The position numbers were made by a program, and so were the translations under genes. Below, piece after piece: positions 1 to 64,000 of a stretch of 64,000 nt of DNA. The stretch is from the NCBI GenBank assembly GCA_963662175.1, contig OY759218.1, positions 24,760,051 to 24,824,050 on the forward strand, written 5' to 3'. The notes beneath the pieces are model-generated. The model made no database searches and had not been told where the DNA came from. It saw only the letters and a program-made list of their open reading frames with translations. How positions within the stretch are numbered: the first letter of the stretch is position 1; every line of letters begins with the position of its first letter. This stretch comes from Aradus depressus (taxonomy: Eukaryota > Arthropoda > Insecta > Hemiptera > Aradidae).

Positions 1-423
1 TGCCATGTATTTGATTAAATAAACTCATTTTTGCCAAATTGTGACTTGGTCACTTTTGGCAGAAACCCCACGATATTCTAATAAAAAAAATAAGAAATGT
101 TATTAATTTTAAGATATGTTTATAGTCAAGTTGACCTCATGACCTGACATACCACAGTTAGAACTAGAATAAAACTTCTTCAACACTTTCACTGTAGGAA
201 GCCTGCTGACCTTGGCGTGCCCGCAGTGCTAGGTAGGGTGCGACTTACCATGTGCTGAATTCTTTTCGCGCCCGGTCACGGTACTTTTTATTTCAAGTTT
301 ACCATCACTATTTTTTTTTTTGGGGGGGGGGGGGGACAAGCTAGCGAATACATAAGATCATATGATAAGTATAAATGTTGATGTTTTAATTTATATATTT
401 TTTTATATATCCTAGGCCCACCT

Positions 424-918
424 TTGGCATTTGAGTCATGCGGTGTCTTGCAGCTTTATACAATAACGTCTATTTATCATGGGACATTGTACCCTGATCT
501 TGGACAGCGTCAAACAGCGCAGAGCAGGTCGGAAGGTGATCCCCCTCATTTACCCATTCATCCTGTGTTTCTCCTCCAGCAGGACTCCCCATCTCTTGCC
601 AGCAACTGGCCTCTTCTGGTGTTCCCTCAGCAGATCTTTGTAAGTCTTGTCAATCAGCTTCTTTGCAGTATCCAGGTTGATGGAGGTGATCGGTTGTTCC
701 ATCTGGGATCCTTTTTTAGCCAGCCTATCAACCTCTTCGTTGCCTGGGATCCCACAGTGGTTAGGGATCCATTGCAGAACTATAGTCTTCCCCTTTCCAA
801 GAAGCGCAAAGATCCTACGCCTGCAAAGCACCACATTCAGCGAAGTGTGCTGGTCAGCTCCCTGTTTAGTGAAGGACTTGATTGCGGCCTGCGATTTGTT
901 TTGATTAAACAGACTTAG
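424..918 (-). mobile_element. Non-LTR retrotransposon fragment, RNase H region (decayed)
   Basis: Read on the minus strand, about 90 codons at 550-834 carry the end of a retrotransposon RNase H domain: a WIPNHCGIPGNEEVDRLAKK block, which is the usual C-terminal RNase H motif of I- and Jockey-type elements. The flanking sequence continues in the same style but is cut by stops. There is no start codon of its own and no reverse transcriptase in reach, so this is a dead 5'-truncated or internal fragment. The plus-strand frame over the same bases is a shadow. Confidence 0.75.
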
Positions 919-1067
919 TTAATAATGTGGATATAAGCAGTTTAGCTATAAAGTGGCCTTGTCACAATACTGGCTATAAGTGTATGGGGCACGGCGGCCC
1001 AAGCCGGTATGGTGAAAGGGTTAAAGAATTAATATAAAAAAGTCGTCGGTAAATCACAGGAAACATA

Positions 1068-1461
1068 CTTCCCCAGAACGAATTAATCAATTAACTTTTC
1101 GCTCCTCCTCCAAAACCAATCGGCCTTTTGGACTAAAAATCAATAGTTGACTTACATAGAGGCTTCTGAATCCTCTTACTAAATTTTGTGTCAATAAATT
1201 CAATACGTCGGCAGTTATTTGGGTATATGGGTTGAGCCTCCTCGGATCCCCCTCTTTCCTTCGGCTGATTCTGATGAAAAATTAATAAGTGTCGTCCATA
1301 TGGGGTTTTGAATTTACATATGAAATTCCATGTCGATACTAGAGTATAACTAGAGTTATTATGTTAAGCCTCCCTCTAATCCACCTTCCCTCTGGCCGAA
1401 TTGGCTGAAAATCAATAGGTGTCGTCTTTATGGGTTTTTGAACACACATAAAATTTCGTTA
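1068..1461 (+). repeat. ACTTCCCC-family modular repeat, copy 1
   Basis: Begins with the family's left end (ACTTCCCCAGAACGAATTAA), then runs through modules with a CGGCAGTTATT core, a 'CCGATT..GCTGAAAAT' stretch and 'AATAGGTGTCGTC'. It breaks off where the foldback element at 1462 begins, so that element may have inserted into it. Related pieces recur through the whole window. Confidence 0.7.
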
Positions 1462-2212
1462 ACATTCGTCTCAAAAACACGATTTTCACGTTTTTTCGAT
1501 TAGTATATTAAAAACTGAAATTTTTTCGATTTTATTGTTATTTTTCTGTCAAATTCTAATTCCAAGTCGTGCCCCACTTAATTACAAGTAATATCATCAT
1601 AAAAATACATTATTTCAAGTACTTAGAAGTTAATCAAGGAATATTAATTATAGAAAAAATGACAGACGAGAAATAAAAATTATTCAAAATGCTACCATTG
1701 CGTCAGATTTCAATGCGGATTGATGCGTGGAAATAATCTTGATATGCAGAAAATCACCGGATTCTGACAACCTAGTTTTTCGAGTACCCAAACTAAATTT
1801 TGAAGCTACTAATTATACAGAGTTATTAGGAGTCATTACTCCTTTTTCAATTTTGTCATATATTGATTAAAATTGCACACTTTTTTAAATTTCAATTTCA
1901 CTTATATAAAGAATTTACACTAATTTTCATCAAATTTTAAAATACTAAAGTTATCCGCATTAAAATCTGACGCAATGGAAGCATTTTGAATAATTTTTAT
2001 TTCTCGTATGTCATTTTGTCTATAACTAATATTCCTTGGTTAACTTCTAAATACTTGAAATAATGTTTTTTTATGATGATATTACTTGTAATTAAGTGGG
2101 GCACGACTTGGAATTGGAATTTGACAGACAAATAACAATAAAATCGAAAAAAATTTCAGTTCTTAATATACTACTCGAAAAAGCGTGAAAATCGTGTTTT
2201 TGAGACGAATGT
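1462..2212. mobile_element. Foldback element with about 250-bp inverted arms
   Basis: The left arm (1462 to about 1720) and right arm (about 1954-2212) are near-perfect reverse complements. Both begin ACATTCGTCTCAAAAACACG and end close to a TTGCGTCAGATTTCAATGC motif, leaving a unique AT-rich centre of about 230 bp. No coding capacity is visible. I could not see a convincing target duplication, because the right flank (GGGACCCC) does not match the left. It is either a non-autonomous DNA transposon or a foldback element. Confidence 0.75.
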
Positions 2213-2453
2213 GGGACCCCCTAAAGCATCGACAATAGTTTGTTTGATATTCTGTTATTGTTTACATGTCAAATACTTTCGATTTTTCGTAGGGCCATCA
2301 AATTAAAAAATTTCGATACACCCTAATATATATATAGTTGCTATATATAGTTTCATTTGTCATAAATAGATATGCATTTACAGCTACATAAATGTGGCTG
2401 TTTTCATTTTGGTCCCACTGTGCACTGCTGCGGTGATCCGCCACTGGATACCA
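2213..2453. other. Unassigned AT-rich DNA
   Basis: No gene, splice-bounded exon or recognised repeat is visible here beyond a short TATATATA run near 2330. Confidence 0.5.
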
Positions 2454-2492
2454 TTAATAATAATAATAATAGCCTTTAATTTGCTTCCTTAG

Positions 2493-2526
<34 letters not shown>

Positions 2527-2665
2527 GATATACATTTATATAAATTGGAAACTAGGCCCATCTTTGGGCATAGGCCTCTCCCATTTTCTTCCATGCACTC
2601 CTGTCCCAGGCCGATCTGTGCCAGAGACTCCCCACTATCCTGTCCAGATCGTCCCGCCACCGGAT
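2454..2665 (-). mobile_element. 3' end of a non-LTR retrotransposon with (TAA)n tail
   Basis: On the minus strand the sequence encodes a short GRSGQDSGESLAQIGLGQ-like stretch ending in [14 protein letters not shown], followed at lower coordinates by an ATA/TAA trinucleotide tail (2454-2526). A very similar copy with the same tail type lies at 56545-56740. The short length and repeat tail fit 5'-truncated copies of one non-LTR family; TAA tails are typical of I-like elements. Confidence 0.7.
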
Positions 2666-2793
2666 ATGGATACCATTACCAATCTACAAATGAAAGTGCT
2701 TAAATAAATGCACCATATGAAAAATAATATTAATGCTCCGAATAATACTTTCATTTGTGTTACTTTTTTTAATTTGTACACACATTTTTTTAG

Positions 2794-2946
2794 ACTTGTA
2801 AGAGATTACTGATTCAAAAGAAAACATATGCAAAAACAATGTACACAGACGTTAAAAAAACTTCTATGTCAGAAATTCGGGGTCAAACGGCTTCAGAAAC
2901 TCAATTGACTTTGAAACAGGTTGTAAAGAAATTCAGGGATATGAAA
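2794..2946 (+). CDS. Exon of unrecognised lysine-rich gene (first visible)
   Basis: Acceptor TTTTTTTAG precedes 2794 and donor GTACGT follows 2946. The exon is 51 codons in phase 0, rich in Lys, Thr and Gln. It contains two in-frame ATG codons, but the open frame reaches the acceptor, so it is treated as internal. Translation from the ATG at 2839 remains possible if the upstream part is untranslated. Confidence 0.6.
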
Positions 2947-5900
2947 GTACGTTATTATAATTTTTTTATTTTTCATAAATCAAAACCAACATTTTACAGA
3001 AAACTAATCTCAAAAATGGCTCTTAACGAATTTCGTAATTTTATTTTGTGCACTACTCCAGTGTACAAAATAAAATTACGAAATTATAGAGGACTCCCCT
3101 CTATAGGCAAAATATGGTTAAAATATTTTCAGTTGTTCGTTTTTATAAATACATTTGTAAGGGGGGGGGATTATCCGTTTCAGGTCAAAGACTATATACC
3201 TAAGTGGTTTTTAGCTTTTGGTGGTTTAAATGTGTAAATGTTTATAATGTATGCAACACTTGTCTCTTTGATGTGAAAGCCCTGTGTCCTACAAATGTTT
3301 CCAACAAATGTGTTCATCACGTGTTGCGTCGCATGTCGCTCCGGTGTGAAAGCCACCTTATATTTCGAATCTACCTATATATTTTTTTGTTTCTTGAATT
3401 TTACCGCTTGAGTGAAAATAACGGTGTTGAATAAGATTTTTGAGTTGCGAAAGAGGGGTGAAAGAGGTGGGGAAGGAAGTGGTGGGGCGGAGAAGGTGAA
3501 ATAAACTTTTTATTCTTTGTCCGGACAAATATACTGGATATAACACGTAATCAGCTTCAGGTAGAATTATATAAAGTAGAATTATTAATGAGTTAATTAA
3601 AATAAATTTAATGAAAAAATGCGTGAAAAAACAAGAGTGGAGAGCCATGCTACCATGGCAACGAGATCAACAGGATAACAATTATTTAATACTGGGAACA
3701 CTCTTAAATCAGTAGTAGGCAACACATTGATGCCAATCGATCGGTCGATCGCAGTCTCAAGTGACAAGTCGGTTGGATATTATTGGACAAATATAGTCGT
3801 TCATGGCAGCTACGCCCCACTCTACACGCTGTCAAGCTATCTCCTTAAATATACTCCACAACTACTCCCCAAGAAGTTGTAATACCTCCACAGATATCCA
3901 CCCCGCTCAACTTCTCCGGTTTTTTGTTAAAGATTAAAGTAAATAAAAATTAAAGTTTAAGATTTTAAAAGTAGCTCTCTGACTTGGACTTTTCAAAGGC
4001 TATTGATAGCCCTATGTGAAAGTTTCGTGCAGCTCGAACCTGCTTATTTTATTTCTCTGAATTAAGTGCAGTATTTTTTGTTCTTCTGTATCTACTGGAC
4101 ACCTAAACTGACAATGTTTCCCACTGTGCGCAGCAGACTTTTAGGTTTATCAGTAAAAAGTATTATATTTTAATAAAATTGTAATTCGGTTTGCTTAATT
4201 TTCGTGGTACTGTTTATGCTAACTTCTCCTGGATCGATTTTAATAAAATTTTGCTCAATATATGTCTTAAATTGAAGAAACAATTTTCAAAAGTGCGAAA
4301 AATTGCAGTAGTTTTTTGGATATTGAGTAAAATATTAACATATGAGGCAAAAACGTTTGTCTCGAAATAAAGAGATAAGACGAACGTATTGCATATCGTT
4401 TTGAAAGCTAAGGAATTTGAAATATTTCGGGTTTTGACCGAAAATTGGTACACTTGCACTTAAAAAAAAACGTTGTTACTACAAATCATGCCTAATTTCA
4501 TTTTATTTTTTTCAGATATCTAAAACGGGAATGGATAAAAGAGTAAGGTATGATAAACAATGGAAATTACATTGGGTAGATTCACCCACTTCTTTTTTTT
4601 TCTTAATTTCTTAGTTTTCAAATGTATTCTTACATAGTTCGTTTCTGTTTTAGATTTGGAAAAATAGAAATTTTCTATATTCCAGACAAAAATGATGCAA
4701 CCAGATATAAGTTACCACTGAAGAGTGTAGTCGGCCGAATCCCCACTCCAATAGTATGTATTTTTTTTATTTTGTAATGTAAACACGAGTTATTTTTTAA
4801 TAAAGAATATCTAAAATCGGCACACACAATTAGTAAATTTGATAACAGTATGAGAAACAGTAACAGTAAAAGAAAATAATAAAGTAAAAATTAATCAAAA
4901 TCTAAAGTGACAAACAAATTATGTCAAATGGAAGCTATAAATAAAAATAAAATAAAAACAAATAAATAAAATAATTGCTTTGATAAACACGTGATAAAAT
5001 ATATACAAAATGAAAAATAGGTACCTAATAGTGAACTAAAATAAAATTATCATATGACATATATGTCATTGTCTGTCAACCGGTCCACCCCTTCTTCAAA
5101 ATTGAGGGCTACCAAAATATTTCTTATTGGTTTCAAAATGAAGTACAGTGGAATCCGCTTATTAGAATCACATCGGGACCACCGTACTTTGAACCTAATA
5201 AACGGACGATTCTAATAAACGGATTAGGTGGGGGGGGGGGGGGGGGGGGGAGAGAGAGAGTGAGAGAGAGAGAGAGAAAGAAAAATATAAAAATTAGGTA
5301 GGCATGAAAATTTTCCCATGAAATGTATTTAAAAAATCGAGGTACATAATACGAACAAAATAGGTCAAAAAATCGTCAATAAAGAAACTTTATGTACATA
5401 TTTACAGTAAAAAGTTAAGGTTTTGAAAAATATTTGTCGATTTTACTTTGCCTTAGAACGTTCGAAAGCATGTTTCGAATGTACCCCTCGTATCTATAAT
5501 GATCGGCAAAGGTCTGACCATAATGTTGGACGCCTCTTCTTAGCAAAGCCAGGGCTACCAATATGTCCATAGGTTGAATAAGGGAGGTGGTGTTTGTTGG
5601 CAAGAAAACCACATTGATCTTTTTCAAAGTAGGGAGATTATTATGGGCAGTGCAGTTATCGATAAGCCAAAGTATGGTGCATTGAAGTGTTTTGTCCCAA
5701 TCTTGTAGCCACTTTGAAAAAATTAACGACGTCACCCACGCATTCTGATTAGCAGCATACTCTACTGGAAGGGTTTTCACTCCCTTAAAACATCGGGGGT
5801 TGTTACTTTTTCCAATCACAAGAAGCTCACGTTTTTCGCCACTCATACTCGCATTTACTATTAATTATGGCTTTACTCTTTTCCGTTTTTCAGAGAATAG

Positions 5901-8362
5901 TCAGAAACTAAAACTGTTTACGCAAGTGTTATTTTTCCCCGAATACCGACCTTCCGAGAAACATCCTATTTTCCTATCTCGAAACCTCATTCTGCGTTCA
6001 TGATTGAACCCTTAAACCGGACATTCATTGCTAATAAGCGGACAAAACTCACTGTATTTTGCCGATCCGTTCCAGCGTGTTTTGATGCTAATGTGCGGAT
6101 ATTCCTATTAAGCGAATTGCTAATAAGCGGATTCCACTGTATATGGGTACTTTAGAAAGCAGAGTGGCATCTTTCAAAATCCAAGATGACTGACCTAATA
6201 TAACTGCTGAAATAACAATAAAATGTAAATTACCAAATGAAATGTACTTAACTGGTGCCACATATTAAATTTGAACAAAAGCTAACGAATGCATTATTAA
6301 TCCCTATATATTTAAGGTAACAAAAAACAGGAAAAAATCGTCCATTATATTGTTACAAAAAAAAAAAAAAATTTGAAAATGATGCTCGTTTCTTAACACC
6401 TTTAAAATTTCGAATTTTTCAGTGAAGGGATCTCACTCCCTGCCCCCCCATCCCTCCTTTTTATTCTGATTCTACCCAGCATAAGAATATTATGAACGAA
6501 TTTAGATGCCAAGAGACAAATATCGTCACCAGTTTAATAATTTCAATAACTATTTTGAATATAATGATCCATTTTTAACATCTAATTCCCTCCTTCTCTT
6601 TGGCCGATTTGGCTGAAAGTCAATAGGTGCCATCCTTAGAGGGTTCTGGATACACATATAAAATTTCGTGTCAATACATTCATTACTTCGGAAGTCATCG
6701 TGTACACAGATACACACACAGAAAGAAATTTTGTTTTTCATTTTTGATACCAGGAGGTGGGAAAACATGAAATTCCGTTGAAAACTTAACATCGAATTTC
6801 TGACCGATTACATAAATTATCCTATACTTCGTATGGCTGGGGAAGTAATTTATACTTACTGATAAATAAGTATAAAAATTTCTTTATATATTTAAAAATA
6901 TTATTTCAAATTTCAGCCATCTACAACACAGTTAATATTAGCAGCTTTAAAAGCTTCATCAAAAACTGAAAAACTCGCACAAACCGTCGTAAAAATTAAT
7001 AAAATTAAGCAAAGGATCCAGTTTGTTATAAAAATAATTTTAAAAAAGCTTTTTCATGTTACGGTAACAAAAGTTAAAAAAACTAGAAAGAACTTTTATA
7101 AAAAAAGGAAGCTAACACGGGATCATAATCCACGAAGCATTTTGAAAAGAGTTTGTGGTGAGTAATATTATTATTAAAAAATAATACTTCCTGGTTTGAC
7201 TTCCAACTATGTTGTGTTGCTTATACCTTAGTTAAGGATAACATCTTTATCATAATGGCGACGCAGGATAAAACGGGCAATGGGAAAAGGGAATGTAGAC
7301 TACGTTGTGCTAGTGGACGGTAAGAGTCCAGGAGCGGGCTCAACCCAGCCGGAGGTCCCGCAGCTTCAGGGGCTGGAGAAGTACAAGAGCACGACCAACA
7401 GAGGCCGTCTCCAGTGGAGAGGATGCGGTAGGCGGGACGATTACCCGGCCAGTGTCCAGATATGGCGGAACTCTCAAGACACCGGACTGGTACGGTAGAG
7501 GTCAGCTCTTTTGAAAGAAGCGACTTACGTTCGACTCCGAAAGAGTGCATTGAATAAAAAACATGGGGTACTTAGTATATTGATCACAACTATCCAGAAC
7601 CCAGTCGCGCCCCCATGCCAGTGAGTCTTATAGTTCAAACACTACTCAAATGATTCATAATGCGGTTATTAGTAGTCCGAACATCTTGAAGAATATACAA
7701 TAGAGTACTGAGTGGTCCCGAGTGAACCCAATTTGTTTGTCATCATCCGTCACCGTATCGACCCCTGGGGGGGGAGACACAACGACTGCGACGCTCCCCG
7801 AGAAGCCACGAACCCCGGCGGAGGACAACCCACTGTCGAGGAGTGTGGAGATGAGCGGTGGGAAGAGGCCGCGGGAGGAGGCGAGGCCTGGCGTCAAGAG
7901 CGCCAATCCCTTCGAGATAGACTTGACTAGTACGGCCAAGGAGAACGGAGCTAGGAAGCAAACCCCCCCCCCCCCCCCCACTGGCTACTTCCCTGAAGGA
8001 AGCATTCCTTTCTGCTTATGTTTTTTTTTCTCCTTAATTTTCGTCACGAAAAATTGTTTCTGATTTTATTTTAAAATAAAAATTTATTTTTACCCACTTC
8101 TTTTTCAGGCGCATTGGAGTTTGCAGAAGAGCTAACTTTTATGATCTACTTTACTCCTTTCAAATTCATAAACTCCTTCACGCTAGGCCCATACGCTGAT
8201 GTTCTGTTCAAGCATGTTACTGAACCCCATGTCTTCCCATTACCATTCCCAGCCATCAAGAAATTTTGGGATTTCATAAACAAACATCAACCTCCTCTGG
8301 TGTCACCATGGAAACGCAAGGCCTACAGACCATGGGCTACGACTAATACTCGAAAATGTTGA
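2794..8362 (+). CDS. Unrecognised lysine-rich protein, 3' part of gene (5 exons)
   Basis: Exons are 2794-2946, 4516-4547, 4654-4753, 6917-7157 and 8109-8362. All internal ends have AG acceptors and GT donors, and the phases (0, 2, 0, 1) join into one frame of 259 codons plus TGA. The first exon starts at an acceptor, so the start codon lies upstream and was not found in the window. The product is basic. It has an RVRF motif created across the exon 2/3 junction, followed by GKIEIFYIP, then a Lys/Arg-rich stretch in exon 4. The hydrophobic/aromatic C-terminal region of about 84 residues is rich in Phe and Pro. I do not recognise the family. RVxF is the known docking motif for protein phosphatase 1, but its use here is only a suggestion. 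Introns 3 and 4 hold a Tigger element and a retrotransposon-like block, and a Helitron begins 42 bp after the stop. Confidence 0.65.
4516..4547 (+). CDS. Short exon of unrecognised lysine-rich gene
   Basis: A 32-nt exon between TTTTTTCAG and GTATGA, encoding ISKTGMDKRV plus two bases of an Arg codon. It is too short to be found as an open frame. Support comes from phase compatibility with both neighbours and from the basic residues continuing into the RVRF motif. Confidence 0.55.
4654..4753 (+). CDS. Exon of unrecognised lysine-rich gene, completes RVRF motif
   Basis: 100 nt between TCTGTTTTAG and GTATGT. Its first base completes the Arg codon of RVRF, followed by GKIEIFYIPDKNDATRYK and a VVGRIPTPI end. 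The donor leaves phase 0. Confidence 0.65.
5146..6139 (-). mobile_element. Pogo/Tigger-type Tc1-mariner element, internally deleted
   Basis: Terminal inverted repeats (CAGTGGAATCCGCTTATTAG at 5146 and its complement ending at 6139) are flanked by TA on both sides, the expected target duplication. Inside, on the minus strand at 5415-5846, lies the C-terminal half of a Tigger-like DDE transposase. It shows GEKRELLVIGKSNNPRCFKG, LIDNCTAHNN with the second catalytic Asp, and FLPTNTTSLIQPMD. Several G-runs and GA repeats follow the left end. At 994 bp it is far shorter than a complete element. It sits in intron 3 of the plus-strand gene. Confidence 0.9.
5415..5846 (-). pseudogene. Tigger/pogo transposase fragment (DDE domain)
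   Basis: 143 codons on the minus strand matching the central and C-terminal DDE region of Tigger-like transposases (DNCTAH and NTTSLIQPMD blocks). The N-terminal CENP-B-like DNA-binding half is missing and the usual QPMDQG reads QPMDIL, so the protein is not functional. Confidence 0.85.
6420..6845 (+). repeat. ACTTCCCC-family modular repeat, copy with right end
   Basis: Contains the family's right part: 'AAACATGAAATTCCGTTGAA', 'TTTCTGACCGATTACATAA' and the terminal CTTCGTATGGCTGGGGAAGT at about 6826-6845. The left end is missing. It lies in intron 3 of the plus-strand gene. Confidence 0.7.
6917..7157 (+). CDS. Exon of unrecognised lysine-rich gene, basic region
   Basis: 241 nt from AATTTCAG to donor GTGAGT. 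It encodes 80 residues with many Lys/Arg (for example KKTRKNFYKKRKLTRD), suggesting nucleic-acid binding or nuclear localisation. It ends in phase 1. Confidence 0.7.
7256..7990 (+). mobile_element. GC-rich block resembling the 5' end of a retrotransposon
   Basis: This stretch inside intron 4 is much richer in G and C than its surroundings and has short open frames such as 7722-8063 (TPGGGDTTTATLPEKPRTPAED...). The proline/glutamate-rich frame, C-tract and sharp compositional edges fit a retrotransposon 5' region with the start of a gag-like ORF1, but no diagnostic motif was found. It could also be another GC-rich insertion. Confidence 0.35.
8109..8362 (+). CDS. Terminal exon of unrecognised lysine-rich gene
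   Basis: Acceptor TTTTTCAG precedes 8109, and the phase completes a Gly codon. 83 codons then end at TGA (8360-8362). The sequence is well ordered, with FTPFKFINSFTLGPYADVLF, HVFPLPFPAIKKFWDFINKH and PWKRKAYRPWATTNTRKC. Only 42 bp separate the stop from a Helitron, so the native 3' UTR and poly(A) site have probably been displaced. Confidence 0.75.
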
Positions 8363-8404
8363 ACATAATATTATTTATTATAGTTATATTATTATATAAA
8401 TATA

Positions 8405-9614
8405 TCATATATATATATATATAAAGCTGAAAATGTCTGTGCGTTGTACCGCTATAACTCACGAACGGCTTGATGGATTTGATTAATTTTTTTTTTAATT
8501 AAGAGAACCAGTGTTCATCGGTGGCCGTGGAAATACGTCAGGACTTCAGGATAAACTGCCGACAGATCGCGGGTTAAAAGGCTGCGTCAGACATTTGCAG
8601 ATTAACGATTACATGTATAAATTTGCGCCGGTTCCGAAGGGAGACGCTGTGAAAGGATTTGACATAGGTACTATAGATATAAATATATATATGTACACTA
8701 GAATTTGCGTAAACATCGCAATTTTCCTTCTAAATTTACAATTATGTATTATAATGTTTGTATATTTTTTTGCAGAAGAGTGCGTTGCTGATCGTTGCAG
8801 TAAGGTTCCGTGTCAACATGGCGGAAAATGTCTAACTTCCGGTGAAACGGCTGTATGTCTTTGTCCTCTAGGCTTCATCGGCGATCTTTGCGAAACCAGA
8901 CTCGACTTATTGGTAATTTAATCATCATCATCAAATATAAAAAGCTGAAAATGTCTGTGCGTTGTACCGCTATAACTCACGAACGGCTTGATGGATTTGA
9001 TTAATTTTTTTTAAATTTGTTCGTCATCGTCTGTGGAAGGTTATAGGCGTATTAGTACCTCAATATCTGGTCCATCCCAGCATCCACCCACGCAATCTTT
9101 GTAACTCAAAAACCACTGCAATGATTAATGAGGAATCTTTTTGAATAGATAAGTTTTATCTACCGGAAGGTTAAGGTCTATTTTTTAATCAACCCCTGGT
9201 CCATCCCAGCATCCACTCACGCAATCTTTGTAACTCGAAAACCATTGCAACGATTAATGAGAAATCTTTTTGAATAAATTAGTTTTAGCTCCAGGATGGT
9301 TGAAGTCTATGTTTTAATCAACCTGGTGGTCACAAGCGTTCTCAAGTACGCACTGGCTAGGACGTCCACTGATGCTAAGTATTCACTAGCTGTGGTTTCC
9401 GCCGTTGAATGGCGCGTACTAGCCATGGTGCCCAGGGGTCCTAAAAACTTACTAGCTGGGATGTCTGCCGTTGAAGGACTATAAGCGTTATTCCTTATGA
9501 ATAATTGAAAATTATAACATCATGAATGTACTATTGAAGAATTGAAATGATTCGAACGAGAGATATTAGGAGAAAAGTCAAAGTTCCCCGGGCAACGCCG
9601 GGTATTACTGCTAG
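8405..9614 (+). mobile_element. Chimeric Helitron carrying captured LamG-gene exons
   Basis: The element starts with TC directly after an A and ends in CTAG directly before a T, the known A|T insertion rule of Helitrons. The last bases form the hairpin CCCGG-GCAACG-CCGGG about ten bases before CTAG. Layout: a first Helitron 5' end (8405 to about 8502), a 428-bp host segment (8503-8930), then a second 5' end at 8931 running to the 3' end. The second part has extra 33/66-bp repeat units (about 9294-9485) like those of the 4.7 kb element at 42401. There is no Rep/helicase gene, so it must have moved in trans. Confidence 0.88.
8503..8930 (+). pseudogene. Captured partial exon 6, intron 6 and exon 7 of the LamG/EGF gene
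   Basis: As far as I can align by eye, both exon parts are identical to the reverse complement of 22756-23185; the clear difference is in a TA-repeat within the intron. Copied are the last 165 bp of exon 6, the intron with donor and acceptor, all of exon 7 (an EGF module with six cysteines) and 15 bp of the next intron. The 5' 25 bp of exon 6 and its acceptor are absent. A frame runs 8511-8921, but it includes intron sequence and has no start of its own. This is a recent duplicate, not an independent gene. Confidence 0.9.
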
Positions 9615-10170
9615 TATTTTTATAATTTGGAACTGGGTTTTAATATTTTAATAGTAATAACTCGAAAACATTACAACATTAGAAGAAAATATACTGGACG
9701 TAAGTATTTCTTAAGAAATAGGTCTGACCAAATCTATAAATAACAATTTTTTTCTATTTATTTTAATTTTACTTATTTTTTTTTTTGATCTATAGTGGAT
9801 GCGGTACATAGAATGTAACGTGCGAAATTGTATTGGAATATGCCACTTGGAACACGGGTTGGGTATTTAAAAAACAACAATTTAGAGACATAAATTTTCG
9901 AGTAGAACCAAAATAGAGCTGTTTTCTAAAGTCACAGCTGCCCGAAAAACTGAGGAGTTGCGCTTCAAATTCATTCGTCCGAATAAATATACATTAATTT
10001 CTATAGACATAATTTCCATCGATCCATGGACCTCTCCTTCCTAGACTCCACTGTACCACTGGAGAGTGTCCGACACTTCTCGCCATTCTTTTTCGTCCGC
10101 TAATCCTATTTCGGAAACGCTAATGGCCATAGTAGCCTTTCATTAAAAGAAAAAAAAACTGTTTTAATTA
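9615..10170. other. Unassigned intergenic DNA
   Basis: AT-rich, with no open frame or splice-bounded exon that I can support. No recognised repeat ends were seen. Confidence 0.4.
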
Positions 10171-10174
10171 ATTT

Positions 10175-10695
10175 ACAACGATACAAAATTTCGTATGTAG
10201 CTTCAAAATCCCATAAGGACACCTATTAATTTTCAGCGGAATCGACCGAAGGGAAGGGGTGCTCGTCTCAAAAACGCCAGTTACTGCCAATGTAATGAAT
10301 GTATCAACATGAAATATATTATATTTAAATTCAAAACCTCATAAAGATGGCACCTTCTAATTTCCCACAAAATCGGCAGAAGGGAAGGGGGATCAGAGGA
10401 GGGAGACTCGACTCAAACCCCTAATAACTGCCGATGTAACGAATGTATCGACACAAAATTTAGTATGAGGATTGAGAAGCCACTATGTAAATCAAACATT
10501 GCGTTTTAGCAAAAACGGTCAATTGGCATTGAAGGGAGAGCGAAAACGTAATTAATTCTTACTGGGGAATTACATAGCCGGTGATTCACTGTTTTTTTTT
10601 TAAATTCAAGAAGTCGGAAAGCATGAAATTCACTCAATATGGAATTTCTGACCGATTACATAACTTCCCCACACAACGTATAGCTGGAGAAGTGA
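10175..10695 (-). repeat. ACTTCCCC-family modular repeat, mostly minus orientation
   Basis: Read on the minus strand it shows the CGGCAGTTATT modules and, near 10500-10590, the left-end sequence next to CAGTGAATCACCGGC. A plus-oriented right-end piece (TTTCTGACCGATTACATAACTTCCCC) follows at 10610-10695, so two pieces meet here. Confidence 0.6.
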
Positions 10696-11636
10696 AACCT
10701 ATCGACATAAATAAAATATATATATATATAAGTATATATATATATATATATATATTCATTAAATACATTTTATGAGAGTAGTTGAACATTCGAGAATTGT
10801 TTCCACAAATTCGTTGAAAAATCAACAAAGTAGGTAACAATATCAAAATGATGAAAACAATACACAGAAAACTTAAAAACGTTTTTATTTAAATTTTTTT
10901 TATTTGAAAATTAATCATACCTTACACATAAAAGTCTCTTAAATATACAAAATTTAATAATTTTTTTTTTATAAACACCGACTTTTTTTAAAATTATGTG
11001 CTGACAGCCTATACACAAATTCTTAAGTTTCCACATATAATATTTATTTTATGAAAGAAAAAAAAAAAAGTTTAGTAGTCAAATAATTCTCATTCACAAA
11101 TTTAGTAGTCAAATTTGAAATTGGTGTGCAATGTTCATTAAGTTTCAAGAAAGTCTTCTAGCCATAAATTTTCTATTACTCTATTTTAATAAATAAAAAG
11201 TTTTTTTACTACAACTAAAAATCAGATACCCCGAAAGCCGAAAGAACTTTTTTCTGAAAAATCGATGAATGAAAACTCAGCAATATTTTCATTTGTTTAA
11301 AATTGTCAATATTTACTCATTTTATCTTTTTTCCCCTCGAATTGCCTGCACTTTTTGATATAATTCAATGATGGAAAATCTCTTTTAATTTATATCCGCT
11401 CCCCATTTGCAAATATAGGTTTAATTTTCACCCCTTTTTTTAGCATGGTTTCCTTTATTCATGTTTGTAATTATGTTTAATTAAAAAAAAAAAAAAATTT
11501 GTTGAAACAGAAGAGAAGATATTAAATATTTGGTAATAACTGTTTAAAAAATAGAGTGTATAAAGTTTATTTTTCAGCTAAACATTCAGTTCTACATAAA
11601 TAGGTAATACAGAGGTATTAGTCCAAGAATATATAT
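10696..11636. other. Unassigned AT-rich intergenic DNA
   Basis: Contains a TA microsatellite (10718-10755) and homopolymer A and T runs. No gene is visible. Confidence 0.4.
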
Positions 11637-12130
11637 TATTTATACCACAACTAGTTTCGGCAATTAACTGCCATCCTCAGGTAGTAAATCTGAACATACA
11701 TAAACCAAAAAATATTTTTAAAAAACCCTAGCCTTTACGAACTGTTACAGTTCAAGTCAATAATTAACAATTCGAAAATTCCAATGGTTTTTACAAATAT
11801 TTTTTTGTTTATGTATGTTCAGATTAACTACTTTTTTTTTTTTTTTTTTGGGTGCTTCTGACCTCTTAGGGGGGTCGGTCACATCACCCTATTGCGTTCT
11901 TCGGCTATGGACCGGTTCGATGAGTACGGGCCACAGTCGTCTTTGGTTTCCGGCTCTTTACGCCTAGTGATCTCGGGATCTTTTCGGGGGTTCTGTTCTG
12001 CCTGCATCCAGAGCCGGGGGCAGCCGCCGCACGCCTGTCGGTGGTCGGTAGGGGCCCCCGGCACCGGGTTAGAAGGCTTTCTTACCTGAGGATGGCAGTT
12101 AATTGCCGAAACTAGTTGTGGTATAAATCA
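11637..12130. mobile_element. Inverted-repeat element interrupted by a poly(A)-tailed insert
   Basis: The left arm (11637-11725) and right arm (11795-11831 continued at 12085-12130) are reverse complements. They include TATACCACAACTAGTTTCGG and the CTGAGGATGGC..GCCGAAAC motif. The right arm is split by the GC-rich insert at 11832-12084. Similar inverted-repeat units with the same motif class occur at 29205, 34343 and 39140. Confidence 0.7.
11832..12084 (-). mobile_element. GC-rich retro-insert with poly(A) tail
   Basis: On the minus strand a GC-rich block of about 230 bp ends in about 18 A (poly-T on plus at 11832-11850). The composition contrasts sharply with the AT-rich host repeat, and the homopolymer tail points to target-primed reverse transcription. 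The 61-codon frame at 11879-12064 (ending with SIAEERNRVM) may be the last codons of a retroelement ORF or chance. Class unknown: SINE or truncated LINE. Confidence 0.5.
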
Positions 12131-13206
12131 AATAGGTATATTGGACTCCACAGCAAGTCCACTTCATCCGCCTACGAACCAAAAAATAAATTCAGTCCTA
12201 CAATTTAACAATTTTTTCTCTTAATCTGCGACCTCAAAAACAAAAGTAGACACGTTTCACATTTTCGGACAGTGCACCGCGCAGATCCTGGCATATAGAA
12301 AAGTATTTAACTGTATTTGTGTCCAGACTCAACTGAGTCACTTCAGTGAGGATATTATGACATAAGATCCCAGTTCCCATGATAGAATGGAGGATATGAA
12401 TGGACCTAAGGAAGGTACACTGCGTCACCAACTCATAATAAACCAACTATACCCCATGTTCCAAATATATATTTATATGCTCACAGTCTCCCATTCAATT
12501 CCCTTAATGGTTTAAAAAAAAAAATAATAATAACATAAAAATGTCTTATAATAATCTGCATTTTCACATTGATAATCAACAGCAATATAATCAACAAGAA
12601 AAATTCTCAACTACAAACACACATAAACTATAATACCCCTGAATTAAGAGCCGCTATTCATTCATGTCAATCACTGTTCGATAGCCAAACTAAAGATGAA
12701 TGAATTCCGGCAAATTCAAGGAAAACTGCATTTGAAATTGGTTGTTTTCCCACGTAAATAACCTAGTTTAGTTTAGTACTCCCTTAATTAAAGAAGTAGC
12801 AAATTATAAACTTAGCTTATTTAAAAAAAAAAAAACACCGTGATAAGTAGGTGATACAGACATTTGCTTTGATTTTAATTACAATATAAAATTTTTATAA
12901 AATGCAAGCAAAATTCCGCTATACATACAAAGAATCCCTAACAAGTTCGTAATTGGTCGAAAATAAAAATTTAAAACATTTTTAAAAGCTATATAAGCTA
13001 ACTTAATGTTTTACAAGTAAAGTGGCGTAAGTATACACAAGTGAAATAATGAACATTGACGAAGTTTATATAAATAGAAAAATATATCTATTTTCTTAAA
13101 TGGTTTTTTTATGATATTTGCCATTTAAATACTTTTCATAACTATCATTTTTTCATTTTTAAACTTTTTTTAAAAAGATAATTATGTACAACCATATACA
13201 AAATCA
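12131..13206. other. Unassigned intergenic DNA
   Basis: No exon or repeat end that I can support. The short frame at 12234-12446 on the minus strand has no recognisable motif and no coding neighbours. Confidence 0.4.
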
Positions 13207-13225
13207 ACTACAACCTCTCATAGCG

Positions 13226-13282
<57 letters not shown>
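13207..13282. repeat. (TA)n microsatellite
   Basis: An almost uninterrupted TA dinucleotide run of about 75 bp, directly next to a MITE-like element. Confidence 0.9.
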
Positions 13283-13287
<5 letters not shown>

Positions 13288-13486
13288 ATTTAGGACTTAA
13301 TTCTAAAACTTTGAATTCGTAAGAATATTACAATTATTTATTTAAATATATATGGTCAGGCCATATATTTTATTCTCCATACAAAATTACTAGATGGAGA
13401 AAGTAAATGATAAACATGAAATATCATATATAAATAATTTAATACCAGTGATATATATGTATGTAATTAAGTCCTAGATAACAATA
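13283..13486. mobile_element. Small MITE with TTGTTATYTAGGACTTAATT ends
   Basis: Starts TTGTTATTTAGGACTTAATT and ends with the complement (AATTAAGTCCTAGATAACAA). About 204 bp, no coding capacity. A second, right-end-deleted copy follows in direct orientation at 13491-13668. Confidence 0.65.
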
Positions 13487-13490
13487 TATA

Positions 13491-13668
13491 GTTATTTAGG
13501 ACTTAATTCTAAAACGTTGAATTCGTAAGAATATTACAATTATTTATTTAAATATACTTATATGGTCAGGCCATATATTTTATCTCCATACAAAATTACT
13601 AGATGGAGGAAGTAAATGATAAATATGAAATATCATATTCTTAATTTAATACCAGTGATTGCCATAAA
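13491..13668. mobile_element. Second copy of the 204-bp MITE, lacking its right end
   Basis: Direct repeat of the preceding unit with a few differences. It shares the GGTCAGGCCATATATTTTAT and CTCCATACAAAATTACTAGA segments and stops before the right inverted repeat. Confidence 0.65.
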
Positions 13669-13962
13669 TAAATCAAAGGAATTTCAATGTATTTATACTT
13701 TTAATTTTTATTTTTGCACTTTCTTTATGCATTATTACTCAAGGGTCGAAAACATTTCTTAACCCCATTTTTCTACAGGAAAGTTAAAATAATAAACATA
13801 GTTAAGAATTTTCCAAGAATGGATGGACATACATAAGTCTATATACAATACAATTATTAATTTCTTAATTAGAAAGGAGTAAAAACACTTTTAATTCGAA
13901 AAAATAATAAAATTATTGTTTTAACAAATTTATATTTTTGTTTTTCCTTTTTAAACGAATTT

Positions 13963-14003
13963 TCAAGCTCTAGTGTGATGTGCTGCAGCTTCTGAACCTG
14001 AGT
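13963..14003 (-). CDS. Weak candidate terminal exon (12 codons)
   Basis: On the minus strand a good acceptor (TATTTCTTTCCAG) is followed by a short G/C-richer stretch that can be read SGSEAAAHHTRA-stop. It lies 2.7 kb past the stop of the LamG gene on the same strand, so it could be an alternative 3' exon or part of another gene. Chance is a real possibility. Confidence 0.15.
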
Positions 14004-14030
14004 CTGGAAAGAAATACATAATATGTATTG

Positions 14031-14105
14031 TAGGAAACCACTGATATAGTATTTATTACGGTATATATTATATACCGTAATAAATACTATATCAGTGGTT
14101 TCCTA
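14031..14105. repeat. 75-bp hairpin with perfect 35-bp arms
   Basis: Both arms read TAGGAAACCACTGATATAGT... inward to a TATTA centre. As far as I can read there is no mismatch. No coding sequence is nearby. It could be a pair of MITE ends, a small foldback, or a transcribed hairpin. Confidence 0.85.
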
Positions 14106-15689
14106 TGTATCGGGAGCCATTACCTCCTCATTGGAGGCTGGAGTGAGGAGACTTCAGGGAGTGTTGGGCATATTTTCAATAATTATTTAGAAAAACTTAA
14201 TATGAAAAAATTAAAATTAAAGTGTTTCTGTTGAGAAGAAATATTTTCGTCCCCACAGAAACATTTTTTTAAATTTGACTGGCTCAGTTTGTAGTTTGAA
14301 TGAACAGTTTGTTACAATTTTTTTTTTATATGTTAATAATTTTTACCACATTTGAAAAATGGATCAGAGGATAGTGTAACAACCGAAAGCGCTCACGCAA
14401 AATATATATCTTGCGTAGGAAAAGACTATTTTTCTCTTTCTTAATAATGAAATAATGTTATTTCAAATAACGTTTTGCTTTGTATTTAAAGTAATATATT
14501 TCCAACTCAGCTCCACAGAGCGACCCTACACTACCTAAATGCGTAGAAAAGATATTCCTGACTCAAGTCCAGTCTCTGTCCGGAATAAAAAAATGTTTTT
14601 TTTTTTAGTAGATAACACCTTTTTTAAAATATTAAAGTTCGTAAAATTATTTTTTTTATATTAAATAATTAGCGTAGTTTTATGTTGAAAATAACATTTT
14701 AACAATAAATAATGTGTTTTTTGTTATAAATTATTTAGTTTAAAAATGGTGAAACCATTGTTTTGCTACATAATAATACATAGTGGTGAGAATAAATCGA
14801 TTAAAAATGTGTTTTTCAATTTATTAGAACTCTTAATTTTTGTTGTCAATGAAGACTATTGACCTAGTGAGTCCTATTTATTCCCCCTAAAGATGAACTG
14901 TGCTAAATGTTCCATAGTTTAGACTCAGCTAATTGTATGTGTACAATAAATGATATATTCATCTAACTGTGGTTTTATAAAATACAGAACCATAAACTGT
15001 GGCATTATAAAATATCGGACAATACTTATGTATGGTTTTTATTAACTGGATGTGACTTGTGCCAAAGAAGCAAATTTTATCCATACATTTATATCATTCA
15101 TTTTGCATGGAAGAGTAATTTTTATTTAAGCTTTAACAAATTTTTATTGTTATTATTTCACTATTTATTTTATATTATTTATTATACTGCATCTTGGTTC
15201 TTCTATGTTCACGGGTTTTCTCTCTCAATTTTTACTAATCTTAAAAGGAAACAATTTATTTATTAATTTTTTATTTCAATATTTATTATTTCTTGTCAAT
15301 TTTTTACTACCTCTGTTATCATTTCTTTTTTTTTCTCTGGTTAATTATAAAGTATCCATTTTGCTTCTACTCAGAGTATAAGTTTTCATTTTCTTTTTAT
15401 TTATGAAGACTGCTGACTGAACTCCATCCAATAAGATGTATTTGTACCTTAGATTGAATAAAGATTTGATTAATTTACTTCTTCCTAACCCTCTAAAGCT
15501 AATGGATTTCTTAAATATCAGAAAAAATTTTAAAAAATACGAAAAACACGTCATTCATAGTTTTATTGATGCCCATCCATGATAATATATAGTTCTACAA
15601 CAAGTGGCACACTTCATGGGGTAGACGTTTTCTCAGGCCTATCTGAATCAGATCGATGAATATTGGCATAGTAGCAGTGTCCGACATCT
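14106..15689. other. Unassigned AT-rich intergenic DNA
   Basis: No supported gene. The short frames in both orientations are AT-driven and show no motifs. Confidence 0.4.
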
Positions 15690-15719
15690 CGGATCAGTAG
15701 CTCAAACAACTGAGTATTT

Positions 15720-15800
15720 CATTTCAGGAATCTGAAGGTTGGAAAACATGAAATTCCGTTGAAACATCCTCATTGATTTTTGACCGATATGTACATATAG
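15720..15800 (+). repeat. ACTTCCCC-family fragment (right part)
   Basis: A short piece with 'GGAAAACATGAAATTCCGTT' and 'TTTTGACCGAT', matching the right part of the family. Confidence 0.5.
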
Positions 15801-16440
15801 ACATGCGCAGCTATTCTTAATACATGAATGGAAGGAGCACACCGTAACGAAACTTCCGTTTCGTGAATTATATTGTATGAAACACCGATAACAATAACAA
15901 AAATATATAGCTGCATTCCTTATAATCTCTGTGCCATCTATTACTGAAAAATAATATAATACACCATGACGCTCAGTGCATCACTAGGAGCTATTTACAG
16001 TTAACTTCCTGACCCTCTGAGAAAAATACGAATTCCGTTCTGATAACATTAGGATTTGTTCAATCAGTAATCTCCGAATAATTACAATGCGCTACTTTCT
16101 TGGGGGAAAAGTAGGGTATACAATTACACTCATTGTCCTATTATATCATAGGGCTACATTGTTTTCGAAGTGCTATAATTAAGAACCTATCATGGACATT
16201 GCTTTTTTTCTTTGTGGCTTTATATAAAGCCATGCATAAACGGCCATTGTTGGAGCGTTCGGCACAAGTCACCATTCATAGCCGAATTTTAAAAATTTTC
16301 ATAACATCGATGAAAACTGAAAGTATTACCAGACGGGTATTTCTAAAATGAATTTCGCCCAGCTCATAGCCACACTGTAGAAAACCCACAAAATAGGTTT
16401 GTGTCAAAGGGAGAGACAATTCTAAAATTTACAAAGAATG

Positions 16441-16446
16441 TTTATT
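16441..16446 (-). terminator. Candidate poly(A) signal for the LamG/EGF gene
   Basis: AATAAA on the minus strand, about 223 nt after the stop codon at 16669. It is a plausible distance for a 3' UTR, but AATAAA is common in AT-rich DNA. Confidence 0.35.
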
Positions 16447-16668
16447 GAAAAAAGAAAAAGGTTGAGAGATGCCACTTTTTGTAGAATGACCCATATACAA
16501 TAAAAAGTGTTCCACAGTTCTGCTCTGTCGCAAATTGCTTTTCAAATCCTCGCTTTTTTTTGTTTAACCGGTGATTTAGCAAGAGTAAGAGAGAAAAAAT
16601 CAGAAAGAAAGTTCTTAGCAACTTTCTTGTATAAAAAAATAAGTCTAAATTGAATAAAAAATCAACAA

Positions 16669-16817
16669 TTATGACAGTTCACCACACCTATCGCTATTTT
16701 CTTGTGACCAGGCAAGCTTGATATGATAATCAGAATTTAATGAAAGTTCGGAAATGCATCCAAAAAATCCTTTTAAATATTTGTAATGAGTTATGGTTTC
16801 CATATCTTCCATGCCAC
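16669..16817 (-). CDS. LamG/EGF gene exon 13 (end of LamG3, stop)
   Basis: Acceptor TTTTCCTCAG and phase 1 entry. It encodes [20 protein letters not shown], then the typical LamG closing pattern F-x-G-C-I-x-x-L with a final Cys (SDRC), ending in GELS-stop. Confidence 0.92.
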
Positions 16818-19800
16818 CTGAGGAAAAAAAATATATATATATTAATTACAAAATTATTTCATTCACTGGTAAAAATATAATAAATGAAAAAATCTTTCCC
16901 TGCCGAAGTTAAAATTAAATCGAAATTCGTAAATAATGAAATTCACTTCTACTCTCTCCCTCCTCCTTCTCAAAATCATTTTATACTGGTACAAATAATG
17001 GGCATACATAAGTAATGAGTTAGCGTCAGAGGTATTTGTTTGTTTCATTGTACAGCGTAATTCTGAGAGTGACTTTCTTATACCAGTATGAAATGAGTTT
17101 TGAGACGGGGGAGAGAGAGAAAGAGTGATCTGTAAGAAAATCGAGAAAATCTTGGTATAAGAAAATCGTGTAAGGGCCAAATCGCAATTTTATTTTTAAA
17201 AGATCAGTCTCTTCCTCTCCCCCTTCTCAAAATCATTTCATGGCATAAATGGGCATAAACTCATTACTTTCATATATCTAGTTATGGGGTAGTTGGTATA
17301 AGAAAGTCCTGTTATGGCCATTAATATTGAGAATAGCAGAAAAATAGTAGAAATAAATTAAGTAAATGAATACGATACCAATGTAAAGCCCAGAGTTGGT
17401 GTTTAATTGCTTCAGTTTTCCTGGAGACTTCGCAGTTATTACTTTTCCATGATCTACCATCAAAGAACCTTCTTGCGCATTCCTGGAACAACACCGTTCA
17501 AAATATTATCTATACACATAAAATCCAAAGTTTATTTGCATGTTTGTAACCGAATAACTCAAGGACGGCTAAATCGGTATTTATGAAATTTTACGGATAA
17601 CTCTACTACCACCCAACTAAAAATATTATTATGAGATAGAGAGATTCCAAACGCTCCCACAAAAAAAGGTTATTTATTTTTTTTTCTCGAGTGATTAATA
17701 AGAGAACATAGAATTTTTGTCTGCCTTCTTATTTGTTTTTGTAAAAAACCACCATTAATCAACGAGTCAGGCTTGTTGGAGAAACTCACAAAAAAATGAC
17801 AAGTGCACTTGCACTGAATATGGTTCAATGTGACTGAAAGACTTCATTTTTCTTCTGATCAAAAACAAAATTACATTTACCTTGTAGCTTTAACTCGGTG
17901 CCAATTCCCATCATCAACAGCTGTTTCATTGAAAATGATAACGGTTTCTCCACTTCCTAAATCGTATCTCAAATGAAACAAACCATCTTTGATACCAAGA
18001 GACAGATAATCTTTAGAAGCATGTTCTACACCCGATCTTCCAGTCCATAATATCAAACCAGATGGAGAAGTTGTCCGAAATCGCATATTTATGCTTACCT
18101 TGTTGCTTAAAATTCTGAAAAATTCAAATATATTATAGTTCATTCATTCCTATCCTTTTAATTTATTATTAGGCAGCTTTCAAACTAGCCTTCCTTGAAA
18201 CTGCTTGTCTAGGACTTTGCAACCTGATTTCACGGCACTGAATTGATTTCAAAGAAGCTTTCATACTAACGTCACGTAAACGTTTTATTCGAATAGTGTC
18301 ATGCGAATGGTTGCACTCGAATCGGTATCTGTTAAAAATGTAAATACTTACAGTTGTGAAAATAAATTCAAGAGGAGTTTTTCGACTTGCAAGCTGGTAC
18401 AAGAGGTCGAAAAGGCATTATTAACACATGAGATTTCCGGTATCCTCCTATCTTATAAGCTTCTACGAAAGGCTCATGTCAAATTCGTTAATAAATAAGT
18501 ATAAGCTGTAAATGAGTTTGATCTCACAGAGTAGTCTCTCTACAGTTACAGGCTTAACAATTCCTCCTCTCAATTCGAGTTGCATAGGTGTGAAACTCAA
18601 TATGCAACTGGTAGCATCATATGAGTTTCATGAGATTAGTCGTGCTAGTGTGAAAGCTGGGTAGAGTATCAAGAGCCGAGATATCATATACTTTTTGAAG
18701 AAAACATATAGCCGAAGTTTATTATTTAGATTTATCTATATATTTCAAAAATAGGTATTGCTGGTTCATTTTAGTAGGTAAATGAGGCAATCAGGCCCAT
18801 ATTCCTCTCCTCCTAAGGTCCCTCCCATCCATCATTGTTGCCCCCTGTCCTGTGGTACTACTAAGAGGATTACACAGATGTGTTAGCTTATCCTCTTAGA
18901 AGCGATGCCCTTATCTGTCACCTCGGCCTTTCGGGTTTAACGCGCATAAACTGCCATGGATATTAGCGATGGTCTACATACAGGTAGGCCATTCTATACT
19001 GAACATCCACGGGTAGACGACATTTTTTTATATCTTTACACCACTCCCGATGTTGTGATTCAAACCCCTGGACCCTGGGCTATGAAGTTACCCGGTCGTT
19101 ACCCACTCGGCCATCGGGAGTCCTATCTGCCAACTTATAATTAATTAAATATTACTCCTGAATTGATAGAATAAATAAAAATGTTTACCTATTAAGTATT
19201 TCTGGGTCGGTGTAATGAAGATACGTATTTCCAGTGAATGAAGCCACATGAGTAGTTACTTCGTTAGTTTCTTCGCAATGTTTATCGCATACGCACTTGA
19301 AAGCGTCATAGTGTGGAACACAGCGCGCTATTTCACCACATGGTCTTGTAACACAAGGATGTGGGCAATTATTCACATTAACTCCTGCCAATGCTTCAGC
19401 CAATATTTGCAGAGGACGATTGTTGATTAATACCTGGAAAATACATCCAAATGAACGAAACAAAGTATAATTGGTGGGCCGATTTACGATGCTTTGAGGC
19501 TCAGGGCACACCCAGGGGCATCTAAGTGCCTTTTTTCAGGAAGTGTATTATACAAATGGCACATAATAATATGTACAATCTATACAAATAGTCTATAATG
19601 CTAGGGGCTCAGTCCCTGGGGTCATGGGATACTTAAATTCAAAACAACGGTTTTGTATGTGACCTAAGATTCCATGCCGAACATGGAGTTTATAGCTCCA
19701 GCAGTAGGATTGGGAATTTCGATCATCCAAATTAAGTAACATCTGGAAGGAGAAAAAACCTTGAGCACACCGTCCTTCGGATGGGAAGTTAAGCGATGGT

Positions 19801-22800
19801 CCCGAGCCTGTGTGGTGTCAGGTACTCGTTAAAGGCCCCTACACTAGGTGAATAAAAATTTAGGGTAGGCGAAATAGTAGAGTCGGGCTCATGGGGCACC
19901 ACCAGAGCGCTCTGGTAGTAGGCGATATGTCCTCGTAGTTAAAGCCCGGGCATGAATCATAATAAAACTAATTACGATTAGTTATACTAAACTATAGACC
20001 TTATTTTACCTACGTTAGCTGTTGCCAAATAACTAAGTTTTCCATAAGCATTTATTTATTTTTTTCGGCGAACCTTTAGGTCCCTGGGTGACATCGGTTC
20101 TGTCTATGGCGGTAGGATCTTCAAGGTGTTGTGGAAATAGCCTCAAGTTATGAGCTTGTAAGCTAAATTATATATAGTAGAACAAATAAAGATTACACTG
20201 CTTACCTTTTGAATGCACCCTATGAAGGAGGTTCTAACTTTAACTTTTGGCGACACCATATCAAAATTTGGAATTCCTCCAATATAGAGATTTAGGGGAA
20301 GGTAAAGTTGAGTGAATGCGCCTGGAGATAATATTTGCGTTGAAGGTTTAGCGTCGACTTGTAGAACTGCAAGACGTCCCGTTCTGGAAATGGATACCTC
20401 GTGCCATTCTCCAAGGCTTAAAGGTTCTGAGCTCCTAAACAAAAGAAAAAAAAATGCTCACATGAAATCAAATAATGATAACAATAATTAAGATAATCGG
20501 AATCTGATGAACTCTTGGACAAGTGTTCATATCGGGACCAAGTCTAGTTTCATGTGATGCCCTAGGACAGTGGTCGGCAAACTTATTAGCCAAAGAGCCA
20601 AATATGAACATTACGACAATTAAAAAAAAAATTTGGGAGCCAAATCTGCTTGTTTAGTAAACTTTTATTACACTAAATAAGTAGTACACTAAATAAAACA
20701 AAATTTCATACTTAATAAATATTTATTAATGCGAACAATGTGCTTGCATCTTCTTGGAAAGTTTGAGTAAGTCAGGTTTGTATGTTGTTGTTTTTAATTT
20801 TAGGCATGATTCCAAGTTCTCATCAATAAGACGACTTCTCAGTTTACTCTTGATAATGTTCATGCTTGAAAAAGATTGTTCGCATATATATGTAGAACCG
20901 AAAAGGGAAAGAACAGCAAACGCGAGCTTTTTCAGCTGATCGTAAGAGTCAGGAATACTATTCCAAGCGTTGAAAATGATCATGTCTTCCTTCTAAAATA
21001 AAAAATTTTAATTACCTATCTATCTTTTAACTTAAACAAAAAATTATACATGTTCTCGATTTATAGAAGAATTTTAATTTATCAAAATAAGATGTAATTT
21101 TTTTCTTACCCAGTTTTTTTAAAATGAAAATATTGCGCCTTCCGTGGATATTTGTGCCAGAGCCACACACGAGCCAAAGAGCCACATGCGGCTCTGGAGC
21201 CGCACTTTGCCGACCACTGCCCTAGGAGACGGTATAGTCCTAGTTTTAAAGGGACATCAGGTTGGTTCGGCCTTCGGGAGTCAGATGTCTCTCCAAACCA
21301 CAATCAAATCCGGGTTCAGTGGAGCTTTAATTTAATAATAGTAACGTGAAAACACTTGCCGAATTGTTGCAGCACCAGTCCCCAGATCGAAAGTAAACTC
21401 CAAATGTCCATCGCAGATATACATAGCGATAAAATCTCCAACGCCATCAGCTCTATGCCCATTATAGAGTATGACGCCATTTTGTGAATTAGGTTTGAGT
21501 ATTATGTTAACATCCAGCCAAGAGAGTGCTGACCCACCCAAACCTGGGTACCTAAGGTAGCTCGAACCATTGAAAGCAGGAACCTAGACATTGAAAAAAT
21601 AGAATTGTTAGCAAAACAATATAATTAAATGTTTCTTGAAATGCGGTATCCAACAACCACTTTTTGTAGTTATTCTTAACCATTAAAAAAAGCGCTTGTG
21701 GGAGGGCATTAACTACAGGTAAATATTTTTGAAAACACATCACACTATATGCCAGACTTGGAAAACCTGACCCCACATTACCTCTGGTCTCACAAGGCTA
21801 CTGAAATTTTGGGGAGACAGATTATTAAATTTTATTCATATCATAGGCAATATTTAGAGCAAAATTAAATTACAAAAATGATTAGGCTTGCTCCTAAAAT
21901 AAACAGAAATCCAATTTTTTGTTACGTGATCCAAGATGGTGATCTCTCTGCCTCTATAAAGTGTGCAGGTAGCTTATATTAACAGATATGACGATAAAAC
22001 GAACATATATGACACCCAACGCAGCTCAAAAATATATCCCTATGTATTTTTTGGGGTGGGGGTCCCCTCTATGGATGATGGTGAACGAAAAAAAAAATTA
22101 TTTTTTTTACGTTAAGAGAAGGGAGGGGAGAGAAGAATTATTTTTATTCCGAGTATCACGTTAGTATCAGAGCTTCAGGGAAAGTAATATAATACAAAGT
22201 TACTGCCGGGGAATCTCCTATTATTAATAATACTAGCAGTAATACCCGGCGTTGCCCGGGGAACTTTGACTTTTCTCCCAATATCTCCTATAAGGCTATT
22301 CAGTTCCTCGACAGTACATTCATGATGTTATAATTTTCAATTATTCATACGGAATAAGGCTTATAGTCCTTCAACTGTAGTAACGCTAGCTTTGGAGCTA
22401 AAACTAATTTATTCAAAAAGATTTCACATTAATCGTTACAATGGTTTTCGAGTTACAAAGATTGCGTGAGTGGATGCTGGGATGGACCAGGGGTTGATTA
22501 AAAAACAGACCTTAACCTTCCGGTAGATAAAACTTATCTATTCAAAAAGATTCCTCATTAATCATTGCAGTGGTTTTTGAGTTACAAAGATTGCGTGGGT
22601 GGATGCTGGGATGGACCAGATATTGAGGTACTAATACGCCTATAACCTTCCACAGACGATGACGAACAAATTAAAAAAAAATTAATCAAATCCATCAAGC
22701 CGTTCGTGAGTTATAGCGGTACAACGCACAGACATTTTCAGCTTTTTATATTTGATGATGATGATTAAATTACCAATAAGTCGAGTCTGGTTTCGCAAAG

Positions 22801-25800
22801 ATCGCCGATGAAGCCTAGAGGACAAAGACATACAGCCGTTTCACCGGAAGTTAGACATTTTCCGCCATGTTGACACGGAACCTTACTGCAACGATCAGCA
22901 ACGCACTCTTCTGCAAAAAAATATACAAACATTATAATACATAATTGTAAATTTAGAAGGAAAATTGCGATGTTTACGCAAATTCTAGTGTATATATATA
23001 TATATATATATCTATAGTACCTATGTCAAATCCTTTCACAGCGTCTCCCTTCGGAACCGGCGCAAATTTATACATGTAATCGTTAATCTGCAAATGTCTG
23101 ACGCAGCCTTTTAACCCGCGATCTGTCGGCAGTTTATCCTGAAGTCCTGACGTATTTCCACGGCCACCGATGAACACTGGTTCTCGAAACGTCATTCTTG
23201 AAAATAAGCCCTATGGAGAGGAAAATAATGAAAAATGTAGTTAGTTTATGAATAATAATGCATTACTAAACGTATGGGACGAAAATTGTCCCTAGTTTAA
23301 CTTTTGAACGAGTAGTCCTATGAGTTCGAAAGTTAAGCTTCCAAGTTGAAGCTCAATCGAATGAAGTTTAGTTTTGTGCGATGTCATGGACACTAATCAT
23401 GAAAAAAAAGGCCTCTAAGATTTTGAATTAGAAGGTTTGAAATGAAGGTTTGAATTAGAAATACAACGGGCATAGATTCCTGAAGTTGAACAAATTCCGA
23501 AATTATGTTTCTTTATTTTCTGTATATACCAGTTTTTCCACTTTTTCTCTTTATTTTCTTCTTCCTATTCATACTGAATACTGAAGACGAAGAAGTTGCA
23601 TACTTTTCGATAGAGTTAACAGATTTGAAAAACCTTTGCGAATTCAATATGAAGAGAGGTTTCTAACGATTTATAATACACCATAACTTCCCATTGGATA
23701 TTTTAAAGTTATTGTTTAAGGCGCAGCTCTTTTGACCATTTGTTCAAAAGTTAAGACAAGGGAAGGACTTGAAATTAAAAGTAGTTCAAATTATAATCTA
23801 CTAAGTTTAGTTAAAAAATATTGATGGATATGATTACGTGGGATATCAAATGAAAGGTAATGATATGTAAAACTGGAATATAATACTAACAGGAATATAA
23901 TTGTTGTTGGTTTTAATTTTAAAGTTTAAACAAAAACAATTTTGATGATAAAAATCTGAGAAAATTCTTTGAAACATAGAGGAAACTTTCAAAAAATTGT
24001 ATTCGTATGAAATCGGAACAATAATATTGTAAGGAGAGGGGGGAATTGTTTCTAATATTTCTTTAGTTTCAAAAAGGTCCAACCCAATAATGGGATGTGA
24101 AAATAACTCCATTTATTAATTATGAAAAGAATATCCTACAAATTATATTAATTAATATTTATTTTGTACGAGAAAAGCATTTAAGTTAACCTTCAGCAAC
24201 GAAACCTACAAGGAGAGGATACGATGTCGGGGTCACGGATTTTGATCAAACTTTTTTTTGCATGTTCTAGGTCGTAAATAAGAAGACATGTGTCTCATCG
24301 TTCGTTCTAATGGACCTTGGTTTGGTCGCAAACAATTTTTGAAAATGTCCTTTTGGCCATTTTTCGTTATTTTTTTTTTCTCGGCATGTGTTTTACCGAA
24401 TGAGGAGTTCTCTACGTAATTTTTTTTTACCCAGATTTCAGAAAAAATATTTTCGCGTTGATTTGAGCAGTGAAATTATTTAAAAAATTGAAAAAACTTT
24501 TTTTTTCCAAGAGAACATGGAGAGAAAATTTTTTCATGAAAACTAATTTGAAATTCGTGTTTTCCATGTCGGAAAACCATTGAATTGTTAGTAACGTTGG
24601 CTGAAAACAACCTGTTCTGTAAATACGGAAGCAATTACAAAGTCTATGGAACTGTCAACAAATTATGAAACTTAATTTCTTAGCCATACGTGAGTATTGA
24701 TGTAATTACAATAAAATATATCACCATCTATATTTTGTTTATATGTTTATTATTATACTTATTAAATTCAATGATACAAAAAACGCTCCGCCCATTTTGA
24801 CTTCGGACAACCCTAGTTATGGCAGATTTTGATTACCTTAGATCTTCCTTGGACGTGTTTTCCAGAGTTAAGTTGAATCCATGCGTCCCATCGATGTCTA
24901 TAGAGAGTTATTCGGTTCCATTGGTTCAGTACAACTGTCTCTAAAGATCTGACAGTCCCTACCCCAGAACCACAGTCAAACCTAAAATTAAAAAAGGATT
25001 ACATTCAGCAAACACACAGGAGGGAGATATCAGAGCACTGGATGCTTAGATCCCTAGGTGCAAGCCATCCCAACTATTATATAATATAGAAAATGGAAAA
25101 GGAAATTCATAGGCACAGTTGTCTTGCCTTATCAGTTATTTTCCCTTACCCTTTCAAAAGACCATAGTCCACCAAAAAAAGTAAATCATGCCTGCCAACA
25201 TTGACGCGGCGATACGAGTTTCTTTTTATAATAAAAATTGGAACATTTTCGCAAAAACTAGCAGCCCTTTCAATGTTGGTGTTTTAATAGTTAAACATCA
25301 ACGGATAGTCGACAGAAGCATGAATAAAAACTAGAGCTGTAGGCAATTATTATGTCTAGAGCCCGGATTTCGTGCAGAAAATAAATTTAAAAAACGTGCA
25401 AACATGTGCAACAAAAAATAAAATCCTGCCATTTACTGTTTTTTTGCGAAAAAAAAAATATGGATCTAATTTGTAAATTAAATAACTCTTTTTTCGGCAT
25501 AAAACTGGGAAGGATTTAAAAATAAATCAATAAAATAAAGAGCCTAAAGGAATTTATATAAAATATTTACTGAAAACACAAGTTTTTTTTTTTACTTGCA
25601 CGTTTTAATTACAAAAGAAAAATGTTTGTTTAAAAGAATACTAGAGATATGTAAAATACAAAACAGTTCACCACATTACTCGAGGCCGAGAATTTGACTT
25701 CAATTAAATTTATATATTTTTTTATTTGATGCGTTAAAATTTACTACTAAATTAATTTCAAAATTCTTGTCTGAAACATTTTGCCGCCTGTCGCTAAGTA

Positions 25801-28800
25801 CATGTGTGTTTTAGCTGGGAAAACGATCTCTCAACGCTGACGCTTGTGATGGGGCATTTTTTGTAGCTGCTTATTATGTCAGGTTATAGATCCAATCCAA
25901 TATCTTCACCTTTATATCCGCATTGTACTTTTTGAGTTGGTCATATTCGGGATTTTTTCTCAACACTGTTGTAAATTTGTCGATTAACAAATGTATACAT
26001 ATATAATCTAACTTATAAATAAATTTTCTAATTACGACAAAATATACAATTTTGTGCAGTAAAAATCTAAAACATGCAATTTCGTGCAAAATAAAATTTA
26101 TGTATATTAATCAGGATTCCTTAATTCGCAAAAATAAATTGTTATTTGATGATTTCAAGCAAGCGAAAAAACAAAATTAAATTACCCGGGAATACGGGCT
26201 CTATTTATGACACATGGGACATTACCTGAACTCTACGAAGCCCTGATAGAGGAGAAGTGCCATGAAGTCGCCGGCTAGATCGTCCCTCTCCCCTGTCAAG
26301 AAGAGGATACCATCCCAGTCTTCAGGGCGGAACTCTAACTCCAGTTGGACATGTTTGTAGGCAGCCTTCAGGGCGGGGAAGGCCAACCAACCTTGGCCGG
26401 TGAAACGGGGGATCAGGATGGCCACATCTACGAAACAAAAAAACATTATGTACATTATAACCCAAAATGAACTAATCTCCTACATGTTTCGGCTTCTAAA
26501 ATTCAAAAACCTACCTTTTTGACAGTTTGGTCGTGCTTTCCCAAGCGGACATTGACAGCGAGGCGGATCACCAAGACAAAATCCAGCGCCACAATCTGTA
26601 CAGGGCTCTTCAAGTCTTACCCTTGGAGGAATTTCGGTCATTTCAGAGCTTTTCGGGTTCTCCTCGGGGCTTTCACTGGTGCCAAAAACTATTTCGGCAA
26701 AAAATGATGCGTCTTTCTGATATAGAATGTCTTCTTCAATCCCATCCTCTTCTTTCTCCGGCTCCATTGTGGAATTAAGCTCTGAAAAATAAAATTTTTA
26801 GGATTTCGTAAGTAGAAAAAAAAAAAAGAAAATCTTATAAAGAAATGTATGTCTATCCGTCTCTGTAGAGAGGTATGTAGTTATTGGAGTTGGAAAATTA
26901 AGGGTTTTTCTGAAATATGACCCAACGCCAGGAAAAGTAAGAAGATAATTCTAACTCCGAATTTTTCCTACCTTATTGGAAGCGAAAATTAGTGAAAAGA
27001 AAATTAAAAATAACCAAGTAGGATGTCATAAGAAAACTTACTACCAGTAAGTGTCAATATACTTTTTTTTTCGAAATTTTATATTAAATACGGCGGCCTT
27101 GGGAGAAAGAGAGCAGGACAAGAACGTCGCCACTAAGTTAAAAACTCAGTATAAAAAAACCAAAGGAATATAATTTTTACTTTCTTAAACCTTCAGAATA
27201 AGGAAGTACCTATTGTAATGGTGAGAAAATCCGATACACAATTTCCAACAGAATTTCGAGTTTACTGGTTCCTTGAACCCGTTTTCTGTGAATGTGTCTC
27301 TTGTTTATACCTGAGGAACTGTGTGAGCGCTCTAGCTCAAAAACCATTGTAGCTATGAACTTGAAATTTGAGATGAAGATGTCATATGTGCTAACTTAGT
27401 TTTGTGCCGAAATCAGGAAAAATTAAACCACTTCAGTTCAGGGCTTAAGTCAATTTTACAATTTTTTTCTGAGACACCGCTTATATTTATGACAATTACA
27501 AATCTCTTCTAATAAACGATGTAGAGAATACTAAAAGGCTAATTTTATATAAAATTCTACTTTTTAAAGGCCAATCGGATTGCGAGATACTTACATGCCA
27601 ATAACCGTCTTACAATTACGTCTCGAAACCTTTTTTTTTTAGACGATGTGAGGAGCAATTAAAATTATAGATAGTAATATGTCTAATAAAAGATTTTATG
27701 ATAAATAAAATGTGAAAAAAATGGTCAGTGAATCACCGGCAACTTCCCCAGAACGAATAACCAATTAACTTTTCGCTCCCCTTCCAAAACCAGTTGACCG
27801 TTTGCGCTAATATTCCATAGATGACTTACATAGACGCTCCTAAATCCTCATATTAAATTTTGTGTCGATAAATTCATTAAATCGGCAGTTATTAGGGTTT
27901 TTGAATTGAGCCTCCTCCCCTGAACACCCTCTTCCATTCGGCCGATAATTTGTAATAACGGCTGAAATTTGACAGGTTATGTTCTTATTGAGTTTTGACA
28001 TCAAATATGAAATTTCATGTCGATACGTACATTACGTCGGCAGTTATTGGGGCCCACTCTGATGCCCCCTTCCCTACTGCTGATTCCGCTGAAAATTAAT
28101 GTGTCGTCCCCATGGAGTTTTGAATTCACATATGAAATTTTGTGTGGCAGTTATTAGAGTACCCCTTCCCTTTGCCTGAAAATCGATGGATGTCGTCCTT
28201 ATGGAGTTTGATTTTTTTTTTTTATAGCCACTACATATTTACGATCATTCTCCCCCCCTCCTCCCTCTCCAATGAATTTCTCCCTCATTTCAAACTGGCA
28301 TTGCTGTGTATAAGAAAGTCACTCTCAGTGCTACTCTAAACCAACAATGAAACAAAGAAACCCGCTGATGCCCTAACTTACATCCAATAACCTCCCTCAA
28401 TGACCGAGTGTTGAAGTTTACTTTTCTCATAAATTTTTTTTTCAATTTTTTATAACATTTTCTTATTTACCAGATTGGAGTTCTCACAGGACATGGTCCG
28501 TTCAATAGACACCTACACACTGTGGGAGTCAAGGACAGTCCTACCTGCGATAGATGTGGGGAAGAAGACGAAACGGCGGCACACTTCCTGGGCATCTGCT
28601 CGGGATATGCGCGAAAGAGATTCCACATCTTTGGTAGAGATGCAATCGCAGAGGAAGACTTTAAAAGATTGGACTATGAGAGCATTCTTAGGTTCATTAA
28701 GGAAACTGGGAGACTGAGCACTCCATGAAGGACTTGGGTCAGGTAGTATAAGTATAGTATAAATATAGGCATATAGTTAATATAGTAAGGGGGAAGCTAA

Positions 28801-31800
28801 GCGCTTCCAGGGAAGGGATAAAAGCACTGAATGCTTAGGTCCCTAGGTGTAATACACCAGCCCACCATATATATATATATTTACCAGATCAACATGAATT
28901 TGTTTTGCAAGGTATAATTACATAATGAAAATCTATGCGATAATAACATTTGGTAAATGAAAAGTAACTTTTGGGATACATAGATTGAGATTATATTTTT
29001 ATTTTCCTCGTTGTTATCCATTCTGTCATGTTTTACTTTCATTTTTTATTTCCATCTATTTATTAACTTTTATAAGCAGTCCTAGCTGGCTTTCAAGATG
29101 ATACGAAATTATTAATATAGTGATAATTAAAATTGTTTGCACAGATATTGTGAAACACTTAACAAAAAATAAAGAAAAAACGTACGTTTTAAAAAACAAA
29201 ATTGTCTATTTCACAAAATATATATAATATGAGACCTACGGTATTGCTATCATACTCAGTATTTGTTAAGTCGTGGCTGAAGATCGTAGCAATACCGAAA
29301 GTACTCCCATATTATATATATTTTGTGAAAGAGACAATTTTTTTTTTTAAACATACGTTTTTTCTTTACCTTTTATTAATGTAGTGGTATTTAATGAAAA
29401 ACTACAAACATCTGACATGCCCACCTCCATCCATACATTGACACCGCCATTCTTAGCTGCTGCTGAACTTCACATAGGTACACGATTTATTTACACAACA
29501 CCATCTCACACAAATCGAAAACTGGTGCAACACATGGAAAATAAAACTTAATAAAGATAAATCCCAGCACACCACATTTACACTTCGACGAGAAACAAGC
29601 CCCTCCCACAAACTAATACTGTACGATATTAAATTATATATTATATATATTAAATTATATATATATATATATATATAATTTGACATTAAATCGAATACTG
29701 ACATGGAACCCTCACACACGTCTCATACACGATCAAAATTAGACATGACACAAAAAAGGAACTGTTATACTTACTGAGACGGTTATGGACATACGGATCA
29801 CATATATACGGTTCAGTAAAAATATCCAATGTAAAACAAATTCAGGCGTTTCGGTCAAAAACCTTTATACTGATAACACAGTGCCCACCACACATAAACA
29901 ACAGAACACTTCATAACGATCTTATGATACACACAGTACCCGAAACAATACAAACATATGATTTATTCAGCTAACTTTACACTCCCGGAAATACATTATC
30001 TTCACAACACTTACCACGTAACCTCCCACAAAGGTTGAAAGAGATGGTAACGCGACTTACTGCCACCTTGATAATATTCAATATTTTTCAACATTATTTA
30101 CGTATACTTTTATTACCTCTTACTACCCATGCATCAAAATTGTCGTTCAATCCCTTTTTAATTATTTTATTATTAACTTTTTGTTTTGTTTTTGTTCTAA
30201 TAATTCTAGCGTGGATAAGTATAAAGAGTATAAGTCAATTTTTTCGATTTCTGTTTTTTCACGTATCTGACTCAAATCTATATTCTGTATATGTGTATTA
30301 ACAGTACAAATATTAACTGGCTTCCATTTTTTTTTTATATGGCCTCAAGGCCGTATATATTAGGTTCAAACCTAACAGGATAAGTCACGTCGTATACATC
30401 TGGATATATATAAAGAGTACAAGTCAAGTTATACTGATAGGACCCCCGTTTTTTGTAGCTGATTACAGGTTTACCAATGACTTGTACTTGAGATTATATG
30501 CTTATCAGTGTTATCATAACTACCTGTTTTTTAGTTCTGTTTATAATAATCGTGTTTTTAGTTTGTTTTATGGTTCTTTAATAATATATTTTTTGTAAAT
30601 AAGAAAAAATGGTACGATTTAAAAGTTATGAAAAACCTAACAGTATTACTTTTAAGTCTAGGGGCAAGTTAATGTTGTCTTTAGCATCTAAAGTAAAAAA
30701 TGTAAGTACATATACTACATGCTATTCTTTCCTACCTACATAATAATATTATTATGAGTTAAATTTGTGACAATAACATTGTTATTATACTTTAAAATAA
30801 CTTAAAATATCTAAGTTTTTGATTAGTTAGCGTTAAAAATAATAATGACTAATATGTATTTCATTTGCATTTTAGCAAAATGTGTCACCTAGTTCCAGCA
30901 GCACTGAACCAATAATAGTGTCTGTGGTAAGTAGCAATGTCTGTAATAATAAAATGTTATTGTATTATTAAGTAATGAATGGGATACAATCAAATCATTT
31001 TTGCATAACAAATATTTTTGCTTCTACTGCATTAGGAGTCCTTAATACTAAAAAAATGGTGGGTACTTACGTATTAACGCCACCGCAGCAAATCAATCAA
31101 CATGTATTTGTAAATTAAAAATTATTAAAGCTATTTATTTATTTTTGGACTTTATATTTATTATTAGCATGTATAAGTATTGGTTTTGTAATATGTGGGC
31201 GTACCGCCCGCTTGATTGATAATCTGACCCTCCCGTCGTTCAAATCATAATAGTTAGTTCTGGTTTTAAGACTTTATATATTTGCGCATTTGCAATGCGA
31301 TTAATACGCCGATGCGATTAATGCGCTAATACGCCGCCGCGCAAATATATAAAGTCTTAAAACCAGAACTAACTATTATGATTTGAACGACGGGAGGGTC
31401 AGATTATCAATCAAGCGGGCGGTACGCCCTCATATTACAAAACCAATAATTATACATGCTAATAATAAATATAAAGTCCAAAAATAAATAAATAGCTTTA
31501 ATAATTTTTAATTTACAAATACATGTTGATTGATTTGCTGCGGTGGCGTTAATACGTAAGTACCAAATGGTGTTTCAGCCACCACCGGAGAAGTTGAAAC
31601 AGAACCCTGAGTTTTTCACTCGTTCTCCACCCACCATATCTTTGACATAATAATGTTATGTTTTTCAGAGTTGATTGGTGTTGTGGAGGATGTATTGACT
31701 GGGGAAGTTGTCCAGTGTTCTTCAACAGAACAAGAAGTGGAAGTAACAGAAAATAGAGATTTTGACCCGGGTATGTAAGCATTATTATTACTGTTAGAGA

Positions 31801-34800
31801 TTCGTACAGCAGTCTATTACAGCGTACAGCAGTCTCAGATTGGAACCCTGATCCAGATCAGGAAAAATCCTTCAGATGGTGAAGTTTTCATTCAAATTCG
31901 AAATTCTGACTCACAAAAAGAAAAAAATCGGAACCTGAGCAATCAGTATCAATAGCTGCTACAGAAAAGAAATTTTCAAAAAAAAGAAGAACGGAAAAAT
32001 ATCTGTTTTGTAACGCAGGAATGAGCTACGAAACTCTAGAAGGAAAGATCAAGCGGGCAAGGGAAATGACAGTTTTGGCACCTTGTCGAGCCAAATGCTA
32101 TGATATCACTCCCGACGTTCAGGCAAATATTTTTAAGAATTTTTGGAGCTTAGAAAGTAGAGATAAAAAAGCAGCTTTTGATACGTTTCTTTTTTAAAGT
32201 TCATGGAATAAGATCAAAGGTTTGTCGCGGTTGTTTTCAAAAGACACTAGGGGAAACCAACATGTTCTTGACAATTGCCATTGCATCTGTCATACGATCT
32301 GGTTCAGATATTGTGGATACTGATGGAAGGGGTAAAGAGCCGCCAGCTAATAAACTTTCAGTCCAAAAGATCCAAAAAAAAATTTATCACATAAAATCAT
32401 TCCCCGCCTATCAATCCCACTATACAAGAAAAAAAAGCGACAAAAAATATTTACCTGCTTTTTTGAAATTAACAAAAATGTATTGACTATACAAAGAGCA
32501 AGAAAAAGACAAAGCTGCTTGCAAATCAATACATGAACGTGAGTTTAAAAATCTCAACAAAGGTCCAAAAGCTGATACGTGTTATAAATGCGATTTATTG
32601 AAGATAAAAGAAAAGGCGGCAAAAACCGAGGAACAACTGAAATATATTGTGGACGAAAAAAATAAGCATCAATGTGATGCTGATTTGGCATATATTAAAA
32701 AGAAAGAGGATAAAAAAATTGCTGCGGAGGACAGCAGCAATAAATGCTATGCATTTGACTTGCAATAATGCATGCCAACTCCTTATTTCAATACGTCTGT
32801 GGCATTCTATAAACGCCAACTTTGGACGTTTAATTTGACATTCCGCGAAACGTCGGCAAAGGATGTAACATGCTTTATGTGGCATGAAGGGGAAGATGAG
32901 AGAGGAGCGAACCAAATCGCCACATGCATTTTTAAACAATTATTAAGTCTGCAGCAAGAAGTCAAGAAGGTGATTTTATATTCTGATGTGGAGGGCAAAA
33001 TAGAAACTCGCATGTTGCAGCAATGTCCTCATATGGAAGAAATAGACCACAAGTTCATGATCAGCGGTCACAGCCATCTTGAATGCGACACTGACCATGG
33101 AAAAATAAAAACACAAAAAAAATTTTAAAAATGCAAATTTTAGTTCCCCACGACTGGTATCAGTTGGTAAGGCTTACTGGAAGTATGAACAAAAAATTTG
33201 GAGCGGTAGAATTAAATCACAAAGATTTCATAAATTTTTCCGATCTCTATTCAAGTCATCTAAACCTTCCAAAAGAAGGTACTGAGAAGAATCATTTTAA
33301 ATGGACAGACATTCACTGGTTACGATATAGGCAACGCTACTCAAAAAAAATATTTTTTAAATATTCATTGGACGATACTGAAAAATTTAGATGCATGGAT
33401 TTAGGAAGAAGAAATTCTCAAGTCATACCTATGAATCCACCACCCTGTTACACAACAACGTTGCCAATATCCCAAGAAAAAAAGAAAGATAACTTGTCTC
33501 TTTTGGAGTTAATAAGTCCTGATTTTCATGAGTTTTATCAAAACCTGAAAACGTCTGCTACCACTCAATGCACATTAACTGACATTGGAGAAGATGAAGG
33601 AAATTTGGTGCAAGAAAATAAGAGCGGGAGAAACAAGGCGGAGAAAAAAAAAAGAGAACCTGTGAAAAAATACAGAAAAAAAGCTCCGGAGAAGAAAAGA
33701 AAGAAAAAAGTAGGCGAAATGAAGAAGAGCGGAAACCAAAATACGTAAAATTACGTAAAAATTAATAACTAGCTAACTGTATTTTTAACTACATTCTTGC
33801 TATTTTTTAAAAAAAAATGTTTACATATATAAATAAAAATAATACCTAATGTCTTAAAATACTTTTAATAAAATAATTTTTTATCAGCAAAGTGTGAAAA
33901 TTTCATTTTTTTTTTTTTTTCATTTAATTCGTGCTGTTATTGGTGAGCGATGAGGCCGGGGGGGGAGAGGGGGGGGGGAATTCGTCTGAAAAAATTCAAT
34001 ATTTTTTGTCTGCTAAAAAAAATAAAGAATAATAAAGTAAACGCTAACTAATTCAAAGAGTATAAGTCACCGTGGTTGAACATTCTAACAGTATAAGTCA
34101 CCGTGGTTGAACATTCTAACAGTATAAGTCACCGTGGTTGAACATTCTAACAGTATAAGTCAGCTTATTTAATAAAAAAATAATGTACTATACGTTTAAT
34201 GATTATAAATTAAATCATAATAACATATTTTAGCAATAAAATATAATTAATTGTTTATCAAGGGTATAAACAGAAAATAATGAGTTTTAAAAAACTTTGG
34301 GGTCGTTTTTTGAAAAATCATGAAAACTGACTTATACTCTTTGAATAAAATAAAATGATAGATAAAACACTTTTTTGAACACTTTTTTGAACACTTTTGT
34401 CTAATTCCACAAACATATACTTAAATGTGTACCGGTTTCGGCTTACGCCATCGTCAGCACAATGTTCAACAATAATTCAGATATTTGGCAGGCATACATA
34501 TTTATATTAACCTAAGAGTACCTGAAGTGAAAGGGTCCCCTCCTCTGGTAAAACCAGGGGGGTGGAACATTTAAGTATATGTTTGTGGAATTGGACAATA
34601 TAAGTGTTCAAAAAAGTGTTTTATCTATCATTTTATTTTATTCATTAGTATTTCCATTATATCAACACAGAACGCAAAAAATGTATTCGGACATTATACT
34701 CTTTGTACTTAACACGTTAGAATTATGATACATTTTCGTCCTGCGGGATTACCCACTTGGTGGTCTTCCACTCATATGCCATTCATGCCACCATATCTAC

Positions 34801-37120
34801 ATGTGCATCATAGATGCTGGTTGTTGTACCCAGCAACAGTTGTATCTTTATAAATATGTAGAAGACAAAAAAAAATTATTCAAAGAAACTTATAAATAAA
34901 TATTTTCTACTTTTCAAGCAAATGGTATTCCTACTTTTTACCACCCAAGTATGTTAACTCGAAGTATTTTAGCACATATTACTGATCCGGGCTATATTTT
35001 TTTTAAAAAGTGAAACATATCTCAAGGACCAATACAGACCGTACTTACCAACACACGAATAGCCGTCATGGTGAAGTAAATATCCTTGCTTGCAGTCACA
35101 CTCAAACATTCCATCATGAAGCTCATAGCAGAGTTGCTGACAAGGGCTCTCGTGTCCACATCGCCCTGAAACATTTTAAAATATGTCAACATTTTCTATC
35201 AGACGAGTGTGTAGATTTGTTAGAATTTTAAAATCAGAATTAAAAAGTTACTTGATAGAGATATGATTATATTTTTCAAATATTCTTTGTGAACATGATA
35301 AATCCTGATAGAATGAATGTATCGACACGAAATTTAATGTGTGTATCCAGAACCCCATAAGGAGGACACATATTAATTTTCTGCGGAAACGGCCGAAGGG
35401 AAAGAGAAACAGAGGGGTTCAACTCAAAAACCCCAATAACTAACGATGTAATGAATATATCGATATGAAATGTTATATATGACACATTTTGTAGGAAGGC
35501 TCAACTCAAAAACCGTAATAATTGTCGATGTAATGAATGTATCGACAACAATTTATTATGAGGATTCAGAAGTCCTCAGTCACTCTGGTTTCCAGTCACC
35601 CTATATACACTCAACTGTATGTGTGTGCATATAAACTGGTTCACAAAGAAACCGGCGCACTCTAAAAATTTGATTTTTTTTTGCAATTCTTTTTTGTTTG
35701 GATCAAATATTGTTTAGTATGTATAAACAGTTAGGGAAACTATATAGAGAAATTAATTCTGTATTTACTATCGAGGCTTTTGAATCTCTTGATCCTTAAA
35801 AGTCGAATTTTCAATAACAAACAATGGTCGTTAATTTTCAGACAAATCGGCCAAAGAGAAGAAGGGGATTAGGGAGGGCTTAACTCAAAAACTCTAATAA
35901 CTGCCGATGTAATGAATGTATTTTAACCACTTTACTTCGGGGTCTAAGAATATTTTATGAGATACAGGTTATGTTTATGATCTAATCAAAAAACTTTTCT
36001 TCTTGTAGAGAAAAGTGAAATACATATTTTTCGCAAGTCATCCGGTTTTGAAGATGAAATGTAGTTTTGAAACACATATTTTCAGATGTTTCCTTGATTT
36101 ACCCGAAAACGATTAGTCCTAACGAAAAATTGTTTCCTACCAAAAATGAAATTTCCAATCGCTATTATTCCTCAGACTTGAGTCAGGAATATACGACTCG
36201 TGTATAATACGACCAAAGTTATAGCACTTTGAAGAATGGAAAATAAATTTCCGTATTAAATATTTCAAAATAATGTTTAAATTGCATCGCATAGCAACGA
36301 ATTATAAAAAAAAAATATTTATATATATTGGATGAGCCTATTACAGAACTTTTTTTATACTAACCATGCAAGAAATTAGCTCTCAGAATTACTGTACAAT
36401 GAAACAAAAAAATAACGCTGACGCCGACTCATTACTTTCATATAACCAGTAATGCCAGTATGAAATGATTTTGAGAAGGGGAACGAGAGAGACAGTGATC
36501 TGTAAGCGTGGTTGGTATAAGAAAGTCCTGTAATGGCCACATCACATATATATTTTTTAAAATAATTACGCAAAGATTTAAGTCTTTTGTTTGTTATTTC
36601 AACCTATTCAAAGCTGGTAGATGGGCTGAGACCAGGTTAATGAATACAAAAAATAAAAAAAAGTGTTGACTGCATCACCCTAAAAGAACCGTCGATCAAT
36701 AAATCGATAATCTGGGGGAAGTATTCAACACAATTCTCGCCACGTGACCAGGCAACTTAAACTAGTTCCTCAACAACATTAATTCTTATTAACAAATGTT
36801 ATATTAAATCAGGAACTCATCCCCAGCCCGCTTCGCTCGCTTAGTGGGGAACTTCCTAGCAGTTTGGATAAAAGGAGGAACACTTGTTTTGAAAAAATAA
36901 TAAATAATGCAGGAAGAATGCAATATTTTTGATGTTATTCATCTGTCCCGACAGGACGTGAATACACAAGTAACAATATCTTGAAATAACGGAAATGACC
37001 TTGAATGAATGGCAGTGTTGCGTGAACATTGTTCACTCAAAGCTCACGAAATGTTCAGAGAATGTGCAGAACCGTGGAAATGGTTGGACTACATAGCAAA
37101 GCAACATAACTTTCTGTCTA

Positions 37121-37194
<74 letters not shown>

Positions 37195-40100
37195 TATGTT
37201 TGGATCGAATATTGTTTAGTAGGTATAAACAGTTAGGAAAACTATAGGGAGAAATTAATCCTCTCTGTATTTACTATCGAGGCTTTTGACTGTCTTGATC
37301 CTTAAAAGTCGAAGTTTCGATAACACGACAATCAGGGGCGTAGCCAGGAGGGGCGTGTGCCTGGCCAGAGAAAAAAACCAAGATAAAAATTAAATTAAAA
37401 AAATAGTTTTTATTAAAAATGGATTGCTTGCAGGTTACCAATAGGATCTTCAAACCCGTGCGACTGATAACTAAATCAGCAATCAGCTGTATTAAATGTT
37501 AATGTAAAATGTTAATTAAAATACTTATTACCGACCCATGTCTCGGGTGTTATTGGTCCGCAAACATCTGTATGTACTAACTCTAGCGGTTTAGTCCCTT
37601 TATACCCTTTCCTGTTAAATGGTAATTTCGTCATTTTCCCTAAGGTACAGGACTCACATTACATAAATGTACATGTACAAAACAAGTCATATTACATTTA
37701 TTTAAATATATATGAATTCCATCATTACATTCCCTCACTCAAAATCGTCATTTATGATGTACTCATTCATGTTATACTTTATACTCTTAAAGCTGATTTT
37801 ACATGCGCAGTAAAAATGCAAAGCGCAGCAGCAGCAAATACACGCTATTGGATGTGAGTCATTCAATTCTAAAAGCACAGAAACCACAGCGTGCATTTGC
37901 TGCTGCTGCGCTTGGCATTTTTGCTGCTCATGTAAAGTCAACTTAAGTATTACAGTCAATGGTTACCTCAGGGGGAGCTTCTAGAGGTCCAAGTCTCCCA
38001 AATTAATAACAAAAAGTCTGCAACGGTAAAAACGGAAACTGCGGGCTGTGCCCCCGGGAGTCTATACCCCCCACCCTCGTAGCCTAACTTTGCCCCCTCT
38101 GCTCAAAATCCTGGCTACGCCCCTGACGACAATGGTCGTTTATCCTCTGTATTTCGCCTCTTTCTCCAGTTTCTTTTGCGGTTTTGTCCGAGAAAGATCT
38201 GTTCTTGTTAAATTAGTGATGACACCTGAACAAGTGGCCCGTGCTGTCGCTCTGATGGGAGATGGGCGTAGCCAGCGTTACGCGCTTTAGGTCTGCGGGA
38301 AACAACAATCCGTAAAGCCATCCAACGGTATACCCCTATAGGGAGACAGGGCAGTACACAAGGAGGCAGGGTTCAGGTCAACCGAGAGGTACTGGTCCGC
38401 ATGATACCGTCCTTATTACTACAACTATATAAAGGTAGAGAAGGGGGTGGTCCCCACTATCCCCCGGATCTACCTTGCCTCAGACTAGCAGTGGAGGCAG
38501 ACCGAGAGAGACAGGAGAGCTGAAGAGAATGAGGGAAGAAACTGGTCACTACCAGCACGCTATCTTATCATAAAAGATCTCTCGACCAGCACCGCCTCAG
38601 TCTTCGGAGAGGATCTTCTGGGTGGGAAAGTGATGACAAAGATCGAACAATGGGACTATTATGGAAGAAAAGATTGGAGTGAAACTTAAAGAAGCGGGAC
38701 TTAATTAGGTCGATGACAAAGATTAGTATTCTTGGATAAAAAGTAATAAACTAACTGTTAATTGTTTAATCAATGATCTATGATGATTCCTTCCACATCC
38801 CACCAATACACCTTCTACGGATGGGGGCCTCTTCTTGCATGCCGCATTGACGGGGTTAAGCCACTGACTCGCACGAATCTGCCATTCTTAATAAATTTCC
38901 AACACTTTTCAGTACGTGGAAGCCGCATTCTCGCCTTTTTTAATTCCCTCATCATAAGATGCCAAACATCTTCACGCCATTTCCATTTCAAAATGTAAAC
39001 TAGAGAGAAAATCTGTTTTTTCACCATCATGGTAGGACGAAATAGTTAGTTATTATCAACGTCTGAATAAAATTTTGCTATCCATGTCGATGTAATGGAA
39101 AGCTCAAAAAACTAGTTTAATATAAAAATATTGACTATTTACACAAAAATATATACATACATATAGTGTACCGGTTTCGGCTTAAAGTGACTTTTGAACT
39201 TTGAGTTGACGTTGGCATAAGCCAAAAACAGTAAACCATATGTATATATTTTTGTGAAATTAGACAATATAAAAGTTAAACACGTTTGTTTTTTATTTAT
39301 TTTTAATAAGTTATTATACTGTTTCAAGCACTGTTTGTGCATAAATCATATCCTAGAAATTGACCTAATAAAATAAACAATAAAAATAGTAATTCACATG
39401 GATCCCCGGGCATGTAGGGATCCACGGTAACGAGCTGGCTACAGCTGCCGTGCCAACAGAGGCCATACCAGTCCCTCCTGCAGACATCAAGCAGATTGGC
39501 CATCAAAAATAAATGGCAAAATCAATGGGAAGAAAATAACACATTTCTGAAGTCAGTCAAACCTCGAGTCGATACTCCTGATGTGGCGTCTCTTTCCCAT
39601 AAAGAAAGACTAATCCTGACAAGGCTAAGAATCGGACACACTCGGTTAACACATGTGGACATTTTGTTGCAAAGACGCGCACTCTACAAGTAGACCGAAA
39701 GCTGAAAGGAATTGAGTATGCAAAATATGAGGACCGCATTTTATCAATTATTATAAGCTCATAAGAGCTTAAAGATTAATATTCTGGATTATGGTCTTAA
39801 ATCCTATGGTTTTAAATCCCCCCTCCCCTTAGGTATCAAAGAAATCTATTGAGTACATGCTATGGAGTCATTTTAAGATAATTTAAGTGACAATAGGTAG
39901 TTTTTTCTGTTGATAAATGTAATGATAGGTTGTTAAATGAAATTAAAAACGAACATTATTGATAAAAAAAAAACATTTATTGTTAATAAAATATAATTCA
40001 ATAAGTAAGAGCTATTATCTACTATAACCTCACATATCTCTTGAAGACAGATATTTAACTGCTGTATTTGATCCTGAGAAAAATTCATGTACTCCTTAAA

Positions 40101-43100
40101 TTCTGAAAACTGTATGCTCTTCAATGCTTCGTACATAAGTTTATGTGCTCTAATGCCTCGATTATACTGTGTACCTTTAAGAATTGACGCCAAAGTATTA
40201 ATACCATAAACATTGGCTTCAATGAGAATACTATGGAGTCCACTTCCTTCTATAAATTGGCTCAAGAATCGCAAGAAATTTTTTTGTAGATGAAATGTTT
40301 CAATTCTCAATATCAATCCCTGAAATTCTTGACTTGTTAGTTGTAAGTATATCTTTTGCTATGAGATATATTCACATGTCGCACAAAAGAACAGAGAGAC
40401 ATTTGTACTAAATTGAGACTATATTTCTGAAGTACCTAAATTCTGAATAAGAAAAAATAAATGGAGAAATACCACTTCAAATTCCTTTCAAGACTAAGAG
40501 CAATCAAGATAATGGTATTTAAGAAAACCACAAATTAGTCAGCTAAAGCCAAGATTAATCTTAACTTTGAATCAAGAAAATGTTCATAATTTCATGTCTC
40601 TGTGAAATTATGAGTATTTCCTTGATTAAAGTTCATTATAAAATTCTCATTTAAAAAGGGGAGGATAAAGATGAACGAAAAAAAAAGACATTTTAGATTG
40701 TCTGCAATCTTCGTCACAAATATATCCTCCAGTGTACCTTGACATTAATCTCACCCCTTCTAAAAACTAAGTCCGCTTTCAGAGCCTCCTACTTGACCAG
40801 AGAATTACCTGGAACCCACACACAAGAAATAAATACACTTGACCAGAGATCTATATTATTTTTAAATCTTTATTTTGTAATGTAATTAATTGAAAATAAA
40901 ACTGGTTCTGGATTTGAGCCCAGGATCTTCACATGAGAAAGAGACGTCTGAACCACTCAACCAGGAAAAAAAGTTATCAGTGGCTAATTAATTATTTCAT
41001 TCAATAAATAGACTCATGGGTAGAATTGTTTCTATGTTATTTTTGTATTGTAATGGAATATCTGATATTTACGTGGAAGACAAAGTTATTATGTTATTTT
41101 ATGCATAAGGACATTGTGAACAATATTAATTGCATAATAAATCCATTTTCACATCTAGTCATGTAATTATTCCAAAGCAGCAGCATAGACGATGAAGCAG
41201 CGCCATCCCATCCTCTATCCTTTCCTTTACAACATCTTAGTTCTATTAATTCGGATAAATGAGACCCCTTTCATTACCTTTTAGGAGTTCCACAGGCTGC
41301 TATATAAAAATGTACTCTGACCTCTTACATATTTTATTATAATATGCTAGCCGGCTTTCGAGTTTCCCTTGGGTTTCTCTCAGTTGTGACTAAGGTGGCG
41401 AATAGGAATAACATAGATCTGTTATGGACAGATATCCACATCCATGAAATTTTAAATCTTTTTGAATATTTATATATATATATATATATAACTAAACGTG
41501 ATACCTCATATGTGCAAAAAGCTTTTACAATAATAAACCTAAATTTTTTCGACATTTGTATTAAGTGAGGTATATGCATGCCATGAATTGTTTTTAAGCT
41601 AGTTTGCAAATCCAAGTAAAGATTAACGTACTTGACGGAGTTACGAGGTTTAACCCGAATTTCGTTCCCATTTCTTTTGCAAGGTACGGTTCTTCAAACC
41701 GTATTTCTTGTTTTTTTTTCGTTTTATGTCGTATACGAGGTCCCACTAGATCAATAGAGGTTTTTTGGTAAAAAAAACGATTTTAGGAAAAATGTCGCTT
41801 ACGAGGTATCACGTTTAGGCCGACGATTTATTCATATATGTATTTTATGAGATAACCGAGTAAAATGTCATGAGAGCTTACTGCAAGTGATTATTAAATG
41901 TATTTTGTTTTCGAAATTTTAGAGTATATATGTACATTTTCCACAGCTTTATTCTTCTCCTAATTTATGTTGGATCTTTAACAACCTTGCACTTAGATGT
42001 TTCGGGAAGAACTCCCATCATCTGTATCTATTTTAATTTATTTACTGATTCTCATATTAAGCTAGTTTGTAAATCCAAGTAAAGAATTAACGTATTTGAC
42101 GGAGTTACGAGGTCTCACTAAATCAAGAGCTTTTTTTTTTTTTTTGTAAAAAAACAATTTTCGAAAAAATGTCGCTTACGAGGTATCACGTTTAGGCCGA
42201 AGATATATAGGTATATATACAACTCTCATATAAAGTAGAGAAATCCAGGAATTCTTCTAGTAGAAAATCTGATGGAAACTTGAAGTGTTTTGTTTTACTA
42301 GGAATTTTAAAATCATGGCCTGGCAATACAGTTTTTTGCTTGTGAGCGCGCCGATATCGTGTAAGTTTGCATAAGCCCAACCGGTACACTTATGTATACA
42401 CTAGCAGTAATACCCGGCGTTGCCCGGGGAACTTTGATTGTTGTCCCAATATCTTCTATAACGCTATTCAGTTCCTCGACAGTACATTCATGATGTTATA
42501 ATTTTCAATTATTCATACGGAATAAGGCTTATAGTCCTTCAGCTGTTGTAACGCTAGTAAGTTTTTAGGACTCCTGGGCACCACAGCTAGTATGCGCCTT
42601 TCAACGGCGGAAGCCACACCTATTGAATACTTAGCATCGCTGGACGTCATAGTCAGTGCGTACTTAAGAACGTTTGTGACCACAGCTAGTATGTGGCTTG
42701 CAACGCTGAGCACCACAGCTAGTACGTAGTTGGGAATGCTGGGCATCATAGCTAGTATGTGCCTTGCAACGGCGGACCCAACAGCTAGTACGTAGTTAGG
42801 AACGCTGGTCACCACAGCTAGTATGTGCCTCGCAACAGCGGACCCCACAGCTAGTACGAAGTTAGGAACGCTGGGCATCACAGCTATTAAGTGCCTTGCA
42901 ACAGCGGACCCCACAGCTAGTATGTAGTTAAATACGCTGGGCATTACAGTTAGTAAGTGCTTTGCAACAGCGAACTTCACAGCTAGTACATAGTTAGGAA
43001 CGCTGGGCACTACAGCTAGTAAATGCCTTGCAACAACGGACCCCACAGCTAGTACGATATTAGGAACCCTGGGCATCACAGCTAGTATGCTTTTGCAACG

Positions 43101-46100
43101 ACGGACCCCACAGCTAGTACGTTTTTAGGAACGCTGGGCCCTACAGGTAGTAGGTGCCTTGCAACTGCGGACCCCACAGATAGTATGTAGTTAGAACCAC
43201 AGAGCATCACAGCTAGTATGAGTTTTGCAACGGTGGACCCCACAGCTAGTACCTACGTAGTTAAATACGCTGGGCCACACTGCTAGCGCCTTGCAACAGC
43301 GGACCCCACAGCTAGTATGTAGTTAAATACGCTGGGCATTACAGTTAGTAAGTGCTTTGCAACAGCGAACTTCACAGCTAGTACATAGTTAGGAACGCTG
43401 GGCACTACAGCTAGTAAATGCCTTGCAACAACGGACCCCACAGCTAGTACGAAGTTAGGAACGCTGGGCATAACAGCTATTAAGTGCCTTGCAACAGCGG
43501 ACCCCACAGCTAGTACGTAGTTAAATACGCTGGGCATTACAGTTAGTAAGTAAGTGCTTTGCAACAGCGAACTTCACAGCTTTACATAGTTAGGAACGCT
43601 GGGCACTACAGCTAGTAAATGCCTTGCAACAACGGACCCCACAGCTAGTACGATATTAGGAACCCTGGGCATCACAGCTAGTATGCTTTTGCAACGACGG
43701 ACCCCACAGTTAGTACGTTTTTAGGAACGCTGGGCCCTACAGGTAGTAGGTGCCTTGCGAATGCGGACCCCACAGATAGTATGTAGTTAGAACCACAGGG
43801 CATCACAGCTAGTATGAGTTTTGCAACGGTGGACCCCACAGCTAGTACCTACGTAGTTAAATACGCTGGGCCACACTGCTAGCGCCTTGCAACAGCAGAC
43901 CCCACAGCTAGTACGTAATTAGGAACGCTGGAATCCCCCCCTCCCGTTCAAAACATTGGGACGCCACACACCTTATTTTTCTATTTGGCCTTCAGGAATA
44001 CTCCATGTGAAATTTCGTGACAATCCGACCAACCGTTAAAGAATTAGCTCTATATTTATACTTAGGCCCCCCCACAACCCCCCCTCCCGTTCAAAACTTT
44101 GGGACGCCACACACCTTTTTTTGCTATTTGGCTTTTAAAAATACTACATGTGAAATTTCATGACGATTCGCCCATTAGTTAATGAGTTAGCTCTATATTT
44201 ATACTTAGGCCCCCCCACTACCCCCCCTCCCGTAAAAACTTTTGAGCCGTCACACCGCCTAATTTTTATTTGGTCTTCAGGAATACTACATGTGAAACTT
44301 CGTGACAATCCGACCAACTGTTAAAGAGTTAGCTCTATATTTATATTTAGGCCCCCCCACAACCCCCCCTCCCGTTCAAAACTTTGGGACGCCACACACC
44401 TTTTTTTGCTATTTGGCTTTTAAAAATACTACATGTGAAATTTCATGACGATTCGCCCATTAGTTAATGAGTTAGCTCTATATTTATACTTAGGCCCCCC
44501 CACATCCCCCCCTCCCGTTCAAAACATTGGGACGCCACACACCTTATTTTTCTATTTGGCCTTCAGGAATACTCCATGTGAAATTTCGTGACAATCCGAC
44601 CAACCGTTAAAGAATTAGCTCTATATTTATACTTAGGCCCCCCCACAACCCCCCCTCCCGTTCAAAACTTTGGGACGCCACACACCTTTTTTTCCTATTT
44701 GGCTTTTAAAAATACTACGTGAAATTTCATGACGATTCGCCCATTAGTTAATGAGTTAGCTCTATATTTATACTTAGGCCCCCCCACAACCCCCCGTCCC
44801 GTTCAAAACTTTGGGACGCCACACACCTTTTTTTCTTGTTTGGCTTTTAAAAAGACTACGTGTGAAATTTCATGACGATTCGCCCTTTAGTTAATGAGTT
44901 AGCTCTATATTTATACTTAGGTCCCCCCACAACCCCCCCTCCCGTAAAAACTTTTGAGCCGTCACACCGCCTATTTTTTTATTTGGTCTTCAGGAATACT
45001 ACATGTGAAACTTCGTGACAATCCGACCAACTGTTAAAGAGTTAGCTCTATATTTATACTTAGGCCCCCCCACAACCCCCCTCCCGTTCAAAACTTTGGG
45101 ACGCCACACACCTTTTTTTGCTATTTGGCTTTTAAAAATACTACATGTGAAATTTCATGACGATTCGCCCATTAGTTAATGAGTTAGCTCTATATTTATA
45201 CTTAGGCCCCCCCACATCCCCCCCTCCCGTTCAAAACTTTGGGACGCCACACACCTTATTTTTCTATTTGGCCTTCAGGAATACTCCATGTGAAATTTCG
45301 TGACAATCCGACCAACCGTTAAAGAATTAGCTCTATATTTATACTTAGGCCCCTCTTACAACCCCCCCTCCCGTTCAAAACTTTGGGACGCCACACACCT
45401 TTTTTTCCTATTTGGCTTTTAAAAATACTACGTGAAATTTCATGACGATTCGCCCATTAGTTAATGAGTTAGCTCTATATTTATACTTAGGCCCCCCTTA
45501 CAACCCCCCCTCCCGATCAAAACTTTGGGACGCCACACACCTTTTTTTCCTATTTGGCTTTTAAAAATACTACGTGAAATTTCATGACGATTCGCCCATT
45601 AGTTAATGAATTAGCTCTATATTTATACTTAGGCCCCCCCACAACCCCCCTCCCGTTCAAAACTTTGGGACGCCACACACCTTATTTTTTTATTTGGCCT
45701 TCAGGAATACTCCATGTGAAATTTCGTGACAATCCGACCAACCGTTAAAGAATTAGCTCTATATTTATACTTAGGCCCCCCTTACAACCCCCCCTCCCGT
45801 TCAAAACTTTGGGACGCCACACACCTTTTTTTCCTATTTGGCTTTTAAAAATACTACGTGAAATTTCATGACGATTCGCCCATTAGTTAATGAGTTAGCT
45901 CTATATTTATACTTAGGCCCCCCTTACAACCCCCCCTCCCGATCAAAACTTTGGGACGCCACACACCTTTTTTTCCTATTTGGCTTTTAAAAATACTACA
46001 TGTGAAATTTCATGACGATTCGCCCATTAGTTAATGAGTTAGCTCTATATTTATACTTAGGCCCCCCCACAACCCCCCGTCCCGTTCAGAACTTTGGGAC

Positions 46101-49100
46101 GCCACACACCTTTTTTTCTTGTTTGGCTTTTAAAAAGACTACGTGTGAAATTTCATGACGATTCGCCCATTAGGTAATGAGTTAGCTCTATATTTATACT
46201 TAGGCCCCCCTTACAACCCCCCCTCCCGTTCAAAACTTTGGGACGCCACACACCTTTTTTTCCTATTTGGCTTTTAAAAATACTACGTGAAATTTCATAA
46301 CGATTCGCCCATTAGTTAATGAGTTAGCTCTATATTTATACTTAGGCCCCCCTTACAACCCCCCCTCCCGATCAAAACTTTGGGACGCCACACACCTTTT
46401 TTTCCTATTTGGCTTTTAAAAATACTACATGTGAAATTTCATGACGATTCGCCCATTAGTTAATGAGTTAGCTCTATATTTATACTTAGGCCCCCCCACA
46501 ACCCCCCGTCCCGTTCAAAACTTTGGGACGCCACACACCTTTTTTTCTTGTTTGGCTTTTAAAAAGACTACGTGTGAAATTTCATGACGATTCGCCCATT
46601 AGTTAATGAGTTAGCTCTATATTTAAACTTAGGCCCCCCTTACAACCCCCCCTCCCGATCAAAACTTTGGGACGCCACACACCTTTTTTTCCTATTTGGC
46701 TTTTAAAAATACTACATGTGAAATTTCATGACGATTCGCCCATTAGTTAATGAGTTAGCTCTATATTTATACTTAGGCCCCCCCACAACCCCCCGTCCCG
46801 TTCAAAACTTTGGGACGCCACACACCTTTTTTTCTTGTTTCGCTTTTAAAAAGACTACGTGTGAAATTTCATGACAATTCGACCATTAGTTAATGTGTTA
46901 GCACTATTTATATACTTAGGCCCCCCTTACAACCCCCCCTCCCGATCAAAACTTTGGGACGCCACATAGCCTATTATTCAATCGGGCTCAAAAGAATGCT
47001 ACATGGGAAGTTTCATAAAAATCGGGCGTGATGCTGGAACAAACATACATACATACATACAAACAAACTCCGTTTCAGCTTTATTAATATAGATTTTTGT
47101 GGATTTAGATAATAAAGTACCTATATAAAATAATAATATAAAGTTTGAACAAGTATTTTGTTTTTGTTTATTTCATTAGCTTTCCGCCATATTGACACAA
47201 ATTGCAGAAATGTATTTATTCGGGCATTAAAAATCAATAGTTGACTTAATTTCATCGGGAGTTGTTCGGGTTTTTGTGTTGAATTCCCATCCTTTGATCT
47301 CTCCTTCCCTTTGACTGATTTCGAAAATCAATAGGTGTAGACTTTATTGGGTTCTGTATACACGTATAAAATTTCAAGTCGATACATTCATTCTATCGTG
47401 TTCTACATACAGACAGGATATTTTTCTTTCATTTTTGAAATAAAGGGGTCGGGAAATATAAACTTTTACTTACTTATAAACCGTTTGCATAACTTCCCTT
47501 GAGATGCGTTTCAGTCTACGCAACTCATAATAGAAATATTTGATATACGACACTGATATAAATGATAAGTTGCATTAGATAGATAGCTATATTAGGAGGG
47601 CTGTGTACACCTAGGGACCTAAGCATCCAATGCTCTTATCCCTCCCCTGTTAGCTCTACATTTGGAGTCCTAAATTTTGTATACCCAGGTTGTTACCTAA
47701 GGTAGGAAGGGGTTTTTAACGAGTATCTGACATCGCACAGGCTCGGGACCATTGTTTAACGAGGGCGCCGGTAGCTCAGTGGTATGCGTGCTTGACTTCT
47801 GAGCTCAAGTTCCTGGGTTCGTAACCCGACCGAGGCCCTTAGTTTGTTTTATCTGGGAGGTAAAATAAACTTAAGCACGCCGTCCTTCGGATGGGACGTT
47901 AAGCGCTGGTCCCGAGCCTGTACGCCTCGCTAAAGACCCCTACCCTAGATGAATAAAAATTTAGGGTAGGCAAAATTTAGGACTCCCACAGTAGAGTCGG
48001 GCTCATGTCCACCAGAGTGACGAAAGAGCACTCTGGTAGTAGGCGATATGACCTCGTAGTTAAAAGCCCGAGCATGAGTCATAAAACCTAACCTAACCAT
48101 TGTTTAACGTCCCATCAGAAGGACGGCGTGCTCCAGGCTTCTACCTCCTAGATCTAAGGGCCTCGGGCGGGTAACATAGAGTAGGTTATTTTCTTCTGTT
48201 CATAAGATCCTGCCAAAACAGAATAAGGGTGTATCAATTCTTCTCTTGTACATACGTTTTAGTATTGCTAACAGTCCAAGACGTTTTTTCTAACCACTTC
48301 ACAGATCCGGTAGCTCAGACGTAGCGTGCTAGCCTATTGAGCTCTAGATCGCGGATTCGTAACCCGGCCTTACGTTTTTTATCTGGAAGGTAAAAACGTT
48401 GAGCACGCCGTCCTTCGGATGAGACCTAAGTAATGATCCCGAGCCTGTACTCGTTAAAGACCCCTACCTTCGCTGAATAAACCTAGATACTCAAAATTTA
48501 GGCACAGAAGCGTTGGTTTCATGTCCCCGAAAAAGCGCTCTGGTAGTAGGCGATATGACCTCGTAAAGCCCGGACATGAGTCACAATAACTAACAACTTC
48601 CTTATATTATAGGTATAAAAAAAAATTAAAAGCATGTGTGGAAAAAATAAGGGCTCCCACAGTAGAGCTAACAGGAAAGGGATAAGAGTATTGGATGCGT
48701 AGGTCCCTAGGTGCACACACCAGCCCTCCCAATATATATATTCTAAATACATATACCTCATTCAAGGAAAATCAAGAATTAATAATATATTTTTAAGAAA
48801 TTGAGACATATTGCTATCCTTTTCTCAACTGTGTACCTTAATTTATTAAACATTATACTAAAAATTGTTGCTTTCAATCTAATAAGGTTAAAGAAAAAAG
48901 GTTTTCATCAACTTTCGATTACTCAATGTACCTACGAATGGCCTTTGAATAATTAATTATTATAATCATAATTTTAATGGATTTCCATTCAAGGAAAATC
49001 ACAAACTATTTGCACAATTTTCAAAATTTTGGAATTTACCTTTCTTATATTAAGGTAATTTTTTCCACTTAAATATAATAAAATATTCCGTGATTTCTTA

Positions 49101-49418
49101 TAGAGAGTGATTTTAGTTTCACTGTTCTCCGATTCTGGACTGATGAGTTCTCTACAGGTTGCTCTTCGACAGTAGTTTTTACCACATTTATTTACCATTA
49201 AAAAAGTATTATAATGAAAACGTTTGTTTTTAATATATTACAGGTTTAAAAAAATGGGATTACAATCAACATTTGACGAGTTCAAGTAAAACAAAAAAAT
49301 GACAAAACTTACCCTGAAAAGCAGCTTCAAACTGTGTTTTATCAATGAGTGCAGCTACTACCCGGATGAAAACAATTAAAATGACAGTGCGGGAAATACT
49401 TTCTGCGGACCGAAACAT
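16669..49418 (-). CDS. Secreted EGF/laminin-G protein, pikachurin/agrin-like (13 exons, complete)
   Basis: Thirteen exons join in one frame of 2349 nt (782 residues plus stop): 49418-49313, 35165-35049, 26781-26515, 26427-26226, 24981-24837, 23210-23021, 22910-22774, 21583-21360, 20434-20206, 19433-19189, 18114-17881, 17482-17379, 16817-16669. Layout: signal peptide (residues 1 to about 24), EGF (about 38-73), acidic linker (about 75-135), cysteine-rich EGF-like segment (136-162), LamG1 (about 165-340), EGF (343-385), LamG2 (about 389-545), EGF-like (555-600), LamG3 (about 603-780). This repeated EGF-LamG order is known from pikachurin (EGFLAM), agrin and perlecan domain V, extracellular-matrix proteins that bind dystroglycan and similar receptors. 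No transmembrane segment is seen. Assignment among these three is by domain order only. Introns 1 and 2 (14 and 8 kb) are packed with transposons, and intron 8 is GC-AG. Confidence 0.9.
16970..17320. repeat. Dispersed repeat with GGTATAAGAAAGTCCTGT motif
   Basis: Contains segments (ACCAGTATGAAATGA, GAGAGAGA..GTGATCTGTAAG, TTGGTATAAGAAAGTCCTGT) that recur at 36370-36545 and, diverged, at 28225-28380. It lies in intron 12 of the LamG gene, close to exon 12. Probably a MITE family, but the ends are not defined. Confidence 0.5.
17379..17482 (-). CDS. LamG/EGF gene exon 12 (LamG3)
   Basis: 104 nt, acceptor TTGTTCCAG, donor GTATCG. It encodes [20 protein letters not shown] and GLYIG, the LamG strand pair with 'VD' and 'LYIGG' (the last G is completed in exon 13). 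Confidence 0.9.
17881..18114 (-). CDS. LamG/EGF gene exon 11 (LamG3 core)
   Basis: 234 nt. It carries the LamG signature: [39 protein letters not shown] and [12 protein letters not shown]. The D..L..GSG and W-H-x-V residues are conserved LamG positions. Confidence 0.93.
18790..19122 (-). mobile_element. tRNA-derived SINE of a second family
   Basis: On the minus strand the head reads GGACTCCCGATGGCCGAGTG, an A box like that of tRNA-Leu or tRNA-Ser, with a degenerate B box (GGGGTTTGAATCA) about 40 bp later and about 250 bp of tRNA-unrelated body. The cloverleaf is broken and there is no sign of a functional tRNA. It lies in intron 10 of the LamG gene. Confidence 0.6.
19189..19433 (-). CDS. LamG/EGF gene exon 10 (EGF-like module, start of LamG3)
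   Basis: 245 nt, phase 0 entry. It finishes LamG2 ([20 protein letters not shown]), then an EGF-like cysteine run ([27 protein letters not shown]). It opens LamG3 with [20 protein letters not shown]. Confidence 0.92.
19735..19972 (+). mobile_element. tRNA-related SINE body, 5'-truncated
   Basis: Lacks the tRNA-like head but has the shared body: GAGCACACCGTCCTTCGGAT, GATGGTCCCGAGCCTGTG, GTGAATAAAAATTTAGGGTA, GGCGATATGTCCTCGTAGTT and the GCCCGGGCATGAATCATAA end. In intron 9. Confidence 0.75.
20206..20434 (-). CDS. LamG/EGF gene exon 9 (LamG2 second half)
   Basis: 229 nt. It encodes [47 protein letters not shown] and TSFIGCIQK, all standard LamG landmarks. Its first G completes an Arg codon only if the preceding intron uses a GC donor. 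Confidence 0.93.
20568..21219 (-). mobile_element. Non-autonomous hAT element with 8-bp target duplication
   Basis: Inverted repeats CAGTGGTCGGCAAA (20568) and its complement (ending 21219) are bounded by the 8-bp duplication CCCTAGGA at 20560-20567 and 21220-21227, as expected for hAT transposons. On the minus strand 20726-20983 encodes the C-terminal hAT dimerisation region ([38 protein letters not shown]). Only 652 bp remain. It sits in the GC-AG intron of the LamG gene. Confidence 0.95.
20726..20983 (-). pseudogene. hAT transposase C-terminal fragment (hATC)
   Basis: 85 codons with the [14 protein letters not shown] pattern of the hAT C-terminal dimerisation domain, near the ZBED5/SCAND3-like transposases. 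The BED finger and catalytic part are deleted. Confidence 0.85.
21360..21583 (-). CDS. LamG/EGF gene exon 8 (LamG2 first half; GC donor)
   Basis: 224 nt, acceptor AATGTCTAG. It encodes [57 protein letters not shown] and TGAATIR. The frame to exon 9 needs the last two bases CG, followed by GCAAGT: a GC 5' splice site with otherwise perfect consensus. Confidence 0.92.
22233..22755 (-). mobile_element. Non-autonomous Helitron in intron 7 of the LamG gene
   Basis: On the minus strand it starts TCAAATATAAAAAGCTGAAA after a run of TCA repeats and ends with the CCCGG/CCGGG hairpin and CTAG before T. About 523 bp, no genes. The start is uncertain by up to 9 bp because the flank is (TCA)n. It lies 18 bp after the exon 7 donor, in the gene's own orientation. 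This is the donor-side partner of the chimeric element at 8405-9614. Confidence 0.88.
22774..22910 (-). CDS. LamG/EGF gene exon 7 (EGF module)
   Basis: 137 nt. It encodes an EGF domain with six cysteines: [17 protein letters not shown], then [12 protein letters not shown]. Donor GTAATT. An identical copy of this exon lies within the Helitron at 8405-9614. Confidence 0.95.
23021..23210 (-). CDS. LamG/EGF gene exon 6 (end of LamG1)
   Basis: 190 nt, acceptor CTCTCCATAG. It encodes [20 protein letters not shown] and [18 protein letters not shown], the closing LamG strands with the conserved G-C. The last 165 bp are duplicated in the Helitron at 8405-9614. Confidence 0.95.
23211..24836. other. 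Intron 5 of the LamG gene, no recognised element
   Basis: About 1.6 kb of AT-rich DNA. I see no terminal repeats, SINE boxes or transposase motifs. The minus-strand frame at 23846-24112 shows no motif. Confidence 0.4.
24837..24981 (-). CDS. LamG/EGF gene exon 5 (LamG1 middle)
   Basis: 145 nt between TTAATTTTAG and GTAATC. It encodes [20 protein letters not shown], then [20 protein letters not shown]. Found from phase and LamG homology: the W-N-x-I-x-x-x-R pattern follows the D-x-GSG strand ended in exon 4. Confidence 0.92.
25018..25085 (+). mobile_element. Non-LTR retrotransposon 3' UTR fragment
   Basis: Contains AGAGCACTGGATGCTTAGAT and CCCTAGGTG, a 3'-end signature shared with 28806-28868, 47594-47650 (minus) and 48655-48735. 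Confidence 0.5.
25086..26225. other. Intron 4 of the LamG gene, no recognised element
   Basis: AT-rich intronic DNA without supported exons or terminal repeats. Confidence 0.4.
26226..26427 (-). CDS. LamG/EGF gene exon 4 (start of LamG1)
   Basis: 202 nt. It encodes [39 protein letters not shown] and [16 protein letters not shown], the first LamG strands. Acceptor TTTCGTAG, donor GTAATG. Confidence 0.94.
26515..26781 (-). CDS. LamG/EGF gene exon 3 (acidic linker and EGF-like module)
   Basis: 267 nt. About 60 acidic residues ([25 protein letters not shown]) give a flexible spacer. It is followed by [20 protein letters not shown] and GKARPNC, an EGF-like cysteine set that precedes LamG1. The in-frame ATG at 26767 is internal. 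Confidence 0.92.
26782..27721. other. 5' proximal part of intron 2, unassigned
   Basis: No supported gene or element. AT-rich. Confidence 0.4.
27722..28215 (+). repeat. ACTTCCCC-family modular repeat with left end
   Basis: Starts in CAGTGAATCACCGGCAACTT, then CCCCAGAACGAAT, and runs through three CGGCAGTTATT modules. In intron 2 of the LamG gene. Confidence 0.7.
28225..28380. repeat. Diverged copy of the GTATAAGAAAGTC repeat
   Basis: Shares GTATAAGAAAGTCACTCTCA and ACAATGAAACAAAGAAACCC with the repeat at 16970-17320. Confidence 0.4.
28474..28870 (+). mobile_element. 3' end of a non-LTR retrotransposon (zinc-knuckle tail and 3' UTR)
   Basis: Frame 28474-28728 reads [18 protein letters not shown], then [18 protein letters not shown], the cysteine/histidine tail that follows RNase H in I/Jockey/R1-like elements. 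It ends RLSTP-stop. The 3' UTR follows with the GAATGCTTAGGTCCCTAGGT signature. 5'-truncated. Confidence 0.8.
29205..29345. mobile_element. Inverted-repeat element with hammerhead-like motif
   Basis: TTTCACAAAATATATATAAT and its complement bound a 140-bp unit. The interior includes GGTATTGCTA / TAGCAATACC pairing and CTGAAGATC..CCGAAA near 29278-29302. Same class as 11637-12130 and 34343-34650. Confidence 0.55.
29480..30030 (+). mobile_element. Non-LTR retrotransposon fragment, reverse transcriptase C-terminus
   Basis: Plus-strand frames with breaks read [28 protein letters not shown], then after a TA-rich interruption LKRNCYTY-like and [20 protein letters not shown] and NNRTLHNDL. These are Jockey-type RT C-terminal motifs. 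Frameshifts and a TA repeat show it is dead. Confidence 0.7.
31062..31564. mobile_element. 503-bp foldback insertion with 8-bp target duplication
   Basis: Arms of about 230 bp start GGTACTTACGTATTAACGCC (31062) and end with the complement at 31564, with a short AT/CG loop near 31300. The 8-bp direct repeat AAATGGTG flanks it at 31054-31061 and 31565-31572. No coding capacity. It is inserted in the DUF7869-like transposon, a few bases before a splice acceptor-like TTTCAG. Confidence 0.92.
31850..33748 (+). pseudogene. DUF7869-like transposon protein, frameshifted
   Basis: The homologous reading moves between frames: about 32178-32486, 32487-32764, 32772-33128 and 33131-33748. Visible blocks are [33 protein letters not shown] and [14 protein letters not shown], then a Lys/Arg-rich C-terminus ([20 protein letters not shown]). 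Function unknown; probably a transposase-like nuclease given the D/E/H-rich core, but that is inference. I give no repaired version. Confidence 0.65.
34059..34162. repeat. 31-bp tandem repeat containing the AGTATAAGTCA motif
   Basis: Three and a third exact units (starts 34059, 34090, 34121, 34152) of AGTATAAGTCACCGTGGTTG plus 11 bases. Each unit begins with the motif found at the transposon ends, so this looks like an array of subterminal transposase-binding sites. Confidence 0.85.
34343..34650. mobile_element. Inverted-repeat element with hammerhead-like motif
   Basis: AAAATGATAGATAAAACACT on the left and its complement on the right bound a unit of about 300 bp. The arms continue with CCACAAACATATACTTAAAT. 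The interior on the minus strand reads CTGACGATGGCGTAAGCCG followed by AAACCGG (34432-34458). The right end adjoins TTATTCATTAGTATT, as in the element at 63680-63869. Confidence 0.65.
35049..35165 (-). CDS. LamG/EGF gene exon 2 (first EGF module)
   Basis: 117 nt. It encodes [36 protein letters not shown]: six cysteines in EGF spacing, resembling EGF modules of matrix and LDL-receptor-like proteins. Acceptor TTTCAG, donor GTAAGT. Confidence 0.92.
35285..35930 (-). repeat. ACTTCCCC-family modular repeat pieces in intron 1
   Basis: Two minus-oriented pieces (35285-35590 and 35815-35930) with GAATGTATCGACA modules and 'CTCAACTCAAAAACC' spacers. They are separated by a Tc1-like flank with GTTTAGTATGTATAAACAGT. 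Confidence 0.6.
36370..36545. repeat. Copy of the GTATAAGAAAGTCCTGT repeat
   Basis: ATGCCAGTATGAAATGATTT, GAGAGACAGTGATCTGTAAG and TTGGTATAAGAAAGTCCTGT match the repeat at 16970-17320. Confidence 0.55.
37137..37197. repeat. (CT)n/(TA)n microsatellite
   Basis: TCTCTCTC followed by about 50 bp of uninterrupted TA. Confidence 0.9.
37530..37660 (-). mobile_element. Ty1/Copia pol fragment inside the hAT element
   Basis: On the minus strand: [18 protein letters not shown], then [19 protein letters not shown]. This is the GAG-pre-integrase zinc-finger end and the start of the Copia integrase core with the first catalytic Asp (HTD). About 130 bp only; no LTRs seen. Confidence 0.8.
37795..37939. mobile_element. 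Small inverted-repeat element nested in the hAT element
   Basis: Arms of about 48 bp (GCAAAGCGCAGCAGCAGCAA / complement) end in TTTACATG / CATGTAAA, with a central loop of about 45 bp. Probably a MITE. Confidence 0.65.
39140..39265. mobile_element. Inverted-repeat element with CCGGTTTCGGC motif
   Basis: CACAAAAATATATACATA and its complement bound the unit. The interior GTGTACCGGTTTCGGCTTA matches the element at 34343, but half of the hammerhead-like motif has decayed. Confidence 0.5.
39396..39760 (+). mobile_element. Non-LTR retrotransposon fragment, RNase H end
   Basis: 39399-39500 reads [18 protein letters not shown] (RNase H C-terminus). After a stop, 39496-39693 reads [20 protein letters not shown], the linker typical of Jockey-type elements before the Cys/His tail. 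Stops and truncation show decay. Confidence 0.8.
39933..40323 (-). pseudogene. Unrecognised coding-like segment, probably transposon-derived
   Basis: About 127 codons on the minus strand after an acceptor-like AATTTCAG at 40324. Blocks include [20 protein letters not shown] and [20 protein letters not shown]. Composition and periodicity look coding, but no domain is recognised and no partner exons were found. It sits in intron 1 of the LamG gene on the same strand. The last 20 or so residues are hydrophobic and may be read-through of a missing donor. Confidence 0.3.
40325..41486. other. Part of intron 1, unassigned
   Basis: AT-rich, no recognised element ends. A TA run at 41470-41490. Confidence 0.4.
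41487..41818. mobile_element. MITE with CTAAACGTGATACCTC ends
   Basis: Ends CTAAACGTGATACCTCATA and complement GAGGTATCACGTTTAG (41802-41817), with internal repeats of GACGGAGTTACGAGGT. A second, left-truncated copy lies at 42055-42205. Confidence 0.6.
42055..42205. mobile_element. Truncated second copy of the CTAAACGTGATACCTC MITE
   Basis: Direct copy of about 41596-41820 (TAAGCTAGTTTGTAAATCCA to GAGGTATCACGTTTAGGCCG) with an internal deletion. Confidence 0.6.
42545..43944 (-). repeat. 33/66-bp minisatellite array inside the Helitron
   Basis: About 21 units of 66 bp, each two related halves opening with ACTAGCTGTG. Larger blocks are themselves duplicated (42880-43260 resembles 43300-43860). 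The unit is a multiple of three, so long spurious frames with a 22-residue repeat ([19 protein letters not shown]) appear on the minus strand; these are not genes. Confidence 0.9.
43945..46975 (-). repeat. 143-bp minisatellite array inside the Helitron
   Basis: About 21 units with a CCCCCCTCCCGTTCAAAACT start, TTTGGGACGCCACACACC, and GAGTTAGCTCTATATTTATA. Two unit subtypes alternate: 'GGCCTTCAGGAATACTCCAT' and 'GGCTTTTAAAAATACTAC'. This indicates spread by blocks of several units. Confidence 0.92.
47220..47515 (+). repeat. ACTTCCCC-family modular repeat
   Basis: Shows AAAATCAATAGTTGACTTA, GACTGATTTCGAAAATCAAT and a decayed right end with ACCGTTTGCATAACTTCCC. Confidence 0.6.
47594..48180 (-). 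mobile_element. SINE with LINE-type 3' end, split by a younger SINE
   Basis: A minus-oriented element runs 47594-47760 and resumes at 48109-48180. The left part has the CTAGGGACCTAAGCATCCAA signature also seen in non-LTR 3' ends, then SINE body (ACGAGTATCTGACATCGCAC). The right part has GACGGCGTGCTC and a decayed head. It is interrupted by the SINE at 47761-48095. Confidence 0.7.
47761..48095 (+). mobile_element. Full-length tRNA-derived SINE with 13-bp target duplication
   Basis: Flanked by ACCATTGTTTAAC at 47748-47760 and 48096-48108. The head has an A box (TAGCTCAGTGGTA, 47772-47784) and B box (GGTTCGTAACC). The body has GCACGCCGTCCTTCGGATGG, and the element ends in CATGAGTCATAAAACCTAAC with CCTAA repeats. 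The head is tRNA-like but no functional tRNA is expected. Confidence 0.93.
48303..48595 (+). mobile_element. tRNA-derived SINE, diverged
   Basis: Head CCGGTAGCTCAGACGTAGCG and B-box-like GGATTCGTAACCC, body GAGCACGCCGTCCTTCGGAT, end GCCCGGACATGAGTCACAAT. Confidence 0.8.
48655..48738 (+). mobile_element. Non-LTR 3' end fragment
   Basis: GGGATAAGAGTATTGGATGC, GTAGGTCCCTAGGTGCACAC and CCAGCCCTCC, the shared 3'-end signature, followed by TATATATA. Confidence 0.6.
49313..49418 (-). CDS. LamG/EGF gene exon 1 (start codon, signal peptide)
   Basis: ATG at 49418-49416 begins [20 protein letters not shown] followed by [15 protein letters not shown], a signal peptide with a VILIVFI core. Donor GTAAGT in phase 1 joins exactly to exon 2, completing a Gly codon. 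The start is chosen because it is the only ATG giving a secretory leader and the upstream DNA is non-coding and A-rich. Confidence 0.85.
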
Positions 49419-49479
49419 ATTTTCTTTACCTTTTTTTTTTTTTTCTTTTTTTTACGGGCCAGGACTAATTCAAGCCCGG

Positions 49480-49620
49480 GTGCCCTCACCCCACTGAACG
49501 GGGGAGCTCTCCAGCCGGTATATCGAACTGTTTCTAAACCCCGCCCCCAGCGCAAATCTCATTGGTTCAACAATTTTCAACCCCTCTACCGCCCCCGTAT
49601 AATCAGTTTCGAATTGTCTC
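49480..49620 (-). promoter_or_regulatory. Candidate promoter of the LamG/EGF gene
   Basis: A GC-rich island 60-200 bp upstream of the start codon, in otherwise AT-rich DNA. On the minus strand it has a CCAAT box (ACCAATGAGA, near 49559-49568) and a GC box (GGGGGCGGGG, near 49540-49549), plus a second G-rich CGGGGGCGG. An A-rich run separates it from the ATG, so a poly(A)-tailed retro-insert is an alternative explanation. Confidence 0.35.
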
Positions 49621-49987
49621 TTTTTTAAATTGTGAAAATTCCGGTTTTCAAAAATTTTACTATTCGATTTGCATAATTTTGATAATTAGAACATACATTC
49701 TTTTTATTTTTTTATACTTTTAATATAAGGAATTATTGTTAGTTAGTTATTGTGATTCATCAAGTGCTGGCTTTAAGAGGTCATTGTTACTCTATTGTTT
49801 CTTCGCCCAGTTGGAGCATAACTTGGTAAATCTACCTAGTACGATACCGTCAATTTCACTTAATACATTTATATATTTTTTCCGTCGAACCTCTATTTAG
49901 CTTTATAATTACTCATTATTATTATTATGTTTTACATTATTATTCTTAAGTTGGTTTTTCTAATTTTTATATTATATTTTTTATATA

Positions 49988-50687
49988 CAGTAGAACCTCT
50001 TTAAGTCGAACCTCGATAAGTCGAAAACCTCCAAAACTCGAAAAAAAGTTTTGTTCCTTTCCCTTCAAGCCCTAAAACCTCCATTACTCGAAATCTCAAC
50101 CCTCTATTAGTCGAAATAATCAGTGAGTCCCTACAAGTCATTTTGGTACATATTTTCCCTCTATAACTCGAAAAAATAAATTGGACCTCTGTATCTCGAA
50201 CATAGCAATGTTTTATTTTACAACCTTTACAACTCGATTATTTGAAACTTATTACCTCTATAGCTCGAAGAAAAATAAGTTACCGACTTTTAGAATTTGC
50301 CGACAATGTACACCACTGTTTCTTAGAAAACAATTTAGGAGTATACAATTTATTTTAGGAGTATACAACTCCTATTTATAGGATTACCAATTATCTAAAG
50401 CAAAAAAAAATTACTGACTTTTTTTAATACCTACATATACGACATATTTTTTATTTTAAGGATGTTCTGAAATAATGTTGATTTATAATAAATATAAATA
50501 TGTTTGTTACCTCTGTAACTTGAATTTTTATTTATTTCACCTCTCTAACTCAAAATTAGTTAGAATGAATCTTAACTTCTACAAGTCGAATCAAAATCGG
50601 CTTAAGTCGAAATCCTCCATAAGTCGAAAACTCTATAACTTGAATTTTTTGGCGTCTCCCTTGATTCGACTTATAGAGGTTCTACCA
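49988..50687. mobile_element. Pogo-like MITE (CAGTAGAACCTCT ends)
   Basis: Left end CAGTAGAACCTCTTTAAGTC after TA. Right end TTCGACTTATAGAGGTTCTA, with the last bases and TA mutated. The interior is packed with subterminal 'CTCGAA/AAGTCGAA' motifs. About 700 bp, no intact transposase. Confidence 0.8.
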
Positions 50688-50854
50688 TCTTATTTTTTAC
50701 TATATTTTTATTGTTTTATTCATTGCCTGTCATTAACATTTAATGTTTCCTTAGGTTATACATAGAGACCTGTTTTCTTTTTTTCATTATTCTGTTTCAT
50801 TTGGTTGATACCTAGGGGACGTACGTCTCAGAGTAAAGACTATTTTTCATTTCA

Positions 50855-51152
50855 TATCGCCTACTACCTGAGCGCTCTTTCGTCGCTCTGGTGAACATGA
50901 ACCCGACTCCATTGTGGGTACTACTCTACTGTGACTACTAAATGTTGCCTGCCAAGGTTTATTCACCTATGGTAGGGGTCTTTAACGACTACCTGACATC
51001 GCACAGGCTCGAGACCATCGCTTAACGTCCCATCCGAAGGAGTGCTCAATGTATGTTCACCTCCCAAATAAAAAAACCTAATGGCTAGGTTTCGAACCCG
51101 CGATCTTGAGCTCAGTAAGCTAGCACGCTACCTCTGAGCTACCGGCACCCTC
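50855..51152 (-). mobile_element. tRNA-derived SINE
   Basis: Minus orientation. The head at 51152 reads GGGTGCCGGTAGCTCAGAGG, B box GGTTCGAAACC (complement at about 51088-51098), and the body GACGTTAAGCGATGGTCTCG at lower coordinates. Truncated at the 3' end. Confidence 0.85.
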
Positions 51153-51479
51153 AAGGAAGTATTGGAACCGTGAAAAAATCCGAGATCTGGCTGCGTTTTT
51201 CTAGACGTTTGCTTGATTTAAGCGAAAACAGTTAGTCCTATCGAAACAGTGGTTTTGACAAAAAGTTCCTTATCAAATTTTCAACTTGAAAATGATTTGA
51301 GATTGGCCCAATACGAACAAAGTTATAGTGCTCCAAAGAATGCACAATCAAATTCCATAGGAAATAGTTCAGAGTAAAGTATTACTAATTTTAAATTTAA
51401 AAAAAATTTAAAATAAAGAAAATATATATGTGTCCATAACACACAGTAAGCTAGCACACTCTCAGCAGAATCGGCTTAA

Positions 51480-52125
51480 CTCACATTCGAATTTTTGATC
51501 GATAACATAGGTTCCATTATGTGAACTACTTATCGGACGTCCAAGGAAACCTATCCCTGAAAATGTCTGTCTACTAAATTACTATTATGAAACGTGCTAA
51601 CCGATAATGTGAACACGATAATTCCCTATGGGAATAATGTATCGACACGATCAGTATATGTGATTCCAGAACCCTCTAACGATGACACCTTTTGATTTTC
51701 AGCCATATTGACCAAGGGAAGGGAAGGATTAGGATTAGGGGGTAGGCTTAACACAAAAACTCTAATAACTGCCGATAGAACGAATGTATCGACACAAAAT
51801 TTAGACGACACTTATAAATTTTCTGCGGATCGTAAGAGGAAATAAATAAGGGGGTGAATAAAGGGGTATCCGAGGAGGCTCAACTCAAAAACCCCACTAA
51901 CTGTCGATGTAATGAATGTATCGACATGAAATTTCATATTTGAAGTCAAAACCCAATGAGGATATATCCTGTCAAATTGCCGAAGGGAAGGGTTGGTAAA
52001 ACCCTAACCCGATATAATGATTTTATCGACTTAGGAGCCCCTATGTTATTAGCGCAAACGGTCGACTTGATGTGGAGAAGGAGCGAAAAGTTAATTGATA
52101 AATTAGTTCTGGAGAAGTCCATTGC
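51480..52125 (-). repeat. ACTTCCCC-family modular repeat with left end
   Basis: Minus orientation. Modules with GAATGTATCGACACGA recur three times, and the left-end sequence (GAGCGAAAAGTTAATTGATA) lies at 52080-52110. Confidence 0.65.
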
Positions 52126-52371
52126 CGATGACTTTTTTTTGCTTTACTTAAATAAATAATTTGATAAATGATCTTTCTTTAATTAGAAAATAGTCGCCAG
52201 CGCCGCCCAGTTCGACATCCGCCTCTGCTGATAGACCAATAAAATATGATTCAGAGGTGGAATTGTTTTTAATACAACACGTAAATGCCAAGAATCTGTC
52301 TTAGAACTACGTCCCAGAATCACCTGAATTAAAAGCGAATATATATGTTTTTTAAAATAATAATTATGCTG

Positions 52372-53060
52372 TTTTTTTTTTTTTATTTATTTACAAAGAG
52401 ATATTTATAACTGTATAAAAATATATACAACAAGCAAATATGCTAATAGAGAGATAATGGCAATGTCAAAATGTCAAGAGGGGAGAAATCACCCAGTGGT
52501 GACACTCCCTAATTAGTGACACTCACTGATTTCCTCTCATTTGTAACTAATCACTGTCACTGCTGCTGCTAAGGAGGTCGCTAGGCCATTGACGCTTAAG
52601 CCGTCGTTGGGGAAACATGGCAGAATGAAGGCACGGACTAGAGGATTATTGTGGGAACTAAGAAGAGAAAATATTTTTTTATACTTGGATTTAGCGACTT
52701 CGGTGACAAAAGGTACGTTAAGGTCAGTGTGAAGGGTTTTGTTGGAGACGTAGTAAGGAGCATTGGCTATTGTACGAAGGATTTTGGATTGGATGCGCTG
52801 GAGATTGGAAGCCTTGGTAGAACCCCGGAGTTCAAGTGCGTAAGTCCACATAGATTTGAGTACTGCGTTGTATATACACTTATAAGCCGTTTTGTTGTCA
52901 AAGTTAATTTGGATCTTTTGTGTCTTGTCTTTTCAGTCTCATGTGAGGATTCCAAGTTAGTCTTTTGTCGAGCATGAGGCCTAGATAGCGGAATGCTAAA
53001 GAAGTAATATTGCATTTATCAACAAACAAGGCTTATTTCTGCAGTCTTTGCAGTATACAT
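52372..53060 (-). mobile_element. Jockey-type non-LTR retrotransposon, RT C-terminus and poly(A) tail
   Basis: Minus-strand frames read LFVDKCNITSLAFRYLGL, DKRLTWNPHMRLKR, then MWTYALELRGSTKASNLQ, ILRTIANAPYYVSNKTLHTD and LNVPFVTEVAKSKYKK. This is a standard C-terminal Jockey RT/linker. The ORF ends at 52537, followed by a 3' UTR and an A-rich tail (52372-52385). 5'-truncated, with a frame break near 52850. Confidence 0.85.
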
Positions 53061-53519
53061 TTTCCTGTGACGAAACTGTTCAGCCAATTTATAAATATTT
53101 TATTGATAGTTGGGGGACCTAGAGAAACGAAACATTTCGGAGCGGAATGATTTACCTCTTCTCCTGTGAACATACTGCCGTCTTATCTAGTTTCAAATTT
53201 CGACTAATCTGTGTATAACGCAAAACGCTGTTCCTCACTTCATGAGACTAGCATACTGGAGAAGCTTTAGTTCGTTTTCACGGGCGGAAGGAAGGCCAAC
53301 ATATGTCGACATAGCCTCTTAGATATCGTACGAGCATATTAAATAATCTCGGACGCACCAATTGACTCAAGTTCATGTTATCAGGTCATCCCATAAGTAA
53401 TGTCGAAATTATTTTTATTATTTACTTTATCAGGTCAATTTCTCTAGATTATTTTTTGTGTACAGTGTTTGAAAAGGGATCAATAACTCACCATAGTTGT
53501 CTTTACAAAACTCTGCTAG

Positions 53520-54320
53520 ATGTTCTAAGAAAAGTGAAACATCGGCACTTCCCCAGCGCGAATTATTTAACTAGTTTTTCGCTCTTCCTCTAAAACCAAT
53601 CGACCGATTTGGTTGAAAAACAATAGGTGTTTTAGTCAGAATCATCTGAATCCTCTTACATAATTTCGTGTCGATACATTCATTGCATTTGCAGTTATGG
53701 TTTCTGAGTTGAGCCTCTCCTTTTCTTTGGCTGATTCGGTTGGTAAACTCATTCTGCGGTTTGGATTTATATTTAGAATTTCGTATGGATTAATTCATTT
53801 TATCGGGAGTTATCGTGTTCACGGATATGATTTCATTTCACCAGCTATACGAAGTACAGGGGAAGGTATGTAATGAGTCAGAAATTGAGTTTTCAACGGA
53901 ATGTCATGTTTTCCGACCTCCTGATTTCAAAAATGAAAACAAAATTTCTGTGTACACGATAACTCCCAATAGAAGGGATGTATATCGATACACACTTTTA
54001 TATGTGTAGAGTCCAGAACACTCCAAGGACACCTATCGATGTTCAGCGAAATCGGCCAAAGGGAAGAATAAAACAAAAACTCTAATAACTGCAGTTGTAA
54101 TGAATGTATGTATAGGCACGAAATTTCATATGTAAATTGAAAGCCCTATAAGGATGACCCTATAAATGTTCAGCGAAATCAGCCAAAGATAAAAAGAGAT
54201 CAGAGGGGCTGAACTTAAGATTTAATGTATGTATCGACACAAATTTAGTATGAGGATTCAGAAGCATCTGTGTGTCAACAATTGAGATTTAGCTCAAACG
54301 GTCGATTGGCTTTGTGGAAT
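53520..54320. repeat. Two ACTTCCCC-family copies meeting head to head
   Basis: 53520-53850 is plus-oriented (left end ACTTCCCCAGCGCGAATTAT). From about 53838 the sequence continues as the minus orientation (right end CAGCTATACGAAGTACAGGG, then AGAAATTGAGTTTTCAACGG) to 54320. The junction is at the family's right end. Confidence 0.65.
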
Positions 54321-55851
54321 AAAGACTGTAAATTTAAAAAGAAAAACTTTGGGGTTTACGATAATAAAACTCAGAAAAAAAAAAAAAAAAACTTTTACTA
54401 CTTAAATTTTTTAACAATAGTTTAATTTAGAATAATTTTTGTTCTTCACATAACTTACATAAATTGTAAACAAATATGTTCGCCCAATGCTAAAAATGAG
54501 GGCAGATTTGTCTATTTCTAGCTGAGGAGTTGTATGCCTTTTATGTCAGTATGAGTATAAAAGGATACTACGCAATCTTTTCAAAATAAGACACTTTTCT
54601 TCTCTAAAATGAGTTTTATTTGGTTAATTTTCAATTTTATTCTACAAGACCTTCTTGATAAGCTATAATATACATACATATATTTTGAAATTAGATCTAC
54701 CTATATAAAAAATATATTTCAATACCTTATAAGTAAAAGGCCATATATCAAAATTTTATGGAAAATGAAATCTACATTAAAAATTCGATGTAGAGTTTTC
54801 ACCAGAATGTCATGAATCCAAAAAATGACAAACTGTTCGACGTCATTTGTGAGGTTTTTGGGACAATATGACCGTTTAGAAGTGAATTTCAAATCGTGTT
54901 CTCGCAAAAGGACAAACATATAATAATAAATAAAAAAGAAATACTGTTACAAATTAATAAAGTCAGTAAATTTGGTATAACCAGTAGAGTAGCAAATTAT
55001 TCATTTTTACATGACAATCCTATTTTTATTTTTTAAATGTTATATCTTGCGAATTTATAGTGTCTCATAAGAAAAATATTCTTATTAAAAAAAAAAAAAG
55101 TGTATTTGTTTCCATTACGTTTTCAAGGTAAATGGAATGAAGGATTTAGAATAAAATTTAAAATTGGAAGCATCAAAATTTGATCAGAACATAACCTTAA
55201 ATATTCCGTGGATTGTAAAACTTCTTCTCACATTTATTGCTTGCAGTCCTTCTTCTGCATCTTTTAATGGGAACGAGAACTTTAAAATTATTTATCAATG
55301 TAAAATATAATTTAATGATTTATACAGTTAGATTACTTTTTTTCACTTATTTATGAAATGTTCTCTCACTCTCTTTTGCACATTCCTCACCACAATACAT
55401 ACACCATTGCGCGTTTTTATATTTTTGTTATACTACGCACTTTTTTAAATAGTTTTAATACATTACCTATTGTATTTGCATATCACACGACACTGACGTC
55501 ATATTTAATTTTCTAAAACCTCACAAATGTAGCTGTTCAATTCGTCACAAAGCCAATGTTTATTAGGGATCAGTGTTCCCAACCCATGTCTTTAAGAAAT
55601 GTTTTTATCTTATTTTCTAAATGTTCCTAAAATGTTGTCCACGTTTTTGGTTTACATTGTACATATAAATATATTATTATAGACAAAAAGTTATTTTTTT
55701 TCAGTGTAAAGAGACATAATCATTAATAAGAATAATAACTGTATAAATCTGTCTCATTAAAAAAAAATAAAGAAAAAATGACAAATGTATTATTCATTGT
55801 TCATATACATATCATTTCACAATAAATTTAATCATTAATATTAAGCCGCCC
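54321..55851. other. Intergenic DNA downstream of beta-COP, unassigned
   Basis: AT-rich, no recognised gene or element. The part next to 55852 is the presumed 3' UTR of beta-COP. An ATTAAA (55827-55832, minus) and an AATAAA (55558-55563, minus) are candidate poly(A) signals. Confidence 0.4.
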
Positions 55852-55923
55852 TCAAACAGTCGATGGTATAGATTGCCTCTTCTGCGTCATGCTAATTTTG
55901 TCTCCTAAACTCAATGCCATGCC
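55852..55923 (-). CDS. betaCOP: beta-COP last exon (23 residues and stop)
   Basis: Acceptor TTTTTTTTCAG. It encodes [20 protein letters not shown] and ends STV-stop, continuing RAKSQ of the previous exon as in other animals. Too short to appear as an open frame. Confidence 0.95.
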   Translation of the reverse strand, partial: GMALSLGDKISMTQKRQSIPSTV

Positions 55924-58900
55924 CTGAAAAAAAATTTAATAAGTTTGTAATTACATATTAACATGAAAGATTTCTTAAATAATAACATTAAAATAAAAAT
56001 AATAATTTAAATAATAAAAGAGATAATTAGTTATTGTGATTATTCACGCCCGGGCTTTAACTATGAGGTCATATCGCCTAGTACCAGAGTGCTCTTTTGT
56101 CGCTCTGGTGAACATGAACCCGACTCTACTCTGAGAGTCCTAAATTTTGCCAACTCCGGTTTATTCACCTAGAATAGGGGTCTTCAACGAGTACCTGACA
56201 TCGCACAGGCTCGGGACCATCGATTAACGTCCCATCCGAAGGACGGCGTACTTAAGTTTATTTTACCTGCCAGATAAAATAAACTAAGGGCCTCGGTCGG
56301 GTTACGAACCCACGATCTTGTGCTCAGAAGACAAGCACGCATACTACTGAGCTACCGGCGCCCTCTTTCAATGAACGCGAAGGGCGACGTGCTCAAGGTT
56401 TTTTCAGCTCCCAGATAAAAAACCAAAGAGCCTCGGCCGGTACCCGCGATTTTGAGCTTAGTAGACAAAATGCTACTGCTACCTCTGAGCTACCGACGTC
56501 GTCAAATGAAATTATATATAAAAAACAGGTTAAATGGTATTATAAATAATAATAGCCTTTTTATTTGCTTCCTTAAGGTTCACAATAATAATAGTAATAA
56601 ATATACATTTGTACAAATTGGAAACTAGGCCCATCTTTGGACATAGGCCTCTCCCATTTTATTCCGTACACCCCTGTCCCAGGCCGACCTGTGCCAGAGA
56701 CTCCCTGCTAACCTGTCCAGATCGTCCCGCCACCGCACCATAAATAATAATATGACTATTTAAATAATACAAGAATATTTAAAAAATATATAATGGTAAA
56801 GTGTGCTCCGTGCCTATACGTAAAAGGGTTTTGTAGGTCAATTTCTTCATTTTGTACAGCGTGGAGTGATGTGATTAATAGTGACAGGCTATCTACAGGT
56901 TGCCATCGTGTTCCAAACATCATCGGCAGTCGAAAGAAATGTAAAAACAAACGTATACTGATGCCGCCGCCCATCCATCCTACCATCGAGGTCCCGCACC
57001 AGCTGGGTTGTGTATATGCTTATGAACATAGAGTTAAATACCGCTAAATATGATTAAAAATATATATTCGGCTATATGCAGTCATGTTTCAAAGAGAACC
57101 CTCGATTCTTTCTACGTTTAAAAAAAAAGTTGAATTATAAAAAGTGAATTTTTATTATACTCTTCTGATTGACATTCAATTTCATTCTTCTTTTAAAATT
57201 TGCTCTTCACTATTTAGGCCCTTCGGCATTTACATTCCAAATTGGGTTAATGACATCTTAATGCTAAAAATTGCGATACAAACCTGGCTTTTGGCTCTTA
57301 TTCTGATATGACCAGTGACTGGAGCATTTGGTTTGTTGAAGGGTTTTTCAATACTCAAATTCGCCAAAGCATCTTCTCCAAAAATTGAACGGGCGTACAT
57401 ATTGGCGGCCATAAATCCACATTGGCCGCAAAGAGCTTTTTCCGGAGTCAAACATTTCATGTTGGTGCTTTTCAGCAGATGTGCTAAATACTCGTGTAAG
57501 TCAACCAAATGAGTATTCACAGAAACCTGAAAAAAACAAACAAAAAAAAACATGTAAAGTTTGACAGGTAATGTCCTCATTGGGTGTTGGCTTTAAATAT
57601 GGAATTCATGTCAATACATTCATTACATCAGCAGCTATTGGGATTTATGAGTTGAGCCCCTTCTGCCGATTCCGCTGAAAATTGAATCCAATTTTGTGTC
57701 GATACATTCATTACAACGGCGGTTATTAGTTTTTGAGTTACGCCTATCCCCTAGTCCCCCCTCCCCGTTGGCCGATTTGGCTGAAGATCGATAGGTGTCA
57801 TCCTTTTCGGTTTTTTTGGTCACGATACATTCATTTTATCGGCAGTTATTAGAGCTTTTATGCTAAGCCTCCCCTCTAATCGTCCCTCCCCTTTGGTCGA
57901 TTTGGCTAAAAAAACAATAGGTGTCGTTGTTAAAGGGTTCTGAATTCGCATATAATTGCGTTTTGTTCGTTTCATGTCGATACATCTATTTTCTATAGGG
58001 AGTTATCGTGTTCTCGACACACAGACATGTGTTTTCTTCATATTTTGAATCTAGAGGTCGGAAAACATGAAATTCCGTTGAAAACTCCGCATCCAATTTC
58101 TGATCGATTACATAACTTCCCCTATACTTCATTTAGCTGGGGAAGTAAAATATTGTGTTTTCGGGAAATATTACGAAGTATACATAATATGTTAATCGAT
58201 TGTTAGTCTATCAATTTTCCTATAACCCCTCCTCCCCATTCTTGTCTGACTTGGCTGATTATTTAGAGGTGATCATATATATAAAGCTGAAAATGTCTGT
58301 GCCTTGTACCGCTAAACTCACGAACGGCTTGATGGATTTGATTAATTTTTTTTAAAATTTGTTCGTCATCGTCTGTGGAAGGTTATAGGCGTATTAGTAC
58401 CTCAATATCTGGTCCATCCCAGCATCCACCCACGCAATCTTTGTAACTCAAAAACCACTGCAATGATTAATAAGGAATCTTTTTGAATAGATAAGTTTTA
58501 TCTACCGGAAGGTTAAGGTCTATTTTTTAATCAACCCCTGGTCCATCCCAGCATCCACTCACGCAATCTTTGTAACTCGAAAACCATTGCAACGATTAAT
58601 GAGAAATCTTTTTGAATAAATTAGTTTTAGCTCCAAAGCTAGCGTTACTACAGTTGAAGGACTATAAGCCTTATTCCGTATGAATAATTGAAAATTATAA
58701 CATGAATGTACTGTCGAGGAACTGAATAGCCTTATAGGAGATATTGGGAGAAAAGTCAAAGTTCCCCGGGCAACGCCGGGTATTACTGCTAGTTTACTAT
58801 ATTTAGAAAAAATATAACGATTATTAAAAAGGGCGACAAGAATTAAAACAAAATTATTGATAAAAAATGAATTTTCCATATATTTTTTACTTCCTCAGCT

Positions 58901-61900
58901 ATAAGAATGTGATCGGTCAGAAAGAAGTTGAGTTTTCACCGGCATTATGTTTTTGGACCCCTTGATTCCAAAAAAAATAACAGTTCTGTCTGTGAATATG
59001 ATAATTCCCAATAGAATGAATGTATCAACACGAAATGTTATATATGGGTCAAGAACCCTCTAAGGACGACACCCATTTTCAGGCAAATCGGCCAGAGTGA
59101 AGAAGGGAATTAGGGAGGAGGCTTAACGCAAAAACTGTAATAACTACCATTGTAATGAATGTATTGACACAAAATATCATATATAGATTCAAAACCCAGT
59201 ACTGACGATCATTATTTTCAGCGGAATGGACGGAAGAGGAGGGGGGTTGAGAGGAGGCTCAACTCAAAAACCACAATAACTGCCGATGTAATGAATTTAG
59301 CGACACAAAAGTTAGTATGAGGATTTAGAAAACCCTATGTAAGTCAACTATTGACGGTCACCATTTGCGCATTATGAGAGCGGGTATTGTCATGCCTGAG
59401 CATGAAAATTTGACCAATACTTTCTGCAAATGAACGCACAACAGGTTGAAAAATTAAAGAAAATCCGCGCAACTGATGTACAAAATAGATTTTTAAATTT
59501 TGAGGGCGCCGGTAGCTCAGTGGTATGCGTGCTTGCCTTCTGAGTCAAGATCGTGGGTTCGAAACCCGGCCGAGGCCCTTATTTTATTTTATGTGTGAGG
59601 TAAAATAAACTTAAGCACGCCGTCCTTCGGACGGGACGTAAAGCGATGGTCCGGAGCCTGTACGCCTCGCTAAAGACCCCTGCCCTAGGTGAATAAAAAT
59701 TTAGGGAAGGCAAAATTTAGGACTCCCCCAGCAGAGTCGGGCTCATGACCACCAGAGTGACGAAAGAGTGCTCTGGTAGTAGGCGATATGACCTCGTAGT
59801 TAATGCCCGGGCATGAGTCATAAAAACTATCATTTTGTGCATTGCCTACCCAATGCTGTCCGTGGAAGCCATAAACCTACAGCAAATACTAAGAGGCATT
59901 CTTCTGTTAATTTTTAATGAATTAAAATATGAGAAAAATTGGAAAATCCTATTTCAAATACGCAAAATAAGTAAAAATAAATTAATAAATGGAGAAAAAT
60001 CTTCAAATATGTAGTTATAAGCATTCCTGCTGAAATATGCACTATAAAATTCAGGGTATATGATCCCAATGTCAGGATTCATGGTGAAAAAAAATAAATA
60101 ATAAAATGTACAAAATCATAGAAATTAGGTCTCTACTTATATGTAACTACTGAGTTGAAAGCCTTCTAGTTAGTTACCTTAAATAAGAAAAAAATAAATA
60201 ATTACCTTGTTCTCCCATTCGAATTCAGCCCACATTTGTCTAAATTCAGTGTCGGAACAAGCTGCAGGAACAATATAATCCATGATGTCTATGTGAATAT
60301 CATTCAGAACGACAACATTTCTGTCTGAAGCAGCCCCACTAATGTCGTAAACTGGAAAAATAAAAGAAATGTAAGATAAAACCAAATATCAACTTGGTAA
60401 ACAACCCTAGAATGTATGGTTCAAACTTTAGGAACGCATTTTTGGGAGATTCAAGTAGCAAAATACTTCTCCTACTCGACATTAAAAACGCTTCCTCAAA
60501 GGGTTATTACAGCAGAAAAAAAAAATATATATATCTTCAAAATATATCGATTAATCTTTAGACTAAATAAAAATTTACTGAAATGAAAGTAGAACATTGA
60601 ATAAGAACAACAATTAGTATTATTTTTTATATAAGAATAATGTAACTTGTATCAACTAATAGCGCTCCTACAACAATCAACAGGTATGATAGAGGATGCC
60701 AGTAACCCAGAGGTGGCATGCATAACTTCTGACATCAAGATCGCAAGTTCGAAACAAGGCTGGGAGGTGAAAAAACCTTCAGCTTGCCGTCCTTCAGAAG
60801 GGACGTTAAGCGATGATCCCGAGCTAGTACGATGTCAGGTACTCGTTAAAAGTCAGGCTCATGTCCACCAGAGCGCGATATGACCTCGTAGTTGAAGCCC
60901 GGGCATGAGTCACAATAACGAAGACGAAAACGCAAGCAGATGTACCAATTACACAAATATTTTCCTCGAACTTCAGAAACTACTACAATTTTTGGAATTT
61001 TAGAATTGTTTCTTCAATTTAGGGATAGAACTACATGCAAGATATCATGAAAATTGGCTAAATATAAGTTAGTAAACTTCGAAAAATTCATACATATTAC
61101 ATATTTATACTAGAAAGTTCACCCGGCATTGCCCAGGAGTTGCTATGTTATAAATTATCAAAAGATGTCTAGGACATGACATGTTGTCCCTCACTATGTG
61201 ATTGAGTTTTAATTTCTAGGAACTAATAAGTACAATTCTATGAGAAAGTCCTCATTGCATCACCGCCAATGTACTTCCCCAGAACAAATTAATCAATTAA
61301 CTTTTCGCTATCCCTCGAGATCCAGTCGTCGATGGTTTGGACTAAAAATCAATAGTTTACTTACATAGGGGCTTCTGAATTCTCATACTCAATTTTGTGT
61401 AGATACACATTCTCTACATCGGCAGTTTCTAGGGTTTTTGAGTCGAGCCCCCTTCCCTTCTACCGATTTCGAGGAAACTTAATAGGTGCAGTCTTCATAG
61501 GGTTTTGAATTAAAATAGATATTTCAACATTACATCGGCAGTTATTGGGGTTTTTTAATTGAGCCTCCCCTCTGTCACCCCCTTCCCTTTGGCCGAATCC
61601 GCTGAGAATTGATGTGTCGTCCTTATGGGGATTTGAATTCCCATATGAAATTTTGAGTCGATACATTCATTACAGCGGCAGTTATTAGAGTTTCTGTGTT
61701 AAGCCTCTCCCTATACCCCTCCTTCCCTTTGGCTAATTTGGTTGAATATCACTAAGTTTCGTACTTAAGAAGTTCTGGATACACAAATCAAAACATTGAT
61801 ACTATCAGGAATTATAGTTCAGATACACAGAAATTTGTTTTTCATTTTTGGAATTAGGGTGTCGGAAAACATAAAATTCTGATGAAAAGTGCATAACGTA

Positions 61901-63662
61901 ACTTACATAACTTCTATACTTCGTATAGCTCGGGAAGCAAAAAGACTCGCTCTTTGCGAAATATCATGCTATCCTAAGATCCATTCGGAAAAAATATGAA
62001 TATGTAAGTACCTACCTATATTACCAAATATGATTCCATTTTCAGTAGAAGCAACTTTTACGTTAGCTTTAATGTTACAAAAATCGTGGGGTGCAAGCAC
62101 GCATGGCTGTGGCTTTTCTACCAGCTTCAAGTCTCCAAGAGTCGCAAGCTCTAGTGTGCAATTCTGAAGTGTATCGCCTAAAAAAATACGTATATATCAT
62201 TTTCACATTTAATTCTAAGGTCAGTGCTACTATTACACTATTATAAATACTACGTTACAGGCAACAAGTCGCTCAATACTATTTTGACTCCAGTACAGTA
62301 TTTTTGATATAGTCGAGTCCACTTGAACGTTCTGGGAACTCTTCCTCCCGTCCACTAACCGACCTTCCACCCCCCTTCACCCACAACCAAGTCCAATTTA
62401 TAACCTCTTTATAGGGTGTATTAGATAATTGGAAACAAAAATAGTCGTCGGTAAATCATTGGCTATGTACTTTCCCAGCATAAAATAATAAATTGCGTTT
62501 TTGCTCTCCCTCCAAAGCCAATCGACAGTTTGGGCTAAAACACAATATTTGACTTACATAGAGGCTTCTGAATCCTCATACTAAATTTTGTGTCGATACA
62601 TTCATTACAACGGCAGTTATTAGAATATTTTAATCGACCCCCCTGATCCCTTGTTCCCAATGACCCACTTCGCAGAAAATTAATAGGTGGCATCCTTATG
62701 GGGATTTAAATTTACATTCATTACATTACATCGGCAGTTATTGGGATTTTTGAGTTGAGCCTCCCTCCCCTTCAGCTGAATCCGCTGAAAATTAATAGAG
62801 AAGGAAGTTAACAAAACTATAATGTTTATACATTGACGAATAAATAGGTTTATTAAAAAAATATATGTATGGGATTTTTTTACTACTGGATTTAAATTGT
62901 ACACCCTCAAATATATTTTTAAAAAAACACTTTCAAATCATAGCAAAGAAAGTTCATTTTTCGTTCACCAGTGATATAAAAGATTACTAGAGGGCACCAG
63001 TAGCTCAATGGTATGCGTGCTTGGCTTCTGAAGTCAAGAACGTGGGTTCGAAACCCGACCGAGGCCTTTAGTTTATTTAATCTGGGAGGTAAAGTAAACT
63101 TAGGCACGCCGTCCTTCGGATGGGACATTAAGCGATGGTCCCGAGCCTGTACGATGTCAGGTACTCGTTAAAGATCCCTGCCCTAGGTGAATAAAAATTT
63201 AGGGTAAGCAAAATTTAGGACTCCCTCAGTAGAGTCGGGCTCATGTCCACCAGAGCGACGAAAGACCTCGTAGTTAAAGCCCAGGCGTGAGTCATAAAAC
63301 CTAACCTACAAGATTTCTATTTCCCAAGGATCCCGGTAATTGAAATACTAAAAACATAAATTTGACATACCTGTCTGATTGACAATGAACACATCGAGGA
63401 CGATATCATACTGATTTACATGCACATAGGCTTCAGCATATACTGGATCAGAAAATCCGGTTAACTGTGTCACTTTGTTCAACTTGCTAGCCGATAGTGG
63501 CATCTCTGTAGAACTGCTAGTCGACAATGGACCACCAACCGCTTGGTTCAAACTCAACTCAAAAACATTCTCTGAGCCCAATTCTGTGGATCGCAATGAA
63601 GACAGTTGTAAAAATGAGACCGGATCGTCAACTTGAATCGTCTGCACTGATTTTTCTTTAGC
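55852..63662 (-). CDS. betaCOP: Coatomer subunit beta (beta-COP), C-terminal part, five exons
   Basis: Exons 63662-63371, 62177-62016, 60351-60206, 57526-57284 and 55923-55852 join in frame (304 residues plus TGA). Beta-COP is a core subunit of the COPI coat, which drives Golgi-to-ER and intra-Golgi vesicle traffic. Recognisable stretches of the conserved appendage domain are [108 protein letters not shown] and [12 protein letters not shown]. The last exon is only 24 codons ([18 protein letters not shown]...), matching the usual C-terminus. The full protein is about 950 residues, so roughly two thirds lie beyond the right edge. All junctions are GT-AG. Confidence 0.97.
56036..56365 (-). mobile_element. 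tRNA-derived SINE, near full length
   Basis: Minus orientation. The head at 56365 reads GGGCGCCGGTAGCTCAGTAG, the B box is GGTTCGTAACC, and the end is CCCGGGCGTGAATAATC. In the last intron of beta-COP. Confidence 0.88.
56380..56504 (-). mobile_element. tRNA-derived SINE, 3'-truncated
   Basis: Minus orientation. GACGTCGGTAGCTCAGAGGT head and a body up to GAGCACGTCGCCCTTCG. It directly follows the neighbouring SINE in tandem. Confidence 0.75.
56545..56740 (-). mobile_element. 3' end of a non-LTR retrotransposon with (TAA)n tail
   Basis: Close match to 2454-2665: minus-strand GGTGGCGGGACGATCTGGAC, CAGGCCGACCTGTGCCAGAG (complement view), and an ATAATA tail. Confidence 0.7.
57284..57526 (-). CDS. 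betaCOP: beta-COP exon (appendage domain)
   Basis: 81 codons, phase 0 at both ends. [20 protein letters not shown], then [20 protein letters not shown] and [18 protein letters not shown]. Donor GTTTGT. Confidence 0.97.
57560..58148 (+). repeat. ACTTCCCC-family modular repeat with right end
   Basis: Four CGGCAGTTATT-type modules, then GTCGGAAAACATGAAATTCC, TTTCTGATCGATTACATAAC and the right end TTCATTTAGCTGGGGAAGT (to 58148). In a beta-COP intron. Confidence 0.75.
58273..58792 (+). mobile_element. Short non-autonomous Helitron
   Basis: Starts TCATATATATAAAGCTGAAA after A and ends ...CCGGGTATTACTGCTAG before T with the CCCGG/CCGGG hairpin. 520 bp, nearly identical in layout to 22233-22755. 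In a beta-COP intron, in antisense. Confidence 0.9.
58895..59400 (-). repeat. ACTTCCCC-family modular repeat
   Basis: Minus orientation. It begins at plus ACTTCCTCAGCTATAAGAAT, and modules with AATGAATGTATCGACA-type sequence follow. Confidence 0.65.
59504..59829 (+). mobile_element. tRNA-derived SINE, full length
   Basis: GGGCGCCGGTAGCTCAGTGG head with intact A box, B box GGTTCGAAACC, body and GCCCGGGCATGAGTCATAAA end. It is the best preserved promoter of the family in the window. In a beta-COP intron. Confidence 0.92.
60206..60351 (-). CDS. betaCOP: beta-COP exon (appendage domain)
   Basis: 146 nt. [49 protein letters not shown]. Acceptor TATTTTTCCAG, donor GTAATT. Confidence 0.97.
60680..60922 (+). 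mobile_element. tRNA-derived SINE, decayed
   Basis: GATGCCAGTAACCCAGAGGT head, AAGTTCGAAACAAGGC B-box remnant, CAGCTTGCCGTCCTTCAGAA body, GCCCGGGCATGAGTCACAAT end. Internal deletions. Confidence 0.75.
61265..61945 (+). repeat. ACTTCCCC-family modular repeat, nearly full length
   Basis: Has both a left end (ACTTCCCCAGAACAAATTAA at about 61272) and a decayed right end (TTCGTATAGCTCGGGAAGC near 61938). Modules with CGGCAGTTATT recur between. About 670 bp, the most complete copy in the window. Confidence 0.75.
62016..62177 (-). CDS. betaCOP: beta-COP exon (appendage domain)
   Basis: 162 nt. [53 protein letters not shown]. Acceptor TTTTTTTAG, donor GTAGGT. Confidence 0.97.
62440..62815 (+). repeat. 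ACTTCCCC-family modular repeat
   Basis: Decayed left end (ACTTTCCCAGCATAAAAT), then two CGGCAGTTATT modules. It breaks off at 62815. Confidence 0.6.
62990..63309 (+). mobile_element. tRNA-derived SINE, full length
   Basis: AGAGGGCACCAGTAGCTCAA head, B box GGTTCGAAACC, body, and a CATAAAACCTAACCTA end with CCTAA repeats. It lies 62 bp from a beta-COP exon, in the intron. Confidence 0.9.
63371..63662 (-). CDS. betaCOP: beta-COP exon (first within the window)
   Basis: 292 nt, phase 0 entry. [32 protein letters not shown], then [20 protein letters not shown] and [13 protein letters not shown]. This spans the linker to the start of the appendage domain. Confidence 0.97.
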
Positions 63663-63679
63663 CTGAAACACAAAAAATA

Positions 63680-63869
63680 TAAATACTAATGAATAAAAAA
63701 CTTAGAACTAGTCAAAAAATTTCACTTTATTTATATGAACACAATATATTTCACTCGTTAGAGCATTCTCAAGTGTACAGACAGATACAGACTGAGTGAA
63801 ATATATTGTGTTCATATAAATAAAGTGGAATTTTTTGACTAGTTCTTAGTTTTTTATTCATTAGTATTC
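63680..63869. mobile_element. Inverted-repeat element next to a beta-COP exon
   Basis: Arms 63680-63756 and 63795-63869 are near-perfect complements (AACTAGTCAAAAAATTTCAC, ATATGAACACAATATATTTC). They end in ATACTAATGAATAAAAAACT and its complement, the same outer sequence as the element at 34343-34650. It starts 18 bp from the exon's acceptor. Confidence 0.75.
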
Positions 63870-64000
63870 ACAATGAATTTCCACAAGATCTCTGGCGAAA
63901 ACATCTCTAAAAAATATAAAGGTGAGCAAAACCTTCTTATTGGGCTGAGAGAGAGAACTTGGGATTTCTTTGGAACTCGATTATATACATTTTAGTATAC
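63870..64000. other. Beta-COP intron, window end
   Basis: No exon recognised. The next upstream beta-COP exon is outside the window. Confidence 0.4.

Follow-up and report, generated by a model that had tools for sequence, protein, structure and literature searches.

A pikachurin gene segment within a chimeric Helitron of Aradus depressus and its probable origin by break repair from a nearby template

Results

The stretch that we analysed (the window) is a 64-kb piece of a 698-Mb Aradus depressus assembly, C13:24760051-24824050, and all positions given below refer to it unless a contig is named. The plus strand carries the last coding exon of an upstream gene (8111..8362), which was read by eye from its splice site and reading frame and is backed by its translation and by a paralogous copy; Pfam returned no family for the exon at 8111-8359. 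The stop codon of this gene ends 42 bp before a composite Helitron of 1,210 bp (8405..9614, hereafter the product), which has the same orientation as the gene, begins with TC, finishes with CTAG and lies between A(8404) and T(9615). As judged from this arrangement, the copied exons described below may be located within the 3′ UTR of the upstream gene. The TC at 8405 and the CTAG at 9611-9614 agree with the 5′ TC and 3′ CTRR expected of Helitrons, and the same ends are present in most of the 56 aligned copies of two subfamilies, A and B, that are compared below. A 5-bp hairpin (CCCGG/CCGGG, -10.1 kcal/mol) is found 12 nt before the element end. By its termini, its insertion between A and T and this hairpin, the product resembles a canonical, non-autonomous Helitron.

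Between these ends, several parts follow one another on the plus strand. The left stump (8405..8500), recognized from genome copies and from its own sequence, is the first ~95 bp of an outer Helitron 5′ end; 31 of the 39 other genome copies listed for the query 8360-8510 match to exactly 8500, and the remaining eight stop 1-6 bases before it. The stump is followed by a 2-nt filler, AA (8501..8502), which neither parent supplies at that place, and by a 428-bp segment copied from the pikachurin gene (8503..8930). With exon limits set from GT/AG and the reading frame, this segment comprises part of exon 6 (8503-8667), intron 6 (8668-8775, GT...AG), exon 7 (8776-8912) and 18 bp of intron 7 (8913-8930). 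A second, complete Helitron occupies 8931-9614, and a 78-bp Helitron 5′ end occurs twice in the product. This inner Helitron consists of a 5′ part (8931..9293), whose tip (8931-8940) is assigned to the donor by a 27-mer search and by tables of site states, and of a body and 3′ end of the A subfamily (9294..9614), assigned by comparison of A and B sites and including the hairpin and the CTAG. An earlier note on this DNA had already recognized a second Helitron 5′ end upstream of the host DNA, which corresponds to the stump, and had described the content of the copied segment correctly except for the intron 7 part, which it put at 15 bp.

Comparison with a paralogous site defined the limits of the insertion. 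The left flank (8005-8404) matches C13:24844703-24845105 at 93% and the right flank (9615-9930) matches C13:24844381-24844702 at 84%, and these two matches are adjacent to the base in C13:24844381-24845105 (locus L079), an inverted copy of the last exon and 3′ flank of the upstream gene that lies ~75 kb off. A 13-mer from the Helitron core was absent from both strands of the 2.4 kb around the paralogue. Because the joined flanks align through the junction of the paralogue without a gap, the 1,210 bp represent a precise insertion between A and T, with no target-site duplication relative to the paralogous empty site, as is typical of Helitron insertion. It follows that the inserted unit is bounded by the outer 5′ end on one side and by the 3′ end on the other. 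Since the empty site is a paralogue and not an allele, it gives no date for the event.

The copied segment has its counterpart in the same window. When 8405-9614 was compared with the 64-kb window by BLAST, 8503-9293 aligned with 23185-22393 at 99.1% over 793 columns with an E-value of 0, a value that rules out chance similarity. The donor host segment (22756..23185, minus strand, 430 bp) belongs to the pikachurin (EGFLAM) gene: in a protein search with the donor exons joined by hand, the best matches were pikachurins, those of true bugs first, with identities of 87% for Cimex lectularius and 90% for Nezara viridula. Donor and product host parts differ solely in the TA tract of intron 6, by one mismatch and two 1-base gaps, and there are no mismatches in the exon 6 and exon 7 parts, in agreement with the earlier note. 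Intron 6 is retained in the product, which identifies the segment as a DNA-level copy and rules out a retrocopy. Adjoining the host segment, intron 7 of the donor gene contains a plain Helitron of the B subfamily (22233..22755, minus strand), which starts at 22755 exactly where the host segment ends, just as its counterpart in the product starts at 8931; this coincidence had been pointed out in the earlier note as well. At its other end, the copied segment begins 25 nt inside exon 6 of the donor, and no second Helitron 5′ end was seen in the donor sequence at that place.

Insertion and donor segment are separated by 13,142 bp on one contig and lie in inverted orientation. A random pair would fall within this distance with a chance of ~4e-5 genome-wide, or 5e-4 for its own contig. 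The event had been called very recent and 14 kb away; local copying is borne out, and the event looks recent because no exon mismatch was found.

A genome search for further copies, proposed in the earlier note, was done with the query 22750-23800 (1,051 bp). The full segment was recovered at the donor and in the product only, the four other matches being of 32-36 bp and all within the TA tract. The pattern of the left junction, with up to three mismatches allowed, was found once genome-wide in the assembly as searched; no other composite was thus found that could have been the source of the product. The insert is therefore a DNA-level copy of sequence present at one other place. Other interrupted Helitron 5′ ends were looked for among 84 pieces in the sampled loci and none was seen: 78 pieces continue normally, five are the product itself in overlapping loci and one is cut by the end of its locus.

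To compare the two Helitrons, an A set of 30 loci was collected with the product Helitron as query and a B set of 30 with the donor-site Helitron. Removal of the product and donor loci left 29 copies of each type, of which 28 A-type and 28 B-type copies were aligned (L029 and L072 were dropped). Because 40 each of 2,507 (A) and 56 (B) candidates were scored, the sampled copies are the most query-like ones and not a random draw. From 9294 onwards, the product agrees with A at all sites that distinguish the majority sequences of the 28 A and 28 B copies, and the donor-site element is B throughout the matching region. In addition, a stretch of 159 bp (9295-9453) that 28/28 sampled A copies contain is missing from the donor and from 28/28 B copies. 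When the element is compared over its full length, the product departs from the majority sequence of A at 3 of 684 sites and from that of B at 25 of 522; for the donor, the corresponding numbers are 27 of 524 (A) and 5 of 524 (B). The 5′ tip gave the opposite answer. The A at 8934 is shared with the donor and occurs in 0/28 A copies and 1/28 B copies; the A at 8940 is likewise shared with the donor and occurs in 0/28 and 9/28, respectively. Moreover, the 27-mer that starts at 8931, TCAAATATAAAAAGCTGAAAATGTCTG, has exactly two occurrences in the 698 Mb, at the donor and in the product. With a tip unique to the donor and a body of the A subfamily, the inner Helitron is, on these sequence comparisons, a chimera in which the tip of the donor element sits on an A body.

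Related sequences were seen elsewhere. A Helitron 3′ end at 42401-42683 (minus strand) adjoins ~19 copies of a 66-bp unit (42681-43931), after which ~18 copies of a 143-bp repeat begin at 43935 and continue at least to 46500, the limit of the scan. Product positions 9385-9483 match the 66-bp array at 74-79%, which indicates that the A subfamily carries related sequence. A plain B-subfamily Helitron lies between A and T at about 58270-58792. In locus L071, Helitrons stand in tandem, with a 5′ end directly after the CTAG of another element, twice (~2000-2035 and ~3430-3475).

As read from the alignments, the changeover from donor (B) to A sequence is located somewhere in 8941-9293. Three further donor alleles fall within this bracket, at 9180 (3/28 B copies), 9248 (13/28) and 9260 (1/28), and all of them are absent from the product. 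Their absence suggests an early switch, and later change at the donor could also account for it; since the three alleles occur together in none of the 28 B copies, the bracket that we regard as certain remains 8941-9293. Position 9013 was not used as a switch marker (the base is A in 17 and T in 11 of the A copies, and T in 17 and A in 11 of the B copies). Nor was the length of the T run that lies ~85 bp into the Helitron family (8487-8500 and 9005-9017), where a T run followed by an A run takes eight forms among 23 A matches and seven among 21 B matches. In the stump this stretch reads T10AATT, in the inner copy T8AAATT and in the donor T9AATT. Exact matches in the sampled loci numbered 5/23 (A) and 11/21 (B) for T10AA, 2/23 and 1/21 for T8AAA, and 3/23 and 0/21 for T9AA. 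Given these forms, no single A element fits both stump and body unless the stretch changed or the filler was longer; if the resident element had a shorter T run, the filler would extend to 8 nt (TTAATTAA, 8495-8502). The stretch may be fragile or slippery, and we treat the T run as mutable, although the forms seen in stump, inner copy and donor are hard to trace to a single parent. The stump sequence cannot tell A from B; that it shares its origin with the body is therefore deduced from the single insertion.

The earlier note had read the product as a new 5′ end, host exons and the old Helitron, that is, as the donor-site Helitron having moved together with its 5′ flank by means of an added second 5′ end. 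The coincidence of the donor Helitron start with the end of the host segment, together with the outer 5′ end and proper termini of the product, speaks for this reading, and PMC4067079, in the part available, raises the possibility that host DNA is captured when neighbouring Helitrons transpose as a composite. The subfamily comparison points the other way: the downstream Helitron ceases to be that of the donor no later than 9293, since the product body is A, the donor element is B and 159 bp of the product are absent from the donor. That the donor-site Helitron simply transposed together with its 5′ flank can be rejected because the body is of the wrong subfamily, and with no second 5′ end seen 25 nt inside exon 6 at the donor, the version with an added 5′ end appears quite unlikely. 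In a hypothetical variant, the donor-site element was once A-type, moved in that way and was later turned into B by ectopic gene conversion. Conversion of the body alone would spare the unique tip, but the variant calls for an extra event at the donor, leaves the outer 5′ end unexplained and seems to us very improbable. Finally, both loci were read from an assembly, in which one locus could have been duplicated or made chimeric. The TA tract of intron 6 is not identical in donor and product, and a simple mis-join would not produce a subfamily switch together with outer flanks that exactly match a paralogous empty site, which makes an artefact scarcely credible.

We consider it probable, from the sequence features described above, that a break in a resident A-Helitron was repaired from the donor B-Helitron and the adjoining pikachurin DNA. 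A plain, non-autonomous A-subfamily Helitron would have been resident between A8404 and T9615 and would have suffered a double-strand break in the T-run/AATT stretch, ~95 bp from its 5′ terminus. Of the two break ends, the one on the right, being Helitron sequence, would then have invaded its homologue, the inverted B-Helitron that lies 13 kb away in intron 7 of pikachurin. Leftward synthesis would have copied the 5′ tip of the B-Helitron and, beyond it, host DNA from intron 7 through exon 7 and intron 6 into exon 6, and the new strand, once freed, would have been attached to the left stump by end joining, with a filler of 2-8 nt. This would be one-sided synthesis-dependent strand annealing (SDSA) finished by end joining, the filler-DNA or repair-mediated duplication route. 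One-sided coupling of homologous and end-joining repair is known from break-repair experiments.

Such a repair would explain the order of the parts, the doubled 78-bp 5′ end and the presence of a donor tip on an A body, as well as the asymmetry of the junctions, with extended Helitron homology on the right and a filler of 2-8 nt on the left. The end of the stump corresponds to about 9012-9017 of the inner copy and falls inside the 8941-9293 bracket, as a single break predicts. A spacing of 13 kb is very improbable by chance and natural for repair from a nearby template. Several points count against repair: the T-run forms, which do not trace neatly to one parent, the three donor alleles that the product lacks, the left junction, where no microhomology was seen, and the distance, which, though it makes the donor linked and near, lies outside the 5-kb class of PMC2671141 as given in the available text.

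Template switching had been named as one option in the earlier note, which also set aside read-through past the 3′ end, and both points stand, in contrast to its proposal of an old Helitron supplied with a second 5′ end. Read-through or end bypass is rejected since the captured DNA lies 5′ of a complete body and the usual 3′ end is kept. Switching or break repair during transposition would have copied an A-Helitron, then the pikachurin strand, then the B-Helitron and then A sequence again, before insertion at 8404/9615. It would account for the precise Helitron ends against the A^T empty site and for the same template blocks, and one copy is expected if the composite arose in that very event. 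Against this, two switches are needed, one of them a return to an A element, whether the original or a different one, and the insertion must by chance have landed 13 kb from its template; we regard this course as unlikely, though less so than the other alternatives. The chimera, the one left junction, the two copies of the host segment and the precise empty site together fit repair of a broken A-Helitron better, and on that reading the break would have come after insertion rather than during it.

Discussion

Beyond this locus, we tentatively suggest that dispersed Helitron copies might, by virtue of their homology, provide break repair with landing pads. A broken copy would invade a nearby copy, run off its 5′ end and thereby gain upstream host DNA. 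If this were true, capture would favour host segments that adjoin Helitron 5′ ends, and much of what looks like 5′ capture by Helitrons would be repair-made chimeras that arose without transposase.

Several routes have been proposed for gene capture by Helitrons, and the mechanism is called unsettled in the accessible text of PMC6544945. A literature search by titles and the beginnings of abstracts returned no paper on this locus or on a Helitron triple of donor, product and empty site, and the portions available of PMC13317346 and PMC4289320 contain nothing against the repair reading. The closest parallels are the repair-mediated duplications of Pace et al. (2009, PMC2671141), in which, according to the text at hand, a transposon is interrupted by a duplicate of one other place, with filler at breakpoints, the signature of SDSA and duplicated exons with their splice sites. 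Among those human duplicons in interrupted transposons, the donor lies within 5 kb in 824 of 1,136, deletions, filler or microhomology are found at 51 of 68 examined breakpoints, and distant-donor duplicons are mostly retrocopies (PMC2671141, same text). The present case differs in its anchorage on one side, where two Helitron copies share extended homology, in its distance (13 kb as against the under-5-kb class) and in its host, an insect rather than a vertebrate.

Among insect Helitrons, the filler model for Hel1 likewise ascribes host DNA inside a Helitron to repair of an internal break, and as cited in the part of PMC6544945 available, this model predicts short homology at both sides. The Hel1 cases show end junctions of 2-13 bp at each source locus, and the elements were then amplified (PMC6544945, same part). 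Here, in contrast, one copy was found, with long Helitron homology at one end and no microhomology at the other. In DNA transposons of animals, captures present as a single copy are mostly ascribed to gap filling, and the single-copy Pack-TIRs, explained by transposition-independent gap filling, resemble our case in being single, in having a template on the same chromosome and in lying inside a DNA transposon (PMC8277862, from the accessible portion); unlike the Helitron described here, they are terminal-inverted-repeat elements. With 3′ transduction by Helraiser (PMC4778049, as far as its available text goes) the product shares host sequence inside Helitron termini, but Helraiser end bypass takes DNA downstream of the 3′ end, whereas here the host DNA is located in the 5′ part and the 3′ end is that typical of the family.

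In the available texts of these compared cases, the anchors are microhomologies or short end junctions. Here, one of the anchors is the homology of two Helitron copies, and this accounts for the position of the captured DNA right next to a Helitron at the donor locus. In our best reading, the event belongs to the known filler-DNA (SDSA) class, and its value lies in how unusually completely it can be read: about 77 kb of a single contig hold the donor, the product and the paralogous empty site, and the subfamily difference between the two Helitrons separates repair copying from transposition of the donor element. This suggests subfamily chimerism of the element body as a simple diagnostic for captured segments in Helitron-rich genomes.
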